A DNA stretch of 64,000 nucleotides from Pyrinomonas methylaliphatogenes (GTDB lineage: Bacteria > Acidobacteriota > Blastocatellia > Pyrinomonadales > Pyrinomonadaceae): the NCBI RefSeq assembly GCF_000820845.2, contig NZ_CBXV010000007.1, positions 248,082-312,081 on the forward strand, given 5' to 3'. Below are positions 1 through 64,000 of this stretch, piece by piece. The position numbers and the translations under genes were made by a program. Every line of letters begins with the position of its first letter. The stretch's first letter is position 1. The notes under the pieces were generated by a model. It had not been told where the DNA came from, did no database searches, and saw only the letters and a program-made list of their open reading frames with translations.

Positions 1-1172
1 CGCCCCGTAGGGATCGGGCGGACGATATCGGTCGAAAGTCCGGGTTGGGTCGGTAACGAGGCGAATTCGGGATTGAGAACGGGAGCGCGATCGCGCCCTT
101 CGCGCCCGACGTAGTAGTTGAATTGCGAGGTCAAGCGCGATGATGGTTTGAGGCTCAATAAGACGGCTTGCGATTTGAAGCCGTTGAAATCTTCGGATTG
201 TTGGAGACCGTTGACCAGATAGTAGGTCACACTGGCCCGATCGTTGATCGGATAAGAAGCGCGCATCCCGAAGTGATAAGCCGGAAGCGCGGCAAAGAGC
301 AGCGAGCGCGAATAGTTGAAATTGTCCTTCGTGTAGGTCGTCTCGTATCCGAAGGAGCTGGCCCACTTGCCGAAATCGACCGTCAAGCCGCGCCCGATGT
401 CAAAAACATAAGTCCCGTAAGCTTGCCAGAGGTTGCGATAGACTTGCGGCCTCATCTCATTGGCCGCGTTACCTTGCAGCGTTTCGGTCGCTTGCCCGAA
501 TTGCAAGTCGAGTCGCACGCCGAATCTTCGCCCGCGTTCCACATCGGGCGCACGCTCGATCACGATGGCCGCTTGATTGAGGCTGAAGCTGTTCGATGAC
601 ACGTCGTAGGAGTGGAGCAGGTTAACGCCACCAGCTGGGCGGTTGAAGTTGTAGCTATAGTAGCCGTCAAACAAAAGGTTGAGCGTCGTCCCGCGGAAGA
701 ATTCGAGCACCTGGCGATTCTCCTCATCATCCTTCCGCTCGGTCGATGGCGGCGGGGCATCGACATTGGCGGTCGCATTCATCCCTTGCGCAATTTCGGC
801 GTCAGTGGCGACTGAAGACCGTTGTCCTAATTTGGCTTCGACCTCCGCGAGTCGGCGCTCTAACTCTTCGATCCGTTTCAAAAGGCGGGCTTCGCGCTCG
901 GTAGATTCCGAGTTTGGCTCATTCGCCTTCTCCTCGGGAGCGGGATGCCGATCGTGGCCCAGTTGGGTTAACGCTTCGACTTTGGCGCTTTGGCTAGTTT
1001 GAGCCTTGGCCATTTCGCTTCCGACGAAGAGGGAAGATAGAGCGAAAGTTAGCGCGATCCACAGCCTCAATCTGCCGATGCATCGGCACGCTCGCCGCGT
1101 CAAGCGATGACCGGGCTTTGGCAAAGAATGGTCCGATTCGGACGCTTCGCTTATGATATGCTCCTCGCGCAT
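1..1172 (-). CDS. Beta-barrel outer-membrane porin, OmpL-like/BBP2 type (C-terminus off the left edge)
   Basis: The gene runs off the window, so about 390 N-terminal codons are visible. The ATG at 1172 follows AAGGAG (1181-1186) at an 8-base spacing. The protein opens with an unusually long charged n-region, then a hydrophobic signal segment (around residues 38-52, WIALTFALSSLFVG). A Glu/Arg-rich coiled-coil stretch (LLKRIEELERRLAEVEAKL) follows, as in porins tethered to the periplasm. The rest alternates polar and aromatic residues as in beta-strands (LLFDGYYSYNFNRP, VDFGKWASSFGYETTYTKDN, SVTYYLVNGLQQ), the pattern of the OmpL-like beta-barrel porin-2 family. Probable role: passive outer-membrane channel; the solute is unknown. 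It lies downstream of a KdpDE-like pair and two repeat operators, which suggests osmotic or ionic control. The family call rests on recognised pattern only. Confidence 0.72.
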   Translation of the reverse strand, partial: MREEHIISEASESDHSLPKPGHRLTRRACRCIGRLRLWIALTFALSSLFVGSEMAKAQTSQSAKVEALTQLGHDRHPAPEEKANEPNSESTEREARLLKRIEELERRLAEVEAKLGQRSSVATDAEIAQGMNATANVDAPPPSTERKDDEENRQVLEFFRGTTLNLLFDGYYSYNFNRPAGGVNLLHSYDVSSNSFSLNQAAIVIERAPDVERGRRFGVRLDLQFGQATETLQGNAANEMRPQVYRNLWQAYGTYVFDIGRGLTVDFGKWASSFGYETTYTKDNFNYSRSLLFAALPAYHFGMRASYPINDRASVTYYLVNGLQQSEDFNGFKSQAVLLSLKPSSRLTSQFNYYVGREGRDRAPVLNPEFASLPTQPGLSTDIVRPIPTG

Positions 1173-1241
1173 CGGCAAAACTCCTTGAAGGAAGGCTTTC
1201 CAGATTGAAGCGCAATAGTAGGCCAAGGCCTATAAAGATGG

Positions 1242-1268
1242 CGTAAAAGGTCCGTAAAGAATTCGTAA
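1242..1268 (-). promoter_or_regulatory. Operator array 1: three 11-bp direct repeats upstream of the porin
   Basis: On the plus strand CGTAA occurs at 1242, 1253 and 1264, that is, TTACG three times with an exact 11-bp period when read toward the porin. Direct repeats with 11-bp spacing are the usual site shape of OmpR/PhoB-family winged-helix regulators. The regulator gene of that family ends about 90 bp away. The array lies 70-96 bp upstream of the porin ATG, a normal distance for an activator site. Function is inferred. Confidence 0.6.
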
Positions 1269-1308
1269 GACTCGAACGGTTCATCGTGTCTATCCGCCTT
1301 CTAATTCG

Positions 1309-1335
1309 GGTAAGAGGTCCGTGAAGAGTTCGTCA
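1309..1335 (-). promoter_or_regulatory. Operator array 2: second set of three 11-bp repeats
   Basis: Degenerate copies of the same element begin at 1309 (GGTAA), 1320 (CGTGA) and 1331 (CGTCA), again exactly 11 bp apart. The surrounding bases also match array 1 (GGTCCGTGAAGAGTTCGTCAGAC against GGTCCGTAAAGAATTCGTAAGAC, each written here in part only for comparison of spacing). The array starts 22 bp beyond the stop codon of the response regulator gene. Two spaced arrays suggest cooperative binding. Inferred. Confidence 0.55.
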
Positions 1336-1356
1336 GACTGGTCCTTACCAGATGGG

Positions 1357-2058
1357 TCATTCGCCTTGGGGATTGAAGCGGTAACCGACCCAGTGTTCTG
1401 TCAGAATGTAGCGCGGATTGCTCGGGTCGGGTTCGATCTTCTTGCGCAAGTTTCCGATGAAGACGCGCAGGTATTCGGGCTGTTCGGTATAACTGCCGCC
1501 CCATACGGCGCTGAGCAGTTTCCGGTGGGTGAGCACCTTGCCGGCGTTGCGCATGAAGAAGGTCAGCAGATCGAACTCCTTCGGGGTGAGGCGCACGACG
1601 CGCCCGCACGCGAGGACGGTGCGCGTTTCGAGATCCACGCGAAAATCGCCCGCTTCGAGCACTTTTATGGAGTCGCCGATGGCCGGCATCGCCGCGCGGC
1701 GCAACGCCGCGCGCACGCGCGCCAGAAGCTCGGCGCAGCCGAAAGGTTTGGTGATGTAGTCATCGGCCCCGATATCCAAAGCTTCGACTTTCGCTCTCTC
1801 TTCGCCTTTAACCGAAAGTATGAGGATCGGCACTTGAGAAATGGCGCGCAATCTTCGGCACAGTTCTAAACCGTTGATCCCCGGCATCATCAGATCGGTG
1901 AGCACCAGATCGGGCGTCCACTCTTTGAAGATCTCAAGGGCTGAGAGCCCGTCGGTCGCGGTGCGCACCTCGTAACCGTGCGTCGCCAGGCTCGTTCGCA
2001 GGACGCGGATGATTTGCTGTTCGTCATCTACGACGAGAATGCGCGGTCTTCTTTCCAT
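1357..2058 (-). CDS. kdpE: KdpE-like response regulator (OmpR family)
   Basis: The 233-residue protein has an N-terminal receiver domain with the acidic pocket at D11/D12, the phospho-acceptor D55 in LVLTDLMMPG, and the conserved lysine in DYITKPF. A C-terminal winged-helix DNA-binding domain follows (LTPKEFDLLTFFMRNAGKVLTHRKLLSAVWG, a KdpE/OmpR signature). It overlaps the upstream sensor kinase gene by 31 bases, so the two are translationally coupled and form a two-component system. No kdpFABC potassium pump genes are present in the window, so its target may not be potassium uptake. The adjacent porin, preceded by 11-bp direct repeats, is the obvious candidate target. Function class is firm; the kdp label reflects sequence style only. 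Confidence 0.85.
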   Translation of the reverse strand: MERRPRILVVDDEQQIIRVLRTSLATHGYEVRTATDGLSALEIFKEWTPDLVLTDLMMPGINGLELCRRLRAISQVPILILSVKGEERAKVEALDIGADDYITKPFGCAELLARVRAALRRAAMPAIGDSIKVLEAGDFRVDLETRTVLACGRVVRLTPKEFDLLTFFMRNAGKVLTHRKLLSAVWGGSYTEQPEYLRVFIGNLRKKIEPDPSNPRYILTEHWVGYRFNPQGE

Positions 2059-3269
2059 CGTCTCTCTTCAATCGGAACGGTGAACACGACGCGCGTCCCG
2101 TGCCCCCCTGTTCCGCTTTCGATCCAAATCTGCCCGCCGTAGGCCTCGACTATTTCGCGCGCGATCGTCAGACCGATGCCTTTACCCGTCGAAGCGCGCC
2201 GCCCTTCTCCGTTGTTTATGGCGCGGAAGAATCTGTCGAAAACGCGCTTGCGCAACCCAATCGGGATCCCAGGGCCTTCGTCTTCGACGGCGACGCGGAC
2301 AAGACGTGATGAAGCGCGCCGTGCCGTGATGAGGATCTTTGTTCGCGGAGGCGAGTACTTAGCTGCGTTATCGAGCAACGTGTAAATGACTTCGGCGATG
2401 CTCTGATGAGCGGCAGAGACCGTCGGAAGGTCTTGTTCGATCTCGACGCGCACTTCATGCTGACGAATCGCCGTCTTCGCGCGATCGAGCGCATTACGGA
2501 TGATCCTTTCGAGCGTTTCGCCCCCGCGCCCCACTTGATCGGCCTCAAGGCGCGCTACTTCGAAGAGGCTCTCGACGAAGCTGTTGAGTCGATCGCATTC
2601 TTCATTGATGATCTCGAGCATCTCACGGCGTTCTCGACCGTTGAGGACGACCGGTTCCCCTTCGAGCGTCCTCGCCCGCTCTTCATCGAGCAGCGTCGTC
2701 ACAGAAGCTTTGATCGAGGTGAGCGGACTATAGACATCATGCGCCACGGCATCGAGCAGCGCTGATTTCAAACGCTCGCTTTGCCGCAATGCTTTGACGA
2801 TCTCGACGCGCTCGAAGGTCGCCTCCAGTTCGCGGCGGAGCCGTTGTGCCTCAAGTTCGCTCTCTGTGGCGCGCGCAGCGCACCTTCTCGCGTATGACGA
2901 AAGTCTCCCGACCGTCACGGCGACGACCAAAAATACGATCGAAATGAGCCAGTGGCTCGAATATCTCGTGGGCGGGTCGGCGAGCCAAGCGAAAGAGGGC
3001 GTTGGCCAGCGGTCCATATGCGTTGAGGCGGCGCTTTCGGTGGCGAAGGGAAAGAGCGAGTTGAAACAGATTATTCCGGCTAGAGAAGCAGCGATCGCTA
3101 TCTCGCTCCCGCCAGCTATCGCGGCGAAAAGGATGATAAGTAGCAGGATGGATGCGGCGGTCAATGGACCGGTATGCGATTGAAATTGGGCGAGCGTCCA
3201 CGTCGTACCCATGACGCCAGTCACCGCTAGGGCGTAGTGGGAGACTCTTTTTTCAAAAAGAGGGGACAT
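2028..3269 (-). CDS. KdpD-type sensor histidine kinase lacking the N-terminal KdpD/USP domains
   Basis: From the ATG at 3269 (GGGGAG upstream, 8-base spacing) the product is about 413 residues; a TTG start at 3347 would add 26 less convincing residues. Four hydrophobic segments (about residues 10-125) resemble the DUF4118 membrane domain of KdpD. They are followed by a helical linker, a dimerisation/phosphoacceptor helix with H177 in AVAHDVYSPLT, and an ATPase domain with N-box (LLDNAAKYS), G1 (DEGPGIP), F-box and G2 (GKGIGLTIA). Full KdpD is about twice this length because it carries KdpD and universal-stress domains at the N-terminus; these are absent. It probably senses membrane or ionic state and phosphorylates the overlapping response regulator. 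Confidence 0.82.
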   Translation of the reverse strand: MSPLFEKRVSHYALAVTGVMGTTWTLAQFQSHTGPLTAASILLLIILFAAIAGGSEIAIAASLAGIICFNSLFPFATESAASTHMDRWPTPSFAWLADPPTRYSSHWLISIVFLVVAVTVGRLSSYARRCAARATESELEAQRLRRELEATFERVEIVKALRQSERLKSALLDAVAHDVYSPLTSIKASVTTLLDEERARTLEGEPVVLNGRERREMLEIINEECDRLNSFVESLFEVARLEADQVGRGGETLERIIRNALDRAKTAIRQHEVRVEIEQDLPTVSAAHQSIAEVIYTLLDNAAKYSPPRTKILITARRASSRLVRVAVEDEGPGIPIGLRKRVFDRFFRAINNGEGRRASTGKGIGLTIAREIVEAYGGQIWIESGTGGHGTRVVFTVPIEERRWKEDRAFSS

Positions 3270-3463
3270 AATACGCTCTCCCCATTTCAGCGGAATTGGG
3301 TCTTCGCCGCAGCAAGTGATATTATTAATCTTTCTCCCTTCACGCAATAGATTTTTTCCGAACCGTCCAATATAACGGAGGCTTCCGCAGCGGAAGGCCC
3401 GATTCCCGGCTCTTTGGGCTGGCGCGGAGGAGGGAGCCGAAGCGTTAAAATCTTTTGGTGGAG

Positions 3464-5998
3464 CTATGAATCCGATTGCCGTTCGGCTTCTAGGCGCTTG
3501 ACTCGATCTTCGAGTTCCTGGGTCGCTTGAGCCGGATCCGAGTTTCGGGCGAAGCGTAACGGGGCACCCAAGACGACTCGAATGTGGCCCGGTGGAGCGC
3601 TAAAGCGCCTCTGCTTTTTGAGTTCGAATAGTCCGAGCAGTTTCACGGGGATTATCGGAATATCGAGTTGCGTGGCGAGGAGGCCCGCGCCTTGGCGAAA
3701 GCGATCCATCTCTCCGGTCTCGGTGCGTCTCCCCTCGGGGAAGACGAGCAGACTCCAACCGCGATCGACCAGTTCCCCGGCGATGGCGAAGCTTCGCCGG
3801 AATCCGCCCCGTTGCGGCAAGGGGAAGACGTTGAAGAGCGCGGCGACCAGAAAGTACTGGCCCAGCAAGCGCAAGCGCGTTAGCCAGCCGAGGGTCTTTT
3901 CAGGCCAGCGCCACTCGCGCAGCAGTTCTCCATCCATCGCGATCGCAAGGCGGTGGCGCAGGCGAGCCGGAAGGGCGGCGAGGATCAGCGCGTGGTCCAC
4001 CATCGTGACGTGATTGGCGACGAAGAGCGCCGGTCCGGTCAGGTCGCGCAGGCGCTCGGTGCCGTAAAAGCGCGCGCGCGCCAGCAGACGGACGAGCGGC
4101 AGCATGAGCGCGTAGAAGAAGATGATCCTGAGCCAGGTGAAGGGAAATCGGCGCGGCCAATCGGCGTAAGGGTATTGAGGTGATCTTGTGGGAGAGAGAG
4201 CGCGCGCCATCCGTTCTAAATCGCCGATCGTCGTCTCTTCGGTGATCGCGGCTTCGTCGAAATGCACCTGTAGTCTGTTCTCCAAAGCGCTCAGCAGTTC
4301 GATGCGTCCTAGCGAATCGAGCGCAAGGTCGGTCGAAAGTTTCATCTCGGGTCGTAATCCGCTTTCAATGCCGGTCAATTGAGCGATCAGATCGTTTAGC
4401 AGATCGCCCCGATCGGCAGTCGTCGAAGAGGGGAGACCGAGTCTGGCAAGCACTTCGCGCTTCTTGATCTTTTGCGTCGGCGTGCGCGGGAAATCGGGTT
4501 CCGGCCAGATGGCCCAGCGACGTATCTGCTGCGGCGAAGCGAGCAGTTCGTTAGCGCGTTCGATAGCCCTTTTGGCTTCGCGCGGGCCGCCTTCGAGCAA
4601 AAGAACGGCCAAAGGTTCTTCGCCGCCGCGTTCGTCCTCGATGCGGACCACACATGCATCGCGCACTTCGGGTTGACGGCGGAGAACCGCTTCTAGATCC
4701 TCGGGGTAAATATTCACGCCGGACGAGGTGACGATCACGTCCTTGCGCCGTCCCTTGAAACGGATATTGCCTTCAGCATCTAATTCGCCGAGATCTCCCG
4801 TGTGCAGCCAGCCTTGATCGTCAGTGACCGGTTCGAGCTTTCCGGTCCAATAGCCGCGCGCGACGGCGTCTCCGCGCACGAGTATCTCGCCGTTCTCCGC
4901 CAACTTCACTTCGTTCGAAGGAAGGGCGCGACCGACCGTGCCGCTTTTGGATTTGAGGGGATGATTAAGCGCGATGAGCGCCGCCGTTTCGGTCATACCG
5001 TAACCTTGGATGACGGCGAAACCCAAGCGGCGCCAGAAGATCTCCGTCTCCTCGGCCAGAGTCGCACCGCCGACGACGAATGCCCAGAACTTCCAACCGA
5101 AGCGACGATGTACGTCGCGGAAACAGAGCATGCGCCGCGCTATGGAGAACGCCTTGGCCTTCGATAGGAGTTCGCGTCTCTCTTCGAGTTCGCCTCGAGT
5201 GGCCCAATCGTTTATCACATGCTCGCGCAAGCTATCGAGCGATCTGGGCACGGCGACGATGACCGAAACGCGCTCGCGTTTCGTCGTGGCGACTATCTCC
5301 GATGGATTGAGCGAATGCTGAAAGATGGTTTCGCCGCCGATGAGCGGCGGGATGAAGAGCCCCATGAATTGACCGAAGATGTGGCTGAGGGGAACGAGGT
5401 TGAGGAAGCGTATCGGGTGGACCAATCTTTCCCAGCGCAGGTATTTCTGCACCTCGCGTTCGATCGGGGTGATGTTGGCGAGCAGATTGCGATGGGTCAA
5501 GCATACGCCGCGCGGTTCGTTTGTGGTTCCAGAGGTGTAGATGATCTCGACCGCATCATCTGCGGCGCTCTCTTCGGATACGGGCGATTCGGCGGGATGG
5601 CGTGCGGATTGCTCGATCAATTCTCCGAGGCTGAATGCGAGAAGCGATGGGAGCGGTCTAATTTCATCGCCGTGCACGAGCAGTTTGGCTTGCGTTTGAT
5701 CTCGCACGCGCGTGACGAAATCGCGTGTGCTGCTGACATCGAGTGGGACCAAAACTGCGCCGCGCAGACAGCATCCCCAAAAAACGATGGACCATTCGGC
5801 AGAGTTAGCGGCCCAAAGGAGTACGCGATCGCCTTTCCCGATGCCGCGCGCGGCGAGTTCGTGCGCGACTCTGTATGCGGTCTCGACGACCTGTCGGTAT
5901 GACCAACGGACGGCGCGTAGACCGCGCCGTTCGACGAAGGCGACCGCGTCGCCATGTCGGGCGTAGATCTCAAGCAGATCGGTGAGTCTGTTTCGCAC
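3464..5998 (-). CDS. Fused acyl-CoA/acyl-ACP synthetase, acyl carrier domain and 1-acylglycerol-3-phosphate acyltransferase
   Basis: This 844-residue protein has three modules. Residues 1 to about 505 form an AMP-binding (adenylating) domain, with the P-loop [23 protein letters not shown], the [11 protein letters not shown] hinge and the PTQKIKKRE lysine. Around 515-600 is a phosphopantetheine carrier domain with the attachment serine in [12 protein letters not shown]. Residues from about 605 onward are a PlsC acyltransferase with NHVTMVD (the HX4D box) and FPEGRRT. Together they would activate a fatty acid, hold it on the carrier and pass it to lysophospholipid, comparable to Aas of enterobacteria but with a built-in carrier. 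The start is a GTG preceded by AAAGG. It is divergent from pyrR. The domain order is clear; the substrate is inferred. Confidence 0.83.
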
Positions 5999-6184
5999 GC
6001 CTTTCAGATCGTTTGCGGGCGGAATCGGGTTCCAGGTCGCATTAATTCTCGCCTCGAGCGCTATCTCCGGCGCGTGCTTTCTTTCGCTTCGAATCTCTAT
6101 TTTCGAGCTTCCGTCTCGTCCGTGACAAGCGAGGAGTTGCCTCTTCCGTCCGCTTTCGACTTTGTGTTAGACTTCAGAGCCGAA

Positions 6185-6748
6185 ATGGAACTCGTCGAAA
6201 AATCGCGCATCATGGATGGCGTGCGCGTCAATCGCGCGCTGGCTCGGCTTGCGTCGGAGATCGTCGAGGATAATCAGGGAGTCGAAGATCTCTATTTGAT
6301 CGGCATCCGTCGGCGCGGCGTGCCGCTCGCCGAGCGGATCGCCGACAAGATTGCGGATCTAGAGGGGGTGCGTCCGCCCGTCGGGATCCTCGACATCACG
6401 CTTTATCGCGACGATCTCTCAACGGTTGGCCCTAATCCCGTAGTCAATCGGACGGAGCTCCCGCTCACCGTCGAAGAGAAGAACATCGTGCTCATCGATG
6501 ATGTGCTCTATACGGGGCGCACGATCCGCGCGGCGCTCGATCAACTGATCGATTTCGGGCGACCGCGCCGCGTGCGCTTGGCCGTGCTGATCGATCGAGG
6601 CAAGGAGCATCGCGAGCTTCCGATCCAGGCCGATTTCGTCGGCAAGTTCGTGCCGACCAAGAAGAGCGAGATCATCAAGGTGATGCTCAAAGAGTTCGAT
6701 GAAGAGGAAGGGGTGGCGATCGTCGAACGCCCCGAAGCGAGGGGATGA
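6185..6748 (+). CDS. pyrR: Bifunctional pyrimidine operon regulator / uracil phosphoribosyltransferase
   Basis: The product is 187 residues from the ATG at 6185. The open frame extends 77 codons further upstream, but family proteins begin at this point ([19 protein letters not shown]). The PRPP-binding loop is seen as [20 protein letters not shown], and the N-terminal [12 protein letters not shown] and the DITLYRDDL segment are typical of PyrR. It binds pyrimidine-operon leader RNA in firmicutes and also makes UMP from uracil and PRPP. It precedes pyrB and pyrC, so a role in pyrimidine control is natural. However, I found no recognisable PyrR-binding loop in the 6749-6847 spacer. Confidence 0.88.
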
Positions 6749-6756
6749 GAGATTCG

Positions 6757-6786
6757 AAAAGGCGGCCCGTTGAGGCCGCCTTTTTT
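6757..6786 (+). terminator. Rho-independent terminator between pyrR and pyrB
   Basis: An 11-bp perfect stem AAAAGGCGGCC (6757-6767) / GGCCGCCTTTT (6774-6784) with a 6-base loop is followed by further T residues. It ends pyrR transcription in part or acts as an attenuator ahead of pyrB. An alternative antiterminator pairing is not obvious. Confidence 0.85.
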
Positions 6787-6847
6787 AGGTCCGCCATCGG
6801 ACTGGCCCGGCGTCGAGAGCGGTTGGAGTAGCTAAAAGCCATCGGTT

Positions 6848-7864
6848 ATGTTTACGCGCAAAGATCTGCTCGGCATACGCTATCTGTCGGCTGAAGAGAT
6901 CACCCATTTGCTCGATGTCGCTGAATCTTTCCGCGATATCTCGCAGCGCGAGATCAAAAAGGTTCCCGCGCTGCGCGGACGGACGGTGATCAATCTCTTC
7001 TTCGAGCCTTCGACGCGCACGCGCACCTCGTTCGAGATCGCGGCCAAGCGCCTTTCAGCCGATACGATCAACATCAGCGCGGCGGCTTCAAGCGTCGTCA
7101 AAGGTGAGACGCTTTTGGATACCGCGCGCAATCTCGAGGCGATGTCACCGGATCTGCTCGTCATCCGCCATCCGTCGGCGGGCGCGCCGCACATGCTCGC
7201 GCGCGTATGCCGCGCCGGCGTGATCAACGCGGGCGACGGCGCGAATGAGCATCCGACGCAAGCTCTGCTCGATGCCCTGACGATTCGGCAACATAAAGGG
7301 CGCATCGCCGGTCTGAAAGTGACGATCGTCGGTGACATCCTGCATTCCCGCGTCGCGCGCTCAAACGTCTATCTGCTGACCAAGCTCGGCGCGGAAGTTT
7401 GCTTGACTGGACCGGGGACGCTCATCCCGCAACCTTTCGGCGATCTGGTCGAACGCGGCGTGAGGCTCGAGGAGAAGATCGAACGCGCGCTCGAGGGCGC
7501 GGATGTTGTCATGGTCCTACGAATTCAACGCGAGCGGCAAAATGCCGCCTTCTTCCCGTCGTTGCGCGAGTACGCGGTCCATTATGGGCTCAATTTGAAA
7601 CGCTTGGAACGCGCCGCGCCCGATGCGATCGTACTGCATCCAGGACCGATCAACCGTGGGATCGAGATCGCTTCGGAAGTGGCCGATGGCTCTCGTTCGT
7701 TGATCCTCGATCAAGTGGCGAACGGTTTGGCTGTGCGCATGGCCGTGCTCTACCTTTTGCTCGGCGGCGGCGTGCTAAGACCTGATGGCGAGGGCGAAGC
7801 GAATCGCGAGGCGGCGCTGATCAGCGAGGAGAGTGGTTCTGGGTTGGGCAAGGTTGATCGTTAA
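6848..7864 (+). CDS. pyrB: Aspartate carbamoyltransferase catalytic subunit
   Basis: The 338-residue enzyme condenses carbamoyl phosphate with aspartate, the first committed step of pyrimidine synthesis. The carbamoyl phosphate loop [13 protein letters not shown] lies near residues 50-62, the second site is HPSAG, and the aspartate-side motifs [11 protein letters not shown] and HPGPINRG are intact. The protein has about 25 extra C-terminal residues ([17 protein letters not shown]...) compared with the usual catalytic chain. No regulatory pyrI gene is nearby. The downstream pyrC frame starts just after the stop, so the two are cotranscribed. Confidence 0.95.
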
Positions 7865-7895
7865 GATGTCGAGGCGGAAGAGCGAAGAGTTCGAA

Positions 7896-9212
7896 ATGAG
7901 ATTGTTAATCGCTAACGGATACTTGATCGATCCTTCGCAAGGGGTCAAGGCGGGGCGCAACCTGCTGATCGAAGATGGTCGCGTCGCTGGCATCCTGAAC
8001 TACTCCGATGACGTGCCCGAAGGTGCGGAGGTTTTCGATGCCGCCGGGCTCATCGTCGCGCCCGGATTTATCGACCTTCACGTCCATCTGCGCGAGCCGG
8101 GGCAGGAGTACAAGGAGACGATCGCGACCGGAGCGGCGGCGGCGGTGGCTGGTGGCTGGACCAGCGTTTGCGCGATGCCGAACACGGATCCGGTCAACGA
8201 CAATGCGGCTGTGACTCGTTTCATCATCGAGCAGGCTGAGCGCGCGCAGCTTGCCAACGTCTTCCCAATCGGAGCGATCACGAAAGGTTCGAGAGGCGAG
8301 GAATTGGCCGAAATGGGCGAGATGCGCGAGGCCGGCGTCGTCGCCGTCTCCGATGATGGCCGTCCCGTCCCTTCGGCGGGCATGATGCGTCGCGCGATGG
8401 AATATGCGCGCGGGTTCGATCTGCCGGTAGTCGATCATTGTGAGGATCGTTCGCTTGCGGCGGATGGCGTGATGCACGAAGGGGTCTGGTCGCTGCGTCT
8501 CGGATTGCGTGGAATCCCGGCTTTGGCCGAAGAGCTGGACGCTTGGCGCGATTGCGCGCTGGCGGAGCTGACGGGCGCGCGCGTTCATCTAGCGCACGTT
8601 TCGACGCGCGGGGCGATCGAGGCTGTGCGCCGCGCAAAAGAGCGCGGCCTATCGGTCACGTGTGAGGTGACGCCGCACCATTTCACGCTTACGGACGAGG
8701 CCGTCGAAGGCTACGATACGAACACGAAGATGAATCCGCCGCTGCGCAGCCGCGATCATGTTCAAGCCATCCTCGACGCGCTAAGCGATGGGACGATCGA
8801 TGCCATTGCCACAGATCACGCGCCGCACCATGCTGATGAGAAGGCTTTGGAGTTCGACCGCGCGCCGTTCGGCATCACGGGGCTGGAGACGGCCATCGGT
8901 CTGGCCTTCGATCGCCTGGTCCATCGCGGCATCATCGGGTTGGATCGCCTTGTCGAACTATGCTCGACGAATCCGGCGCGCATCTTCAAACTCGAGGGGA
9001 GAGGGACGTTACGCCCCGGTGCGTGGGGCGACGTGACGATCCTCGATCCGAATCTGCGTTGGACCTTCGACGCGCGCCGATCGCGTTCGAAAAGCCGCAA
9101 TACGCCCTTCGATGGTTGGACCTTTCAGGGCGCAGCGGTGGCCACGATCGTCGCCGGACGAGTGCTCTACACTCATCCCTCGCTCGAAGATCGAAGGCGC
9201 GCGATCGCTTGA
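7896..9212 (+). CDS. pyrC: Dihydroorotase
   Basis: The product is 438 residues from the ATG at 7896; an in-frame ATG at 7866, directly after the pyrB stop, is the alternative. [13 protein letters not shown] is the normal family beginning. It cyclises carbamoyl aspartate to dihydroorotate. The zinc-binding [10 protein letters not shown] motif is near residue 55, a second metal-site histidine pair sits in CEVTPHHF, and the catalytic ATDHAPHH is near residue 305. It belongs to the class I amidohydrolase-type dihydroorotases found beside pyrB in many bacteria. Gene order pyrR-pyrB-pyrC supports the call. Confidence 0.93.
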
Positions 9213-9329
9213 GTTCGTCCCACAAACGCTGGTCCACTTCGGGCACCTCGGTCGGCGTTCTTGCGTAAGGTCTCGATCGGGTGGTTTAATTTCGCTGATG
9301 GGTGAAATGGGATTTGAGCCTTGAAAGCG

Positions 9330-9611
9330 GCGAGAGAGAGGCTTACGCTCTCCCCCTCCCGTAGCCTCTCTCGCGTCCGCCTCATCCCCAAAGGGGTGAG
9401 CTTCTTCGATCGAGGCCCGCTGCGCTCTCCCCCAATCACAGCGAGCCTCGCTTGCCCGGTCGCCCGCTTACGTTATGGCCGGGGCGACCGATCCTTGTTT
9501 TCAGCGCTCGCTTACGCTTTAGCTGGGGCGCTGAGATCTTCGAGGGAGGCCCGCCCGCGCTCTCCCCTCCGCGTTCGGGCCCCCTCATTCGGCGAGCTTC
9601 GAGGCTCGCCG
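9330..9611. repeat. Palindrome-rich intergenic region with a covarying 32-base hairpin pair
   Basis: The 9213-9627 spacer has no credible gene. Two 32-base palindromes, 9458-9489 and 9502-9533, share the core CGCTTACG and a GGGGCG right arm, while their outer three base pairs differ in a compensating way (GGT/ACC against CAG/CTG). A related hairpin with GGCTTACG lies at 9330-9374. An 8-bp stem CGGCGAGC/GCTCGCCG is at 9590-9611 and is followed by four T residues. Two imperfect direct copies (TCTTCGA, GAGGCCCGC, GCGCTCTCCCC) begin near 9405 and 9538. This looks like a REP/BIME-like repeat cluster or a structured RNA; identity unknown. Confidence 0.6.
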
Positions 9612-9627
9612 ATTTTCGCGCGAACTC

Positions 9628-10323
9628 TCACCGATAAGCCGGCAGCGATATGCTGCGATTCAAGATGACGCCAAATTCGGTCCCCGATTTAACGACGGCT
9701 TCTTGCCCTTTCGAGAGCAGCGAACCAGCGACGCCGAGACCTGCTCCGATGCCCGCTCCGATGCCGGCCCCTTTGCCGCCGCCCGCCGCTGCGCCGATGA
9801 TCGCGCCCGTGGCCGCGCCGCCGCCGATGAAGACCGCGTTCCGTTTGACCGAGGAGCGCCCGGTCACTTGACCTTCACGGTCGTAGTTGGCGTTGGTCGA
9901 ACTCAGATCCGTCAGCGACCCGTTGATCGGATAGGTCCTCCCGTTCGGTAGCCGCAGGGAGATGAATTGCACCTCGATCATGCCGGCCTTGCTCGGACGC
10001 TCCGCCCGACGAACGTTGGTGACGCGCCCGATGATCTTGCTTCCGGCTGGGATCACTTCGACGCCGTTGTTCGCGTAGACCGGATCGACCACCGTCGTCG
10101 TGAACCTGTCTCCGATGCGCGCCGTCTCGGAACTGATCTGCTGGTCCATACGCACGCGGATCGTTTGATTGGCATAGATCGTGTAGCGACGTGTCGTCTG
10201 CGCGGTACGCGAATATGGCCGCGTCGTGTGGCGGCGCGTTTGCGCGTCCACGGCGATCGAACCGAGCAGGATCAGAGCGATGAGGATCATCGCCCGTAGC
10301 ATTTGTCCACTCTCTCTCATCAT
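9628..10323 (-). CDS. Exported protein with C-terminal glycine zipper
   Basis: About 231 residues from tandem ATG codons at 10323/10320, behind the strong GGAGGAGAGG. The N-terminus is a signal peptide (MLRAMILIALILLGSIAVDAQ). Residues about 50-150 form a domain with IRVRMDQQISSETARIGDRF and VIPAGSKIIGRVTNV, similar in style to exported proteins of acidobacteria that carry an SH3-like or trbI-like fold. A glycine zipper (GGGAATGAIIGAAAGG, then repeated GAGIGAGIGAG) around residues 165-200 may insert in or associate with a membrane. Function is unknown. It is a single-gene unit, convergent with pyrC across the palindrome region. Confidence 0.7.
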   Translation of the reverse strand: MMRESGQMLRAMILIALILLGSIAVDAQTRRHTTRPYSRTAQTTRRYTIYANQTIRVRMDQQISSETARIGDRFTTTVVDPVYANNGVEVIPAGSKIIGRVTNVRRAERPSKAGMIEVQFISLRLPNGRTYPINGSLTDLSSTNANYDREGQVTGRSSVKRNAVFIGGGAATGAIIGAAAGGGKGAGIGAGIGAGLGVAGSLLSKGQEAVVKSGTEFGVILNRSISLPAYR

Positions 10324-10673
10324 CCTCTCCTCCAAAGTCGGTCATCCCTTGCGACCAGCACCGATTACTTAAGCAATGGCCGTGCCACAAGTTCGAATGT
10401 GCCGAAGAATCACCTCTAAACTCGACCTAAACGCGCAATTTGCAGGCGAAGGGCGAAAGCGAAAACGGCGGGCTCGCCTTCGCGCTGGCGGAAGAGTTAC
10501 ACTAATTCGTGTACGATAATCGTCTAAGTTGTATGCGCCTTCGACGGGCGAAAGGGGCGACGGCGAGAGGCGCAATTGCGCTCGCGATGTAGCGCTTTTG
10601 CCGATGAACATGACGTGGCGCGGTCATCTGGTGTAAGCTTTCGAACGAGATCGCGGAAGAGGGTTGGGGAACT
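10324..10673. other. Divergent intergenic region with two adjacent palindromes
   Basis: This spacer separates the minus-strand exported protein from the plus-strand XRE-cupin gene. It contains the inverted repeat TACAC-N6-GTGTA (10498-10513) directly abutting the palindrome ACGATAATCGT (10513-10523). A GATAAT within the second palindrome could serve as a -10 box for plus-strand transcription. The site could be an autoregulatory operator of the adjacent XRE regulator, but that is a guess. No gene is apparent. Confidence 0.35.
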
Positions 10674-11291
10674 ATGAAATCATCCGATGAATCGAACGAA
10701 CGTTTGGCGGCTGAGCGCGAGGCGCGCGAGCTGAAGAAACGTGTGGGAGAGAATCTCGCTCGGCTTCGTCGCCAGCGCGGTTTGAGCTTGGAGAAACTGG
10801 CTACGCTCTCTGGAGTCAGCCGAGCCATGCTAGGACAGATCGAAGCGGGCGAGAGCACGCCGACAATCGCTCTGCTTTGGAAGATCGCGCGCGGTCTCGA
10901 TGTCCGCTTTGCCGATCTGTTGGGGGACGAAGAGCCAGAAGAAGTCGAGGTCTTGCCGGTCAATCGGGCTAGGATACTGCGTTCGGCAGACAGCGGTTTC
11001 GAGAGCCGCGCCCTTTTCCCCTTCGATCGGCGACGGCGAGCCGAATTCTACGAGCTCAGGTTGCGCGCCGGACACGTCGAACATGCTGTGGCCCACCCAG
11101 AAGGCACTTACGAGAACTTGGTCGTACATTCGGGGCGGCTGCGTTTGACCGTCGGCGATCATGAGCCGGTCGAGCTGCGGGCGGGCGATGCCGTCTATTT
11201 CCGCGCGGATGTACCTCATATCTATGAGAACCCCGGAACGCGCGACACGTTGATGTACCTCGTCATGACTTACGCCGAGCCACGCTTCTAA
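10674..11291 (+). CDS. XRE-family transcriptional regulator with C-terminal cupin domain
   Basis: The 205-residue protein has an N-terminal helix-turn-helix of the Cro/XRE type (LARLRRQRGLSLEKLATLSGVSRAMLGQIE, residues about 27-56) and a C-terminal cupin barrel. The cupin shows GHVEHAVAHPEGTYENLVVHSG and AGDAVYFRADVPHIYEN. Such proteins sense a small metabolite, often an amino acid or polyamine, through the cupin. The gene stands alone, 170 bases ahead of the sulfur cluster, so it might control that cluster or itself. The spacer upstream carries two palindromes at 10498-10523. The architecture is clear; the ligand is unknown. Confidence 0.85.
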   Translation: MKSSDESNERLAAEREARELKKRVGENLARLRRQRGLSLEKLATLSGVSRAMLGQIEAGESTPTIALLWKIARGLDVRFADLLGDEEPEEVEVLPVNRARILRSADSGFESRALFPFDRRRRAEFYELRLRAGHVEHAVAHPEGTYENLVVHSGRLRLTVGDHEPVELRAGDAVYFRADVPHIYENPGTRDTLMYLVMTYAEPRF

Positions 11292-11335
11292 AGGGCAAGG
11301 CTTCGGCGCACCGGAAAGCGATAAGGGGCCTTCGC

Positions 11336-11365
11336 TTGACATCTTTGTTCGATATATTGTACAAG
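11336..11365 (+). promoter_or_regulatory. Candidate sigma-70 promoter of the sulfur cluster
   Basis: TTGACA (11336-11341) is followed after 18 bp by TACAAG (11360-11365). The -35 is perfect, the -10 only four of six. It lies about 100 bases before the sulfurtransferase ATG. The AT-rich stretch around it (GATATATTGTACAAG) contains TTGTACAA, a short palindrome that could bind a regulator. Confidence 0.4.
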
Positions 11366-11464
11366 TACGTCGTTATATTGGCGGCGTGCGCTCTGCTCCT
11401 CGTCACTGCAAATCCCGCCGGTCGGCGATGACCGAATCGGCATTGAGCGGAAAGGAGTCAGCTT

Positions 11465-12328
11465 ATGAGCACAGCGATCAAGGCTTATGCTGTCCCGGAA
11501 GTCCTAGTTTCGACCGATTGGGTGGCCCAGCATCTACAAGATCCCAGCGTTCGCATCGTGGAGGTCGATTACGAGCCGGAGACGGCATATCAACTGGGCC
11601 ACATCCCGGGAGCGGTATTGATCAACTGGAAGCAGGATATCAACGACACGGTGCGGCGCGACATCGTCTCAAAGGAAGGGTTCGAGAAGCTGATGGGGCG
11701 GCTCGGGATCAAACCCGAGACGACCGTCGTTCTATACGGAGATTTTCGCAACTGGTTTGCGACTTATGCTTTTTGGGTCTTCAAGATCTACGGTCACAAG
11801 GACGTGCGGCTGTTGAATGGCGGACGGCGCAAATGGATCGACGAGGGTCGTGAGATGACGGAGGAGGTGCCGACAGTCGAACCGACGACCTATCGTTGTC
11901 ATGGCATAGATTTGGGATTGCGCGCGTTCTTGCCCGAAGTCTCCTACGCATATCAACGCGATGACGTGAAACTGGTCGATGTTCGCTCTCCCGCCGAGTT
12001 CAAAGGGGAGATCACGGCTCCGCCGGAATATCCGACTGAGGCGGCTCAGCGTGGCGGGCACATTCCGGGTGCAGTCAACATACCTTGGGCGCAAGCGGTA
12101 GCCGATGATGACACCTTCAAACCGGTGGATGAGTTGCGCCAGCTCTATGAGGGCAAGGGCGTGACGCCCGACAAGACGATCATCACCTACTGCCGTATCG
12201 GCGAGCGCTCTTCGCATACGTGGTTCGTTTTGAAGTATCTGCTCGGCTATCCGACCGTCATCAACTATGACGGTTCATGGAGCGAGTGGGGGAATACGGT
12301 CGGGTTGCCGATCGAGAAGGGTGAATGA
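11465..12328 (+). CDS. Two-domain sulfurtransferase (thiosulfate/3-mercaptopyruvate type)
   Basis: The 287-residue protein has two rhodanese domains. The first (about 10-135) lacks a cysteine in its loop (LYGDFRNWFATYAFW) and is structural. The second (about 155-285) carries the active loop TYCRIGERSSHTWF with C243, which would hold the persulfide. It moves sulfane sulfur from thiosulfate or mercaptopyruvate to an acceptor. AAAGGAG lies just upstream of the ATG. Its stop overlaps the start of a TusA-like gene, and cysteine-synthesis genes follow, so it probably feeds a sulfur relay. The two-domain family is firm; the donor is not determined. Confidence 0.9.
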   Translation: MSTAIKAYAVPEVLVSTDWVAQHLQDPSVRIVEVDYEPETAYQLGHIPGAVLINWKQDINDTVRRDIVSKEGFEKLMGRLGIKPETTVVLYGDFRNWFATYAFWVFKIYGHKDVRLLNGGRRKWIDEGREMTEEVPTVEPTTYRCHGIDLGLRAFLPEVSYAYQRDDVKLVDVRSPAEFKGEITAPPEYPTEAAQRGGHIPGAVNIPWAQAVADDDTFKPVDELRQLYEGKGVTPDKTIITYCRIGERSSHTWFVLKYLLGYPTVINYDGSWSEWGNTVGLPIEKGE

Positions 12329-12672
12329 AAGGCCGCGTGGGCGAAGCATCTTTTGAGGCGGCGATGTCAACTGAGGCGGAGCTCACATTGACGGCGGGCG
12401 AGGCGTCAGAACCGCGCGGGCCGAGAATGGTCGTCGATCTGCGCGGGCGCGAGGAGATGTGTGGCGCTTCGCCCGTCAATTTCGCGATCCGCGCTCTCAA
12501 GGAATTGCCGCTTGGCGGGGAGTTGGAGGTTCTGACGGGAGTGCGCGAGCAGACCTTTACGCTCGTCCAATGGGCGCGTAAAAACGGCTACGAAGTGTGC
12601 GAGCTTGAAGAATCGGGAAGGGAAGCGCGCATCCGTTTTCGCCGCAGAGCTGCGAAAGCGGCTGGTCTTTGA
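12325..12672 (+). CDS. TusA-like small sulfur-carrier protein
   Basis: The 115-residue product overlaps the upstream sulfurtransferase by 4 bases (ATGA). Its C-terminal two-thirds match the TusA/SirA-like fold: VVDLRGREEMCGASPVNFAIRALKELPLGGELEVLTG, with the expected helix after the cysteine loop and a final strand (EARIRFRRR). TusA normally has CPxP; here the loop reads C46-G-A-S-P50, so the sulfur-accepting cysteine is kept but the first proline is lost. An N-terminal stretch of about 30 residues is not conserved in the family, and an ATG at 12364 is a possible later start. It probably receives sulfur from the rhodanese. Confidence 0.72.
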   Translation: MKGRVGEASFEAAMSTEAELTLTAGEASEPRGPRMVVDLRGREEMCGASPVNFAIRALKELPLGGELEVLTGVREQTFTLVQWARKNGYEVCELEESGREARIRFRRRAAKAAGL

Positions 12673-12774
12673 TCGCGCAGGCGAGTGAGGCGATCTCCGC
12701 TCGGGGGAGATTTCGGATTGAGGGGTGAGTTGCCGTAAGATCTTAATTATCTACTTAATCAAGGAGCAGATGCG

Positions 12775-13986
12775 GTGACTCAACCTCTTGACGAGCTGAG
12801 CTTCGAGACGCAGTTGGTTCACGCGGGCGAGCGAGCGGGGTGGCCGACCGGAGAACCGACGACGACCCCTATCTATACGGCGACGACTTACACCTATGAT
12901 TCGATGGTTGAAGTCGATCGAGTCTTCGCCGGCGAAGAGCGCGGATATGTCTATACGCGGTACGGCAATCCGACCGTGGCTGCGCTCGAAGAGGCGGTAA
13001 GGCTCTTTGAAAAGGGTGCGGGAGCGTGCGCCTACTCATCTGGGATGGCCGCGTTACATGCGGCGCTCCTCGCGTGCGAGCTTGAACCGGGATCGGTCAT
13101 CCTCGCTTCGCAGGATCTCTACGGCGTCACCTTACAGCTTCTCAACACGGTCTTCGCTCCGTTTGGCGTAAAGGTTGCGCTGGTCGATCTGAGCGAGCGG
13201 GAGCGATTGTGGGCGGCAGCGCGCGATTTGCGCCCCCGCGCCATTTTGGTCGAGACGATCTCCAATCCGCTTCTCAAGATCTGCCCGATAGATGTCTGTG
13301 CGGAGGTGGCGCGCGAAGTTGGGGCGCGTTTGATCGTCGATAACACATTCGCCACGCCTTATCTTTGTCAACCGCTCGAGCTGGGCGCCGATTTCGTCGT
13401 GCACAGCGCGACGAAATATTTGAGCGGGCACGCCGATGCGATCGGCGGCGTGGTCGTGGCGCGCGATGAGGCGGACCTGCTCGCATTGCGCGGGGTGGTG
13501 AAGACCGTCGGCGGAGTCCTGAGCGTGTGGGAAGCGTATGGGATCTTGCGCGGTTTGAAGACGCTCGCGCTGCGTATGCGGCAGCATTGCGAAAACGCGC
13601 GGCGCGTGGCCGAGCGTTTAGCGTCGCACCCGCTCATCCGGCGCGTGCACTATCCGCTGCTTGTCGAGAATGAACGCGAGACGGCGGCGCGCGTCTTACG
13701 CGCCCTTTCTGGCGGAGGGCTGGTCTCCATCGAGTTGAAGGATGGTTCGCGCGAGGCCGCCTTTCGCTTCATGGAAGCGCTTCGGCTGTGTGTGCGCGCA
13801 ACGAGTTTGGGCGATGTGTTCACCGGGGTGCTGCATCCGGCGACCTCATCGCATCGTGAGATGTCTCCGGCGCAAAGGGCTAAGTTAGGGATAAGCGATA
13901 GCCTGATTCGCATCTCGGTAGGGATCGAGGATGTGACTGACATCATCGCCGATCTCGAGCAGGCGCTCGAAAAGAGCATGCGGTAA
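12775..13986 (+). CDS. Cys/Met-metabolism PLP enzyme (cystathionine gamma-synthase/lyase family)
   Basis: The 403-residue protein starts at a GTG 8 bases after AAGGAG. It has the trans-sulfuration family fold: YTRYGNPTVAALEEAV at the substrate/PLP end, YSSGMAALHAALLA, VDNTFATPYLCQPLELGADFVVHSATKYLSGH with the PLP lysine K214, and TSLGDVFTG near the C-terminus. Members include cystathionine gamma-synthase, cystathionine gamma-lyase, O-acetylhomoserine sulfhydrylase and methionine gamma-lyase; sequence reading alone does not separate them. Placed between a sulfur-relay pair and cysM, it probably links homoserine, cysteine and methionine sulfur. Confidence 0.88.
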   Translation: MTQPLDELSFETQLVHAGERAGWPTGEPTTTPIYTATTYTYDSMVEVDRVFAGEERGYVYTRYGNPTVAALEEAVRLFEKGAGACAYSSGMAALHAALLACELEPGSVILASQDLYGVTLQLLNTVFAPFGVKVALVDLSERERLWAAARDLRPRAILVETISNPLLKICPIDVCAEVAREVGARLIVDNTFATPYLCQPLELGADFVVHSATKYLSGHADAIGGVVVARDEADLLALRGVVKTVGGVLSVWEAYGILRGLKTLALRMRQHCENARRVAERLASHPLIRRVHYPLLVENERETAARVLRALSGGGLVSIELKDGSREAAFRFMEALRLCVRATSLGDVFTGVLHPATSSHREMSPAQRAKLGISDSLIRISVGIEDVTDIIADLEQALEKSMR

Positions 13987-14029
13987 GGGCGATCGTTTTG
14001 ATGGATCATTCTTCGCGTGAGTGGATCTG

Positions 14030-14980
<951 letters not shown>

Positions 14981-15026
14981 AGATCCGGCGGCGCTCGATT
15001 GAAAGGGGCTTTTTGACGAGGGCAGA

Positions 15027-15455
15027 ATGATATCGCTTGAGGCGAAGCATCTCGAAGAGATACGCGCGCACGGTGAGCGGGATTATCCATACGAATGCTG
15101 TGGGCTGTTGATCGGAGAGATCGGGGAGGATGGGCGGAAGCGTGTCGTCGAAACTCTTCCGCTTTCCAACGCGCGCGAAGAGGAGGCGAAGCGCAATCGG
15201 TTCTTGATTCGCCCCGAAGAGCTGTTGCGCGGTGAGCGCCATGCGCGCGCGCGGGGGCTCGAGATCGTTGGAGTCTATCACTCTCATCCGGATCATCCGG
15301 CGGTGCCTTCGCAGTACGATCTGGAGCACGCGTGGCCGGTTTATTCGTATATCATCGTTTCGGTGAAGAAGGGGCGAGCGGACGAGTTGCGTTCGTGGCA
15401 GATGCGTGACGATCGTTCGCAATTCGATGAGGAGGAGATCGCGAAAGGAGTATAG
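15027..15455 (+). CDS. mec: JAMM/Mov34 metallopeptidase (Mec+-like)
   Basis: The 142-residue zinc peptidase shows the complete JAMM signature: E23 in YPYECCGLL and H85, H87, S95 and D98 in HSHPDHPAVPSQYD. The mycobacterial homologue Mec releases cysteine from the CysO-Cys adduct. It lies 46 bases after cysM and 3 bases before the CysO-E1 fusion gene. Because CysO in that protein is followed by an E1 domain, this peptidase may also cut the fusion after the Gly-Gly to free the carrier. That second role is inference. Start ATG at 15027; upstream GACGAGGG is a moderate ribosome site. Confidence 0.9.
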   Translation: MISLEAKHLEEIRAHGERDYPYECCGLLIGEIGEDGRKRVVETLPLSNAREEEAKRNRFLIRPEELLRGERHARARGLEIVGVYHSHPDHPAVPSQYDLEHAWPVYSYIIVSVKKGRADELRSWQMRDDRSQFDEEEIAKGV

Positions 15456-15458
15456 AAG

Positions 15459-16925
15459 ATGGCTGTAACGATCCTGATACCTACGGCGCTTCGGCAGTAC
15501 GCCGGCGGAAGTGCGGAATTGAGTGTCGAGGCTCGCACGGTTGGCGAGGCTTTGGAGCAGTTGACCCGCGAGCACGCCGAATTGCGTAAACATCTATTCA
15601 ACGAACAGAACAAGCTGCGAAATTTCGTCAACGTGTACGTCAACGATGAGGACATACGCCACCGATCGGGGCTCGAAACGCCGGTGAGGGATGGCGACAC
15701 GGTGATGATCGTGCCTTCGATCGCCGGAGGCGCGACCATCGAGGCTGATTTAGAGCGGAAAGTTCTGCCGACGCTCACCAAAGAGGAGATCGCGCGCTAC
15801 AGCCGCCATCTGATCATGCCGGAAGTCGGGATGGAAGGGCAACGGAAGTTGAAGGCGGCGAGCGTGTTGATGATCGGGACGGGCGGGCTCGGGGCTCCGC
15901 TCGGCTTGTATCTGGCGGCGGCAGGAGTTGGGCGGCTCGGCGTCGTCGACTTTGATGTGGTGGACGAATCCAACTTGCAGCGCCAAGTCATTCACGGCAC
16001 GCGCGATGTCGGGCGCCCGAAGATCGAATCGGCGCGCGATCGTCTTCAAGACATCAACCCGTATATCAAAATCGAGACTTACAATCTGCGTTTGACGAGC
16101 GAGAACGCGCTCGAGCTGTTTCGCGACTACGACATCATCGTCGATGGGACGGACAATTTCCCGACGCGCTATCTGGTCAACGACGCTTGTGTGCTGACGG
16201 GGAAGCCAAATGTTTACGGATCGATCTTCCGTTTCGAAGGCCAAGTGAGCGTCTTCTGGGCGGCGCGGGGCGCGTGCTACCGATGCCTCTATCCGGAGCC
16301 GCCGCCGCCGGGGCTCGTCCCTTCATGCGCCGAGGGCGGGGTGCTCGGCGTTTTGCCGGGGATCGTCGGCGCGATTCAAGCGAACGAGGTGATCAAATTG
16401 ATCTTGGGCGGAGGCGAGCCGCTCATCAATCGTCTTCTGTTGATCGACGCTTGGCGCATGCGCTTCCGCGAGTTGAAATTGCGCAAGGATCCAAACTGCC
16501 CGGTCTGTGGACCGAACGCGACGATCAAAGAGTTGATCGATTACGAAGAGTTCTGCGGATTGCGCGGGCAAGAGGCGGCGCAACCGACGGAGGCGAGCGA
16601 GACGATGGAGGAGATAACGGCGAGGGAATTGAAGGAGCGACTCGATCGTGGCGAATCGATCCAGATCATCGACGTGCGCGAGCCGGCTGAGTACGAGATC
16701 GCGCGCTTGCCGGGCGCTAAGCTCATCCCGCTCAAAGAGGTGGTCAATCGCATGGGCGAGATCGATCCACACAGAGAGACCGTCGTTCATTGTAAGAGCG
16801 GCGTGCGTAGCGCCAAAGCGATCGAAGCCTTAAAACGCGCTGGCTTCAGCGGTCGGTTGCTCAATCTGAAAGGTGGGATCACGGCTTGGTCGGACGAGGT
16901 CGATCCGAGCGTGCCGAAGTATTGA
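15459..16925 (+). CDS. CysO (ubiquitin-like sulfur carrier) fused to ThiF/MoeB-type E1 and rhodanese
   Basis: The 488-residue protein has three modules. Residues 1-91 closely resemble mycobacterial CysO, ending in VNVYVNDEDIRHRSGL, DGDTVMIVPSIAGG; the Gly-Gly (90-91) that is normally C-terminal here continues directly into ATIEADLERK. Residues about 105-355 are a ThiF/MoeB adenylyltransferase: YSRHLIMPEVG, the ATP loop GTGGLGAPLG, zinc pairs CYRC and CPVC, and a conserved cysteine (C290, SCAEGG). Residues about 385-488 are a rhodanese with C445 in HCKSGVRS. In Mycobacterium, CysO and MoeZ (E1-rhodanese) are separate. The E1 would adenylate the CysO C-terminus and the rhodanese supply sulfur. 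No internal stop or convincing restart codon lies at the junction. Confidence 0.9.
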   Translation: MAVTILIPTALRQYAGGSAELSVEARTVGEALEQLTREHAELRKHLFNEQNKLRNFVNVYVNDEDIRHRSGLETPVRDGDTVMIVPSIAGGATIEADLERKVLPTLTKEEIARYSRHLIMPEVGMEGQRKLKAASVLMIGTGGLGAPLGLYLAAAGVGRLGVVDFDVVDESNLQRQVIHGTRDVGRPKIESARDRLQDINPYIKIETYNLRLTSENALELFRDYDIIVDGTDNFPTRYLVNDACVLTGKPNVYGSIFRFEGQVSVFWAARGACYRCLYPEPPPPGLVPSCAEGGVLGVLPGIVGAIQANEVIKLILGGGEPLINRLLLIDAWRMRFRELKLRKDPNCPVCGPNATIKELIDYEEFCGLRGQEAAQPTEASETMEEITARELKERLDRGESIQIIDVREPAEYEIARLPGAKLIPLKEVVNRMGEIDPHRETVVHCKSGVRSAKAIEALKRAGFSGRLLNLKGGITAWSDEVDPSVPKY

Positions 16926-17024
16926 GATCCGCCGGAGCTTGCGCATGCCCGAAAGCTTCGCGGCTTGAACCGCCTCCGGTGGCCGAAGCACATCGGCCCA
17001 TTTTGGTGGCCTTCGTTCGCGCGG

Positions 17025-18170
17025 TCAGAAGATCGAGAGTTTGATGCTCAAATACTTCTTCGGATCGCGGCGAAAATCATAAAGCAATTTGACCGCTTCC
17101 GCCGACAGTTGGTTGAAGTTCGAGTAGAGCTGATCATCGGTTAGAAGCTTTCCGAAAGTCCCTTCCCCGCGCTGCGCGTTGGCGAGCAGTTCGTCGATCC
17201 GCGCCGTCGTCGCATTCAGGCGTTCGATGGCCAAGCGCGCGTCGTTGTAGAAGGCTTCGTCGGTGAGCAGCTTCCCGAATGTGCCGCGTCCGGCTCGTAG
17301 ATCGGCGATGATCGCGTTGATCTCATCTGCCGAGCGGTTCAAACGCGCGACCGCCGTGCGAGTCTCGTTGTAAAGGGCCTCATCAGTCAGCAGCCGTCCG
17401 GCGGTGCCGCGCCCGCGCCGCAGATCGGCGGAGATGGCTTGCAGCTCGGCCGTCACGGAGGCGAGATTGTTGTAAAGGGTCGGATCATTGATCAGTTGTC
17501 CCGCAGTCCCTTCGCCGGAGCGCAAACGGCGTGTGACATCTTGGATGTCGCGCACCGCTGCGTTCAGGTTGTTGTAGAAGGATTCATCATTCAGGAATCG
17601 CCCCAGCGTCCCTTGACCTTCATTGATCTTCTGCGCGATCTCCGTCACCTGTTGCGATAGTTGGTTGAGCTGTTGGACCAGTTCGTTGCTCGAGGCGGTG
17701 ACGTCGGCGAGCGTGTTGGCCGAGCTGGAGCGAAGCAGATCGCCGTCTCTGACCGGCTGGCCCAGGGCGGTGCCGGGCGTGATGTTGATCAGTTTATCGG
17801 TGCCGAGGATGCTCGGCGAGCCGAGTTGCGCCGTCGAATCGCTGCGAATGCGTTCCGCAGCCGGGCGCCCATCTATCTCGGCCTCGATCGCCATCAGCGC
17901 TTCGATCTTCGGCGCGTTCGGATCGTCCGATGGTGGAAGCAGACGGACATCTTCAACCGTACCGACGCGCACTCCGGCCAATCTGACCTCGGAGCCGCGC
18001 CGCAGACCATCGGCGTTGGCAAATTGCGCGCGCAAGTGGAGTTTCGGCGTAAAAGGCGTCAAATCGCCCGCCGCGCTCAAGATCAAGAAGATCAAGATCG
18101 AGATGGCGATGACGACGAACAGGCCGACGCGCAGTTCACGTAGTCCGACTTTCCTCTTGGTTGGCGGCAT
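17025..18170 (-). CDS. mlaD: MCE-family (MlaD-like) lipid-binding protein with C-terminal repeats
   Basis: The 381-residue protein has one N-terminal transmembrane anchor (about 14-34, GLFVVIAISILIFLILSAAG) and an MCE domain (about 42-125, FANADGLRRGSEVRLAGVRVGTVEDV). The long C-terminal part contains five copies of a 33-40-residue unit beginning G-x-GT-x-G-x-L-x-x-D-x-x-x-Y-N, separated by helical LxxxxxxI segments. MlaD forms periplasmic rings that pass lipids between membranes; the repeats may build an elongated helical stalk. It is the last gene of the mlaE-mlaF-mlaD set on this strand, with a 180-base gap after mlaF. The lipid cargo and direction are not shown by the sequence. Confidence 0.88.
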   Translation of the reverse strand: MPPTKRKVGLRELRVGLFVVIAISILIFLILSAAGDLTPFTPKLHLRAQFANADGLRRGSEVRLAGVRVGTVEDVRLLPPSDDPNAPKIEALMAIEAEIDGRPAAERIRSDSTAQLGSPSILGTDKLINITPGTALGQPVRDGDLLRSSSANTLADVTASSNELVQQLNQLSQQVTEIAQKINEGQGTLGRFLNDESFYNNLNAAVRDIQDVTRRLRSGEGTAGQLINDPTLYNNLASVTAELQAISADLRRGRGTAGRLLTDEALYNETRTAVARLNRSADEINAIIADLRAGRGTFGKLLTDEAFYNDARLAIERLNATTARIDELLANAQRGEGTFGKLLTDDQLYSNFNQLSAEAVKLLYDFRRDPKKYLSIKLSIF

Positions 18171-18350
18171 AGGCGTTTGATTCCCGATCGGTTGAATTGA
18201 CCTGCTTGGTCATGAGCGGCTTTGTGAAGAGCGCTCGACAAATCCGCGCTGCCGAGTCATGACCGGACTCTATACGGAAAAGTTTAAATGCGACGCTGCG
18301 GATTGTCGAGGGATGGCGGCGCTGAATCGTCAACGGATCGCGAGTGAAGG

Positions 18351-19250
18351 TCACTTGCCGCGGATGAACCAGCGGATGTAGGGATCGTCGGATTTGAAGA
18401 GCTCTTCGTCCGTGCCGCTGAAGATGATGCGCCCATCGCGGATCATGATGATCTTCGTGTTGAGCAGACAGAGGCGTTCGCCTTCCTGTTCGAAGACGAC
18501 GTTGCCGCGTTCGTCGATGACGGCATACTCGCTCGTCAAGTATTCGACGTTGTTCATCTCGTGCGTGACGAAGATGGACGAGACGTCTTCAAGATCGCGG
18601 AGCTTGATCGCCAGCTCGCAGATCGTTCGCGCCGTCGGCGGGTCCAGACCAGCCGTCGGCTCATCGAAGAGGACGATCTTCGGATCGCCGACGAGCGCGC
18701 GCGCGATCCCGACGCGCCGCCGCATTCCGCCCGAAAGTTCATTCGGCATCTTGTCGATCGCATCTTCGAGATTGACGAAGCGGAGCATACGGCGCACCTC
18801 TTCTTCGACCTCCTCTTCAGGCACGCCTTGTTCATGCAGACGATAAGCGACGTTCTCATAGACGGAGAGCGAATCGAAGAGCGCGCCTTCTTGGAAGATC
18901 ATTCCGATCTTCTTGCGCACGCGCATCATCTCCGCTTCATCGTAATCGGTGATATCTTCACCATCGATCAGGATGCGACCGGCGTCGGGTTTGAGTAGAC
19001 CGAGGACCAGTTTGATGATCGTCGATTTGCCGCTGCCCGACCCGCCGAGGATGATCTTCGTCTCGCCCTTCATCACGGTGAAGCTTATGCCGTCGAGCAC
19101 TTTGTGGTCATCGAAGGCGAGGTGGACATCGCGGAATTCGATCGCCGGGGTGATGCGATCGGCAAATTCTTCGTTCCCCGGCGGCATATCGGCCACTTTG
19201 GATGGCGCCTCCGGCGTTTCGACCGATGGGATGTTCTGCGTGAAGGCCAT
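18351..19250 (-). CDS. mlaF: MlaF-like ABC transporter ATPase
   Basis: About 299 residues; the frame also allows a GTG at 19256. The nucleotide-binding domain has Walker [11 protein letters not shown]-loop [11 protein letters not shown], signature [15 protein letters not shown], Walker [13 protein letters not shown] and the switch histidine in [19 protein letters not shown] and EGALFDSL are typical of the MCE-linked ATPases. An N-terminal extension of about 30 residues ([21 protein letters not shown]) is not usual. It is directly behind mlaE, with the mlaE stop at 19258-19260, and would power lipid movement through MlaE. Confidence 0.92.
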
Positions 19251-19257
19251 TTTCACA

Positions 19258-20025
19258 TTATGATGGAGTCTCTAGGATAACCTGCAACGCTTTGGCAAGG
19301 AAGAAGTCCGCGATGATGACCAAGATCGAGCCGAGGACGACGGCGGTGGTTGTCGAGCGTCCAACACCGACGGTCCCGCCTTCGGTCTTCAACCCTTGGC
19401 GACAGGCGACCGTGCCGATGATCAGAGCGAAGAAGATCGGTTTGATCACGCCGCCGAGGATATCTTCATATTGTAATCCATCGCGCACTCCGGAAAAGAA
19501 GGTGTTCGCCGATAGATCATAGAGCGTCGTGGCGACGATCATGCCGCCGCCGATCCCGATGACATCGGCGACGACCGTAAGGAGCGGAAGGGCGATGAGA
19601 AGAGCGATCAGGCGCGGCGTGACCAGTTTGCGGATCGGGTCGGTGCCGAGCGCGCGCATCGCGTCGATCTGTTGTGAGACGACCATCGAGCCGAGTTCGG
19701 CGGAGATGGCCGATCCGATCCGCCCTGTGACCATGAGCGCGGTCAACACCGGACCGAGCTCACGTACCAGCGAGATGGCAACCAACCTTCCCGTCTGGTC
19801 TTGGGCGCCATAATACTTCAAGGTCGGGTAGGTTTGGAGGGTAAGGACGCCGCCTGTAAAGAACCCGGTCAAGAGGATGATCGTTAGCGAACCGACGCCG
19901 ATGATGTCAAGCTGCGTGATCCATTCGCTGAAGTAGCGCGGGCGTTTGAGCAGACCGCGTGCGGCCCACACAACCAGCAGCGTCATCTCTTGAACTTCAA
20001 GCAGGACACGTGTGGCGATATTCAT
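19258..20025 (-). CDS. mlaE: MlaE-like ABC transporter permease
   Basis: The 255-residue integral membrane protein has about five or six hydrophobic segments and the DUF140/MlaE hallmarks: [28 protein letters not shown] (the coupling region) and [23 protein letters not shown]. It forms the inner-membrane part of an MCE lipid transporter with the ATPase and MlaD encoded next. Gene order mlaE-mlaF-mlaD is standard. A weak promoter with TTGACG lies upstream (20136-20108). Confidence 0.93.
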
Positions 20026-20107
20026 ATAAGATTATGAGCGCCCGTCCCTTTCGGTGAACGAGCGCTAAGGCGGATGCCTTCGCCGCTTAAGACAAGCTAA
20101 GCAAGCT

Positions 20108-20136
20108 ATCTTGCGAGAAAATCTGCCTAGCGTCAA
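20108..20136 (-). promoter_or_regulatory. Candidate promoter of the mlaEFD unit
   Basis: Read on the minus strand, TTGACG (20136-20131) is followed after 17 bp by CAAGAT (20113-20108). The -35 box has five of six consensus bases, the -10 box is weak. It lies about 80 bases upstream of the mlaE start. A small hairpin (AAGGC/GCCTT, near 20074-20087) occurs in the leader. Confidence 0.3.
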
Positions 20137-20181
20137 GATTCGATTGGCGCCGATGGGGGAGTTCCGACGAGAAGGGCGCGA

Positions 20182-20700
20182 TCACGGGCGCGGTTGATTC
20201 GCGCGCGCGCGCTGCTGCTCTCGCAGTTGTTTGAAGAGCTTCAACTGTTCGGGAGTGAGGATGCGGCGGATCTCGAGCTCAACTCGTGCGCGATGGCGCG
20301 TGACGGCTGATTGCGCATCGATCAATTCTTGAACGCGCGCTTCGAACTCGCGCTCATCAAGGTTGTCGGCATAGATCGCTTCGTCCAAGGCGCGTTGCGC
20401 TTCGCGCAGGCGCGTAAGGAGCATCCGCCCGGTGAGATCGTTCTTCCGGCGGATCGAGCGGATCTGCTGTTTCTGCTCGGGAGTGAGATTGAGTATCTCG
20501 AGCAACGGGCGGGGCGGCACTGGTTTAGGCTTGGCCGCTCCAGCTTGCGGAATGGGTTGCGCTGGACGCGCTTGGTTCCTGACCTGAGCTTTGAGCGAAG
20601 GCGCTCCGATCGCTGAGAGGAGCATCGCGAGGAGGCCCAGGCGGCTAATCACGCCTTCGATTTTCCAGGGATGTAATTCGATCTTAAGGCCTTCCATCAT
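20182..20700 (-). CDS. Spy/CpxP-like periplasmic protein (LTxxQ motifs)
   Basis: From the ATG at 20700 (GAGGT upstream, 9-base spacing) the product is 172 residues; an ATG at 20754 would add 18. A signal segment (ISRLGLLAMLLSAIGAPSLKAQ) is followed by a Pro/Ala linker and a helical domain with two LTPEQ motifs (LNLTPEQKQQIRSIRR and RILTPEQLKLFKQL). Those are the marks of Spy/CpxP periplasmic chaperone-like or metal-sensing proteins. It follows the sigma/anti-sigma pair with short gaps and is probably controlled by that sigma factor. The bases around 20754 and 20700 are near-duplicates, so two start regions exist side by side. Confidence 0.72.
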   Translation of the reverse strand: MMEGLKIELHPWKIEGVISRLGLLAMLLSAIGAPSLKAQVRNQARPAQPIPQAGAAKPKPVPPRPLLEILNLTPEQKQQIRSIRRKNDLTGRMLLTRLREAQRALDEAIYADNLDEREFEARVQELIDAQSAVTRHRARVELEIRRILTPEQLKLFKQLREQQRARANQPRP

Positions 20701-20769
20701 GCGAAAGCGACCTCGAAGCCAAAATCGAAGAATCGTGTTAAGACCTTTCATCATGGTCGATTGATCCGG

Positions 20770-21489
20770 CTAATCGCTGATTTCGCTCAACAGGTCCGAT
20801 AACCTCGGCGCGTCGTCGTCGCGAGCGAGCGCGACGGCCGCTTGTTCTGAGCGCCTCACGCGATGCTCAAAATCGGGCTGCTGAGCGCTCGCTTGCGCGG
20901 GCGAAGGATGGGGCATCGATTGCGCCTGCTCTCTGGTTGCGAGCTGTTCGCTTTGGATTCTATCGAGCATCTGAGCGCGCGCAGCGGCGATGCGCTCGGC
21001 GACGATACGTTCCATCTCCTCTTGCGTGTAGAGCGGTTCCGAGGAGGCCGCTTTAGTTTGGGCGGGCGGGCGTTTGAAGATCCCCGTGCGAAACGCGACG
21101 CCTTCGGATGAGACGCGCAGTTCGGCATGGGCGACAGCCAGCGCCGCCAGCGCGCAAACGACGAGCGTGGCAACGGCGCTCGTCACACGCAACCACGCTG
21201 GGGAGAGCGCAAAGAACTCACGCAACGCCGCCAGCGCCTGCCGCCATTGCGGCTGATTGGGGGCGCTCCCGAGGCTAATCGCAGGTAGCCCGACCGCCGC
21301 CTCTTCCGCCCTCGCTTTCCACGTTCGAACGAACGCGCGCGTTCGCTCGAAGCCGCTCAGTTCCTCGCGGCAGATCGCGCATGCGAGAAGGTGTCTTTCG
21401 AACTCTGAGCGCTCATCCGCGCTCAGCTCGCCGTAAAGGTACGCGATAAGCTCTGACCAGTATGTGCATGTTTCGCTCTCTCTTCTCAT
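20770..21489 (-). CDS. Anti-sigma factor with zinc-finger (zf-HC2) domain
   Basis: The 239-residue protein begins with a zinc-binding anti-sigma domain, CTYWSELIAYLYGELSADERSEFERHLLACAICREEL, with the H-x3-C-x2-C cluster HLLACAIC. A transmembrane helix lies near residues 98-118 (VTSAVATLVVCALAALAVA), and a periplasmic part rich in Ala/Glu/Gln follows. It would hold the sigma factor, encoded immediately upstream, inactive at the membrane until a signal arrives. The two genes overlap by 4 bases. The signal is unknown; the downstream Spy-like gene points to envelope stress. Confidence 0.88.
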   Translation of the reverse strand: MRRESETCTYWSELIAYLYGELSADERSEFERHLLACAICREELSGFERTRAFVRTWKARAEEAAVGLPAISLGSAPNQPQWRQALAALREFFALSPAWLRVTSAVATLVVCALAALAVAHAELRVSSEGVAFRTGIFKRPPAQTKAASSEPLYTQEEMERIVAERIAAARAQMLDRIQSEQLATREQAQSMPHPSPAQASAQQPDFEHRVRRSEQAAVALARDDDAPRLSDLLSEISD

Positions 21490-22103
21490 CTCCTTAGCCC
21501 ACCTTTGATCGGTCCTTCCTCTTCTGCGGCGACGAACCTCTCTAACCTCATGCGCAGTTGTTTGAGCGCAGTATAGAGACGGCTTTTCACCGTACTGACG
21601 GGCAGTTGGAGCGTTTCGGCGATCTCCTGGAAGGTCATCTCTTCGAACTCCTTCATGATGATCACTTGACGGAGTTCCGGGGGAAGGGCGTTGACTGCGC
21701 GCCGGACGGCTTCTTCCCGCTCCTTCTCTTCGATTTCGTGGATCGGGGAGAGCGCGCGTCTGACGTTCGCCGTTGCGATCGTCGGCTCTCCGTCATGATC
21801 GCCTGCTCCGTCGAGCGATGTTTCAGCCCGCACGCGCCCGCGCCTGATATACGAGATGCACTGGTTGACGGCGATCCGGTGAAGCCACGACGAGACCTTG
21901 GCTTCACGGCGGAAATTTCGCAGGTTCCGATAAGCGGAAAGGAAAGTCTCCTGCGTCGCATCGCGAGCCGCATCTTCGGAGCCGAGCATCCCGCAAGCGA
22001 GCAAGAAGATGCGCCGTTCCCAGCGCCGCATGATCTCGCCGAAGGCTTCGGCATCGCCTGCCAGCGCCCGCTCGACCAGTTGCTCGTCGCTCGCCGTCTC
22101 CAT
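21486..22103 (-). CDS. ECF RNA polymerase sigma factor (RpoE-like)
   Basis: The 205-residue protein has sigma region 2 (DEQLVERALAGDAEAFGEIMRRWERRIFLLACGM then DATQETFLSAYRNLRNFR) and region 4 (LPPELRQVIIMKEFEEMTFQEIAETLQLPVSTVKSRLYTALKQL). This is the two-domain structure of extracytoplasmic-function sigma factors. The linked zinc-finger anti-sigma gene follows with a 4-base overlap. It would direct transcription of envelope functions such as the neighbouring Spy-like protein, and probably its own operon. Confidence 0.93.
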   Translation of the reverse strand: METASDEQLVERALAGDAEAFGEIMRRWERRIFLLACGMLGSEDAARDATQETFLSAYRNLRNFRREAKVSSWLHRIAVNQCISYIRRGRVRAETSLDGAGDHDGEPTIATANVRRALSPIHEIEEKEREEAVRRAVNALPPELRQVIIMKEFEEMTFQEIAETLQLPVSTVKSRLYTALKQLRMRLERFVAAEEEGPIKGGLRR

Positions 22104-22326
22104 CCCGTTGTCAGCCTAGGCCCGTGGTGCTGCGTCCATCCGCCACCATCACTTTAGACGTCGCAGTTCGTGCGGTGGACGGCAAAACTTTTCGCCGCTG
22201 AAGTCGCGAACGATGTGGATAGTTCGGTATGAAAACATTGACACGCTTCGCCGACACAAGGTAGCATCAAGAAGCGTTCGGCGGCAACCCGCCTATGATC
22301 TCGCCCCGAGTTCGCTTTTCTGGTCC

Positions 22327-24144
22327 ATGCCCATTCGTCTGAAGCGCATTCGTTTGTTGCACATCGTCCTGGGGACGCTTCTCGTCATCGGGCCGATCCC
22401 CTTGGCAGTGGCCGGATGGCTGTTGTCGGATCGGAGCGCGACCGAGCTGCGCTCGGTCGAGGCGCGTTATCAGGTCCAGTTGGTGCGCGACAAGGCGCGG
22501 CAGATAGAGCTTTTCGGGCAACGCTATCGCGATGTGGTGACGGGGCTAGCGCGCGCCTTCGAGCTTGCCGGCGGAGTGCGCGTCATGGGGGCGACGGGAA
22601 GCGATGCGCGGTTGCGGCGCGCGCTTCAGGACGACCCTAATCTGCTCGCGCTCGCCATCCTGCCGGTCCAAGGTGAACCGCATCTGGCTTACAAGCCGGA
22701 CGCCATCACGCGCGAGGAGGTCGATGAGAGCATCGCGGCGGTGCTCGCGCGCGTGTCGGGGAAGGGCGTCGTGACGGGGCGCCCGCGCTTGATCCGTTCG
22801 AGTCAAGAGATGGGATGGACGATCGCCGCGCCAGTGATGAGCGGAACGAACGATGAGGAGATAAGTGCTGCGGTGGTTGCGGTCGTCTCTTTCCAGGATG
22901 TGTTTCGGATCGTTTGGCAATCGGCGACGCGTAGCGCGGACGATCTTTTGACGGCTGGGGTTCCCGTCATCTTCGTCGTCGACGATAACGGACGGGCTGT
23001 CGCTCATCCCGATCCTGGAGTGGCTTTGGCTTCAAAGTCGATGGTCGATTTCAAAGTGGTCCAGGATTGGATGGAGATGGGCGCACAGGTCGAATCAGCC
23101 CTTTCGCCCTTCGTGATGGAGCGCGATGGGAAGCGCGTGGCGATGCTCGGCGCTTATGCCACGGCGGAGCTTGGCCCAGATACGCGGCTTGGGATCATCT
23201 CCGTTCAAGATGAGCGCGCCGCTTTACGTTCGGTGTCGGACATGCGCGCGCAGATTTGGGGGATCAGTTTGGTTGGGGCGACGATCGCTTTGATCGCGGG
23301 AGTGCTCTTCGCTCGCCAGTTGACTCGCCCGGTGCAGGAGTTAGCCGCCGGAGCGCGGCGCATCGCAAGCGGCGATTTCTCATATCGCCTCCGAATCAGC
23401 AGCCGCACCGAACTGGGTGAACTCGGCGCATCATTCAATCGGATGACGGATCAACTCGAACGCTTCATTGAGGATCTGCGCCGCGCCGCGGACGAGAACC
23501 GCGAACTCTTCATCGGCACGGTGAAGGCTTTGGCTACCGCGATAGACAACAAAGACCCATACACGCGCGGCCATTCCGAACGGGTTTCGCGCTTCTCCGT
23601 CGCCATCGCGCGAAGGCTCGGATTGACGGAGGATGAGGTCGAAAAGGTCAGAATCAGCGCATTGCTTCACGACGTCGGCAAGATAGGGATCGACGATCGG
23701 ATCTTGAAGAAGCCCGCGCCGCTTACGGATGAAGAGTTCGAGATCATGAAGCAGCATCCGCAGAAAGGTTATCGCATCATGTCTCAAATTCCGGCGATGC
23801 GCGAGTTCCTACCGGGGATATACATGCACCATGAGCGTTTGGACGGGTTGGGATATCCGCAAGGCCTTAAGGAGGACGAGATACCGCTTCAAGCGCGCAT
23901 CATCTCGGTGGCCGATTCCTTCGATGCGATGACGACTGATCGCCCGTACCAGCGCGGGATGAGTGCGGAGACGGCGCTCGAACTGATCCAATCTCACGTC
24001 GGCACGCGTTACGATGGCCGCGTCGTACAAGCGTTGATCGAAGCGTATCGAAGCGGTCAAGTGCGCCCCGTCGGTGTGCGCCCTTCGCGCTCGACCGAGC
24101 AGCTTGCGCCCGCCTCCGTGCCGCTTGAACGCATCTCGGCTTAG
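22327..24144 (+). CDS. Membrane HD-GYP domain protein (probable c-di-GMP phosphodiesterase)
   Basis: About 605 residues from the ATG at 22327; the frame is open from 22213 but the upstream codons do not look coding. There is a transmembrane helix at 10-30, a periplasmic dCache-like sensor region to about 300, a second helix, a HAMP domain (RQLTRPVQELAAGARRIASGDF), and a C-terminal HD-GYP domain. The latter has HSERVSRFSVAIARR, LLHDVGKIGIDD, HHERLDGLGYPQG and VADSFDAMTTDRPYQ, so all metal ligands and the GYP motif are intact. It should hydrolyse cyclic di-GMP in response to an external cue. The window also holds a cyclic-dinucleotide riboswitch in front of pilM. Confidence 0.88.
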   Translation: MPIRLKRIRLLHIVLGTLLVIGPIPLAVAGWLLSDRSATELRSVEARYQVQLVRDKARQIELFGQRYRDVVTGLARAFELAGGVRVMGATGSDARLRRALQDDPNLLALAILPVQGEPHLAYKPDAITREEVDESIAAVLARVSGKGVVTGRPRLIRSSQEMGWTIAAPVMSGTNDEEISAAVVAVVSFQDVFRIVWQSATRSADDLLTAGVPVIFVVDDNGRAVAHPDPGVALASKSMVDFKVVQDWMEMGAQVESALSPFVMERDGKRVAMLGAYATAELGPDTRLGIISVQDERAALRSVSDMRAQIWGISLVGATIALIAGVLFARQLTRPVQELAAGARRIASGDFSYRLRISSRTELGELGASFNRMTDQLERFIEDLRRAADENRELFIGTVKALATAIDNKDPYTRGHSERVSRFSVAIARRLGLTEDEVEKVRISALLHDVGKIGIDDRILKKPAPLTDEEFEIMKQHPQKGYRIMSQIPAMREFLPGIYMHHERLDGLGYPQGLKEDEIPLQARIISVADSFDAMTTDRPYQRGMSAETALELIQSHVGTRYDGRVVQALIEAYRSGQVRPVGVRPSRSTEQLAPASVPLERISA

Positions 24145-24211
24145 GCCGCGCGATCTCGTCGAGCGTCGAACCGTCAGGTGCGTCGCGGGCTTGCGCTCTG
24201 ACTGCGCCGGT

Positions 24212-24240
24212 TTGCGCTTATGGGATTTAAGTTGCATAAT
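24212..24240 (+). promoter_or_regulatory. Candidate promoter of ftsY
   Basis: TTGCGC (24212-24217), a 17-bp spacer, then CATAAT (24235-24240), about 40 bases before the ftsY ATG. Four of six and five of six consensus bases. Confidence 0.45.
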
Positions 24241-24282
24241 CTTACACTTTAGTCATAACTCGAAATCCGCATAGCAGCAATC

Positions 24283-25437
24283 ATGGGGCTTTTCTGGAAA
24301 CGTCGGAAAAAGGACGAGATCATCACGCTCGGTCTCGGTCAACCCGTCGAAGAGCGAGCGTCACCGGTCGCTGAGGAGGCGAGGCCGATTGAGGATTCAA
24401 CCGGTGCGCTCGGCGAAGAGCCGCCCGCGCGCTCCTCTTTCTCCACCTCGGTCCTCGGGCTTGACAAGACCATCGAAGAGTTACAAGCGGAAGAGGCGGC
24501 GCTCGAGCAAGCTTTCGCCTCGCGTTTTCGCCGGGCGATCTCAGCGACGCGCGAGTCATTATCAGAGAAACTCGATAGCGTATTTCAGGGACGCAAGCAG
24601 ATAGATGCGGAACTGCTCGATGAACTCGAGGAGGCGTTGATCGCGGCTGATATCGGCGTCCCAACGACGCTCGAAATCCTCGACAGAGTGCGGCGCGGGA
24701 TCGCGCGTCAGCAGATCAACGATCTCGCCGCCCTCAAAGAGGCGATCAAGCGGGAGTTGCTCGAGATATTGCGCGCGGCGGAGAGAAACGGCGTCGCTTC
24801 GGAGACCTCTGTGCCCGATGATATTCGCCCTTATGTGATGATGATCGTCGGGGTGAACGGCGTCGGCAAGACGACGACCATCGGCAAACTGGCGCATCGC
24901 ATCAAGGCCGAGGGCAACGATGTGTTGATCTGCGCGGCTGATACCTTTCGCGCCGCCGCCACCGACCAGTTGGCGATATGGGCCGAACGCACAGGCGTTC
25001 CGTTGATCCAGCAGAGGCAAGGGACCGATCCGGCGGCTGTGCTCTTCGATGCGTTGAAAGCCGCCAAAGCGCGCGGCACCGATGTCCTGATCGTCGATAC
25101 GGCGGGAAGGCTTCATACTAAATCGAACCTGATGGCAGAGCTCGAAAAGATGCGTCGCGTGGCGGGGCGCGAGGTCGAGGGCGCGCCGCACGAAACCTTG
25201 CTTGTCATCGACGCGGTCACGGGCCAGAATGGGCTAGAACAAGCGCGCCAATTTTTAAAGACGGCGGGCGTTACCGGGATCGTGTTGACGAAGCTCGATG
25301 GGACGGCCAAGGGCGGCATCGCCGTCGCCATCGCGAAAGAGCTTAAGCTGCCGATCCGTTATGCTGGCATCGGTGAGAAGATCGACGATCTTGTCGTCTT
25401 CGATCCCGAACAATATGTCAACGATCTGTTCGAATGA
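24283..25437 (+). CDS. ftsY: Signal recognition particle receptor FtsY
   Basis: The 384-residue SRP GTPase has an acidic N-terminal A domain (to about 100), an N helical bundle and the G domain. The latter shows [15 protein letters not shown] (P-loop), [32 protein letters not shown] and the closing [16 protein letters not shown]. It docks SRP-ribosome complexes to the membrane for cotranslational export. The stop overlaps the start of the ribD frame (ATGA), so the two are coupled. Confidence 0.95.
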
Positions 25438-26648
25438 TCGGCGCGCGAGGTGAATTGTCGGCGATCTTCAATCCGAGCGGTTTAGTCGAGGCGGATTTGA
25501 AATCGGGAACGCGAGATTGCGAACTAAAGATCGATGAGGCGGGACAGTCGGTGGCGGCTCGTCTCGACCTTCACTACATGGGGCGTGCGCTCGAACTTGC
25601 AGCGCGCGGGCGCGGACAAGCGAGCCCCAATCCGCTCGTCGGTTGTGTCATTGTAGATGAGAGCGGGCGGGTCATCGGCGAGGGATTTCACGTCTACGCG
25701 CAAGTCAAACATGCTGAAACGATCGCGCTCGAGCAAGCGGGCGCGCGCGCGCATGGCGCGACGTGCTACGTCTCGCTCGAGCCGTGCGCGCACTATGGCC
25801 GTACGCCGCCCTGCACGGATGCTTTGATCCGCGCCGGCATTCGACGGCTCGTGGCGCCGATCGAGGATCCGAACCCGCTGGTCGCCGGACGCGGATTCGC
25901 GCAGTTGCGAGCGGCTGGCGTTGAGGTGAGCGTTGGATTGATGGCGCGCGAGGCGGAGCGATTGAACGAACACTACCTGCACTTCATGAGGACGGGCCGC
26001 CCGTTCGTCCATTTGAAACTGGCTTGCTCGCTCGACGGTCGAATCGCGACGGCAAAGGGCGATGCGCATTGGATCACCGGAGAGCGTGCGCGCATGCGCG
26101 TTCACGAGCTGCGCCACGAATGCGATGCCATCTTGATCGGCGCGGGGACGGCCATCGCCGATGATCCGCTATTGACCGATCGGAGCGGATTGCCGCGCCA
26201 TCGTCCGCTCGTGCGCGTCGTGCTCGATGGGAGATTGAGGCTCAGGAAGGACTCGAGGTTGGCGCAGACGGCGCGCGAATTGCCGACGCTCGTCTTCACG
26301 AGCGAGGAGGCGGATCAAGAGCGCGCGGCGGAACTCGAGGCTTGCGGGATAGAGGTGGTACGTAGCGGCGGCGGTCTGTCGGCTGTGCTCGGCGAGTTGG
26401 CGCGGCGCAAGGTGCAGAGCGTTCTCGTCGAAGGCGGGTCCAACATCGCTTCGCGGTTCATCAAGGATCGATTGGTCGATAGGATCACCTTCTTCATCGC
26501 TCCGCTGATCATCGGCGCTGATGGGATCGTTGCCATCGGTGAGTTGGGGATCGAGAAGTTGACGGAGGCCATTCGTCTGCGCGAGGTTGAGGTCGAGCGC
26601 CACGGCGATGATGTCGAGATCACGGGCTATCCGATCTGGACAGACTGA
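25434..26648 (+). CDS. ribD: Bifunctional diaminohydroxyphosphoribosylaminopyrimidine deaminase / reductase
   Basis: The protein catalyses two middle steps of riboflavin synthesis. The N-terminal zinc deaminase has HAE ([11 protein letters not shown]) and [11 protein letters not shown]; the C-terminal reductase has [29 protein letters not shown] and the [18 protein letters not shown] loop. The annotated frame gives 404 residues and starts in an ATGA overlap with ftsY. Its first 45 or so residues are unlike the family, which normally begins a few residues before [13 protein letters not shown] at 25551 would give the usual N-terminus and is a real alternative. No other rib gene is in the window. 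Confidence 0.92.
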
Positions 26649-26749
26649 GCGCGGTTCGCGATCCATCGTTTTGAAGGAGGCTGGCGATCCAGCGTGATTC
26701 ATCGGCGAGGGCGGGGGACGGAGGGCGCGAACCCAACGGCTTAATTTCG

Positions 26750-27571
26750 ATGCGCGTGAAGAAGAGCCTCGGTCAACACTTTCTCAAGGATCGAGAGGTC
26801 ATTGCGCGCATCATCGAGGCGGTCGATCCGCGAGCCGACGAGACGATCGTCGAGATCGGACCGGGCCACGGGGCTTTAACCTCTTCTTTGCTCGAGCGGG
26901 CTGGCAGAGTCATCGCCATCGAGATCGATCGAGATCTCGCTACGGTCTTGCGCGCGCGTTTCGGCGATCGCGCAAATTTCGCGCTCATCGAACGAGATGC
27001 GCTTGCTTTGGACTACTGCGCGATCATCGCCCCGGCGACCAGAGCGCGAGTCGTCGCCAATCTCCCGTACAACATCTCGACGGCGATCGTTCAACGTCTG
27101 ATCGAAGATCGAGCGTGTCTCGGTGAGATGGTCCTGATGTTGCAGCGAGAGGTCGTCTGGCGCATGGTCGCTCCGGCTGGAGCGCGTGAACGGGGCTATC
27201 TATCGGTCCTCATCGAAGCGTACTGCGAGGCGGAGCGCCTTTTCGATGTGCCGCCGCGCGCTTTCCGTCCCGTCCCAAAGGTTTGGAGCACGGTGATCCG
27301 TCTGCGTTCGCGCGCGCAGATGGCGATCAGCGTTTCGGATGAAGACTTCTTCTGGCGTTTGGTCAAGATCGGTTTCATGCAGCGGCGAAAGACCATTCTG
27401 AACAATTTGCGCCGAGCCGAAGGGGAGATCGGTGAGTCGATCGCGCGCGTCGGCGGGCCAGTCGTATCGTTGGCTTTGGCCGGGATCGATGCGCGGCGGC
27501 GAGCCGAGACCTTGACGCTTGAAGAATGGGCCAGACTCGCGCATGTTCTGCTCGACGCGCGGCTTGATTAA
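26750..27571 (+). CDS. rsmA: 16S rRNA dimethyladenosine transferase
   Basis: The 273-residue enzyme (KsgA) dimethylates two adenines near the 3' end of 16S rRNA. Motifs: KKSLGQHFLKD at the N-terminus, the SAM loop VEIGPGHGALTSSLLE, and the catalytic NLPYNISTAIV. The C-terminal part (FRPVPKVWSTVIRL and MQRRKTILNNLR) is typical. The next gene frame overlaps slightly but its likely start lies beyond this stop. Confidence 0.95.
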   Translation: MRVKKSLGQHFLKDREVIARIIEAVDPRADETIVEIGPGHGALTSSLLERAGRVIAIEIDRDLATVLRARFGDRANFALIERDALALDYCAIIAPATRARVVANLPYNISTAIVQRLIEDRACLGEMVLMLQREVVWRMVAPAGARERGYLSVLIEAYCEAERLFDVPPRAFRPVPKVWSTVIRLRSRAQMAISVSDEDFFWRLVKIGFMQRRKTILNNLRRAEGEIGESIARVGGPVVSLALAGIDARRRAETLTLEEWARLAHVLLDARLD

Positions 27572-27623
27572 GCTCGGATGGTGTGAGATGTTCGATCTCA
27601 TGCAGGGTCGGGGAGCGTTCGTT

Positions 27624-28601
27624 ATGGAGAATGTTTCCTCCGTAGAGCGAGGGCGCTCGGCGGCGAACCGGTTTGCCGCCTTCGCTTGGGCGGTTTTGGT
27701 GGTGAACATTGCCGTCATCTTGTGGGGCGCATACGTGCGGGCGACCGGATCCGGCGCGGGATGCGGAAGCCATTGGCCGCTCTGCAACGGCGAGGTCATC
27801 CCGCGTTCGCCGCGGGCGGAGACTTTGATCGAGTTCACGCATCGCGCGACGAGCGGGCTGGCTTTGTTACTCGTCGTGGCGCTGTTCTTCTGGGCGCGAC
27901 GCATCTATCCGCGTGGGCGGATCGTGAGGCGCGCGGCCACCGCGTCGCTCATCTTCATGCTCGCGGAGGCGTTGATCGGCGCTGGGCTCGTACTCTTCGA
28001 ATTGGTCGCGCACGACCGTTCGCTCGCGCGTGCGCTGTCGCTGGCGGCGCATCTGGTGAATACCTTTCTCTTGCTCGCGGCGATGGCGTTGACCGCTTGG
28101 TGGGCGCAAGTTGACGGCGAGTTTCGTTGGCTCTACAACCGAATCGTCGCCGCGATCCTCGCCGTCGGACTGGTTGGGATGATCTTGGTCGGGATGAGCG
28201 GCGCCGTCGCCGCTCTCGGCGATACGCTCTTCCCCGCAGATTCCTTGCGCGAAGGATTGCTTCAAGACGTTTCACCGGCGGCGCATTTCCTCGTCCGCTT
28301 GCGGGTCTTGCATCCGCTGCTGGCCGTTTCCATCGGAGTCTATCTTCTCTTCGTCGCCGGAGCGCTCGCCTTCTGGCGAAAAGAGAGGAGCGTGCGGCGG
28401 TTGGCCCGGGCCGTGTTGTCGCTTCTCGCCATTCAAATCGGCGCGGGCGTCATCAATCTGATCTTGCTCGCTCCGGTATGGTTGCAATTAGTCCATCTGC
28501 TACTGGCTGATCTTCTATGGGTAACCTTGGTTTTGCTGAGCGCTTCGGCGCTTACGCGCGTCGGCGATCGGCCCCAACTTGACGCGCGCTCTCGACCGTA
28601 G
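27624..28601 (+). CDS. ctaA: Heme A synthase (COX15/CtaA family)
   Basis: About 325 residues from the ATG at 27624, chosen because GGGGAG lies 8 bases upstream; the frame extends back to 27519. Eight hydrophobic segments are visible in two similar halves. Heme-binding histidines are in FTHRATSG and HLVNTF in the first half and LHPLLA and VHLLLAD in the second. The extracellular loop RATGSGAGCGSHWPLCNG with a cysteine pair is characteristic. It oxidises heme O to heme A for cytochrome oxidase, implying aerobic respiration. Confidence 0.9.
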   Translation: MENVSSVERGRSAANRFAAFAWAVLVVNIAVILWGAYVRATGSGAGCGSHWPLCNGEVIPRSPRAETLIEFTHRATSGLALLLVVALFFWARRIYPRGRIVRRAATASLIFMLAEALIGAGLVLFELVAHDRSLARALSLAAHLVNTFLLLAAMALTAWWAQVDGEFRWLYNRIVAAILAVGLVGMILVGMSGAVAALGDTLFPADSLREGLLQDVSPAAHFLVRLRVLHPLLAVSIGVYLLFVAGALAFWRKERSVRRLARAVLSLLAIQIGAGVINLILLAPVWLQLVHLLLADLLWVTLVLLSASALTRVGDRPQLDARSRP

Positions 28602-28621
28602 GCGTGCGCGAAAGCGAGCTA

Positions 28622-28630
28622 TGCTATACT
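28622..28630 (+). promoter_or_regulatory. Extended -10 promoter element ahead of RNase J
   Basis: TGCTATACT (28622-28630) fits an extended -10 (TGn-TATACT). No good -35 box lies 17 bp upstream, as is common for extended -10 promoters. The RNase J start is about 57 bases downstream. Confidence 0.4.
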
Positions 28631-28686
28631 GTCACATTCTGCATGGCGATGGTCAATCTTGATATGAAAGCTGCAGAGAGTTCAAG

Positions 28687-30345
28687 GTGATAGATAAAGT
28701 CGAGATCATCCCGCTCGGCGGGCTCGGCGAGTTCGGGATGAACTGTCTGGCCGTGCGCGCGGGTGGTGAGATGCTCATCATCGACGTCGGCATGGGCTTC
28801 CCGGAAGAGAGCGTTTATGGCGTCGACGTCGCCATCCCTGATTTCGCCGCGCTCGATGAGTATCGCGACGAGATCGCGGCCATCATCTTAACGCATGGGC
28901 ACGAGGATCACATCGGCGCGTTGCCTTATATCCTGCGAAAATTCAACGTGCCGGTATACGGTTCGTCCTTCACCATCGCTCTGGCCGAGAGCCGACTTGA
29001 AGATCATGGGCTACTCGACAGAGTCATGCTGCATCGCGTCGAATCGGGCGAGCGCGTGGAGCTCGGCGTCTTCGAGATCGAGTTCATCCGCGTTTCGCAT
29101 TCGCTCGTCGATTGTTTCGCGCTGGCGATCAGAACTCCCGTCGGCATCATCATCCACACTGGCGATTACAAGGTGGACGAGACGCCGGTCGTCGATAGCC
29201 CGATAGATCTACGCGCGCTTCAGCGTTATGGGCAAGAGGGCGTGCTGGCGCTTCTGTCCGATTCGACTAACGCGACCGTGCCCGGTCGCACTCCATCGGA
29301 GCGCGCGGTGATCCCGACCTTCGAAGAGATCTTCGCCGAAGCGCCGGGGCGCATCATCGTCTCTTGCTTCGCTTCCTCCATTCACCGACAGCAGATCGTG
29401 CTCGACGTCGCTGCGCGGTTCGGTCGTCGCGTTTGCGTTCTGGGGCGTTCGATGCAGAAGAATATCGAGATCGCGGACCGCTTGGGATATTTGGATATAC
29501 CGGTCGATCTCCTCGTCTCGCTCGATGAGGCGAAGAAACTCGATGGCGATCAGATCGTCTTCCTGGTGACCGGTTCGCAAAGCGAGCCGCGCTCCGTTCT
29601 GCCGCAGATGGCCACCCAGAGCTATAAGGGGGTGGCGATCGAAGAGGGCGATACGGTCGTGCTTTCAGCGCGCATCATTCCAGGGCATGAGCGGGCCATC
29701 TCTCGCTTGATCGGTGAGATCTACAAGCGCGGCGGGCAGATATACGATGAGAAGCGGCGCTTGGTCCACGTCAGCGGTCACGCTTCGCAAGAGGATATCC
29801 GTCTGATGACGGAGGCGGTGCGTCCGCGGTTCGTCATCCCGATCCACGGCGAATACAGGATGCTCTATCGCCACAAGGAATATCTGCGGCGCCATCTCGG
29901 ATTTGATGAGGAGCGCGTCATCCTTGTCGAGAACGGCGATGTCATCGAACTCGATGAGAAGCGCGCGGCGGTGAGCGATAAATGGCCGGTCGGTCGCACC
30001 TTCATCGACGAGACCGAGGTCGGATTCGAGGAGGTCGACAGCGAGATCGTGCGCGAACGCCGGCAGCTCGCTTACGATGGCGTGATCACGCCGGTCATCA
30101 CCATCAACGGCGAGACCGGACAGTTGGAAGCGCCGCCCGAAATAGCCACCCATGGATTGCTCGGTATGGATGGCCTCTTGCGGGAGATGAAGCGACTCAT
30201 CGCCGAAACGGTGGCGAGCGCGTCGGCGAGGGAGAAGAGCGACACGACGCTTCTCAAGGAGCGCGTGCGGCTTGAGGTCAAGCGTTTCATTCAACGCCAG
30301 ACGGGCACGCGCCCGGTCATCATACCCGTGATCGTTCAACTTTGA
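28687..30345 (+). CDS. rnj: Ribonuclease J
   Basis: The 552-residue metallo-beta-lactamase/beta-CASP ribonuclease starts at a GTG. The metal motif LTHGHEDHIGALPYIL is near residue 70, followed by HTGDYKVDE, DSTNA and the beta-CASP histidine region HVSGHASQEDIRLM. A C-terminal domain (about 450-552) ends in an arginine-rich helix. RNase J performs 5'-to-3' and endonucleolytic mRNA decay and rRNA maturation. Gram-negatives that carry it often lack or supplement RNase E. Confidence 0.93.
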   Translation: MIDKVEIIPLGGLGEFGMNCLAVRAGGEMLIIDVGMGFPEESVYGVDVAIPDFAALDEYRDEIAAIILTHGHEDHIGALPYILRKFNVPVYGSSFTIALAESRLEDHGLLDRVMLHRVESGERVELGVFEIEFIRVSHSLVDCFALAIRTPVGIIIHTGDYKVDETPVVDSPIDLRALQRYGQEGVLALLSDSTNATVPGRTPSERAVIPTFEEIFAEAPGRIIVSCFASSIHRQQIVLDVAARFGRRVCVLGRSMQKNIEIADRLGYLDIPVDLLVSLDEAKKLDGDQIVFLVTGSQSEPRSVLPQMATQSYKGVAIEEGDTVVLSARIIPGHERAISRLIGEIYKRGGQIYDEKRRLVHVSGHASQEDIRLMTEAVRPRFVIPIHGEYRMLYRHKEYLRRHLGFDEERVILVENGDVIELDEKRAAVSDKWPVGRTFIDETEVGFEEVDSEIVRERRQLAYDGVITPVITINGETGQLEAPPEIATHGLLGMDGLLREMKRLIAETVASASAREKSDTTLLKERVRLEVKRFIQRQTGTRPVIIPVIVQL

Positions 30346-30388
30346 CGCATAACTGCGACGCCTGAAGTTTGGCCTTCGCGCCAAGAGA

Positions 30389-31168
30389 GTGGGATTCGAC
30401 TGGACCAATAAGACGGCGCTCGTCACCGGAGCTTCGAGCGGCATCGGGCGAGCGTTGAGCGTCGAACTGGCCCGACGCGGTGCACGGCTCGGCTTACTCG
30501 CGCGGCGCGCCGACGCTTTGCAAGGGGCGCTGCGCGAGATCGAAAGCGGTGGCGGGCGCGCGACAGCGCTCGTCGCCGATGTGCGCGATGTGGGTGCAGT
30601 GCGGCGCGCCGTCGAGAGTTTGCGCCAAGCGTTTGGCCCGATCGATCTTTTGATCGCAAACGCCGGCATAGGTGACGAAACGCCCGCGACGAAGTTCGAT
30701 CTTGCGCGCGCGGCGGAGATCGTCTCCATCAATCTCATCGGAGCGATGAACTGCGTTGGCGCGGTTTTGCCCGAGATGGTCGCGCGAGGCGAAGGCCATT
30801 TGGTCGCCATCTCGAGCCTCGCCGCTTACCGCGGACTGCCCCGGTCGGCGGCTTATAGCGCGAGCAAGGCTGGCCTTTCGACCTTCTTCGAAAGCTTGCG
30901 CGTCGATCTGCAAGGGACGGGCGTCGCTGTGACCGTCATTCACCCAGGCTTCATTCGGACGCCGATGATCGCTCAAAGACGCGCGCCAGTGCCTTACCTT
31001 CTCGATCTGCCCGAAGCCATCGAACGAATCGTCGCGGCCATCGAAAAGAGGAAACGAAGTTGCGCTTTCCCTTGGCAATTGGCCGCGACCGTCAAACTGC
31101 TCGCGCTCATGCCCGCTCCCCTATACGATCTGTTGATGGCTCGCACGCAGAAAGCTAGGCGCCGATGA
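30389..31168 (+). CDS. Short-chain dehydrogenase/reductase
   Basis: The 259-residue protein starts at a GTG. The NAD(P) loop is TGASSGIGRAL, NAGIG follows near residue 92, the catalytic serine lies in ISSLAAYRGLP, and Y-x3-K is YSASK. The C-terminal part (KRKRSCAFPWQLAATVKLLALMPAPLYDLLM) ends in a hydrophobic stretch typical of acyl or lipid-linked SDRs such as YqjQ/DltE-like proteins. The substrate cannot be read from sequence. It follows RNase J by 43 bases. Confidence 0.87.
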   Translation: MGFDWTNKTALVTGASSGIGRALSVELARRGARLGLLARRADALQGALREIESGGGRATALVADVRDVGAVRRAVESLRQAFGPIDLLIANAGIGDETPATKFDLARAAEIVSINLIGAMNCVGAVLPEMVARGEGHLVAISSLAAYRGLPRSAAYSASKAGLSTFFESLRVDLQGTGVAVTVIHPGFIRTPMIAQRRAPVPYLLDLPEAIERIVAAIEKRKRSCAFPWQLAATVKLLALMPAPLYDLLMARTQKARRR

Positions 31169-31277
31169 TCGTAGATCGGTCCGGTGGCCTATTTGCGCGG
31201 AAGCGGACTTAGGTTCTAAATTCTAGCCGGTCCGAATTCTTTAGAAGATTAAGGGATCTTAATCGGGAGCTTGAGTG

Positions 31278-32165
31278 ATGACGATTCTGCAGGCGATCGT
31301 GCTCGGTCTCGTACAGGGATTAACTGAATTCATTCCCATTAGTTCAACCGCCCATCTGATCTTCGCCGCTCGTTTGACTAACCTTTATGCTGGAGTCGAA
31401 CAGAGCTTGCGCGCTGAGCAGACGACGGCGACGATAGCCGTCGTCCAGTTGGGAACGTTGATCGCGGTCTTAGTCTACTTCGCGCGCGATATCGCGAACA
31501 TCACGGCGGCTTTCATTCGCGACCATCTGACCCTCTTGCGCGCGAAAGCGAGAGGGGAGCGCGCCGCCGCTCGGCTTTCGCCCGACGCGCTGCTCGGTTG
31601 GTATATTTTCCTCGGGACGCTTCCGATCGGCGTCGTCGGCCTCAGCTTCAAGAAGCAGATCGAAGGGACTTTGACGAAGAACCTATGGATCATCGCGACG
31701 ATGTTGATCGTCATCGCGCTGCTGCTCGGCGTAGCTGAGCGGACCGGCAGTCGTCGGCGGACGATGCGAGAGCTATGTTGGCGCGACGCGCTGATCGTCG
31801 GATGCGCACAAGTGTTGGCGTTGATCCCCGGGGCGAGTCGGTCGGGTTCGACGATCATGGGAGGTTTGTTCGCTGGCTTGACGCGCGAAACGGCGGCGCG
31901 TTTCTCCTTCTTGCTCTCGATCCCGGCGATTCTGGCGAGCGGACTTCTGGAGCTTCACGAGGCCATCGCGAAATTGCCTGCACACAGCTTCCTCCCGTTG
32001 TCGGTAGCGACGACCGTCGCCGGGATCGTCGGCTACGCTTCGATCTGGTTCTTGCTGCGTTATCTGCGGACGCATTCGACCGGCATCTTCATCGGTTATC
32101 GCTTAGCCATCGGCATCCTGCTGCTCGTCCTTTTGGCGAAGGGGACGATTCAGCCTTTGTACTGA
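31278..32165 (+). CDS. uppP: Undecaprenyl-diphosphatase
   Basis: About 295 residues from the ATG at 31278 (GGGAG 8 bases upstream). This polytopic membrane enzyme removes a phosphate from undecaprenyl diphosphate so that the carrier can be reused in peptidoglycan and polysaccharide synthesis. The two active-site motifs are present: GLTEFIPISSTAHL near residue 15 and PGASRSGSTIMGGL near residue 185. About eight hydrophobic helices are seen. Overproduction of this class gives bacitracin tolerance in other bacteria. Confidence 0.94.
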   Translation: MTILQAIVLGLVQGLTEFIPISSTAHLIFAARLTNLYAGVEQSLRAEQTTATIAVVQLGTLIAVLVYFARDIANITAAFIRDHLTLLRAKARGERAAARLSPDALLGWYIFLGTLPIGVVGLSFKKQIEGTLTKNLWIIATMLIVIALLLGVAERTGSRRRTMRELCWRDALIVGCAQVLALIPGASRSGSTIMGGLFAGLTRETAARFSFLLSIPAILASGLLELHEAIAKLPAHSFLPLSVATTVAGIVGYASIWFLLRYLRTHSTGIFIGYRLAIGILLLVLLAKGTIQPLY

Positions 32166-32513
32166 GGGGCAATAGCGTTTGCGTGGATTGCGGATCACGA
32201 GGCGGATCGATTCGGCTCTGGTTCGAGAGGAGTTTATGATCTAAAATGGCAGCGCGCTTGAGCGATCGTTCGCGAGCCGGGGGTTTTGAGCGGTTAAGTG
32301 AGATCAATCGTTCCGGGAGACTGTCTTCAAGCATCGAGCGGCGTGGTCATCTTCTCCCCGCTGAATTTCAACTCTCACCAGCCTCTATCTCGAGTCGTAA
32401 TTCGATGCGTGGGAATCGGTCGATCCAATCGAGCGGCGATTTAGGAGAGAATTTAGGAGAGAGCTTTCGCGTTGATGGCTTGGCGCTGACAATACGGGCC
32501 TTGGGCTTGAGAT
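32166..32513. other. Intergenic region between uppP and recJ with a 12-bp tandem repeat
   Basis: No gene is convincing in this 348-base gap. A perfect tandem duplication of ATTTAGGAGAGA occupies 32439-32462, about 50-75 bases before recJ. TAAAAT at 32242-32247 might be a -10 box. The open frame 32246-32524 lacks a ribosome site and recognisable features. Confidence 0.4.
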
Positions 32514-34271
32514 GTGGCTTTTGATCGGTGGAGTATGGGGACGAGCGTCGGATTGGGTCATGACGGCAAGCGGTGGATCTTGCGCGAGCATGATCGCGCG
32601 GCTGCCGCGCGGTTGAGTCGATCTCTCGGCATCTCGCCGTTCATCGGCGCGCTGTTCGCCGTTCGCGGTGTGGTCGATCCAGAGATCGCGCATCGTATCT
32701 TGCACCCATCGTTCGATCAGCTTCATGACCCGATGTTGATGCGCGGGATGGACGTGGCGGTCCAGCGCATTTCGCGCGCCATCGAACGTCGTGAGAAGGT
32801 GCTCATCTATGGCGATTACGATGTCGATGGAACGACCGGGACGGCGCTCTTGCGTCGCGCGTTGCAGATGCTCGGCCTTGAGACCGGATATCACATCCCG
32901 CATCGTTTCACCGAAGGGTATGGCATCAATCGTGCGGCGCTCGCGGCGGCATATGAAGAAGGGTATGATCTGGTCATCAGCGTCGATTGCGGCATTCGCG
33001 CCCATGAACCTCTTCGGTGGGCCAGAGAGCGAGGGCTCGAAGTCATCGTGACGGACCACCATCTGCCGGACGAAGAGAGCGGGATCCCGCCGGCGGTCGC
33101 CGTGCTCGATCCGAACAGGGCCGACTGCGCGTATCCGGACAAAAATCTTGCCGGCGTCGGCGTCGCCTTCAAACTCGCGCACGCGCTTTTGCGCGCTCAC
33201 GGTCGGGCGAGCGACCGAACGATTAAGGGGTTCCTCAAGTTGGTCGCGATCGGGACGGTCGCCGATGTCGCGCCGCTCATCGGAGAGAATCGCGCCATCG
33301 TCGCGCTCGGTTTGCAGGATCTGCCTAATGTGAGAAATCTCGGCTTGCGCGCGTTGATGGAGGTTGCAGGCTGTGGTCCGGGGAAGCGAATGAGCGTCTA
33401 CGACATAGGCTTTCGCCTCGGCCCGCGCATCAACGCCGCGGGCCGCATGGATGCGGCGCGCGTTGTGGTCGAACTTCTCGAAGCGGTCGATGAGGCGCAA
33501 GCTAGGCGTTTGGCTGTTGCGCTGAACGAGCGTAATGCGGAGCGCCAGCGCCTGCAGCGTCAGTTGTTGAAGGAGGCTCTGGCCGAACTGAAAGGGCTGC
33601 AAGATTATGTCGCCGTCGTCGCGCGCGATGGATGGCATCGCGGAGTCATCGGGCTTGTGGCTTCGAAGATCGTTGAACAGGTTGGGCGTCCGGCGATCGT
33701 CATCTCGCTCGACGGCGAGATGGGGCATGGTTCAGCGCGCAGCATCGAAGAGTACCATCTGCTCGAAGGACTGACCGCTTGCGCCGATCTGTTCGAGAAC
33801 TTCGGCGGACATCGTCATGCGGCGGGATTGGCTATTCGGCGCGATCGAATCGACGAATTGCGTCGGCGATTGAATGAGCATGCGGCTTCGTTGTTGCGCC
33901 CCGACCAACTGATCCCGGCGCTGCGGATCGATCTGGAGCTTCCGGCGCAGGCCCTGACGCTCGAACTCGCAAAGGAGATGCGGAAGCTGGAGCCTTATGG
34001 GACGGGTTGGCCTTCGCCTCTGTTTTTGACGCGGAAGTTGCGCGTCGTTGGCGAGCCGCGCGTCCTTTCGGCGCGGCACTTGAAATTCTCCGTCGTCGGC
34101 GAAGATGGGATCGAAAGAGAGGCCATCTGGTGGAGGGCGATCGAAGATGGCAAGCGAACCCCGTGCCCTGATGAGATCATCGAATTGGTCTATTCTCTGG
34201 AGATAGATTCTTGGAGGGAGTGCGAACGATTGCGGCTGGTCGTCGAGGATTATCGGGTGAGCGATGACTGA
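32514..34271 (+). CDS. recJ: Single-stranded-DNA exonuclease RecJ
   Basis: The 585-residue DHH-family nuclease has motif I YGDYDVDGTTGTALL, motif II SVDCGI, motif III VTDHHLPDEE, motif IV AIGTVADVAPL and the C-terminal DHHA1 signature FGGHRHAAGL. The OB-like end (about 490-585) is present. RecJ degrades single strands 5' to 3' in recombination and repair. The start is either the GTG at 32514 or the ATG at 32535; neither has a good ribosome site. It overlaps the next gene by 8 bases. Confidence 0.93.
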   Translation: MAFDRWSMGTSVGLGHDGKRWILREHDRAAAARLSRSLGISPFIGALFAVRGVVDPEIAHRILHPSFDQLHDPMLMRGMDVAVQRISRAIERREKVLIYGDYDVDGTTGTALLRRALQMLGLETGYHIPHRFTEGYGINRAALAAAYEEGYDLVISVDCGIRAHEPLRWARERGLEVIVTDHHLPDEESGIPPAVAVLDPNRADCAYPDKNLAGVGVAFKLAHALLRAHGRASDRTIKGFLKLVAIGTVADVAPLIGENRAIVALGLQDLPNVRNLGLRALMEVAGCGPGKRMSVYDIGFRLGPRINAAGRMDAARVVVELLEAVDEAQARRLAVALNERNAERQRLQRQLLKEALAELKGLQDYVAVVARDGWHRGVIGLVASKIVEQVGRPAIVISLDGEMGHGSARSIEEYHLLEGLTACADLFENFGGHRHAAGLAIRRDRIDELRRRLNEHAASLLRPDQLIPALRIDLELPAQALTLELAKEMRKLEPYGTGWPSPLFLTRKLRVVGEPRVLSARHLKFSVVGEDGIEREAIWWRAIEDGKRTPCPDEIIELVYSLEIDSWRECERLRLVVEDYRVSDD

Positions 34272-36561
34272 AGACAGGAGGCATCGTCGCATACGTTTCG
34301 TCAACTTGCGCGCGCGCATCCCGCGTCTGCTGCGCGTCGTTGCGCTCGTCGCTTTGGCGGCGAGCCTCATCGTCGTCATCGTCTCTTACTATCGTCTGCG
34401 CAACCGCACGCCGTTTCGTATGCTTTCGGGGCGTCCGACTCTTTCAAAGGAAGTGGTCGGCGTCGTCGAAGGTTATGAACGGCGCGTGACGGAAGGCGAT
34501 CGGTTGCGGCTGCTGCTGCGCGCCGCGCGCGATGTAACTTATGCCGATGGTCGTCACGAATTGGAGAACGTATACCTCGAGTACTATCCCGAAACGAGCG
34601 CGGTGCCGGATAAGATCTCGGCGCGTCGCGCGCTCTATGATCCTACGGAGGAGAAGATAGATTTCTTCGGGGCCGTTCATGTGGAGACGCATGAACGTTT
34701 GCTCGTCGATGCCGAGCAGATCTCTTACCATCAACGTGAAGAGCGGGCTGAAGTCCCTGTCGCCGTCTCGTTCGCTCGCGACAACGTGCGCGGGCGCGCT
34801 GGCGGTGCAATGATCGACGCGAAAGCGCGTCGGCTCGAACTGCATAACGGCGCGGAACTGATCATCGAGGCGCGACAATCGGGCAAGGATCAAAAGCCGA
34901 TGATCATCCGCGCAGCGCGGGCCGATTTCGATCAGCGGAATCTGACGGTCGTCTTCGCCGGCGGCGCGACCGCCGAGCAAGGGCGAGATAGCATGAGCGC
35001 TGATACTTTGGTCGCGCGGTTGAGCGAAGAGAAGAGGGTGCAGCGGATCGAAGCGCGCGGCAACGCTTTGCTGCGCAGTTTAGATGAAGGGCACGCGGCA
35101 GAAGTTTTGGCGGCCCAGATGGAGTTCGCCTTCGACGACGAGCAGAGGTTGGAGCGCGCCGACGCCATGCGCGATGTGCGCGCGCGAACGCTCGATGCCG
35201 ATTCGGAAGCGGCGCTGCGGGCCGAGCGAGCCCAACTCGATTTCGCCGCGCAGGGCGGACGCAGTCTCCTTCGCGCGCTGAGCGCTGACGGTCGCCCTGT
35301 GATCACATTGGCCGCGCCGCGCTCCCGCGCCGGTGATCCGCGTGCTGCGAACAAGCGGTTGACGGCCGATTCCGTTCATCTGTTCTGGCGCGATTCCGGG
35401 CGCGATCTTGAGCGCGCTGAGGCTATCGGCAATGCGGAGCTCGTCATCGAACCGGCCCACCCGTCGCCCGTTGCTGAACGGAAGGCGCTCTACGCTCCGC
35501 GGTTCGATTGCGCCTTTTACGAAACGAACAACCTCGCGCAACAATTTACAGCCGTCGGCGGCGCGAAACTCGTCATCACCCCCTTACAACCTTCGGCGGA
35601 GCGGGTCGAGAAGGTGATCACCGCGCAGAAGATGATCGCCCTCTTCGCTCGCGACACGCAGGATGTCGAGCGCGTCGAGGCCCTGGGCGAGGCGCGCTTC
35701 GATGAAGGAGAGCGACATGGACGGGCTGAAAACGCCACCTATGTGGCGAGCGAGCGCACGGTGCGATTGCGCGGCGCCGAGCCGACCGTCTGGGATGATC
35801 GCGCGCGCGTCAAAGCGCGCGAGATCGACGCGGATTTGCAGCGCGAAGTGTCTTATGCGCGCGGAGATGTGGCGACCACCTACTACAGTCAAGCTCAAAC
35901 GGGCGGGGCCACGCCTTTCGCTAAAACGAAGAGTCCCGTGTTCATCACCTCTAACGCGGCTGAGTTTCATCATCGTGATGGGCTCGCTATCTTCACGGGC
36001 AACGCCCGCGCTTGGCAGGAGGATAACTTCGTGCGCGCTGATCGATTGACGTTACGGCGCGCGGAACGCCGTATGGAGGCCGAGGGCAGAGTCCAGAGCG
36101 CGTTCTATCGAGCGCGGCGCAAAGTCGAGAGCGGATCGAGCGCGATCGTCCCCGTATTTGCCATCGCTGATCGCATGATTTATTTCGATGCCGATCGCTT
36201 GATTCGGTACGAAGGGCATGTTGATATAAGGCAGGGGACCGATCGGTTGATGAGCGAAGTGGCGGAGGTTTATCTGAACAAGGAGGCGAATGAAGTGGAG
36301 CGGACCGTGGCGCAGCGCAATGTCATCCTCACGCAACCCGGGCGGCGCGGCGTCGGAGATTGGGCGCAATACACGGCTTTGGGCGAAGTCGTGGTGTTAA
36401 CCGGCAGCCCGGCGCGCGTCGAAGATGTCGAGCAGGGGAGCACGGAGAGTCGCCGTTTGACCGTATATCTGAACGATCGCCGCGTTGTCGCCGAGGGCGG
36501 CGAGAATGGGCGTCCGACGGGGCGCGTGCACTCGGTCCATCGCGTCCGGCGGCAGAAATGA
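34264..36561 (+). CDS. Fused LptC/LptA-like (OstA) lipopolysaccharide transport protein
   Basis: The 765-residue protein has one N-terminal membrane anchor (about 22-43, [22 protein letters not shown]) and then a long beta-rich periplasmic part. The first section resembles LptC. The rest contains several OstA/LptA-like jellyroll segments ([45 protein letters not shown]; later [19 protein letters not shown] and [20 protein letters not shown]). LptC is usually about 190 and LptA about 180 residues, so this is a much enlarged, bridge-like protein. lptB follows with a 4-base overlap. The transport role is inferred from this fold and neighbour. Confidence 0.82.
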
Positions 36562-37421
36562 GGGGCCCGATGGCTGCCGGACCGGCGGAAAAACAGCTCG
36601 CCGAAAAGGGAGCGGAAGAGATGCAGATGTCTGACGTCGTCGATGTTCAGTCCCTTGAAGCGCGACAGGAGGAGACGAAGCGCGCTGCTGTGCCTTCGCC
36701 GACGGCGCTCGTCGCCAGCGGTCTGGAGAAATCATACGGGCGAAGGCGCGTCGTCGATGGCGTCAGTCTCCATGTCGAACGTGGGGAGGTCGTCGGATTG
36801 CTGGGAGCGAACGGTGCCGGAAAGACGACGACCTTCTACATGATCATCGGCTTGGAGCGTCCCGATAAGGGGCAGGTTTTGTTGGGCGGGCGCGACATCA
36901 CGAAACTCCCGATGTACTTACGCGCGCGCTTAGGCATCGGATACTTGCCGCAAGAGCCTTCAGTCTTTCGCAAGATGACCGTCGCCGAGAACATCCTCGC
37001 CGTGCTCGAGACGATGAGGTTGCGGCGGCGCGAACGCTTCAAGCGGCTTGAGGAGCTAATCGAAGAGTTCGGGCTCGGACATGTCAGAAATACGCGCGGC
37101 GACGCCCTGTCTGGCGGCGAGAGGAGAAGGACGGAGATCGCGCGCGCATTGGCGACCGATCCGCAGTTCATTCTGCTCGATGAACCTTTCGCCGGGATCG
37201 ACCCGAAGGCCGTTGATGATATCCAGCGAATGATCCTTTACTTGAGGGCCCGCGGGATCGGGATCTTGATAACCGATCATAACGTGCGCGAGACCTTGGG
37301 GGTGACCGATCGCGCATACATCATGGCGGAAGGGAGGATCTTCCGTTCCGGTGCGCCGCTCGAACTGACGGAAGATCCAGAAGTGCGGCGTCTCTATCTC
37401 GGTGAGAAGTTCCGCCTGTGA
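36558..37421 (+). CDS. lptB: LptB-like ABC transporter ATPase
   Basis: About 287 residues from the ATG at 36558 (ATGA overlap with the gene before); ATG codons at 36621/36627, preceded by GGGAGCGGAAGAG, may be the true start and would give a more usual length. The ATPase domain has [33 protein letters not shown], signature [28 protein letters not shown] and the [10 protein letters not shown] switch, all characteristic of LptB. It drives lipopolysaccharide extraction from the inner membrane. LptF/G and LptD are not in the window. Confidence 0.94.
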
Positions 37422-37520
37422 GATTCCCCGCTTCCTCCCGCATCGAGGGATCGAGCGAAGCTGATTCGAAGAGCGATGATCCTCGGCTTCCAACGTGACG
37501 CGCTTTAAGAGCAAATGCGT

Positions 37521-37526
37521 TATAAT
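37521..37526 (+). promoter_or_regulatory. Candidate -10 box (TATAAT) upstream of rpoN
   Basis: A perfect TATAAT at 37521-37526 lies about 65 bases before the rpoN start. A weak -35-like TGACGC is 19 bp upstream of it. The rpoN gene therefore may have its own promoter in addition to reading through from lptB. Confidence 0.4.
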
Positions 37527-37591
37527 CTTCCCCGCGCCGATCAGGCGGCAAGTGATCGCAGATCTCAGCTTGCGGATGATGAGTGTGATCT

Positions 37592-39166
37592 ATGTCGGTT
37601 AAGCTCACAACCAATCTCTCGCAGCGCCTCGTGCTGACGCCGCAGTTGCGGCAACGCATCGAGATGTTGCAGATGACGGCTTTAGAGCTGAACGAACTCA
37701 TCCAGCAGCAGTTGCTCGAAAATCCCGTCCTCGAGGAGGTGCAGGCGCAGGACGAGGTTCAAGAGCTCGCCGAACAAGTTCTCGATTATCAGGCCTGCGG
37801 TAACCTCGATTCGGATCGATCGCCGGAAGGAGGTCCAGCGAACAACGGCGTTTCGGTCAACGGCGCGGGCGATTATCTTGAGTTCTCCGCTTCGCCGGAG
37901 GCGACGCCTGAGACGGCGGAGGCGAGGGCCGAAGAGGATCTCGATGAGCCGGGCGAGGAGATCTCTCCCGATCCATTCGAAGAGGTGGATTTCGGGCGCG
38001 AGTTTCAAGAGTACCTCGATCCTGGATATAAGACCCAAGAGCACGAATATCGCGAGGACGAACCGACCTTCGAACAATTCTTAACGCGCCCCCCCTCGCT
38101 GGCCGAGCATCTGACGTGGCAGCTTCACATGGAGGATATCGAACCGGAGTTGATCCCGATCGCCGAATGCATCATCGGCAATTTGGATGGTGACGGGCGG
38201 TTGAACGCGACGAACGAAGAGATCGCCGCTCTCGGCGGATGGACGGCGGAGGAGGTCGAACGGGCGCGCCAGCGCCTCATGCAACTCGATCCTACGGGAT
38301 GCGGCGCGCGTGATGTGCGCGAATGCCTGCTCGCGCAGCTTGAGGCGTCCGGAGAAGGGGAGCGATTGGCCGCGCAGTTGATTCGTGAACACTCGCTGGC
38401 CGACTTGCAACCGCATAGGTTGCCCGCCCTCGCCAAGCAGCTAGGCTTGCCGCTTGAGACATTGGTCGCGGAGCTCGAACGCATACGTCAGCTCGATCCT
38501 TTCCCGGGCAGACGTTACTCTTCGGATGAGACGGTCCTCGTCACGCCGGAGATATTCATCGAGAAGCGCGATGATGGCGAGTATGAGATCTCTTTCGCCG
38601 ATGATGGCGGGCCGCGCTTGCGGATCAATCAAGCCTATCAGCGGATGTTGGACCGGCCCGAGACGAGCAAGGAGACGAAGGATTTCATCCGTGAGAAGAC
38701 GCGCTCGGCGATCGAGCTTCTGAGGAACATCGAACATCGTCGGCAAACCATCTACAAAGTCGTCGAATGTATCGTCCGTCGGCAACGCGAGTTCCTCGAT
38801 AAAGGGATCGAGTATCTGAAGCCGATGATGTTGAAAGATGTCGCCGAGGAGACGGGGATGCATCTATCGACCGTATCGCGCGTCGTCAACCGCAAATACG
38901 CGCACACGCCGCAGGGCGTCATAGAGCTGCGCCGATTCTTCACCGAAGGGATGACGAACGAAGATGGGGAAGAGGTCTCGACGCGAATCATCAAGTTGAA
39001 GATCAAGAAGCTGATTGAAGAAGAAGATCCGCATCATCCGATCACAGACGATCAGATCGTGAAGATCTTGGCGAAAGAGGGGATCAAGCTGTCGCGTCGC
39101 ACCGTGGCCAAATATCGGGACCAGATGAACATCCCCGGATCGCGCGAGCGTCGCGCGGTGATCTGA
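37592..39166 (+). CDS. rpoN: RNA polymerase sigma-54 factor
   Basis: The 524-residue protein shows all three regions. The N-terminal activator-interacting region is glutamine- and leucine-rich ([34 protein letters not shown]). An acidic linker spans about 50-150. A core-binding region follows, then a helix-turn-helix ([23 protein letters not shown]) and the RpoN box [18 protein letters not shown]. Sigma-54 requires AAA+ activators; none is in this window. It sits between lptB and hpf, the classical arrangement in many Gram-negatives. A near-consensus -24/-12 site lies before the minor-pilin genes at 58351. Confidence 0.96.
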
Positions 39167-39228
39167 GCGACGGAAAAGCCTTGCCTTGCGTTCTCTCCAA
39201 GACAATTCAATGAGGAGGGGAAAGGACG

Positions 39229-39771
39229 ATGAAGATCGAGTTCACGGGAAGACATGTCGAGGTGACGCCTGCCATTCGTTCTCACGTCGAAAGCCACTTC
39301 AAGAAGATCGAGCATATCTTCAATGACTCGACGGCGCGCGCGCATGTCATCATCGATGTTGAGAAAGGGCGTCATACTGGGGAGATAATATTGAGCTGGC
39401 GCGATCACACTTTAACGACGCGCGTAACGAACAAGGACATGTATCAAGCGTTGACGCGCGCCATCGACAAGCTCGAAAAACAGGCGTTGAAGTTGAAGAA
39501 GAAGATCATCGATAGCAAGCAGAATTCGCGCAAAACGCGCGCCGCCAAAACGGCCTCGCCCGCCGAAGAGGCGGTCGCCGACGCGACCGGCAAACGCCCG
39601 CGCATAATCTTAGCGCGACGTTACGCCGTAAAACCGATGACGCCGGAAGAGGCGGCGCTTCGCCTATCCGAAGACAGCGATCAGTTCATCGTCTTTCGTG
39701 ACGCCGAGACGGATCGCGTCGGAGTCCTTTACAAGCGCAAGGATGGGAATTTCGGGTTGATCGAGCCGTAG
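39229..39771 (+). CDS. hpf: Ribosome hibernation promoting factor, long form
   Basis: The 180-residue protein has the N-terminal S30AE/RaiA fold (MKIEFTGRHVEVTPAIRSHVESHFKKIEHIF, about 1-100) and the C-terminal dimerisation domain of long HPF (MTPEEAALRLSEDSDQFIVFRDAETDRVGVLYKRKDGNFGLIEP), joined by a basic/alanine linker. The long form pairs 70S ribosomes into 100S dimers in stationary phase. GAGGAGGGG is a strong ribosome site. It follows rpoN, as in proteobacterial rpoN operons. Confidence 0.95.
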   Translation: MKIEFTGRHVEVTPAIRSHVESHFKKIEHIFNDSTARAHVIIDVEKGRHTGEIILSWRDHTLTTRVTNKDMYQALTRAIDKLEKQALKLKKKIIDSKQNSRKTRAAKTASPAEEAVADATGKRPRIILARRYAVKPMTPEEAALRLSEDSDQFIVFRDAETDRVGVLYKRKDGNFGLIEP

Positions 39772-39793
39772 CTTCCGGCATCCGCTTATACCG

Positions 39794-40774
39794 ATGAGAC
39801 CGGCGGGCGCGCAACCAGAGATCACGATCAGGGAGTTCATCGAACAGGCTCCCGAAAAGCTCGAGCTCCGAACCTTGGCCGGAAGGCGCGGACTCGATGA
39901 CCGACGAATTACGATCGCGCGCATCCAGAAGCTGGGATTGGCGCTTGCCGGTTTCACGCACTACATCCATCCGGGCCGCGTACAGATCGTCGGGCAGAGC
40001 GAGATCTGGTACTTAGGGCAACTATCGCCGGACCAGCGGCGCGAGGCCATCGCGCGCCTCGAGCTCGGACGCATCGCCTGCGTCCTCGTCACAAAGGGGC
40101 TCGAGCCGCCAGCCGAGTTCATCATCGCCGCCGAGCAGGCCGGGTTGCCGCTTCTGCAAACGCCGCTCGTCAGTTCCACCGCCATTCAGTTGGTCACGGA
40201 CTTTTTACAGGCGGCGTTGGCGCCGCGCGAGGTGCGGCATGGCGTCTTGTTGGACGTGTACGGGCTCGGCGTGTTGCTCGAAGGTCCATCGGGGGTTGGA
40301 AAATCCGAATGCGCGCTCGATCTGATCGCGCGGGGGCATCGACTCGTGTCGGACGATTCAGTCGAGGTGCGGCGGACTGGACCGGAGCGGCTGATCGGTT
40401 GCGCGCCGAAGCTTCTGCGCGAGCACATGGAGATTCGCGGTCTCGGCATCATCAACATCCGCGATCTGTTCGGCGTTTCGGCGATCAGCGGCCCGAAAGA
40501 GGTGGATCTCGTCATCCGTTTGGAACGTTGGAATGAAGCGTGCGAGGTTGACCGTCTGGGGGTTGACGCGCGAACGACCGAAATCCTCGGCGTAAATATC
40601 CCACTGGTCATCTTGCCCGTCAGCCCCGGACGCACGCTTTCGATCTTGGTCGAGACGGCGGTGCGAATTCACCTTTTACGCGAGCGCGGTTACAATGCCG
40701 CACAGCGGTTCGTCAGGCGTCATGCCGAACTGGTGCGCGAGGCGGATGGTGGAGATGAACAAGCGGGCGAGTGA
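39794..40774 (+). CDS. hprK: HPr kinase/phosphorylase
   Basis: The 326-residue bifunctional enzyme phosphorylates or dephosphorylates a serine in HPr. The N-terminal DRTGG-like domain is followed by the P-loop EGPSGVGKSECALDLI (about residue 160), the catalytic loop SDDSVEVRRTG and the family signature EIRGLGIINIRDLFG. An HPr with the target serine is encoded 1.4 kb downstream. Together with EI and a mannose-type EIIA this points to a regulatory phosphorelay. Confidence 0.95.
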   Translation: MRPAGAQPEITIREFIEQAPEKLELRTLAGRRGLDDRRITIARIQKLGLALAGFTHYIHPGRVQIVGQSEIWYLGQLSPDQRREAIARLELGRIACVLVTKGLEPPAEFIIAAEQAGLPLLQTPLVSSTAIQLVTDFLQAALAPREVRHGVLLDVYGLGVLLEGPSGVGKSECALDLIARGHRLVSDDSVEVRRTGPERLIGCAPKLLREHMEIRGLGIINIRDLFGVSAISGPKEVDLVIRLERWNEACEVDRLGVDARTTEILGVNIPLVILPVSPGRTLSILVETAVRIHLLRERGYNAAQRFVRRHAELVREADGGDEQAGE

Positions 40775-41687
40775 GGCATCGAGCGCGCCGCAGATCGTGA
40801 TCATCACCGGATTGAGCGGATCCGGCATGTCATCTGCCACCAATGCCTTCGAAGATCTCGGCTACTTCTGCGTGGACAATCTGCCGTTGACGCTGCTGCC
40901 GACCTTCGCGCGTCTGGTGCGCGAAAATTACGATGAACGACCGAAGATAGAGCGCGCCGCGCTCGTCATCAACATCCGCGAGCGCGAGTTCTTGAACGAG
41001 TTCAACACCCAACTCGAAAAGCTGCGGCGGGAGGGAGTGCGCGTCTTCATCCTCTTCCTCGAAGCTTCCGACGAGGCGTTGCAGCGCCGTTTCAGCGAAA
41101 CGCGCCGTCCGCATCCGGCTGACACGGGCGAAGGGTTGCTCGCCGCCATCCAACGGGAACGGGCTGCGATGGCTGAAATCCGCGCCCATGCCGACCTGAT
41201 CGTCGATACGACTGAGCACACCGTCCATACGTTACGTCGTTTCCTCGTCGAGCGGTTCAGCCCCGAAGCCCAAGGGGTGCCCATGCGCGTTCAGCTCCTA
41301 AGTTTCGGCCATAAGTTCGGCGGGCCGCGCGACGTCGATCTCCTGTTCGATGTACGACACTTGCCTAATCCGCACTTCGTCCCAGAGTTGCGCGATCTTT
41401 CGGGGCGCGATCGGCGTGTGGTTCAATATCTGAAGGCGAGCGAAGAGGTGCAGGAGACGCTACGCCGTTTCGGCGATCTGTTGGAATATCTGCTGCCGCT
41501 CTATCGCCGCGAGGGGAAGTCTTATGTCACAATCGGCATCGGTTGTACGGGCGGGCGACATCGCTCGGTGATGGTGGCCGAAGCGCTCGCGCAGCGATTG
41601 CGCCGCGCAGGCTTCGACGCTTCCGCGGTGCATCGCGACATCAAGAAGACGCCGCGGAAGGGCGAAAAGAAGGCGAACCGCGTTTAG
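40755..41687 (+). CDS. rapZ: RapZ/YvcJ-family nucleotide-binding protein with altered Walker A
   Basis: About 310 residues from the ATG at 40755 (ATG at 40746 is also in frame); the start lies inside the end of hprK. The family marks are plain: FEDLGYFCVDNLPLTLLP near residue 32, FLEASDEALQRRFSETRRPHP, LLSFGHKFGGPRDVDLLFDVRHLPNPHF and IGIGCTGGRHRSV. The P-loop reads GLSGSGM25SSA where family members have lysine at position 25, so ATP/GTP binding may be weakened. RapZ guides glmZ RNA to RNase E in enterobacteria, and the C-terminal domain carries the RNA-binding role. Confidence 0.92.
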   Translation: MNKRASEASSAPQIVIITGLSGSGMSSATNAFEDLGYFCVDNLPLTLLPTFARLVRENYDERPKIERAALVINIREREFLNEFNTQLEKLRREGVRVFILFLEASDEALQRRFSETRRPHPADTGEGLLAAIQRERAAMAEIRAHADLIVDTTEHTVHTLRRFLVERFSPEAQGVPMRVQLLSFGHKFGGPRDVDLLFDVRHLPNPHFVPELRDLSGRDRRVVQYLKASEEVQETLRRFGDLLEYLLPLYRREGKSYVTIGIGCTGGRHRSVMVAEALAQRLRRAGFDASAVHRDIKKTPRKGEKKANRV

Positions 41688-41708
41688 CGAGGAGAGGCGT
41701 AAGATCCG

Positions 41709-42158
41709 ATGGCGCTACAAGAACGGAAGAGCGGACGCGTGGGCGGCGTGATCGTCACGCATGGACAACTGGCGACCGAGTTGCTGGCTGCGGCGGAGAT
41801 GATCGTCGGCCACATCGCACACATCACCGCCGTTTCGATCGGTTGGCACGATGACGTCGATGTTGCGCGCGAGGAGGTGCAACGGGCCATCGAGCGCGTC
41901 TCGGAGGGGCGCGGCGTGCTCATCCTGACCGATATGTTCGGCGGAACGCCGACCAATATCGCCTCGATGTTCCTCTCCGAGGGCGAAGTCGAGGTCGTCA
42001 CCGGAGTCAATCTGCCGATGATCATCAAGTTGGCGAGCCAGACGGGGGAGGAGTCGCTGGCGGAGATCGCGCGTCGGGTGCGCGATCAAGGGAAGGAAGG
42101 GATCTATCTCGCCGGTGAGTTTCTGACAGCGCAAAACGCCGCGTCGAAGAAGGATTGA
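41709..42158 (+). CDS. PTS EIIA component, mannose family
   Basis: The 149-residue protein has the mannose/sorbose EIIA fold: GGVIVTHGQLATELLAAAEMI with the phospho-accepting H18, then IERVSEGRGVLILTDMFGGTPTNIASMFL and VVTGVNLPMIIKL. It could receive phosphate from HPr. No EIIB, EIIC or EIID gene is adjacent, so it is probably a regulatory end-point rather than part of a sugar permease. It is 21 bases after rapZ and 15 before HPr. Confidence 0.92.
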   Translation: MALQERKSGRVGGVIVTHGQLATELLAAAEMIVGHIAHITAVSIGWHDDVDVAREEVQRAIERVSEGRGVLILTDMFGGTPTNIASMFLSEGEVEVVTGVNLPMIIKLASQTGEESLAEIARRVRDQGKEGIYLAGEFLTAQNAASKKD

Positions 42159-42173
42159 GGAGCGTAAAGTGCG

Positions 42174-42458
42174 ATGGTGGAGCGGCGTGTGACGGTGAAG
42201 AATCGGCTTGGACTACATGCGCGCGCCGCGGCGCAACTTGTGCGCACGGCGAGCGAGTTCCAGAGCATCGTGCGGCTTGAGAGGGCGGATGGAAGCGCCG
42301 CGGCGGATGCTAAATCCATCTTGAGCGTGTTGATGCTGGCCGCCTGTTGCGGAACGGAGTTGCGTATAATGGCTGATGGCGTTGATGAGGAGAGGGCCAT
42401 CAGCGCGTTAGAAGCCCTCTTCCAAACCGGTTTCGGAGAGAGCGATCCTCAGGTGTGA
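42174..42458 (+). CDS. ptsH: Phosphocarrier protein HPr
   Basis: The 94-residue protein has the active-site H15 in NRLGLHARAAAQLV and the regulatory serine S48 in DAKSILSVLML, equivalent to Ser46 of Bacillus HPr, the target of HPr kinase. It passes phosphate from EI to EIIA. The stop codon overlaps the possible GTG start of ptsI. Confidence 0.93.
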   Translation: MVERRVTVKNRLGLHARAAAQLVRTASEFQSIVRLERADGSAAADAKSILSVLMLAACCGTELRIMADGVDEERAISALEALFQTGFGESDPQV

Positions 42459-42505
42459 GAGTAGATTCCGCAGATCCTCGTCCCATGTTGGAAAATCAAG
42501 GGCAA

Positions 42506-44287
42506 ATGATCTCGAATGAGCGCGCAAAGATGGAGCGTCGGTGGCGCGGTCTGGGCGTTTCTACTGGCATCGCGATCGGGCGCGTGTTGCGCATCCATAG
42601 CGGGGCGCACTACATCTACCGTGCCGTGCTCGATGAAGCTGATGTCGAAAAAGAGCTGCGGCGATTCCGCGCGGCGGTGCGGCTGGCGCGCCGTCAATTG
42701 CTCGCCATCAAGGGACGGGCTGAACGCGAGCTGGGGCCCGAGCATGCGTACATCTTCGATGCGCATCTTTTGATGCTCGAAGATAGCAAGCTTCTCGAAG
42801 AGGTCGAAGCTTACATAAAGCGCGAACGCGTGAATGCCGAATGGGCCGTCAAGGTCGTCGGCGACCGGCTGTTAGCCATCTATGCGGAGATCAAGGACGA
42901 ATATTTGCGCGAACGCGGCTCGGACATCGAGGATGTCGTGCGCCGTCTGCTCGTCGCGCTGAGCGGAGCGGGAGAGCGGGCCCGTAAACTGACCGAAGAT
43001 GCCATCATCGTGGCCGAAGATCTTCTCCCATCGGCGGCGGCGGAGCTGGATTTCGCGCGCGTGCGCGCTCTCGTCGCCGATGTCGGCGGATGGACATCGC
43101 ATACGGCGATCATCGCGCGCGGGTTGGGGATCCCGGCGGTGGTCGGGGTCCGCGATCTATACCGCCGAGCGCGCACCGGCGATCTCATCATCGTCGATGC
43201 CTCGCGCCATGAGGTCATCCTCCATCCGACCGAAACGACGCTCGAGCGTTATCAACAGTTAGTCGCCCGTCAACCAGATCTCTCGCCACTCGACGTGTCG
43301 AACGAACCGCTGCTCACTCTCGACGGCGCGGAGATCACTTTGCGCGCCAATCTCGAATTGCCCGCCGAATACGAAGGGGTGCGCCGTTACGGAGCTCAAG
43401 GGATCGGATTATATCGTTCGGAGTTCCTCTGGTCGCGACACAACGGTCAACCGACAGAGGAGGAGCAATATGCCGTCTACGTTGAGATCGCTGAGCTAGC
43501 TGGACCATATGGCGCGATGGTGCGCCTTTTCGATGTCGGCGGAGACAAGATCAAAGCGCGCGGTGCGGAGCGCAACCCGGCGCTCGGTTTGCGCGGCATC
43601 CGCTTCTGCTTGCGCCACGAGGAAATATTGAGGACGCAGATGCGCGCCGTGCTGCGCGCTGCGGCGCGCGGGCATTTGAATGTCGTGTTGCCGATGGTTT
43701 CGGATCTAGTCGAAATCCGTCGGGCCCGCGCCATACTCGAGGAAGAGCGACAACGCCTTCAGCGAGAGGGTAAGGCGTTCGGGCCGGTGCGGCTGGGGGC
43801 GATGATCGAGGTTCCATCTGCCGTGTTGATGGCGGAAAAATTGGCCTCCGAAGCGGATTTCTTCAGTCTCGGCACGAATGATCTAGTCCAGTACTTGCTC
43901 GCTGTTGATCGAAGCAACGATCAAGTGGCCGAATGGTTCCGTTCGCTCCATCCGGCTGTGCTGCGAAGCATCCATCGCACGCTCGAAGCGGCGCGCGCCG
44001 CCTCGATCCCGGCAGTTGTGTGCGGCGAGATGGCCGCGACGCCAGCTTATGCGGTCGTGCTCGTTGGGCTCGGCGCGCGCGATCTGAGCATGACCGCGTC
44101 CTCGATCCCGCGCGTGCGTCGCACGTTGCGCCATATCGAAGTGCGCCGCGCGCGCGAAATAGCCCTCGAAAGCGTCGGTTGTGCGACGGCTGACGAGGTC
44201 GAAGAGCTCATCAGACAGCGGTTGGCGGAAGCGTGGCCAGAACTGTTCCCGCCAAATGCCTTGCCAGCGCCGAAAAACGCGCAGTAA
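42506..44287 (+). CDS. ptsI: PTS enzyme I (phosphoenolpyruvate-protein phosphotransferase)
   Basis: The frame is open from a GTG at 42455. ATG codons at 42485, 42506 and 42530 are possible starts; 42506 has AAGGG just upstream. The product is about 593 residues. The N-terminal domain begins RGLGVSTGIAIGRV, and the phospho-histidine is in GGWTSHTAIIARGLGIPAVVG. The PEP-binding barrel has GIGLYRSEFLW, PALGLRGIRFCL, MIEVPSAVLMAEKLA and FFSLGTNDLVQYLLAVDR, then the C-terminal VCGEMA. It uses PEP to phosphorylate HPr. Confidence 0.95.
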   Translation: MISNERAKMERRWRGLGVSTGIAIGRVLRIHSGAHYIYRAVLDEADVEKELRRFRAAVRLARRQLLAIKGRAERELGPEHAYIFDAHLLMLEDSKLLEEVEAYIKRERVNAEWAVKVVGDRLLAIYAEIKDEYLRERGSDIEDVVRRLLVALSGAGERARKLTEDAIIVAEDLLPSAAAELDFARVRALVADVGGWTSHTAIIARGLGIPAVVGVRDLYRRARTGDLIIVDASRHEVILHPTETTLERYQQLVARQPDLSPLDVSNEPLLTLDGAEITLRANLELPAEYEGVRRYGAQGIGLYRSEFLWSRHNGQPTEEEQYAVYVEIAELAGPYGAMVRLFDVGGDKIKARGAERNPALGLRGIRFCLRHEEILRTQMRAVLRAAARGHLNVVLPMVSDLVEIRRARAILEEERQRLQREGKAFGPVRLGAMIEVPSAVLMAEKLASEADFFSLGTNDLVQYLLAVDRSNDQVAEWFRSLHPAVLRSIHRTLEAARAASIPAVVCGEMAATPAYAVVLVGLGARDLSMTASSIPRVRRTLRHIEVRRAREIALESVGCATADEVEELIRQRLAEAWPELFPPNALPAPKNAQ

Positions 44288-44434
44288 AATCCCAAGCGAA
44301 TCCCCGTCACGCGGCGGTGATCAGCGGTGGGCGATGTGTGCGGTTCGGAGTCCGCTGAACATCGAACTTTTGAACCTCTCTCGCCACTTTCGTCGCTCTC
44401 CCCTCTCATCGATTGAGAAAGGCGGGATGCTGTT

Positions 44435-45457
44435 ATGAGAAGGAGTTTGGTCTATGCGGTCGCTTGGGCGATCTGGGCGGGGGCGGCTTCCTTCGCGCAG
44501 CAATCGGGGGATGGGGCGTCAACGGATGGCAGGATCTTCGTTCGCGGCAAATGGCTCTCGCGTAGCGAGTATCTGCGCGAGCGAGAAGTTCGCCAGAAGA
44601 GCGGGCCGGTTTCGGAAACGACACAGCCCGCTTCGGATGGCGGCGCTGGCCGCGCCGCTCCCGAAGTCGCGCCGTCGGTGTCCACAAAGGAGTTGGCGAC
44701 AGACGCCGATACATTGACGAAGATCTATCGCGTCGGCCTCGGTGATGTGCTCGATATACGTGTGCTCAATGCGCCGTCGCGAGGCGATTCGACATTGTAC
44801 ACGGTTCTCGATAGCGGTCACCTTGAGTTCCCTCTGGTTGGCCCGCCTTTGATGGTCGCAGGACTGACCTTGAGCGAGATCGCCGCGAGGCTAACGGAAG
44901 AGCTGAAGAAGCGTGCCGTTTATGAAAACCCGATCGTCACCGTGACCGTTCGCGCTTATGTGAGCCATTCGGTGATCATCACCGGTATGGTCAACGAACC
45001 GGGGATGAAATCGTTGCGCCGCGAGGCTGTGCCGCTGTACGTCGTTTTGGCTGAAGCCCAGCCTCGACCCGAAGCCGGGTTGGTTACAATCATCTCGAGC
45101 CGGATGAAACGGACGATCACGCTGGACCTCACAGATCCAACGACGTTGACGGCGCTGATCTTCCCCGGCGATCTGATCAATGTTATGCCGCGTCCCCCAG
45201 CCTTCCTTTACATCGGCGGCGAGGTGAATATGCCGGGGCAAATAGACTATCATCCCGGATTGAGATTGACGCAAGCCATCTTGGCCGCGGGTGGAGCGCG
45301 CAACCCGTCGGCGGTGTGGGTCAGAGTCTCGCGTCAAAAGCCCGATGGGAGGTTGACTTGGACACAATATAATCTGCAGGCCATAACCGACGGAGTCGAT
45401 CCCGATCCAGAGCTCATCCCCGGCGATCGCATCGAGGTCGGTCATCGACGTTGGTGA
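44435..45457 (+). CDS. Polysaccharide export protein, Wza-like (SLBB domains)
   Basis: The 340-residue protein has a signal peptide (SLVYAVAWAIWAGAASFAQ). After a Ser/Ala-rich linker comes the polysaccharide export domain (IYRVGLGDVLDIRVLNAP, GHLEFPLVGPPLMVAGLTLSEIAARLTEEL), followed by two SLBB beta-grasp segments (VIITGMVNEPGMKSL and LYIGGEVNMPGQIDYHPGLRLTQAILAAGG). Such proteins form the periplasmic and outer-membrane exit channel for capsule or exopolysaccharide. No lipobox cysteine is evident. Synthesis genes are not adjacent. Confidence 0.86.
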   Translation: MRRSLVYAVAWAIWAGAASFAQQSGDGASTDGRIFVRGKWLSRSEYLREREVRQKSGPVSETTQPASDGGAGRAAPEVAPSVSTKELATDADTLTKIYRVGLGDVLDIRVLNAPSRGDSTLYTVLDSGHLEFPLVGPPLMVAGLTLSEIAARLTEELKKRAVYENPIVTVTVRAYVSHSVIITGMVNEPGMKSLRREAVPLYVVLAEAQPRPEAGLVTIISSRMKRTITLDLTDPTTLTALIFPGDLINVMPRPPAFLYIGGEVNMPGQIDYHPGLRLTQAILAAGGARNPSAVWVRVSRQKPDGRLTWTQYNLQAITDGVDPDPELIPGDRIEVGHRRW

Positions 45458-45564
45458 ATTCTGTTTCGGCCTATAAAGTCGATTGCGCGTGCTGATCGAG
45501 TGATGGTCGGAAGACGGTTGGCGTGGTCGGTCGTTGACAGTGAGAGCTTCCCCTATTCTTCTGG

Positions 45565-45592
45565 TTGACGCGATGGACAGTTGGAATATAGT
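45565..45592 (+). promoter_or_regulatory. Sigma-70 promoter ahead of the 45.7-46.9 kb pair
   Basis: TTGACG (45565-45570), a 16-bp spacer, TATAGT (45587-45592). Both boxes have five of six consensus bases. The first likely start codon downstream is the ATG at 45716. Confidence 0.5.
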
Positions 45593-45715
45593 TAAGAACT
45601 GAGCGAGCTTCCGTAATGGCTGGATCAGGAGAATTTGAGCTATCACGGTTACAAGGTCAGGGAAGGATTGGCGTCTCAAGAACCTTTCGTTAACTTCGAA
45701 TCGAGAAATCGTTTG

Positions 45716-46207
45716 ATGAGTGGCTTGACTCCCCGAAAAGGGCTCGTCCGCCTTCTGCTCATAAAATCGTTCGCCGATCTATTCTTCGTTCTCGCCCTTG
45801 CCGTTAGCTTCAGTTTTCGCACGTTCGAGCCGCGATTCCGCGGTAACGTTGATGAAGCGGATGCCCTCCATGTCGCCGGATGGGCCATCAACGCCGCAGA
45901 TCCTTCTTCGCGCGTCGAGGTCCATCTTTATATCGATGGTCGCTTCATCGCTAACACGAGGACCGGAAGATCGCGCCCCGACGTGGTCGCTGCCAAACGG
46001 ATCAAAGAGGCGCAAAGCGGCTTCGAATTTAGATTGCCGCCGCTCGATCCCGGAGAGCATGAGGCGCGCGTTTATGTCGTTCATCGAAGCGCTGACAACG
46101 CGCGCCTCACGTTACAACTTCTGGGCAGGCCGATCACCTTCCGCGTCGGCGAAAATCCTGTGGAGAATGGGTCCAGAGGGGGATCTGAGGTGCGCGGCGG
46201 CCAATGA
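45716..46207 (+). CDS. Membrane-anchored protein of unknown function
   Basis: About 163 residues from the ATG at 45716; the open frame extends to 45635 but only with a TTG. One hydrophobic segment (LLLIKSFADLFFVLALAVSF, about 12-31) anchors a short beta-rich outer domain: DALHVAGWAINAADPSSRVEVHLYIDGRFIA and PPLDPGEHEARVYVVHRSA. This layout recalls an immunoglobulin-like or carbohydrate-associated module such as those seen beside glycan enzymes. I do not recognise a named family. It precedes the CPBP gene by 19 bases and probably shares its transcript. Confidence 0.6.
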   Translation: MSGLTPRKGLVRLLLIKSFADLFFVLALAVSFSFRTFEPRFRGNVDEADALHVAGWAINAADPSSRVEVHLYIDGRFIANTRTGRSRPDVVAAKRIKEAQSGFEFRLPPLDPGEHEARVYVVHRSADNARLTLQLLGRPITFRVGENPVENGSRGGSEVRGGQ

Positions 46208-46226
46208 TGTGGAGAAGCAGAACGAA

Positions 46227-46898
46227 ATGAGGACGGCAGATGTCAAAGTAGATGATAAGACGCTAGCCGCTTGGGAGATAATTTCGGTCATCTCTTCCGT
46301 GTTGATCGTCGCTTGGACGATTGTGCCCTTGGCCGGGGAGAGCAGATTAGTAGGCGCTGTCCCCATCGCGCTCGCGTTCGCGCTCATGATCCAGTCGCAT
46401 CGCGCGCGTGGCGAGAGTTTGCGCGACCTGGGCTTTCGCACCGATAATTTCTTTCGCGCAATCCGCCTGTTGATCTTACCGATGGTCATCGGTGCGCTGC
46501 TCCTCCTTTTCGCAGGAAGGATCGCACAAGCCCTCGGTTTCGGCGCTTCCGAAAGGATGCGCTCGGTATGGTGGATCATACTCGGTGGTTTCGCTTGGGG
46601 GCTGTTGCAGCAGTACGCTTTACAAGGCTTCATTCATCGCCGCCTGTACATCATCTACGGGCGCGGCGCGCGCACGACCTTTCTGGTCGCTCTGATCTTC
46701 GCCGGATTGCACGCCCCTAACTTCGCGTTGATGGCAGCGACCTTCGCGAGCGGTTTGGTTTGGGCCTACGTCTATGAGCGCGCGCCGAATCTATGGGCGC
46801 TTGGCCTTTCGCATAGCACAATGTCGTGGATCGTGATCGCGACGCTCCCCGATTCGATCATCACCGGTTTGCGCGTCGGTTACAAATACTTCATGTGA
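46227..46898 (+). CDS. CPBP-family membrane protein with QQxxxQ in place of EExxxR
   Basis: About 223 residues from the ATG at 46227 (GGAGAAG 9 bases upstream). Six or so hydrophobic helices are seen. The C-terminal half fits the CPBP/CAAX-protease fold: WGLLQQYALQGFIHRRLY (motif 1), FAGLHAPNFALM (motif 2) and LGLSHSTMSWIV (motif 3). In active proteases motif 1 is EExxxR; here it is QQYALQ, so the presumed catalytic glutamate is missing, although the motif 2 and 3 histidines remain. It may be a pseudo-protease or a subfamily with different chemistry. It follows the gene for an unrecognised anchored protein. Confidence 0.78.
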   Translation: MRTADVKVDDKTLAAWEIISVISSVLIVAWTIVPLAGESRLVGAVPIALAFALMIQSHRARGESLRDLGFRTDNFFRAIRLLILPMVIGALLLLFAGRIAQALGFGASERMRSVWWIILGGFAWGLLQQYALQGFIHRRLYIIYGRGARTTFLVALIFAGLHAPNFALMAATFASGLVWAYVYERAPNLWALGLSHSTMSWIVIATLPDSIITGLRVGYKYFM

Positions 46899-46929
46899 CG
46901 CGCTTCCGCGGCATGAGATAAAAACTGTG

Positions 46930-46958
46930 TTTACCTGTTGAACACAATCTGCTATAAT
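46930..46958 (+). promoter_or_regulatory. Promoter of the RNase P RNA gene
   Basis: A perfect -10 TATAAT (46953-46958) is preceded at 17 bp by TTTACC (46930-46935, four of six). The RNA begins about 15-20 bases downstream. Confidence 0.65.
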
Positions 46959-46975
46959 CCTTCTTCGCGTCGCAC

Positions 46976-47403
<428 letters not shown>

Positions 47404-47454
47404 GTGCGATGCGAGAAAGCTCGAACATTACCTCATCGGAGAGAGCAAGAGAGG

Positions 47455-47754
47455 ATGGCCAATCGAAAAGGGGTTTTCATCGGAGCTTACGTGCCTGTCG
47501 AGTTGAAGGAATCGCTGCGGCGTCGTGCGGCAGCTGAGCATCGAACGCTATCGCAAGAGATCACGCGCATTTTGACCGAGGCCGTGCATGGCAAGAACCT
47601 CCCGCCGGGAGTGCTGGTCGATCGGCGCGGACCTAATTCCGGGCCACGTCGTCGGGCAACGGATCCATGGCCGCGTCGTCGGGCATACGATCTGCCCTAT
47701 GTACCAGTTGATCAAGGGCAGGGGGGTAACCAATCGAGCGGTGATCAGGCGTAA
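47455..47754 (+). CDS. Small ribbon-helix-helix (Arc-like) DNA-binding protein
   Basis: The 99-residue protein starts at an ATG preceded by AGAGAGG, about 50 bases after the RNase P RNA. Residues 8-46 have the Arc/CopG-like pattern: one strand (GVFIGAYVPVEL) and two helices (KESLRRRAAAEHRTLSQEITRILTEAV). The second half is basic and proline-rich, with an internal duplication, RRRATDPW then RRRAYDLP, matching a near-perfect DNA repeat (CGTCGTCGGGCA at about 47648 and 47673). It might repress transcription or act as an antitoxin, but no toxin gene is adjacent. Confidence 0.62.
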   Translation: MANRKGVFIGAYVPVELKESLRRRAAAEHRTLSQEITRILTEAVHGKNLPPGVLVDRRGPNSGPRRRATDPWPRRRAYDLPYVPVDQGQGGNQSSGDQA

Positions 47755-48088
47755 GCGCTTTGAAACTTCCTCGCCCGTTCAAGCCTGTCGAAGATCAAGA
47801 TCGCCTATCTCGTTGCCGAGCGATTCGAACTGAGCTTAAGAACAAGGTTCCGAAGGATCGGTCGCCTGTCTCTTCATTGGGCGCTACGGGGCCGGTTCGT
47901 CTCGGCCAAGCTCGATCGTTCAGCCGCTCTTTCCATGGTTTCCCAAGCCCAAGGATCACGTCAGAATAGAGCGTTCCGCGAGCTTTCTGCGCGAAGAACA
48001 GGCTGTGTTGGTGATGACAGCACAAGGGCTGCGATAAAGGGCTCGCTCGGGCGCTCCGGAGCTTTCTTTGGGGGGCATGGCGGAAAGG
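47755..48088. other. Intergenic region without recognised content
   Basis: I found no credible gene, hairpin-plus-T-run or repeat in this stretch between the ribbon-helix-helix gene and the tRNA. The open frames crossing it lack ribosome sites and family features. Confidence 0.4.
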
Positions 48089-48165
48089 TGGTCGGGGCGG
48101 CAGGATTTGAACCTGCGACCCTTCGCTCCCAAAGCGAATGCTCTACCAGGCTGAGCCACGCCCCG
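48089..48165 (-). tRNA. tRNA-Pro (anticodon UGG)
   Basis: The minus strand folds into a complete cloverleaf of 77 bases including an encoded CCA. The acceptor stem is CGGGGCG/CGCCCCG with discriminator A, the D arm GCTCAGCCTGGTAGAGC, the anticodon stem TTCGC/GCGAA with loop TTTGGGA (anticodon TGG), and the T arm GCAGG-TTCAAAT-CCTGC. It lies 36 bases downstream of rdgB on the same strand and may be cotranscribed. Confidence 0.97.
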
Positions 48166-48201
48166 ACGTTGCGAAATTTTACGATTGGTTCGGAGAGTGG
48201 G

Positions 48202-48819
48202 TCAAGCGCGCTGGATTTGCCGTAGGAAGAGGCTCGCTTGGCGAAAAGCGCGCGCGCGATGACTGATCGTTCGCTTTATCTGCTGGTCCAGCTCGCCAAA
48301 AGTTTGTTCGTAGCCATCCGGGATAAATATCGGATCGTATCCGAAACCGTTGCTGCCGCGAGCTTCATGGGCGATTCGGCCTGCGCATACACCGTGAAAT
48401 AGATAGACCGCGGTGCCCAATGGAGGGGCGATCGCGATAGCGCAGACAAAGCGCGCACGCCTTTGATGGTCGCCGACATCGCGAAGCTCAGCGAGGAGCT
48501 TGGCGATGCGCTCTTCGTCAGAAGCCTGTTCACCGGCGTATCGAGCGGAGAGAATGCCGGGGGCTCCACCTAAAGCCTCAACCTCTAAGCCCGAATCGTC
48601 GGCCAGCGCCCACGATCCAGTCGCGAGCGCATAGCGTCGCGCTTTGAGCGCAGCGTTTTCGGCAAAGGTCTGGCCCGTCTCGGCGATGAGCGGGAGCGAT
48701 GGAAATTCAGCCAGCGTCGATATACGCCACGCCGTTTCTTTGAGGAACTCGGAGAATTCGCGTGCCTTCCCGGCATTGCGTGTGCCGATAAGTAAAGTGG
48801 TCGGGTGATTCATCATCAT
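48202..48819 (-). CDS. rdgB: Non-canonical purine NTP pyrophosphatase (RdgB/HAM1)
   Basis: The 205-residue enzyme hydrolyses dITP, XTP and related nucleotides to avoid their incorporation. Family marks are LLIGTRNAGKAREF at the N-terminus, ETGQTFAENAALKARRYA, the catalytic ALADDSGLEVEALGGAPGILSARYAG, and the C-terminal NGFGYDPIFIPDGYEQTFGEL and KRTISHRARAF. Three consecutive ATG codons (48819, 48816, 48813) leave the exact start open. Confidence 0.95.
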   Translation of the reverse strand: MMMNHPTTLLIGTRNAGKAREFSEFLKETAWRISTLAEFPSLPLIAETGQTFAENAALKARRYALATGSWALADDSGLEVEALGGAPGILSARYAGEQASDEERIAKLLAELRDVGDHQRRARFVCAIAIAPPLGTAVYLFHGVCAGRIAHEARGSNGFGYDPIFIPDGYEQTFGELDQQIKRTISHRARAFRQASLFLRQIQRA

Positions 48820-49040
48820 CTCGCTTGGAAACCCCGTGAATGGGCGATCTATCGCGCGCCGAGCGTGGTGGATACAAAGTTTGCTTCATCTAACGCGGTT
48901 ATGCAAAGCGCCAGGACGGAAGCGGCCAATCGCGAAGGGATCGGTCGAGCGATATTCGGCGCAAAAAAAGTTTTGCTTGTAGCGACATTTCATGCTTACA
49001 ATTTCCACCTGGCGCGTTTAAAGCGCGGCTGGGAGTGAGC

Positions 49041-50348
49041 ATGAGTCGAGGCCCCAAACTGACCGATGGTTTGACCAAAGAGCGTTTGCGCGAAGATGTC
49101 CCCGCTCGCAGATACGGGAAGGAGAATTGGCGAGATCTGAGCTTGTGGTTACGCGGCATCGAGAGCTTCTTCGATCTCGAGATGCATCCTTCGGTCGAAG
49201 CTGGCGGGGCGGGTAGATCGGATCTGACGAACGAAACGCGCATACTGCATCAAGCTTTGCAAAAGGCCCTTCATCTGGCCGCCAGTTGTGGTCAGCAACT
49301 AGTGAGGATGGGGCGCGAACGCGACGCGCCGCTCGCGGAGAGTCTCAGCGACTTGATCGTCCTCTGTGAGCATGCGCTTGGCGATCGGCCCGTCGGCGTT
49401 CGTCACTGGCAGAGTCTGGCCAATCTATTCATGCAGCACGTCTTCTCATCCTCCGCCGCGCGGGATCTGTTCCTCATCGCGCGACAGGCTGAAGAGGATG
49501 ATCTTCATCCGAAATTGCGCGTCGCTATAGAGCTATGCCCCGAAGCCAGATTGCGCGACGACCTGCGGCACATTTTCGTCGCGCTGACGCGCATGTCTTG
49601 GTGGTTGCAACGGATCGAAGCCGAGTTACAGCGGGATCTTCCGCTAAAAGTCACGTTGCCGATTTTCGTGCTGATTCATCGCGAGGCGCGGGAACTCATC
49701 TCCTTCATCGAAGGGCGCGCCTTGCGTACGGAAGGATTAGGCGAGCAGATCTTCAATACGCTTGATGCGAGCGCCTATGCGCTGAGCATGGAGCTCAAAA
49801 AGGTCTTCGCCCATGAATTGGTCGGCGTCATCGAATCGCGTGAAGCGCCGTTCATCTACGCGCGCATAGAAGACGCGACCGGCTTGCTCACCGATTGCTT
49901 TCAGCAGACCATCGTGACCATAGCTCAATTGTTCGATGGCTCGATCAATGGCGCGAGCCTGTTCCCTTCATTCCACACGCGATTGGAGCAGTCCTTGAAG
50001 TTGCGCCAGGATCTCTGGAACTTATTGCAGTCGGTGAGAAGTGTAGAGCGCGAGCGGCACCAGCTTTCGATAAATTCGCTCATCGAACGGCTCGAAGAGT
50101 TCCGTCGCGGCAGCATGCGCTATCTTATGTACAAAGATTGGGAAAGTTTGGAGAGATTCATCGAAGAGGTTTCAACCGCCCACGGCCTCTCGGAACTGGT
50201 GCCTGTGCTGCATCGTTTCTCAGTCTATCTGGAAGCCCTCTTTGGGCAAGTCAATATGCGGCTCGTGTTGGCTGATCACCCGTTTGAATTCGCCAGCTCA
50301 GAGGCCCCCTTGGCGAATGCGCGCAGCGGGAAGGACGAAAGTCGCTGA
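49041..50348 (+). CDS. Conserved-looking helical protein of unknown function
   Basis: About 435 residues from the ATG at 49041 (GGGAG 5 bases upstream; a GTG at 49035 is also in frame). I recognise no domain. There is no signal peptide or membrane segment. The sequence is strongly helical with many heptad-like Leu and Ala/Arg/Glu positions (ILHQALQKALHLAASCGQQLVRM, LRDDLRHIFVALTRMSWWLQRIEAELQRDL, LRQDLWNLLQSVRSVERERHQLSINSLIERLEEFRRG). It could be a cytoplasmic scaffold. Codon use matches its neighbours, so the reading frame is real. No operon partner is apparent. Confidence 0.7.
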   Translation: MSRGPKLTDGLTKERLREDVPARRYGKENWRDLSLWLRGIESFFDLEMHPSVEAGGAGRSDLTNETRILHQALQKALHLAASCGQQLVRMGRERDAPLAESLSDLIVLCEHALGDRPVGVRHWQSLANLFMQHVFSSSAARDLFLIARQAEEDDLHPKLRVAIELCPEARLRDDLRHIFVALTRMSWWLQRIEAELQRDLPLKVTLPIFVLIHREARELISFIEGRALRTEGLGEQIFNTLDASAYALSMELKKVFAHELVGVIESREAPFIYARIEDATGLLTDCFQQTIVTIAQLFDGSINGASLFPSFHTRLEQSLKLRQDLWNLLQSVRSVERERHQLSINSLIERLEEFRRGSMRYLMYKDWESLERFIEEVSTAHGLSELVPVLHRFSVYLEALFGQVNMRLVLADHPFEFASSEAPLANARSGKDESR

Positions 50349-50408
50349 ATCGAGATCGCCGGTCATTGTGAGGATTCAAAACGCGCAATATTCGAGCTTT
50401 GTAATTCA

Positions 50409-52112
50409 TCATCCGCCGACCCCGGATATTATTTGAGCGATGAGGTCCCCGAGCAGTCCAAAAGCGGAGCGCGTGCGACGCGCGAGGCCATCTTCGACCA
50501 ACTCCGTTTCCGTTACGGCATATGCGTTTTTAGCGAAGATCCTCTCGGTCGTCGCAGCGTCAAAGGCATCGGACGCGAGCGTTCGAGCTATTCCGCGCGC
50601 GCGCTCGTTCTCTAGCGAATAAGTGACCATCATAGGTTGCGCCTTCGTTCGTCCGAGTGGCGAGTTCGCTTCGCGATAAGAAGGCTCATCGGCCAAGGTT
50701 CGGGTCGTAGCGCGAGCTTGTAAACAGCGACGCAGATGATCTTCCGGCCCCATAATCAGGTAGTCGTCGATGAAGCAGGCCGCGCGGCGTTTCGGGTCGA
50801 GCGGGACGAGCACTTCTACGCCCTCGACCGACACGCGCCGCACCGCGCCTAAGTAACGCCGCACTTCGGAGCGCAGTGCATCCTCATCGCGCGCGCGCGC
50901 GATGAGGATGCGCGTGCTATCCTCAGGCGATAGTTGTGCGGTGACTATCTCTGGACCAGCGGCGCGCAGGAAGTCGCGCGGCGATTCGATCCCATAGGGT
51001 TGCAGCGCGGCATCGAGAACGCGCCCGGCGAGCGGCGCGATTAAGGGGTCGAGCAATGAGGAGACGGCGCTCTTGACCCCATCCCACGCCGCGTTCGGAT
51101 CGCGATAGTTGTAACGGGTCATTTGATAGGTGTCCGAAGGCAACATCCTCTCCGCGCTATGGATCGGGTCGTCGGAGGGCGCGAGGGGAGCTTTTAAGCG
51201 TGCGGCCAGATCGCCGGGAAGCGCGAACAGGTAACGGTCTTCGACCTTCCCCGCGGCGGTGCGCATGCTCCAGGCCATATCTTGCAATGACTTTTCGGCA
51301 AGCTGCGGCAAGATGATGGCGGCCGCGCTCTGCACGCGCGGATTATCGAAAAGTTGCACGGCATAAGCGGTGGTGAGCAATCTCATAAGCTCATCAAGCC
51401 CCTGGGGCGAGACGTAGCCGAAAGCGAGAGAGTCTCGTCCTGCGACGCGCTGACGCATCTGCTCCAGACGAGCGTTTTCGCGCAAGCTCGCGCGCTCCCC
51501 GCGCTTTACAGCGAGACAGCTTTGGACGGTCGCCTCGTCGTTGCCGATGACGACGAGGCTGCCAGAGATTGCGGCGATGATCTGTCGATCACCTTTGGGC
51601 GCGATCCAGAGGATGGTCTCGCCCTCGCCGGTATAGCGTCGCTCGATCCGCGGCGCGCCGTAGACGCGGTGCGCGAGATCGCCGACCAACTCTTCTACAA
51701 CGCGCCGCGTTCGCCCTTCGTTCGTGTGAGTTTCGACGAGCAGTGCGGTATGCGGCCTGATGTTCAGCGCCTCCCGATCTTTGGATGTTTCCAGGCTGAG
51801 GACGACCAGGGCGACTTGTGAACGGGCTAGGACGACATCGCGCGCGCGCCCTAGACCGGTCCAGGCGATCAGCCCCTTCCAGCGCAGGAGATCCTTCAGC
51901 GCTGGGAAACCGTTCAGAATAGCGCCCCAAGAGTCGGTATCGGAAAGGCTCGCGATCAACCGCGGGGGATCGTCGATCTCGATGTAGATAAGCGCATCGC
52001 TTGGGGCATAAGCCGCCATTTGAACCGGACGCGGCCGATTCCACCACAGCCAGCCTCCGATGGCAGCTAGGATCAGAATCGCGGCGATGGCTAACCGTCT
52101 GCGTGACCGCAT
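50409..52112 (-). CDS. Anchored extracytoplasmic protein resembling DUF3352
   Basis: The 567-residue protein starts with an arginine-rich end and a single membrane helix (LAIAAILILAAIGGWLWW, about 7-24). The rest lies outside the inner membrane. AAYAPSDALIYIEIDDPPRLIASLSDTDSW near the start and repeated strand-helix units (GSLVVIGNDEATVQSCLAVKRG; DDYLIMGPEDHLRRCLQARATT) resemble the DUF3352 type, whose function is not established. No catalytic motif is seen. It ends close to the convergent 49.0-50.3 kb gene. Confidence 0.65.
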   Translation of the reverse strand: MRSRRRLAIAAILILAAIGGWLWWNRPRPVQMAAYAPSDALIYIEIDDPPRLIASLSDTDSWGAILNGFPALKDLLRWKGLIAWTGLGRARDVVLARSQVALVVLSLETSKDREALNIRPHTALLVETHTNEGRTRRVVEELVGDLAHRVYGAPRIERRYTGEGETILWIAPKGDRQIIAAISGSLVVIGNDEATVQSCLAVKRGERASLRENARLEQMRQRVAGRDSLAFGYVSPQGLDELMRLLTTAYAVQLFDNPRVQSAAAIILPQLAEKSLQDMAWSMRTAAGKVEDRYLFALPGDLAARLKAPLAPSDDPIHSAERMLPSDTYQMTRYNYRDPNAAWDGVKSAVSSLLDPLIAPLAGRVLDAALQPYGIESPRDFLRAAGPEIVTAQLSPEDSTRILIARARDEDALRSEVRRYLGAVRRVSVEGVEVLVPLDPKRRAACFIDDYLIMGPEDHLRRCLQARATTRTLADEPSYREANSPLGRTKAQPMMVTYSLENERARGIARTLASDAFDAATTERIFAKNAYAVTETELVEDGLARRTRSAFGLLGDLIAQIISGVGG

Positions 52113-52225
52113 GAACTAAGCATCCTAACTGTAGCGGCTTCGAAGGGCAAGGAGGCGAACGGACGCGCCCGGAGATTCAGCGCGGGGCGCGAGGCTCATA
52201 AATGTTCAAAATAACAAAATATTGA

Positions 52226-52254
52226 TTGACAAGTTTTAACTTGATGGGTATAGT
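52226..52254 (+). promoter_or_regulatory. Sigma-70 promoter of the pilMNOPQ leader
   Basis: TTGACA (52226-52231), a 17-bp spacer and TATAGT (52249-52254): a perfect -35 box and a five-of-six -10 box. Transcription from about 52261 would give a leader of roughly 430 bases before pilM, with the riboswitch aptamer about 80 bases in. Confidence 0.7.
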
Positions 52255-52340
52255 TGAGTGCGTTTGAGCGAGGGGGCGTGGCCTCTCCGCTCTTCATGTG
52301 GCGCATAACGCGAGCGCCGCCCGAGAAGCTTGGACGATAA

Positions 52341-52414
52341 AGGCACACCTCGCGCGAGCGGGGGTCGCAAAGCCGACGGGAGTCAAAACGGTTTTGACTT
52401 GGCCGGGTTGCCGA
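52341..52414 (+). promoter_or_regulatory. GEMM-I cyclic dinucleotide riboswitch in the pilM leader
   Basis: The stretch matches the GEMM-I (c-di-GMP-I) aptamer plan. The outer stem pairs GGCA (52342-52345) with TGCC (52409-52412). P2 is CCTCGC/GCGGGG closed by a GCGA tetraloop of the GNRA class. The hallmark CGCAAAGCC follows at 52366-52374, then GGG, a P3 hairpin (GTCAAAA-CG-GTTTTGAC) and GGCCGGGTTGCCG. The base before CACACC is G, as in c-di-GMP-selective members; 3',3'-cGAMP-selective ones carry A there. No clear terminator separates it from pilM, so the output mechanism is unknown. Confidence 0.85.
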
Positions 52415-52691
52415 AACGAGAAAGTGGTGGTGCGCGAAGCCCTGCTTTCGATCTCTGGACCTTGCCCCATCTTACTTCCCACACGACACAGCGCGCCTCC
52501 ACGTAAGACAGGCATCACCGAGGGCTTTTCGAGTCAATCGGTCCACGATCATTTTGAGTGAGCTGGTGGAAGCGCGAGGATGAAACCGCAAAGATCCGTT
52601 AGAGCGCGTCGAGCCTCCAGGATTCGGCGCGTGCGCGCGCGTCTTAGGCGTCTACGGCGTGCGGTCAAGCTTTCGAGGAGCAGATAGGTCT

Positions 52692-53759
52692 ATGTTCAGT
52701 TTCAAGAGGAGCATATCGCGCAAAGGATTGGTCGGTTTGGATATCGGTTCGAGCGCGATCAAAGCGGTCGAGCTACAGGGGCGCGCCAATCAGTTGAGCC
52801 TTGTCAATTTGGGATATGAGCCGCTTCAGCCTGACACGGTCGTTGACGGTCAGATCATGGAGTTGAACGCCGTCTCACAGACCATCGCCAAGCTCTTCGC
52901 TGTCAACCACATCAAAACGGACCGGGTGGTTGCGGGCGTGAGCGGCAGTTCGGTGATCGTCAAGAACATCGTCGTGCCGAAGATGACCGAAGAGGAGCTC
53001 GAAGAATCGATCGACTGGCATGCCGAAGAACACATCCCTTTCGACATCAACGACGTCAGCCTCGATTACCAAGTGGTCGGCGCAGGGGCGGACTCGCTCT
53101 TCGTGCTGATGGCGGCATGCAAGCGCGATTACGTCACAAATCGGCGGCAAGCGATCCAGCTTGCGGGCAAGCAGCCGGTCATCATCGATGTCGATGCGTT
53201 CGCGTTGCAGAACTGCTACGAGTTCAACTATCTGCCTGGTCCGGATCAGACGGTCGCGTTGCTCAACATCGGAGCTTCGACCATGAACATACAGATCGTG
53301 CGTGGCACGCGCAGCGTCTTCACGCGCGACGTCGGGCTCGGCGGCAATCAGTATACGGCGATGTTACAGCGCGATCTGGGTTTGACCTACGATCAAGCTG
53401 AATCGATCAAGCGGGGCAGTCCGCCGCCGGATGGCGTTGATGAGAAGCAGGTGCAGGGCGTGTTCGAACACGTTTCCGACACGCTCGCGCTCGAGGTTCA
53501 GAAGACTTTCGATTTCTATCGCGCGACGGCTGATGAGGGCGCATCTGTCGTGCAGAAGATCCTGCTGGCGGGCGGCGGTTCGAAGCTGAGCGGTTTGCGG
53601 GAGCATTTGGCGAATCGTTTCGGCATCCCCGTTGAGCCGTTCGATCCGTTCCGGCGCATCAAGTTCGACGCGCGACGCTTCGATCCCGATTACATGCGCG
53701 AACTCGTCCCCGAGATGGTCGTCGCCGTCGGTCTGGCGTTGCGTGGAGTGGAGGTTTGA
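52692..53759 (+). CDS. pilM: Type IV pilus assembly protein PilM
   Basis: About 355 residues from the ATG at 52692 (GAGGAG upstream; a GTG at 52659 is in frame). PilM is an actin-like cytoplasmic ATP-binding protein that docks the pilus alignment complex. Motifs: GLVGLDIGSSAIKAVEL (phosphate 1), NIGASTMNIQIVRG (phosphate 2) and KILLAGGGSKLSGL (adenosine), plus VPKMTEEELEESIDWHAEEHIPF. It starts the pilM-N-O-P-Q order and is preceded by the riboswitch. Confidence 0.95.
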   Translation: MFSFKRSISRKGLVGLDIGSSAIKAVELQGRANQLSLVNLGYEPLQPDTVVDGQIMELNAVSQTIAKLFAVNHIKTDRVVAGVSGSSVIVKNIVVPKMTEEELEESIDWHAEEHIPFDINDVSLDYQVVGAGADSLFVLMAACKRDYVTNRRQAIQLAGKQPVIIDVDAFALQNCYEFNYLPGPDQTVALLNIGASTMNIQIVRGTRSVFTRDVGLGGNQYTAMLQRDLGLTYDQAESIKRGSPPPDGVDEKQVQGVFEHVSDTLALEVQKTFDFYRATADEGASVVQKILLAGGGSKLSGLREHLANRFGIPVEPFDPFRRIKFDARRFDPDYMRELVPEMVVAVGLALRGVEV

Positions 53760-53760
53760 G

Positions 53761-54438
53761 ATGATCAGGATCAACCTTTTGAATTCGGTCACCGATCGAC
53801 CGCGGGGCGTTCAAGCCATCGAAACGCGGGTGGCGCAGGGGCCGACGCAAACCTACTTGATGTTGATCGTCATCGGCGCGCTCCTGCTTTTGGGCATGGG
53901 GTTCGATCTCATGAGCGCGCGCGCGCGCCGTGCCGATGCGCAAGCTGAACTCGATCGTCAACGGCAGATCGCCGCTCAGATGGCGAGCATCAAGAAAGAG
54001 CAGGCCGAACTCGAAAAGAAGATCAAGGAGATCGAGGCGCGCATCGAAGCGATCCGGAAATTGCGCGCTTCGCAGCAGGGGCCGGTCGCCGTGCTTTCGG
54101 CCATCAACGAGCGATTGCCGCTTATGGGGGCGTTCCGTCTCGATTCGATCGAGCAGAAGGGCAGCGAACTCGTCATCCGGGGCGATTCGCCAAGCGAAGC
54201 TGCCGTCACGCAGTTCGGGCGCAGCCTCGAATTTTCGGGCGGGCTGTTTAGCAATGTGAACATCGAGACGCAGCGTAAGGCTCTGGAAGTGCCGGCCTCG
54301 ACGAACGGCGCCGGAAAGGTGGTCCAGAAGCCTGAGACCGTCACCTTCACCATCAAGTGTCAGTACACTCCACCGCAAGCTCCGACGGCGAATTCGGCTA
54401 ACAACCAGAGCGCTGCCGGGCAGATCGCGCAGAAGTGA
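53761..54438 (+). CDS. pilN: Type IV pilus assembly protein PilN
   Basis: About 225 residues from the ATG directly after the pilM stop. The N-terminal MIRINLLNSV is the PilN motif that binds PilM. A membrane helix (TYLMLIVIGALLLLGMGFDL, about 31-50) and a coiled coil (AQMASIKKEQAELEKKIKEIEARIEAIRKL) follow, then a periplasmic ferredoxin-like domain. PilN pairs with PilO in the inner-membrane alignment complex. Confidence 0.93.
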   Translation: MIRINLLNSVTDRPRGVQAIETRVAQGPTQTYLMLIVIGALLLLGMGFDLMSARARRADAQAELDRQRQIAAQMASIKKEQAELEKKIKEIEARIEAIRKLRASQQGPVAVLSAINERLPLMGAFRLDSIEQKGSELVIRGDSPSEAAVTQFGRSLEFSGGLFSNVNIETQRKALEVPASTNGAGKVVQKPETVTFTIKCQYTPPQAPTANSANNQSAAGQIAQK

Positions 54439-54450
54439 GGGGAGGGAGCG

Positions 54451-55083
54451 ATGGGCAGATTCAAGAAGATCCTCTGTGTGCCTTGGTATAAGCAGCTTGT
54501 CATCTTCAGCCTTGTCGCATTGCTCATCTATGGTGCGTTCCGCTACTTCGTCACGCAGAGCACGTGGGACGAGGCGGAGAATTTGCGCGCGCAGGCCGAG
54601 CAGTTGCGACGCGAGAACGCTTTAGCGCAGATCGCTTCGCAACGCATCAACGAATTCCGCGCCGCTTATGCGCGCGCCGAGGCCGATTACGCCGATCTGA
54701 AGGCGTTGCTGCCCGAGCAGCGGGAATTGACCAATGTGTTGGATGGGTTGTTGCGAAACGCGCGCGGGCGTTTGATCGTGCGCCGGTTCACGCCGAAAGA
54801 TGACATCAATCAAGATTTCTATTCGGGCAAACCGATCGAAGTCGAGGTTTCGGGCAGTTACAACAACCTCGGCAATTTCTTCGCCGATATGGCGACCTAT
54901 CATCGAATCGTTTCGATCACGGACTTCCGCATCATGTCTGCCCCTGAGCAGGCGAGCGGACGGACGATCGATGCGCAGTTCTTGTTGACGGCTTACTATG
55001 TCTCCCCCGAGCGTTTGCAGCAAGCCGTCTCCATTCAGAAACAACCGAATCAAACGCCGCCCGCCGCCGCGGGAGCGCGTTAA
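54451..55083 (+). CDS. pilO: Type IV pilus assembly protein PilO
   Basis: The 210-residue protein has one membrane helix (QLVIFSLVALLIYGAFRYFV, about 13-32), a coiled coil (AENLRAQAEQLRRENALAQIA), and a periplasmic domain with LLPEQRELTNVLDGLLRNARGRLI and VEVSGSYNNLGNFFADMATYHRIVSITDF, a typical PilO signature. It forms heterodimers with PilN. It lies 12 bases after pilN. Confidence 0.94.
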   Translation: MGRFKKILCVPWYKQLVIFSLVALLIYGAFRYFVTQSTWDEAENLRAQAEQLRRENALAQIASQRINEFRAAYARAEADYADLKALLPEQRELTNVLDGLLRNARGRLIVRRFTPKDDINQDFYSGKPIEVEVSGSYNNLGNFFADMATYHRIVSITDFRIMSAPEQASGRTIDAQFLLTAYYVSPERLQQAVSIQKQPNQTPPAAAGAR

Positions 55084-55098
55084 CGGAGGGATGAAGTG

Positions 55099-55701
55099 AT
55101 GGGCGATCGGCTCAAGTTTTCTCCGTTCGTGTTGGCGATCTCTCTTGGATTCGCCTGCCTCGCATCGGCACAGCAGGCCAGTTCGGTCTATCGTCCCACC
55201 TCGCGCGATCCGTTCGTCAAATACAAACCGCGCACCGTCGAAGGTCTGATCAAGCGCGCCCCGACCGTCGTCGAACCGCCTGCGTTGCAGGAGCGCATCG
55301 AACAGTACAAGGCGCGCAAACTTGCGGCGATGCAACAGCAGCAGCCGGCGCCGAAACCGACCTCCGCCTTTCTGCTCAGCGAGCTTCAGGTGATCGGCAT
55401 CTTCCGCACTCCGCGCGGTTATGCGGCGATGGTCGAAGCGACGCCCATCAAGCTCTCTTACGTCGTCTACCCCGGAGAGCTCTTCTTCGATGGGCAGCTG
55501 GTCGCGGTCGAAGAGAACCGTTTGATCTTCAGGCGCGAGAAGCGCTGGAGCGATGGCCGGCGCGAATGGGTGGTCGAGATGAAACCCTTGCGTCAACCCG
55601 ATGCGGTCACAGAGGCTTTAACGGCAAGCAAGGCTCAGGCCGAAAAAGAACCGGTCAAGAGCGATGAGGGGAAGGAAGAGAAGAAGTCGCCTTCGAGATA
55701 G
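55099..55701 (+). CDS. pilP: Type IV pilus assembly protein PilP
   Basis: About 200 residues from the ATG at 55099, preceded by GGAGG. A signal-like hydrophobic start (SPFVLAISLGFACLASAQ) without a clear lipobox is followed by a flexible stretch and the beta-rich PilP domain (LSELQVIGIFRTPRGYAAMVEATPIKLSYVVYPGELFFDGQLVAVEENRLIFRR). PilP links PilN/PilO to the secretin. Most PilP proteins are lipoproteins; this one may simply be periplasmic. The C-terminus is Lys/Glu-rich. Confidence 0.87.
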   Translation: MGDRLKFSPFVLAISLGFACLASAQQASSVYRPTSRDPFVKYKPRTVEGLIKRAPTVVEPPALQERIEQYKARKLAAMQQQQPAPKPTSAFLLSELQVIGIFRTPRGYAAMVEATPIKLSYVVYPGELFFDGQLVAVEENRLIFRREKRWSDGRREWVVEMKPLRQPDAVTEALTASKAQAEKEPVKSDEGKEEKKSPSR

Positions 55702-55853
55702 CTGACGAATAAACCTCGTTGTTTTTCCACGCACAGCACTTCGGTCGAATCGATCCGCGCATCGTGCGGCGCGCGCTCAAAGATGGATCGCGCGATTCAA
55801 ACGGGCGTGAGCGCGCGGCGGGTCGTTCGACACGTCGTTGAAGGATGAGACAG

Positions 55854-57638
55854 ATGAACGAGAACAGAACGCAACTTTCGAGTCTGACGCCAAAAGGTCC
55901 GCTCGTCCTTTTGCTGATCTATGCGCTTATCGTCTCCAATGGCGCGCTCTACGCTCAAGTGCGAGTCGAACGCGGCGCGTCGCAAAGCGCGACGCCGCAG
56001 ACGCAAGGGCAGCGTTATGGGCAGCCCGGCTTCGTCGGCGAACCGATCAACCTGAACGTCGTCAATGCCGATATCCGCGATATTTTGAACTACATCACCG
56101 AGCAGTACGGCGTTAACTTCGTCATCGACAAATCAGTCGGCGCGGTACCCGTGACGGTCAATGTCACCGACGTTCCGTGGAACATCGCGCTCGATGCCAT
56201 CTTGCGCGCCAATCGGTTGGGGATCGAGATCAACGGCAACATCCTGCGCGTCGCCACGCAAGAGACGCTCGCGGCAGAAGCCGCGACGCAGGAGAAGATA
56301 CGCGAGGCGCAGTTGGACGCCGCTCCGCTCGTCACTGAATTCATCCGGTTGAACTATGCGCGCGCCGTCGGCACGCTCGGCCAAGCGGCGGGGGCGGCTG
56401 GCGGTTTCGTCGGAGGCAGCGTTTCCGGCCCATCCTTTAGCGGCGCCGGCGGGGCCGATCAGGGCATCCTGCCGATCATCCAACGCCGTTTGTCGCGCCG
56501 TGGCAGCATCGAGGTCGATGGGCGCAGCAATACGTTGATCGTCACCGACGTCAAAGAGAACATCGAGGCGATTCGCCAGTTGGTCTCATTGCTGGACCAG
56601 CCCGAGCCGCAGGTCGAAATCGAAGTGCGGATCGTGATCGCGAGCCGGAACTTCAGCCGCGACTTGGGCGTGCAATTGGCGGCTGTCGCTCTTAACAACA
56701 GCCGCGGTGCGGGAGGATCGTTTAGCACTTTGCCCGCCCCGCAAAGCAGCCAAGGCGGACAGACGGGGAACCAGGCGCAGCTCAATCGGTTCGGCATCCC
56801 GAGCGGCATCGGACCTCAGCCCGCCAACTCGCTCGGCGCGCTCGGCGCCAGCACCGTCATCGGGTTGACCACAGGGGCGATCGGGACGGCGCAGATCACG
56901 GCGCTGCTTACCGCTGCCGAGCAGAAGGGACAGGCGAAGATCGTCGCGACGCCGCGTGTTACGACGCTCAACAACCGACCGGCCCAGATCGAAAGCGGTT
57001 CGCAGATCCCAGTCGTCACGCCGCAAGGCGGCGCAGCCATCGGCGGCGCGCTCGTCTTCACGACGACCTTCGTCTCCGTCCCGCTGCGTCTATCCGTCAC
57101 GCCGCAGATCACCGACGCGGGAACGGTCGTCTTGCGCATCGTCGCCGAAAAGAACAGCGTCAACTTGACGTTCACGAACGCCACGGGGACGCCCGGCATA
57201 GATACGCAGCGGATGCAGACGGAAGTGCTCGTGCCTGATGGCGGGACGACCGTCGTCGGCGGCGTGCTCGATGATACGGAGACCGAAAACCAGTCGCGCA
57301 CGCCGGGGCTTTCGAGCATCCCCGTGCTCGGCAATCTCTTCAAGCGGCGCGCGACGACGCGCACGACGAACGAGATCCTCTTCTTCATCACGCCGCGCAT
57401 CTATCGGCCGGACTATCAGGGGCGCCCGATGGCCGTGCAACCTGCGACTGGCACTCGTTCGGTGACGATCCCGCAACCGGTGCCGCTCGGCAATCCGCCG
57501 ACCAATACGCCGGTTCCGACGGCACAGCCGAGCCTGCCGACGCCGGGCGTGCCGCAATTGGTGTTGCCTGTGCCGACTGGACCAGTCGAAGCGCAACCGA
57601 CGGCCCGTCCCGAGTCGAGCACATCGCCGCGGCCATAG
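55854..57638 (+). CDS. pilQ: Type IV pilus secretin PilQ
   Basis: About 594 residues from the ATG at 55854 (AAGG 9 bases upstream; an ATG at 55845 is in frame). A signal peptide (GPLVLLLIYALIVSNGALYAQ) is followed by an STN/N0 domain (INLNVVNADIRDILNYITEQYGVNFVID), N1-type domains with Gly-rich inserts, and the secretin channel (VEIEVRIVIASRNFSRDLGVQL, QAKIVATPRVTTLNNRPAQIESGSQIP, VLVPDGGTTVVGGVL, LFKRRATTRTTNEILFFITPRI). A proline-rich tail of about 50 residues is unusual. The AMIN domains seen in many PilQ proteins are not evident. It forms the outer-membrane pore for the pilus. Confidence 0.95.
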   Translation: MNENRTQLSSLTPKGPLVLLLIYALIVSNGALYAQVRVERGASQSATPQTQGQRYGQPGFVGEPINLNVVNADIRDILNYITEQYGVNFVIDKSVGAVPVTVNVTDVPWNIALDAILRANRLGIEINGNILRVATQETLAAEAATQEKIREAQLDAAPLVTEFIRLNYARAVGTLGQAAGAAGGFVGGSVSGPSFSGAGGADQGILPIIQRRLSRRGSIEVDGRSNTLIVTDVKENIEAIRQLVSLLDQPEPQVEIEVRIVIASRNFSRDLGVQLAAVALNNSRGAGGSFSTLPAPQSSQGGQTGNQAQLNRFGIPSGIGPQPANSLGALGASTVIGLTTGAIGTAQITALLTAAEQKGQAKIVATPRVTTLNNRPAQIESGSQIPVVTPQGGAAIGGALVFTTTFVSVPLRLSVTPQITDAGTVVLRIVAEKNSVNLTFTNATGTPGIDTQRMQTEVLVPDGGTTVVGGVLDDTETENQSRTPGLSSIPVLGNLFKRRATTRTTNEILFFITPRIYRPDYQGRPMAVQPATGTRSVTIPQPVPLGNPPTNTPVPTAQPSLPTPGVPQLVLPVPTGPVEAQPTARPESSTSPRP

Positions 57639-57647
57639 CTCGTGACC

Positions 57648-57682
57648 GAGGGAGACTTTGATGAAGATTCAAGGTCTCCCTC
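57648..57682 (+). promoter_or_regulatory. Strong intercistronic hairpin between pilQ and the roadblock gene
   Basis: GAGGGAGACTTTGA (57648-57661) can pair with TCAAGGTCTCCCTC (57669-57682) over 14 positions, with one G-U pair and a 7-base loop. There is no T-run after it, so it is probably an RNA-stability or processing element rather than a terminator. The next start codon is 27 bases downstream. Confidence 0.6.
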
Positions 57683-57709
57683 ATCGATTCCGTTGATTGG
57701 GGGAAGACG

Positions 57710-58075
57710 ATGTTCAAAGAGAAACTGAGCGAGATCATCGAGCGAACGGATGGCGCGCTCGCCGCCGTCATCATGGGGACGGATGGGATAGAAGTCGAAA
57801 AAGTCCTGCGCCCCGAAGGGCGGGAGCTCAATCTCGATGTCGCCGCTGCAACCTTCACCTCGCTTGTGCGTAGCGCACAGGTGATCGGTCGTGAGATCAA
57901 CTTGGGCCAGGAGCGAGAACTGCTCGTCGCCTTCGATCATGTGACGATCTGCGCGCGTTTGCTCAGTCGCGATTACTTCGTGATGCTCGCCGTCGCGCCC
58001 GATGGCAATCTCGGTCGCGGTCGTTTCGAGCTGCGCAAAGCGGAACTCGAATTGGCTCACGAGTTCGCTCTCTGA
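57710..58075 (+). CDS. Roadblock/LC7-domain protein (MglB-like)
   Basis: The 121-residue protein fits a single roadblock/LC7 fold: FKEKLSEIIERTDGALAAVIMGTDGIEVEKVL, ATFTSLVRSAQVIGREINLGQERELLVAFDHVTICARLLSRDYFVMLAVAP and a C-terminal helix. The best-known bacterial member, MglB, is the activating protein of the MglA GTPase that sets cell polarity and pilus position. No MglA-type GTPase gene is adjacent. Location straight after pilQ suggests a role in pilus placement or assembly. A strong hairpin precedes it. Confidence 0.82.
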   Translation: MFKEKLSEIIERTDGALAAVIMGTDGIEVEKVLRPEGRELNLDVAAATFTSLVRSAQVIGREINLGQERELLVAFDHVTICARLLSRDYFVMLAVAPDGNLGRGRFELRKAELELAHEFAL

Positions 58076-58428
58076 GAAATCGGCACCATCCCCTCCTCCT
58101 TCGGACCGGGGCCTCACTCGCATGATGAGCGCCCCGGTTCTCATTAGGACAGGGTTCTGCGCTGAAAGGCCTGTGCTTGTAGAGCCAGCCATCAGATCTC
58201 GGGGCGAGAATTGAAGTGGGAAGCGCTTGGCATCGATTGTTACATTCGGTGACATCGTGAACGCTTCGCCGTCACCGAAGATCCTTCTGGACTATGGAAA
58301 TTTGTGGCGAAGCGAAGCGATGGGGCCTTTGGGGGCGATAGGGCGATGAGTGGAACATTACTTGCTTAAGCTTCAAGGGCGCGCTGCAACGGAAGCGCTC
58401 ATGAGTCTTTAAGGAGCCTGTCGCAAAA
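58076..58428 (+). promoter_or_regulatory. Leader region of the minor-pilin genes with hairpin and inverted repeat
   Basis: No gene is visible. ACCGGGGC (58105-58112) pairs with GCCCCGGT (58131-58138), a stem with only scattered T residues after it that may end the pilQ/roadblock transcript. TTCGGTGAC (58245-58253) and GTCACCGAA (58271-58279) form a perfect 9-bp inverted repeat with a 17-base centre, located about 75-105 bp upstream of the sigma-54 site. That is a usual distance for an enhancer-binding activator, though the role is inferred. Confidence 0.5.
58351..58366 (+). promoter_or_regulatory. Sigma-54 (-24/-12) promoter of the minor-pilin operon
   Basis: TGGAACATTACTTGCT matches the consensus TGGCACGNNNNTTGCW at all invariant positions: GG at -24, GC at -12 and the correct 10-base gap. 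It lies about 63 bases before the GTG of the first pilin-type gene, on the correct strand. Sigma-54 control of pilins, through PilR-type activators, is established in several Gram-negatives. rpoN is encoded at 37592. Confidence 0.75.
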
Positions 58429-59034
58429 GTGCTGGGAACCAAGACGGATCGATCGCAGGAAGGTTTGTCGGTTGTAGAGCTTTTGGTCGTCATCGCAGTC
58501 ATAGCGATCATCGGCTCGATAGCTTTGCCACAAATCATCTCCGCCCGCAGGATACTACGCTTTGGCGGCGTGACGCGCGAGGTGCTCACGCAACTTCGTT
58601 ACGCGCGCCAGCAAGCGATGTCCACACGGCTAGCGCATACTTTCCGTTACGATGATGCAAAAAAGCAGATAGTCATCATCAATAATGGCGAGACCGGTGT
58701 CGGGAACAGTCAGCCAGATCAGATAGTACGCACCGTGTCATTAGCTGGCGCTGGATTAGATGCTTTTGAGATCGTGTACGGCGCTTTGCCGGGGGCGCCA
58801 ACCTCCCTGGATGACGGGACGACTCTAACGCCTCTTACGAACAATCAAGTGAACATCATCTTTCAACCCGATGGATCGGTCCTCAACTCTTCGCAAATCC
58901 CTGTAAACTACGCGCTCTTCTTCTATGGCCAGAGTTATCCGAAGGAGACCGCCGTGGCCATCTCCGTATTGGGTGCTGCTGGGCGAGTCAAGGTGTGGAG
59001 GTATGACCGCAATGCGAACAAGTATGCGGAATGA
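58429..59034 (+). CDS. GspH/FimT-type minor pilin
   Basis: The 201-residue protein starts at a GTG, with AAGGAG 12 bases upstream. A short basic leader ends in SQEG, followed by LSVVELLVVIAVIAIIGSIALPQ: prepilin peptidase cleavage after the glycine with Glu at +5. The rest is a GspH/FimT-like globular part (RQQAMSTRLAHTFRYDDAKKQIVI). Minor pilins prime pilus assembly at the inner membrane. It is the first of four linked pilin-like genes. Confidence 0.88.
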   Translation: MLGTKTDRSQEGLSVVELLVVIAVIAIIGSIALPQIISARRILRFGGVTREVLTQLRYARQQAMSTRLAHTFRYDDAKKQIVIINNGETGVGNSQPDQIVRTVSLAGAGLDAFEIVYGALPGAPTSLDDGTTLTPLTNNQVNIIFQPDGSVLNSSQIPVNYALFFYGQSYPKETAVAISVLGAAGRVKVWRYDRNANKYAE

Positions 59035-59554
59035 GCGTCGCGGGTCGGGCGAAGCTGGATTCACGTTGGTTGAGATCGTCGTGGCGATGACGGTTCTGCT
59101 AATCGGATTGATCGGCGTCGCAGCAGCCATCACATATGCGCTAGCGGCCAATAACATGAGCCGCAATGTGACGACCGGCAAGTTGATGGTCACATCGATG
59201 CTCGAACAGGTCGAAACTTTGCGCAATACGCAGCAGTTGACCTTCGGTCAGATCGCTAACATAGGTCAAGTCGATAGCACAGGCGCGACCCGCCCCTTCG
59301 CCGGTTTCCCGAATGATTTCCGCCCCGTCTCGACCAATCCAGGGCCGGACGGCATATTCGGCACCGCGGATGATCCGACCGATCAAGCGAACGTCATCCC
59401 AAACTATTTCCGGCGCATCGTCATCACTCAGCTCAGTCCGAATCTGAAGAGGATTCAAGTGACGCTTCGTTTCCCGGGGAATAACGGACAGATTCAGGAG
59501 CTTACTGGAATCAGCTATCTGAACAACGACGCGCGCAGCAATTACCGTAGATGA
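59012..59554 (+). CDS. PilV-like minor pilin
   Basis: About 180 residues from the ATG at 59012 (GGAGG 10 bases upstream; ATG codons at 59003 and 59024 are also in frame), overlapping the previous gene by 23 bases. The leader ends in GEAG and the mature chain begins FTLVEIVVAMTVLLIGLIGVAAAI, with the +5 glutamate, as in PilV/GspI-type proteins. A GPDGIFGTADDPTDQ loop is acidic and might bind calcium. It is a probable minor pilin of the primed tip complex. Confidence 0.87.
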   Translation: MRTSMRNERRGSGEAGFTLVEIVVAMTVLLIGLIGVAAAITYALAANNMSRNVTTGKLMVTSMLEQVETLRNTQQLTFGQIANIGQVDSTGATRPFAGFPNDFRPVSTNPGPDGIFGTADDPTDQANVIPNYFRRIVITQLSPNLKRIQVTLRFPGNNGQIQELTGISYLNNDARSNYRR

Positions 59555-59603
59555 GCTCGCGACCGACCTCTGGACCCATATCGCAAGCGAGGTGAGAGGG
59601 AAG

Positions 59604-60671
59604 ATGAAAAAGATTGGCGAAGAATCAGGTTTTTCGATCATCGAGTTGATGGTCGCGATGGCCGTGATGCTCATCATCATGGTTCCGATCTTCACCCTGT
59701 CAAGGGACGCTTTGCGCACGAGCGCGACCGCGTTCGAGTTGGCTGATGCCCAGCAGAACATGCGCACGGCGCAAGAGTACATCAACCGCGATCTGATCGT
59801 CGCCGGCGATGGTTTAAGATCGGTCGGCAATATCATGCTGCCGGTAGCGTTCGTCCAGAAGTATCTCGTGCGCGCGCCACAGACCGGTGGAAGCAGTCTT
59901 GCCGCTCTTTCAATCATTACGCCTGACGATGATGGGTCGTCTACGAGCACGCCTCCTGGCGTTCTGCCCGGCACGGATCGAATCACGATCCTTTCGATCG
60001 ATCCGAGTTTCACGCCGATCTCGCTCCCCTCAGGGGCGATCGTCCCAGCCGGTGCCAATGTGAGCGTCACGACTGCAGATGTCAGTCGCTTCCAAGTCGG
60101 CGAAATCTATTTCATCACCTCGCAGTATGGTGCGACGTTCGGCGCGATCACGAATATTTCGAGTCCAAGCAGCCAGCCTAACCTCATCTTCTCTAATAGC
60201 GATCCATATCAACTGAATGATCCGGGGAATAACGGCGCGATCGCCCAAGTAGCATATGGGCCGAGCGGTCCGGGCAAAGGCAATAAATCGGTCCCAGCGA
60301 CGCTCATGCGCGTGCGGATCATCAATTATTTTGTGAACGATAAAGGGCAGTTGATTCGCCGGGTCTTCGGCGTGCCGCGACCCGTGGCGACCGATAGCGG
60401 CTTCGGCTATGCCGATAGCGTAATCGCAGAGAACGTCACGAACCTGCAATTCCGGTATCAGCTCAATAAGACGGATAACAGTGGGAACTTGCTTCCACCC
60501 AGTTCTCAAGTCGCTGTTTCCGATCAACCCTCTATCCGGCAGATCGAGGTTACCGTGAGAACGCGCACGCAACGCGCGGTCCAAGTGAATAACGGCATGC
60601 GTCCAGAACTGAGCGCAACGACTTGGACCAGCGTGCGCAATATGCAATTCCGGCAGGCTTTACAGCCATAG
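59604..60671 (+). CDS. PilW-like minor pilin
   Basis: About 355 residues from the ATG at 59604 (AGAGGG upstream). The leader is very short (MKKIGEESG) and the mature chain begins FSIIELMVAMAVMLIIMVPIF with Glu at +5. FELADAQQNMRTAQEYINRDLIVAGDGLR is the usual PilW region after the helix. The C-terminal half is rich in Asn/Ser/Pro with beta-strand patterns. It is the third pilin-like gene of the set. Confidence 0.88.
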   Translation: MKKIGEESGFSIIELMVAMAVMLIIMVPIFTLSRDALRTSATAFELADAQQNMRTAQEYINRDLIVAGDGLRSVGNIMLPVAFVQKYLVRAPQTGGSSLAALSIITPDDDGSSTSTPPGVLPGTDRITILSIDPSFTPISLPSGAIVPAGANVSVTTADVSRFQVGEIYFITSQYGATFGAITNISSPSSQPNLIFSNSDPYQLNDPGNNGAIAQVAYGPSGPGKGNKSVPATLMRVRIINYFVNDKGQLIRRVFGVPRPVATDSGFGYADSVIAENVTNLQFRYQLNKTDNSGNLLPPSSQVAVSDQPSIRQIEVTVRTRTQRAVQVNNGMRPELSATTWTSVRNMQFRQALQP

Positions 60672-60698
60672 AAGAGCGATCGTGGAGGGATGGGATTT

Positions 60699-63600
60699 AT
60701 GAGAAGCGCTGATCAACATGCTGAGCTAAGGAGGACGGATGCGGAGCGCGGCGCGGCGCTCGTCACAGCGCTCATCATCCTCGCGTTGTTGGCCGCTATA
60801 TCCGTTTCCGTGTTAGCCGTCGTTTCGAGTGAGGCGAATATCGCTGGCAGCGATCTGCAGCGCACTCAAACCTTCTATGCCGCGGCGGCTGGAATAGAGA
60901 AGATGACGAGCGATTTTAGCGAGCTATTTCAACGGACTTTGCATCCGACGGCGCAGGATCTCAATCAAATAGCCTCTTCCCCTCCGTCGGAACTGATCTC
61001 TGAGGGTTTCTCCTTCCAGCAGCAGCTTGCGCGCGATGACGATACCTTGCAAAAGATGCGCCAATCACAAGGCATAACTGATAATAGCTTCCCTCGTGTG
61101 CAAATACCCAATGGAGCGTTCGCCGGATTATATGCGACTGTCGAACCCTACAAGTTAGTCACGACGGCGACTATGGTTCGAACTGGAGTGCAAGTCAGAC
61201 TGGAGCGGGAGATGAACAACTATTTGATCCCGCTCTTTCAATTCGGCATGTTTAGCGACGGCGATTTGGAATTGCATCCAGGGCCGCCTTTTTACTTCAA
61301 CGGTCGCGTTCACGCTAACGGTAACATCTACTTGACCGGTGATGTGACTTTCCTTTCAAAGGTGACGACGGCCAATGAAATTGTGCGTGATGTTCTGCGA
61401 AATGGCAATCTGTTTCAGAACAGCGGGAACGTTAGATGGCAAATCGGCTCTTATACAGTACAGTTAACAATGGGAAGCGTAATAAACGGCCCAAATCTGC
61501 CCGGCGCGCAGCCCGGAGGGCGTGGTTATTTCCCCGATTCGCCAAACGGCACCCCTAATACCAGTTGGGAGACGGTGTCCGTTGCTCCGGCGGATGGAAG
61601 TGCAAATAAATTGGGAGGGCAACTTCTGACCCGCACGACCGGGGCAGCGCCGCTCTACCTCCCGTTGCAACTTGGCAACAATCCAACGCGCGAGATCATC
61701 AAGCGGCGTCTCCCGACAGATGATGATATCTTGAGCCAGTCGCGTTATCACACTAAAGCTGTGGTTCGTATCCTCATCGATGATGAGAACTCCGATACGA
61801 CCGGCGACGCTGCAGCCATCCCGCCGGGGAAGGGAGTGAAGCTATCGAGCTTTGATCCGATCCCTCTCGATGGCGGGCGGGCTCTTGCGCGCGTTAATGA
61901 TGATGGGACGTATAACTCGACCGATTTAGCGAAATGCGTGCAGCAGGGCGCGAGCGGTAAGTGCGCTGATACGGTGCGCGGTGTAAAAGGTAGCTCTGTG
62001 CCCCCGAACGGTCCGAGCGGCAATAAGACGACGATCCCCCCAGGCGCAGGACTTTCGGGGCGCATCCTTATCGAGATAGTCAAGCCAGATGGAACCACTT
62101 TGGACGTCACCAGAGAGATCCTTTCGCTCGGCATGACTGAAGGTGAGCCTAACGGAATAGTCTACTTGCAACGTCCGTTATGGGCGGCTTTCATCCAAGG
62201 CAGCCGCGATCGGGATGGAAGAAGGGTTAGCTTGGTTGATTTGTTGAGCCGAACCCGCTGGGCCGCCGATGGTGAACTCAAACCCAACGGGAGCGTTGAT
62301 ATCCCGACGACGCTCGTCGGATTGACGGCGGTCCTCGATAGCAACTACGGCTATCTGAAAACATCCTCGACTTTAAGCGATGGCAACCCAGCGAATTTGG
62401 ATGATGATGACCCAACAGACCCGAACGTTTCAAACAGCTCGAAACCGCCGATCAGGCTTGATTCGCCCTGTCAGGGAGCGAACTCGCCGTGCTGGAACAC
62501 GATCGTGCCGATCCAAGTTTATAACGTTCGCGAGGGTTGGTTGAACACTGGGTTTAATAAATACACGGTGTACGAACGCGGTGTGACGAGCGTCGTCGAA
62601 ATAAACATGCGTAATCTCGCCCGTTGGTTGGATGGCGTGTATGACACAAATCTTCTGCGCGGCACGAACGCTGTCAGCACCAACGTCAACGACACTGATG
62701 GTTATGTCATTTACGTCTCAGACCGGCGCGGCGATAAAGTCAGAACCGAGATACTGCCATCGGGAGCGACATTGACGATGACGAACGGCATCGCGGATAA
62801 CGAAGATATCTACGGGCCGAATAACGCGCTCGATCCGGGCGAAGACGTGATCGACGCCGGATTCGATGCGAGCGGGCAACCAAAGAAGGGGACTTTGCAG
62901 AAGGATACTAGCGAACTGCCAGATCCGACCGGGCCGGGAGTGAATACTTGGAGCGTAGCGAGCAACGCGGATCTTCTCACTCGGTTTACACGTGCGCGGA
63001 CTGTGGAAGGTTATGGTTTTAGCGTCAGATTCTTCCGTCGCGCCGTGCGCCTCTTCAATGGTGAGGATCTCGTAGTTACAGGGAGTCCCGGCAAGCTTTC
63101 GTCAACCAAAGGTATCTCAGTCGCCTCTGAAAACTTGGTATACGTCTGGGGTAACTACAACACGATCGGCATTAACTGCCAGCCAGCGAATGGCGCGACG
63201 TTGAACGACCCGACGCAACCTTGCTACTACGGCGGAGATCAAGTGCCAGCTTCGATAGTTTGTGATGCGATCTTCCCCTTATCCAAGACCTGGTTCGATG
63301 CTTCGAGCGCGCTTTTCCCCGAAGGAGGCAGCAAGAGGCCAGCCGATGCTAATCTGCCTTCCGTCGCCGATTCTACATCCGTGCGCGCTGGTATCATCGC
63401 CGGCAATAACCTCTCGGCGCTTGCTGGGCAACCGGATGCAGGCAATGGCAATGAATCACGCCTGTGCGGCGGGATGCATAACTTCCCACGTTTCTTAGAA
63501 GATTGGTCCAACGTTAGATGGAACTTCGTCGGATCGTTGATCCCGCTTTATCGTTCAACTCAGGCCCTCGCTCCCTATCGCGCCGATTCGACTATTTACT

Positions 63601-63722
63601 CGGCGCCGATCCGTAATTGGGCTTTCGACACGACCTTCAATGATCCGAACCGTTTACCGCCCGGCACCCCTTCGTTTCAGTTCATCCAGCCGACCGGGTT
63701 CAGGCAGGTGATCTCCGGTTAG
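60699..63722 (+). CDS. Very large PilX-like pilus assembly protein
   Basis: About 1007 residues from the ATG at 60699 (GGAGGG 9 bases upstream; an ATG at 60690 is in frame). The leader ends in AERG and is followed by AALVTALIILALLAAISVSVLAVVSSEANIAGSDLQRTQTFYAAAAGIEKM, the PilX N-terminal signature without a +5 glutamate. PilX proteins are generally under 250 residues; here a further 800 residues of Asn/Asp/Gly/Ser-rich extracellular sequence are added, including FYFNGRVHANGNIYLTGDVTF and acidic loops (DDENSDTTGDAA, NLDDDDPTDPNVSN). Two cysteine pairs near residues 595-605 and 830-845 could form disulfides. It may serve as a tip adhesin in place of PilY1. Confidence 0.85.
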   Translation: MRSADQHAELRRTDAERGAALVTALIILALLAAISVSVLAVVSSEANIAGSDLQRTQTFYAAAAGIEKMTSDFSELFQRTLHPTAQDLNQIASSPPSELISEGFSFQQQLARDDDTLQKMRQSQGITDNSFPRVQIPNGAFAGLYATVEPYKLVTTATMVRTGVQVRLEREMNNYLIPLFQFGMFSDGDLELHPGPPFYFNGRVHANGNIYLTGDVTFLSKVTTANEIVRDVLRNGNLFQNSGNVRWQIGSYTVQLTMGSVINGPNLPGAQPGGRGYFPDSPNGTPNTSWETVSVAPADGSANKLGGQLLTRTTGAAPLYLPLQLGNNPTREIIKRRLPTDDDILSQSRYHTKAVVRILIDDENSDTTGDAAAIPPGKGVKLSSFDPIPLDGGRALARVNDDGTYNSTDLAKCVQQGASGKCADTVRGVKGSSVPPNGPSGNKTTIPPGAGLSGRILIEIVKPDGTTLDVTREILSLGMTEGEPNGIVYLQRPLWAAFIQGSRDRDGRRVSLVDLLSRTRWAADGELKPNGSVDIPTTLVGLTAVLDSNYGYLKTSSTLSDGNPANLDDDDPTDPNVSNSSKPPIRLDSPCQGANSPCWNTIVPIQVYNVREGWLNTGFNKYTVYERGVTSVVEINMRNLARWLDGVYDTNLLRGTNAVSTNVNDTDGYVIYVSDRRGDKVRTEILPSGATLTMTNGIADNEDIYGPNNALDPGEDVIDAGFDASGQPKKGTLQKDTSELPDPTGPGVNTWSVASNADLLTRFTRARTVEGYGFSVRFFRRAVRLFNGEDLVVTGSPGKLSSTKGISVASENLVYVWGNYNTIGINCQPANGATLNDPTQPCYYGGDQVPASIVCDAIFPLSKTWFDASSALFPEGGSKRPADANLPSVADSTSVRAGIIAGNNLSALAGQPDAGNGNESRLCGGMHNFPRFLEDWSNVRWNFVGSLIPLYRSTQALAPYRADSTIYSAPIRNWAFDTTFNDPNRLPPGTPSFQFIQPTGFRQVISG

Positions 63723-63737
63723 GATGACTTCGCTAGT

Positions 63738-63780
63738 GAGGGCGTGATAAGGAGTTCCTTATCACGCCCTCATTTTTTTT
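63738..63780 (+). terminator. Strong rho-independent terminator of the pilin operon
   Basis: GAGGGCGTGATAAGGA (63738-63753) pairs perfectly with TCCTTATCACGCCCTC (63756-63771), followed by A and eight T residues. It lies 15 bases after the last stop codon. The remaining 220 bases of the window (63781-64000) show no gene. Confidence 0.96.
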
Positions 63781-64000
63781 GTCGCCTAGCGAACGATGAG
63801 GTGAGTTCCGTCATGGAAGTTAAAGTCTTTGTAACCATATCGGATTCATAATCGCCTTTTGAGCGCGGTGACGTGAGGTTCGGGCGCGGCTCGTGTCGCG
63901 CGGGATCGAGTGGCAACTTGTGCGTTGCGGCCTTCGTCTAACATTTCGCATGACGCTCGCCTCGGGTGCGACCGCCGAGTAAATTTTTGACACGGGCTGC

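Follow-up and report, generated by a model that had tools for sequence, protein, structure and literature searches.

A GEMM-I riboswitch with a c-di-GMP signature in the leader of the pilMNOPQ operon of Pyrinomonas methylaliphatogenes

In Pyrinomonas methylaliphatogenes, the leader ahead of pilMNOPQ contains a class I c-di-GMP (GEMM-I) riboswitch, which probably ties synthesis of the pilus assembly machinery to this second messenger. The riboswitch itself is confirmed, with aptamer, fold and c-di-GMP signature all present in the window, the 64,000-nucleotide stretch of DNA analysed here. Judged from sequence, control of pilMNOPQ in answer to c-di-GMP is its most likely function. P. methylaliphatogenes is a bacterium of hot soils. 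Strain K22T is a non-motile thermophile of the Acidobacteriota with an optimum of 65 °C (PMC4644332). A preliminary description of this DNA had mentioned GEMM switches upstream of pilus genes in Geobacter, and a pilM GEMM switch has indeed been published from that genus (PMC9262584, PMC6456294); what is new is its place in another phylum. A search of the open literature, with subscription journals outside its scope, found no c-di-GMP riboswitch described at pilM in Acidobacteriota.

The pilMNOPQ target named in the preliminary description holds; pilM, pilN, pilO and pilQ are recognized by Pfam, and an unmatched gene occupies the pilP position (Table 1). Within the pil cluster, pilQ is followed by an ORF of 121 amino acids (57710-58075), for which Pfam and NCBIfam models gave no match and which appears roadblock-like by eye.

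Table 1. Features of the pilMNOPQ leader and operon, in window coordinates
Feature	Position	Strand	Basis
Conserved element upstream of -35	52204..52221	+	24-leader alignment; GTTAAAC..CAAAATA in relatives, GTTCAAAATAACAAAATA here
Sigma-70 promoter TTGACA-17-TATAGT	52226..52254	+	11/12 consensus matches; in every clade leader long enough
c-di-GMP-I (GEMM-I) riboswitch aptamer	52332..52415	+	RF01051, 52.7 bits; covariation
G20, ligand-discriminating base (A in cGAMP type)	52342	+	Alignment; PMC6456294
P2, GCGA tetraloop	52348..52363	+	Strands 52348-52353/52358-52363; covariation
A47 (G in Rfam GGC variant)	52369	+	Model comparison
P3, without CUAA/UAUG tetraloop receptor of Rfam consensus	52371..52409	+	Model match; covariation
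C92, Watson-Crick partner of the ligand	52411	+	Numbering presumably as in known c-di-GMP-I structures
C-over-G leader segment, candidate Rho loading region	52431..52560	+	Composition
Arginine-rich small ORF, 35 codons, MKPQRSVRARRASRIRRVRARLRRLRRAVKLSRSR*	52580..52687	+	Codon-position and synonymous-substitution test; relatives
Shine-Dalgarno of pilM, GAGGAG, within small ORF	52675..52680	+	Sequence; conserved in relatives
pilM	52692..53759	+	PF11104, E 5e-74; TIGR01175
pilN	53755..54438	+	PF05137
pilO	54451..55083	+	PF04350
Gene in pilP position	55096..55701	+	Operon order; no family match
pilQ, secretin	55845..57638	+	PF00263

Identity and fold of the aptamer

A cmscan search of the whole window returned three matches above cut-off, namely RNase P RNA, a tRNA and c-di-GMP-I (RF01051). 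The last corresponds to the GEMM-I riboswitch previously placed at 52341-52414; it lies on the forward strand at 52332-52415, covers the model at full length (1-87/87) and scores 52.7 bits (E 1.9e-7) against a gathering cut-off of 35 bits, so that the covariance search proposed as a check on the riboswitch is significant. When the whole genome (G000; 3,788,560 bases, 16 contigs) is taken as the search space, the pilM aptamer ranks second of three matches, with an E value of 2.7e-9.

The GNRA-capped P2 and the P3 hairpin noticed earlier are both recovered, the former with a GCGA loop, and both helices covary. Among 24 related aptamers, 99.6% of cells are standard pairs and seven pairs are altered on both sides; slid controls collapse to 23-47%, and the covariation score was reached by no shuffle. 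The junction motif CGCAAAGCC lies at 52366-52374, and the inner pairing joins G52343-C52344 with G52367-C52368. The "closing GGCA/TGCC pairing" of the preliminary description, by contrast, is no helix of the folded aptamer; G52342 (G20) and C52411 (C92, a number that we take from known c-di-GMP-I structures) are in contact with the ligand. Beyond these bases lies the outer helix P1a, for which 52329-52332 with 52417-52420 is a candidate.

In comparison with the RF01051 family, the aptamer shares the full-length match, the residues G20, A47 and C92, the CGCAAAGCC junction, the GNRA-capped P2 and P3, but its P3 lacks the CUAA/UAUG receptor, which is a common rather than a defining feature of the consensus, and position 24 is C instead of A (GCACA) in all 24 pilM copies. 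Assignment to the GGC variant, c-di-GMP-I-GGC (RF03167), was rejected: the raw score is nearly equal (52.3 bits) and the tetraloop receptor is absent in both, but the score falls below the cut-off of 59 for that model, whose consensus has G where the window has A47.

Conservation at pilM among relatives

The 80 nearest PilM loci from the genomes of related species were compared. At the Rfam threshold, 23 of them have a GEMM aptamer upstream of pilM: 14 among the 20 closest loci, 9 among the 20 that follow and none among the remaining 40. At one locus (L035), the GGC model gives the aptamer its best score. A custom model built from 24 aptamers adds two weak, decayed copies (L060 and L068) and a divergent copy at L015, which belongs to another family of the class. 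The decayed aptamers (L060:1745-1872, L068:312-443) still stand at pilM, with their junction motifs broken. The 26 GEMM rows of the PilM tree all belong to a single 38-row clade (support 100/100), and GEMM presence requires 5 state changes compared with 22 in shuffles. A single gain followed by several losses would be the simplest reading of this pattern. The loss or decay of the aptamer in several relatives indicates that it is not essential for pilM.

The near-consensus promoter and long leader of the preliminary description were likewise found, with pilM beginning 276 nt past the aptamer. Promoter-like sites number two in the 1.7-kb region, against 0.5 expected from shuffles, and the spacing from promoter to aptamer is approximately 75 nt. 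The TTGACA promoter occurs in 39/39 leaders long enough (the window and L033-L072) and precedes the aptamer in every GEMM leader. Relatives devoid of the aptamer retain the promoter, mostly with a shorter leader, as in L058, where it stands at -259 compared with -441 in its relative L059; the exception is L043, in which the promoter lies at -508 and no aptamer can be recognised. This layout, together with the shorter leaders of GEMM-less relatives that keep the promoter, makes the aptamer most likely part of the pilM transcript, and control of pilM is very likely because placement and promoter are conserved in the clade. The conserved element upstream of -35 is possibly an UP element or an activator site. 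The gene on the opposite side (50409-52112, minus strand) is divergent.

Other GEMM aptamers

Another GEMM copy in this genome (L001; G000:C6:298232-298316) precedes the gene of a secreted beta-helix-like protein, and CAP-domain-like genes, identified by eye from translations, follow GEMMs in relatives. In L001, L020, L022-L027 and L029, the P1a 3' strand is itself the Shine-Dalgarno sequence (GTGAGGT) of the beta-helix- or CAP-like gene; it pairs with AACCTT or CTTCAC, and the aptamer ends 9-16 nt ahead of the start codon. By their sequences, these copies look like translational switches, unlike the pilM copy. Tandem or triple aptamers a few hundred bases apart were also observed in relatives (G011:C107, G007:C212, G015:C514 and G119:C198).

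Arginine-rich small ORF

A previously unremarked small ORF lies immediately before pilM, its stop 4 nt ahead of the pilM start, and arginine-rich ORFs (RARxxRARLRR) occur at the same place in most clade relatives (L033-L069), with the aptamer present or absent. With columns aligned as DNA, third-position divergence is 0.67 compared with 0.33/0.31, and the synonymous share of differing codons is 54% compared with 9% and 6% in shifted frames; this substitution pattern makes the ORF very likely coding. No match to it was found among Pfam and NCBIfam models. Its product could act as a leader peptide or be a small protein associated with the pilus. The end of the ORF encodes the pilM Shine-Dalgarno sequence, and pilM translation would be coupled to the ORF. 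A longer ORF reaching from the aptamer to the arginine-rich core was rejected: it is open in L034, L039, L056, L059 and L069 and broken in others, and it has no codon-position bias, save weakly in L056/L059.

Leader composition and mode of output

The distance from the aptamer to pilM (approximately 246-343 nt in relatives) includes 164 nt before the small ORF, and the post-aptamer stretch is noncoding in most relatives. Its composition is C-rich and G-poor in 24/24 leaders (mean C-G +0.15), while the corresponding values upstream of the aptamer and within pilM are about 0. GEMM leaders average +0.149 against +0.063 in GEMM-less pilM leaders, with p 2e-9 against all of the latter and p 1e-4 against the near ones, these being related, non-independent sequences. 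The window leader's own mean is +0.07, near the GEMM-less mean, and only its best segment stands out, a 78-nt stretch of 52431-52560 that belongs to the top 0.6% of all window segments for C over G. The fold of the post-aptamer leader is not better than that of shuffles. The preliminary description saw no obvious terminator, and a forward-strand search of the window leader also found no intrinsic terminator; none was found in 17/24 leaders, and those in the remaining leaders are not shared. Rho is encoded in the genome.

By its composition, the C-rich stretch fits a Rho loading region. With no intrinsic terminator found and the aptamer 276 nt from pilM, output through a Rho-dependent stop in the C-rich leader is tentatively taken as the most likely mode. 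The folded aptamer would set how often Rho stops RNA polymerase within the untranslated, C-rich stretch that precedes the small ORF and pilM. The Geobacter pilM switch, taken as a guide, somewhat favours activation in the presence of ligand. A comparable layout is known from the pe20 Mbox leader of Mycobacterium tuberculosis, in which a conserved uORF and Rho-dependent termination were established by experiment (PMC12810186). Both leaders combine an aptamer, a pyrimidine-rich leader and a conserved small ORF before the operon, and Rho is invoked in both; however, aptamer and ligand are unrelated, the likeness is one of architecture, and Rho is demonstrated there and suggested here.

A translational output, in which a P1a-dependent leader helix masks or exposes the start site of either the small ORF or pilM and Rho is not involved, is possible though doubtful. 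The overlap of the small ORF with the pilM Shine-Dalgarno sequence would suit it, as would the CAP-domain and beta-helix copies of the family, with GTGAGGT in the P1a 3' strand and the start codon close behind the aptamer; since L001 looks translational, the pilM output could be so too, by a route not found here. Against this stand the distances from the aptamer to pilM and to the small ORF, and the alignment of 24 leaders showed no conserved pairing with the start of the small ORF. In several relatives the 3' end of the aptamer (CCGAAG..) seemed, by eye, to form a striking competing helix with the leader, but this pairing was rejected as no better than in dinucleotide shuffles (Fisher p 0.057, with non-independent sequences).

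A noncanonical intrinsic terminator in the leader is improbable. The closest known example, the pilM riboswitch of Geobacter metallireducens, is a GEMM-Ib RNA that binds cGAMP and acts as an ON switch through such a terminator (PMC9262584), but a terminator-like element is absent from the window leader and from the 17 leaders noted above, and the competing pairing is not significant.

Ligand and second-messenger enzymes

The pilM aptamer very probably binds c-di-GMP. Its discriminating base is G, as first read, and the pocket (G at 52342, A at 52369, C at 52411) carries the c-di-GMP signature. The cGAMP riboswitches (GEMM-Ib) are marked by A20, a base that this aptamer lacks. In a Geobacter GEMM-Ib RNA, the A20G substitution shifts selectivity from cGAMP to c-di-GMP (PMC6456294), and this shift, together with G20, A47 and C92, makes c-di-GMP the best guess. 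The genome encodes eight GGDEF domains, from which it follows that the cell can make c-di-GMP; seven of the eight have the Asp of GHxxGD and one has Ser (L137 / L159, G000:C4:393316-393783). Ser at this position is presumably the mark of Hypr (cGAMP-making) enzymes, an assignment that draws on the GGDEF alignment and on GacA S347 constructs. The constructs have been published (PMC6456294). Given the one Ser-type domain, cGAMP may exist in the P. methylaliphatogenes cell.

Binding of 3',3'-cGAMP, or of both dinucleotides, instead of c-di-GMP appears quite improbable. Geobacter pilM switches bind cGAMP (PMC9262584), the Ser-type GGDEF is encoded here, and the orthologous pilM switch L069 has A20; on the other side, this aptamer has G20, A20G makes a cGAMP switch selective for c-di-GMP (PMC6456294), and Asp is kept in the other seven GGDEF domains. 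L069 (L069:2617-2717, the same locus as L030, genome G026) is the only one of the 24 pilM aptamers with A20, and its congener L039 (genome G077) carries a pilM aptamer with G20, so that a change of ligand may have taken place inside a single genus. A tie between the A20 switch of G026 and an extra Ser-type GGDEF was rejected, as the G20 congener G077 also has two such domains; with two in each genome, no simple link to the enzyme set is seen.

Two MshEN domains were observed in the genome (G000:C5:193421-193684 and G000:C8:294553-294807). MshEN domains are of a c-di-GMP-binding type found on pilus ATPases, through which c-di-GMP may also act directly on the pilus motor.

That the aptamer is a chance or decayed look-alike devoid of function is scarcely credible: L060 and L068 have decayed copies and other relatives have lost theirs, but the score lies well over the cut-off, changes are compensatory, the pocket is invariant, and place and promoter are conserved.

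Comparison with Geobacter and implications

Both the present riboswitch and that of G. metallireducens (PMC9262584) are GEMM-I aptamers in a pilM operon leader. The Geobacter switch responds to cGAMP and turns expression ON by way of an intrinsic terminator in which the 3' strand of the aptamer takes part, whereas the leader described here has a c-di-GMP signature, no intrinsic terminator, a longer C-rich leader and a small ORF, and belongs to another phylum. In G. sulfurreducens, deletion of the cGAMP cyclase GacA lowers pilMNOP genes 2-3 fold (PMC6456294). A fuller scheme of two-stage control, in which c-di-GMP would gate Rho termination, leader-peptide translation would gate pilM, and the ligand would have changed within the clade from G20 to A20 with the operon kept, is speculative and rather unlikely as a whole.

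The finding would extend RNA-level control by c-di-GMP over genes of pilus assembly to the Acidobacteriota, and to a type strain that has been described. It suggests that two distant phyla both control pilM by riboswitch, each with a different second messenger. The clade, in which the aptamer is present, decayed, lost or of the A20 type, constitutes a natural series for testing the role of the switch.
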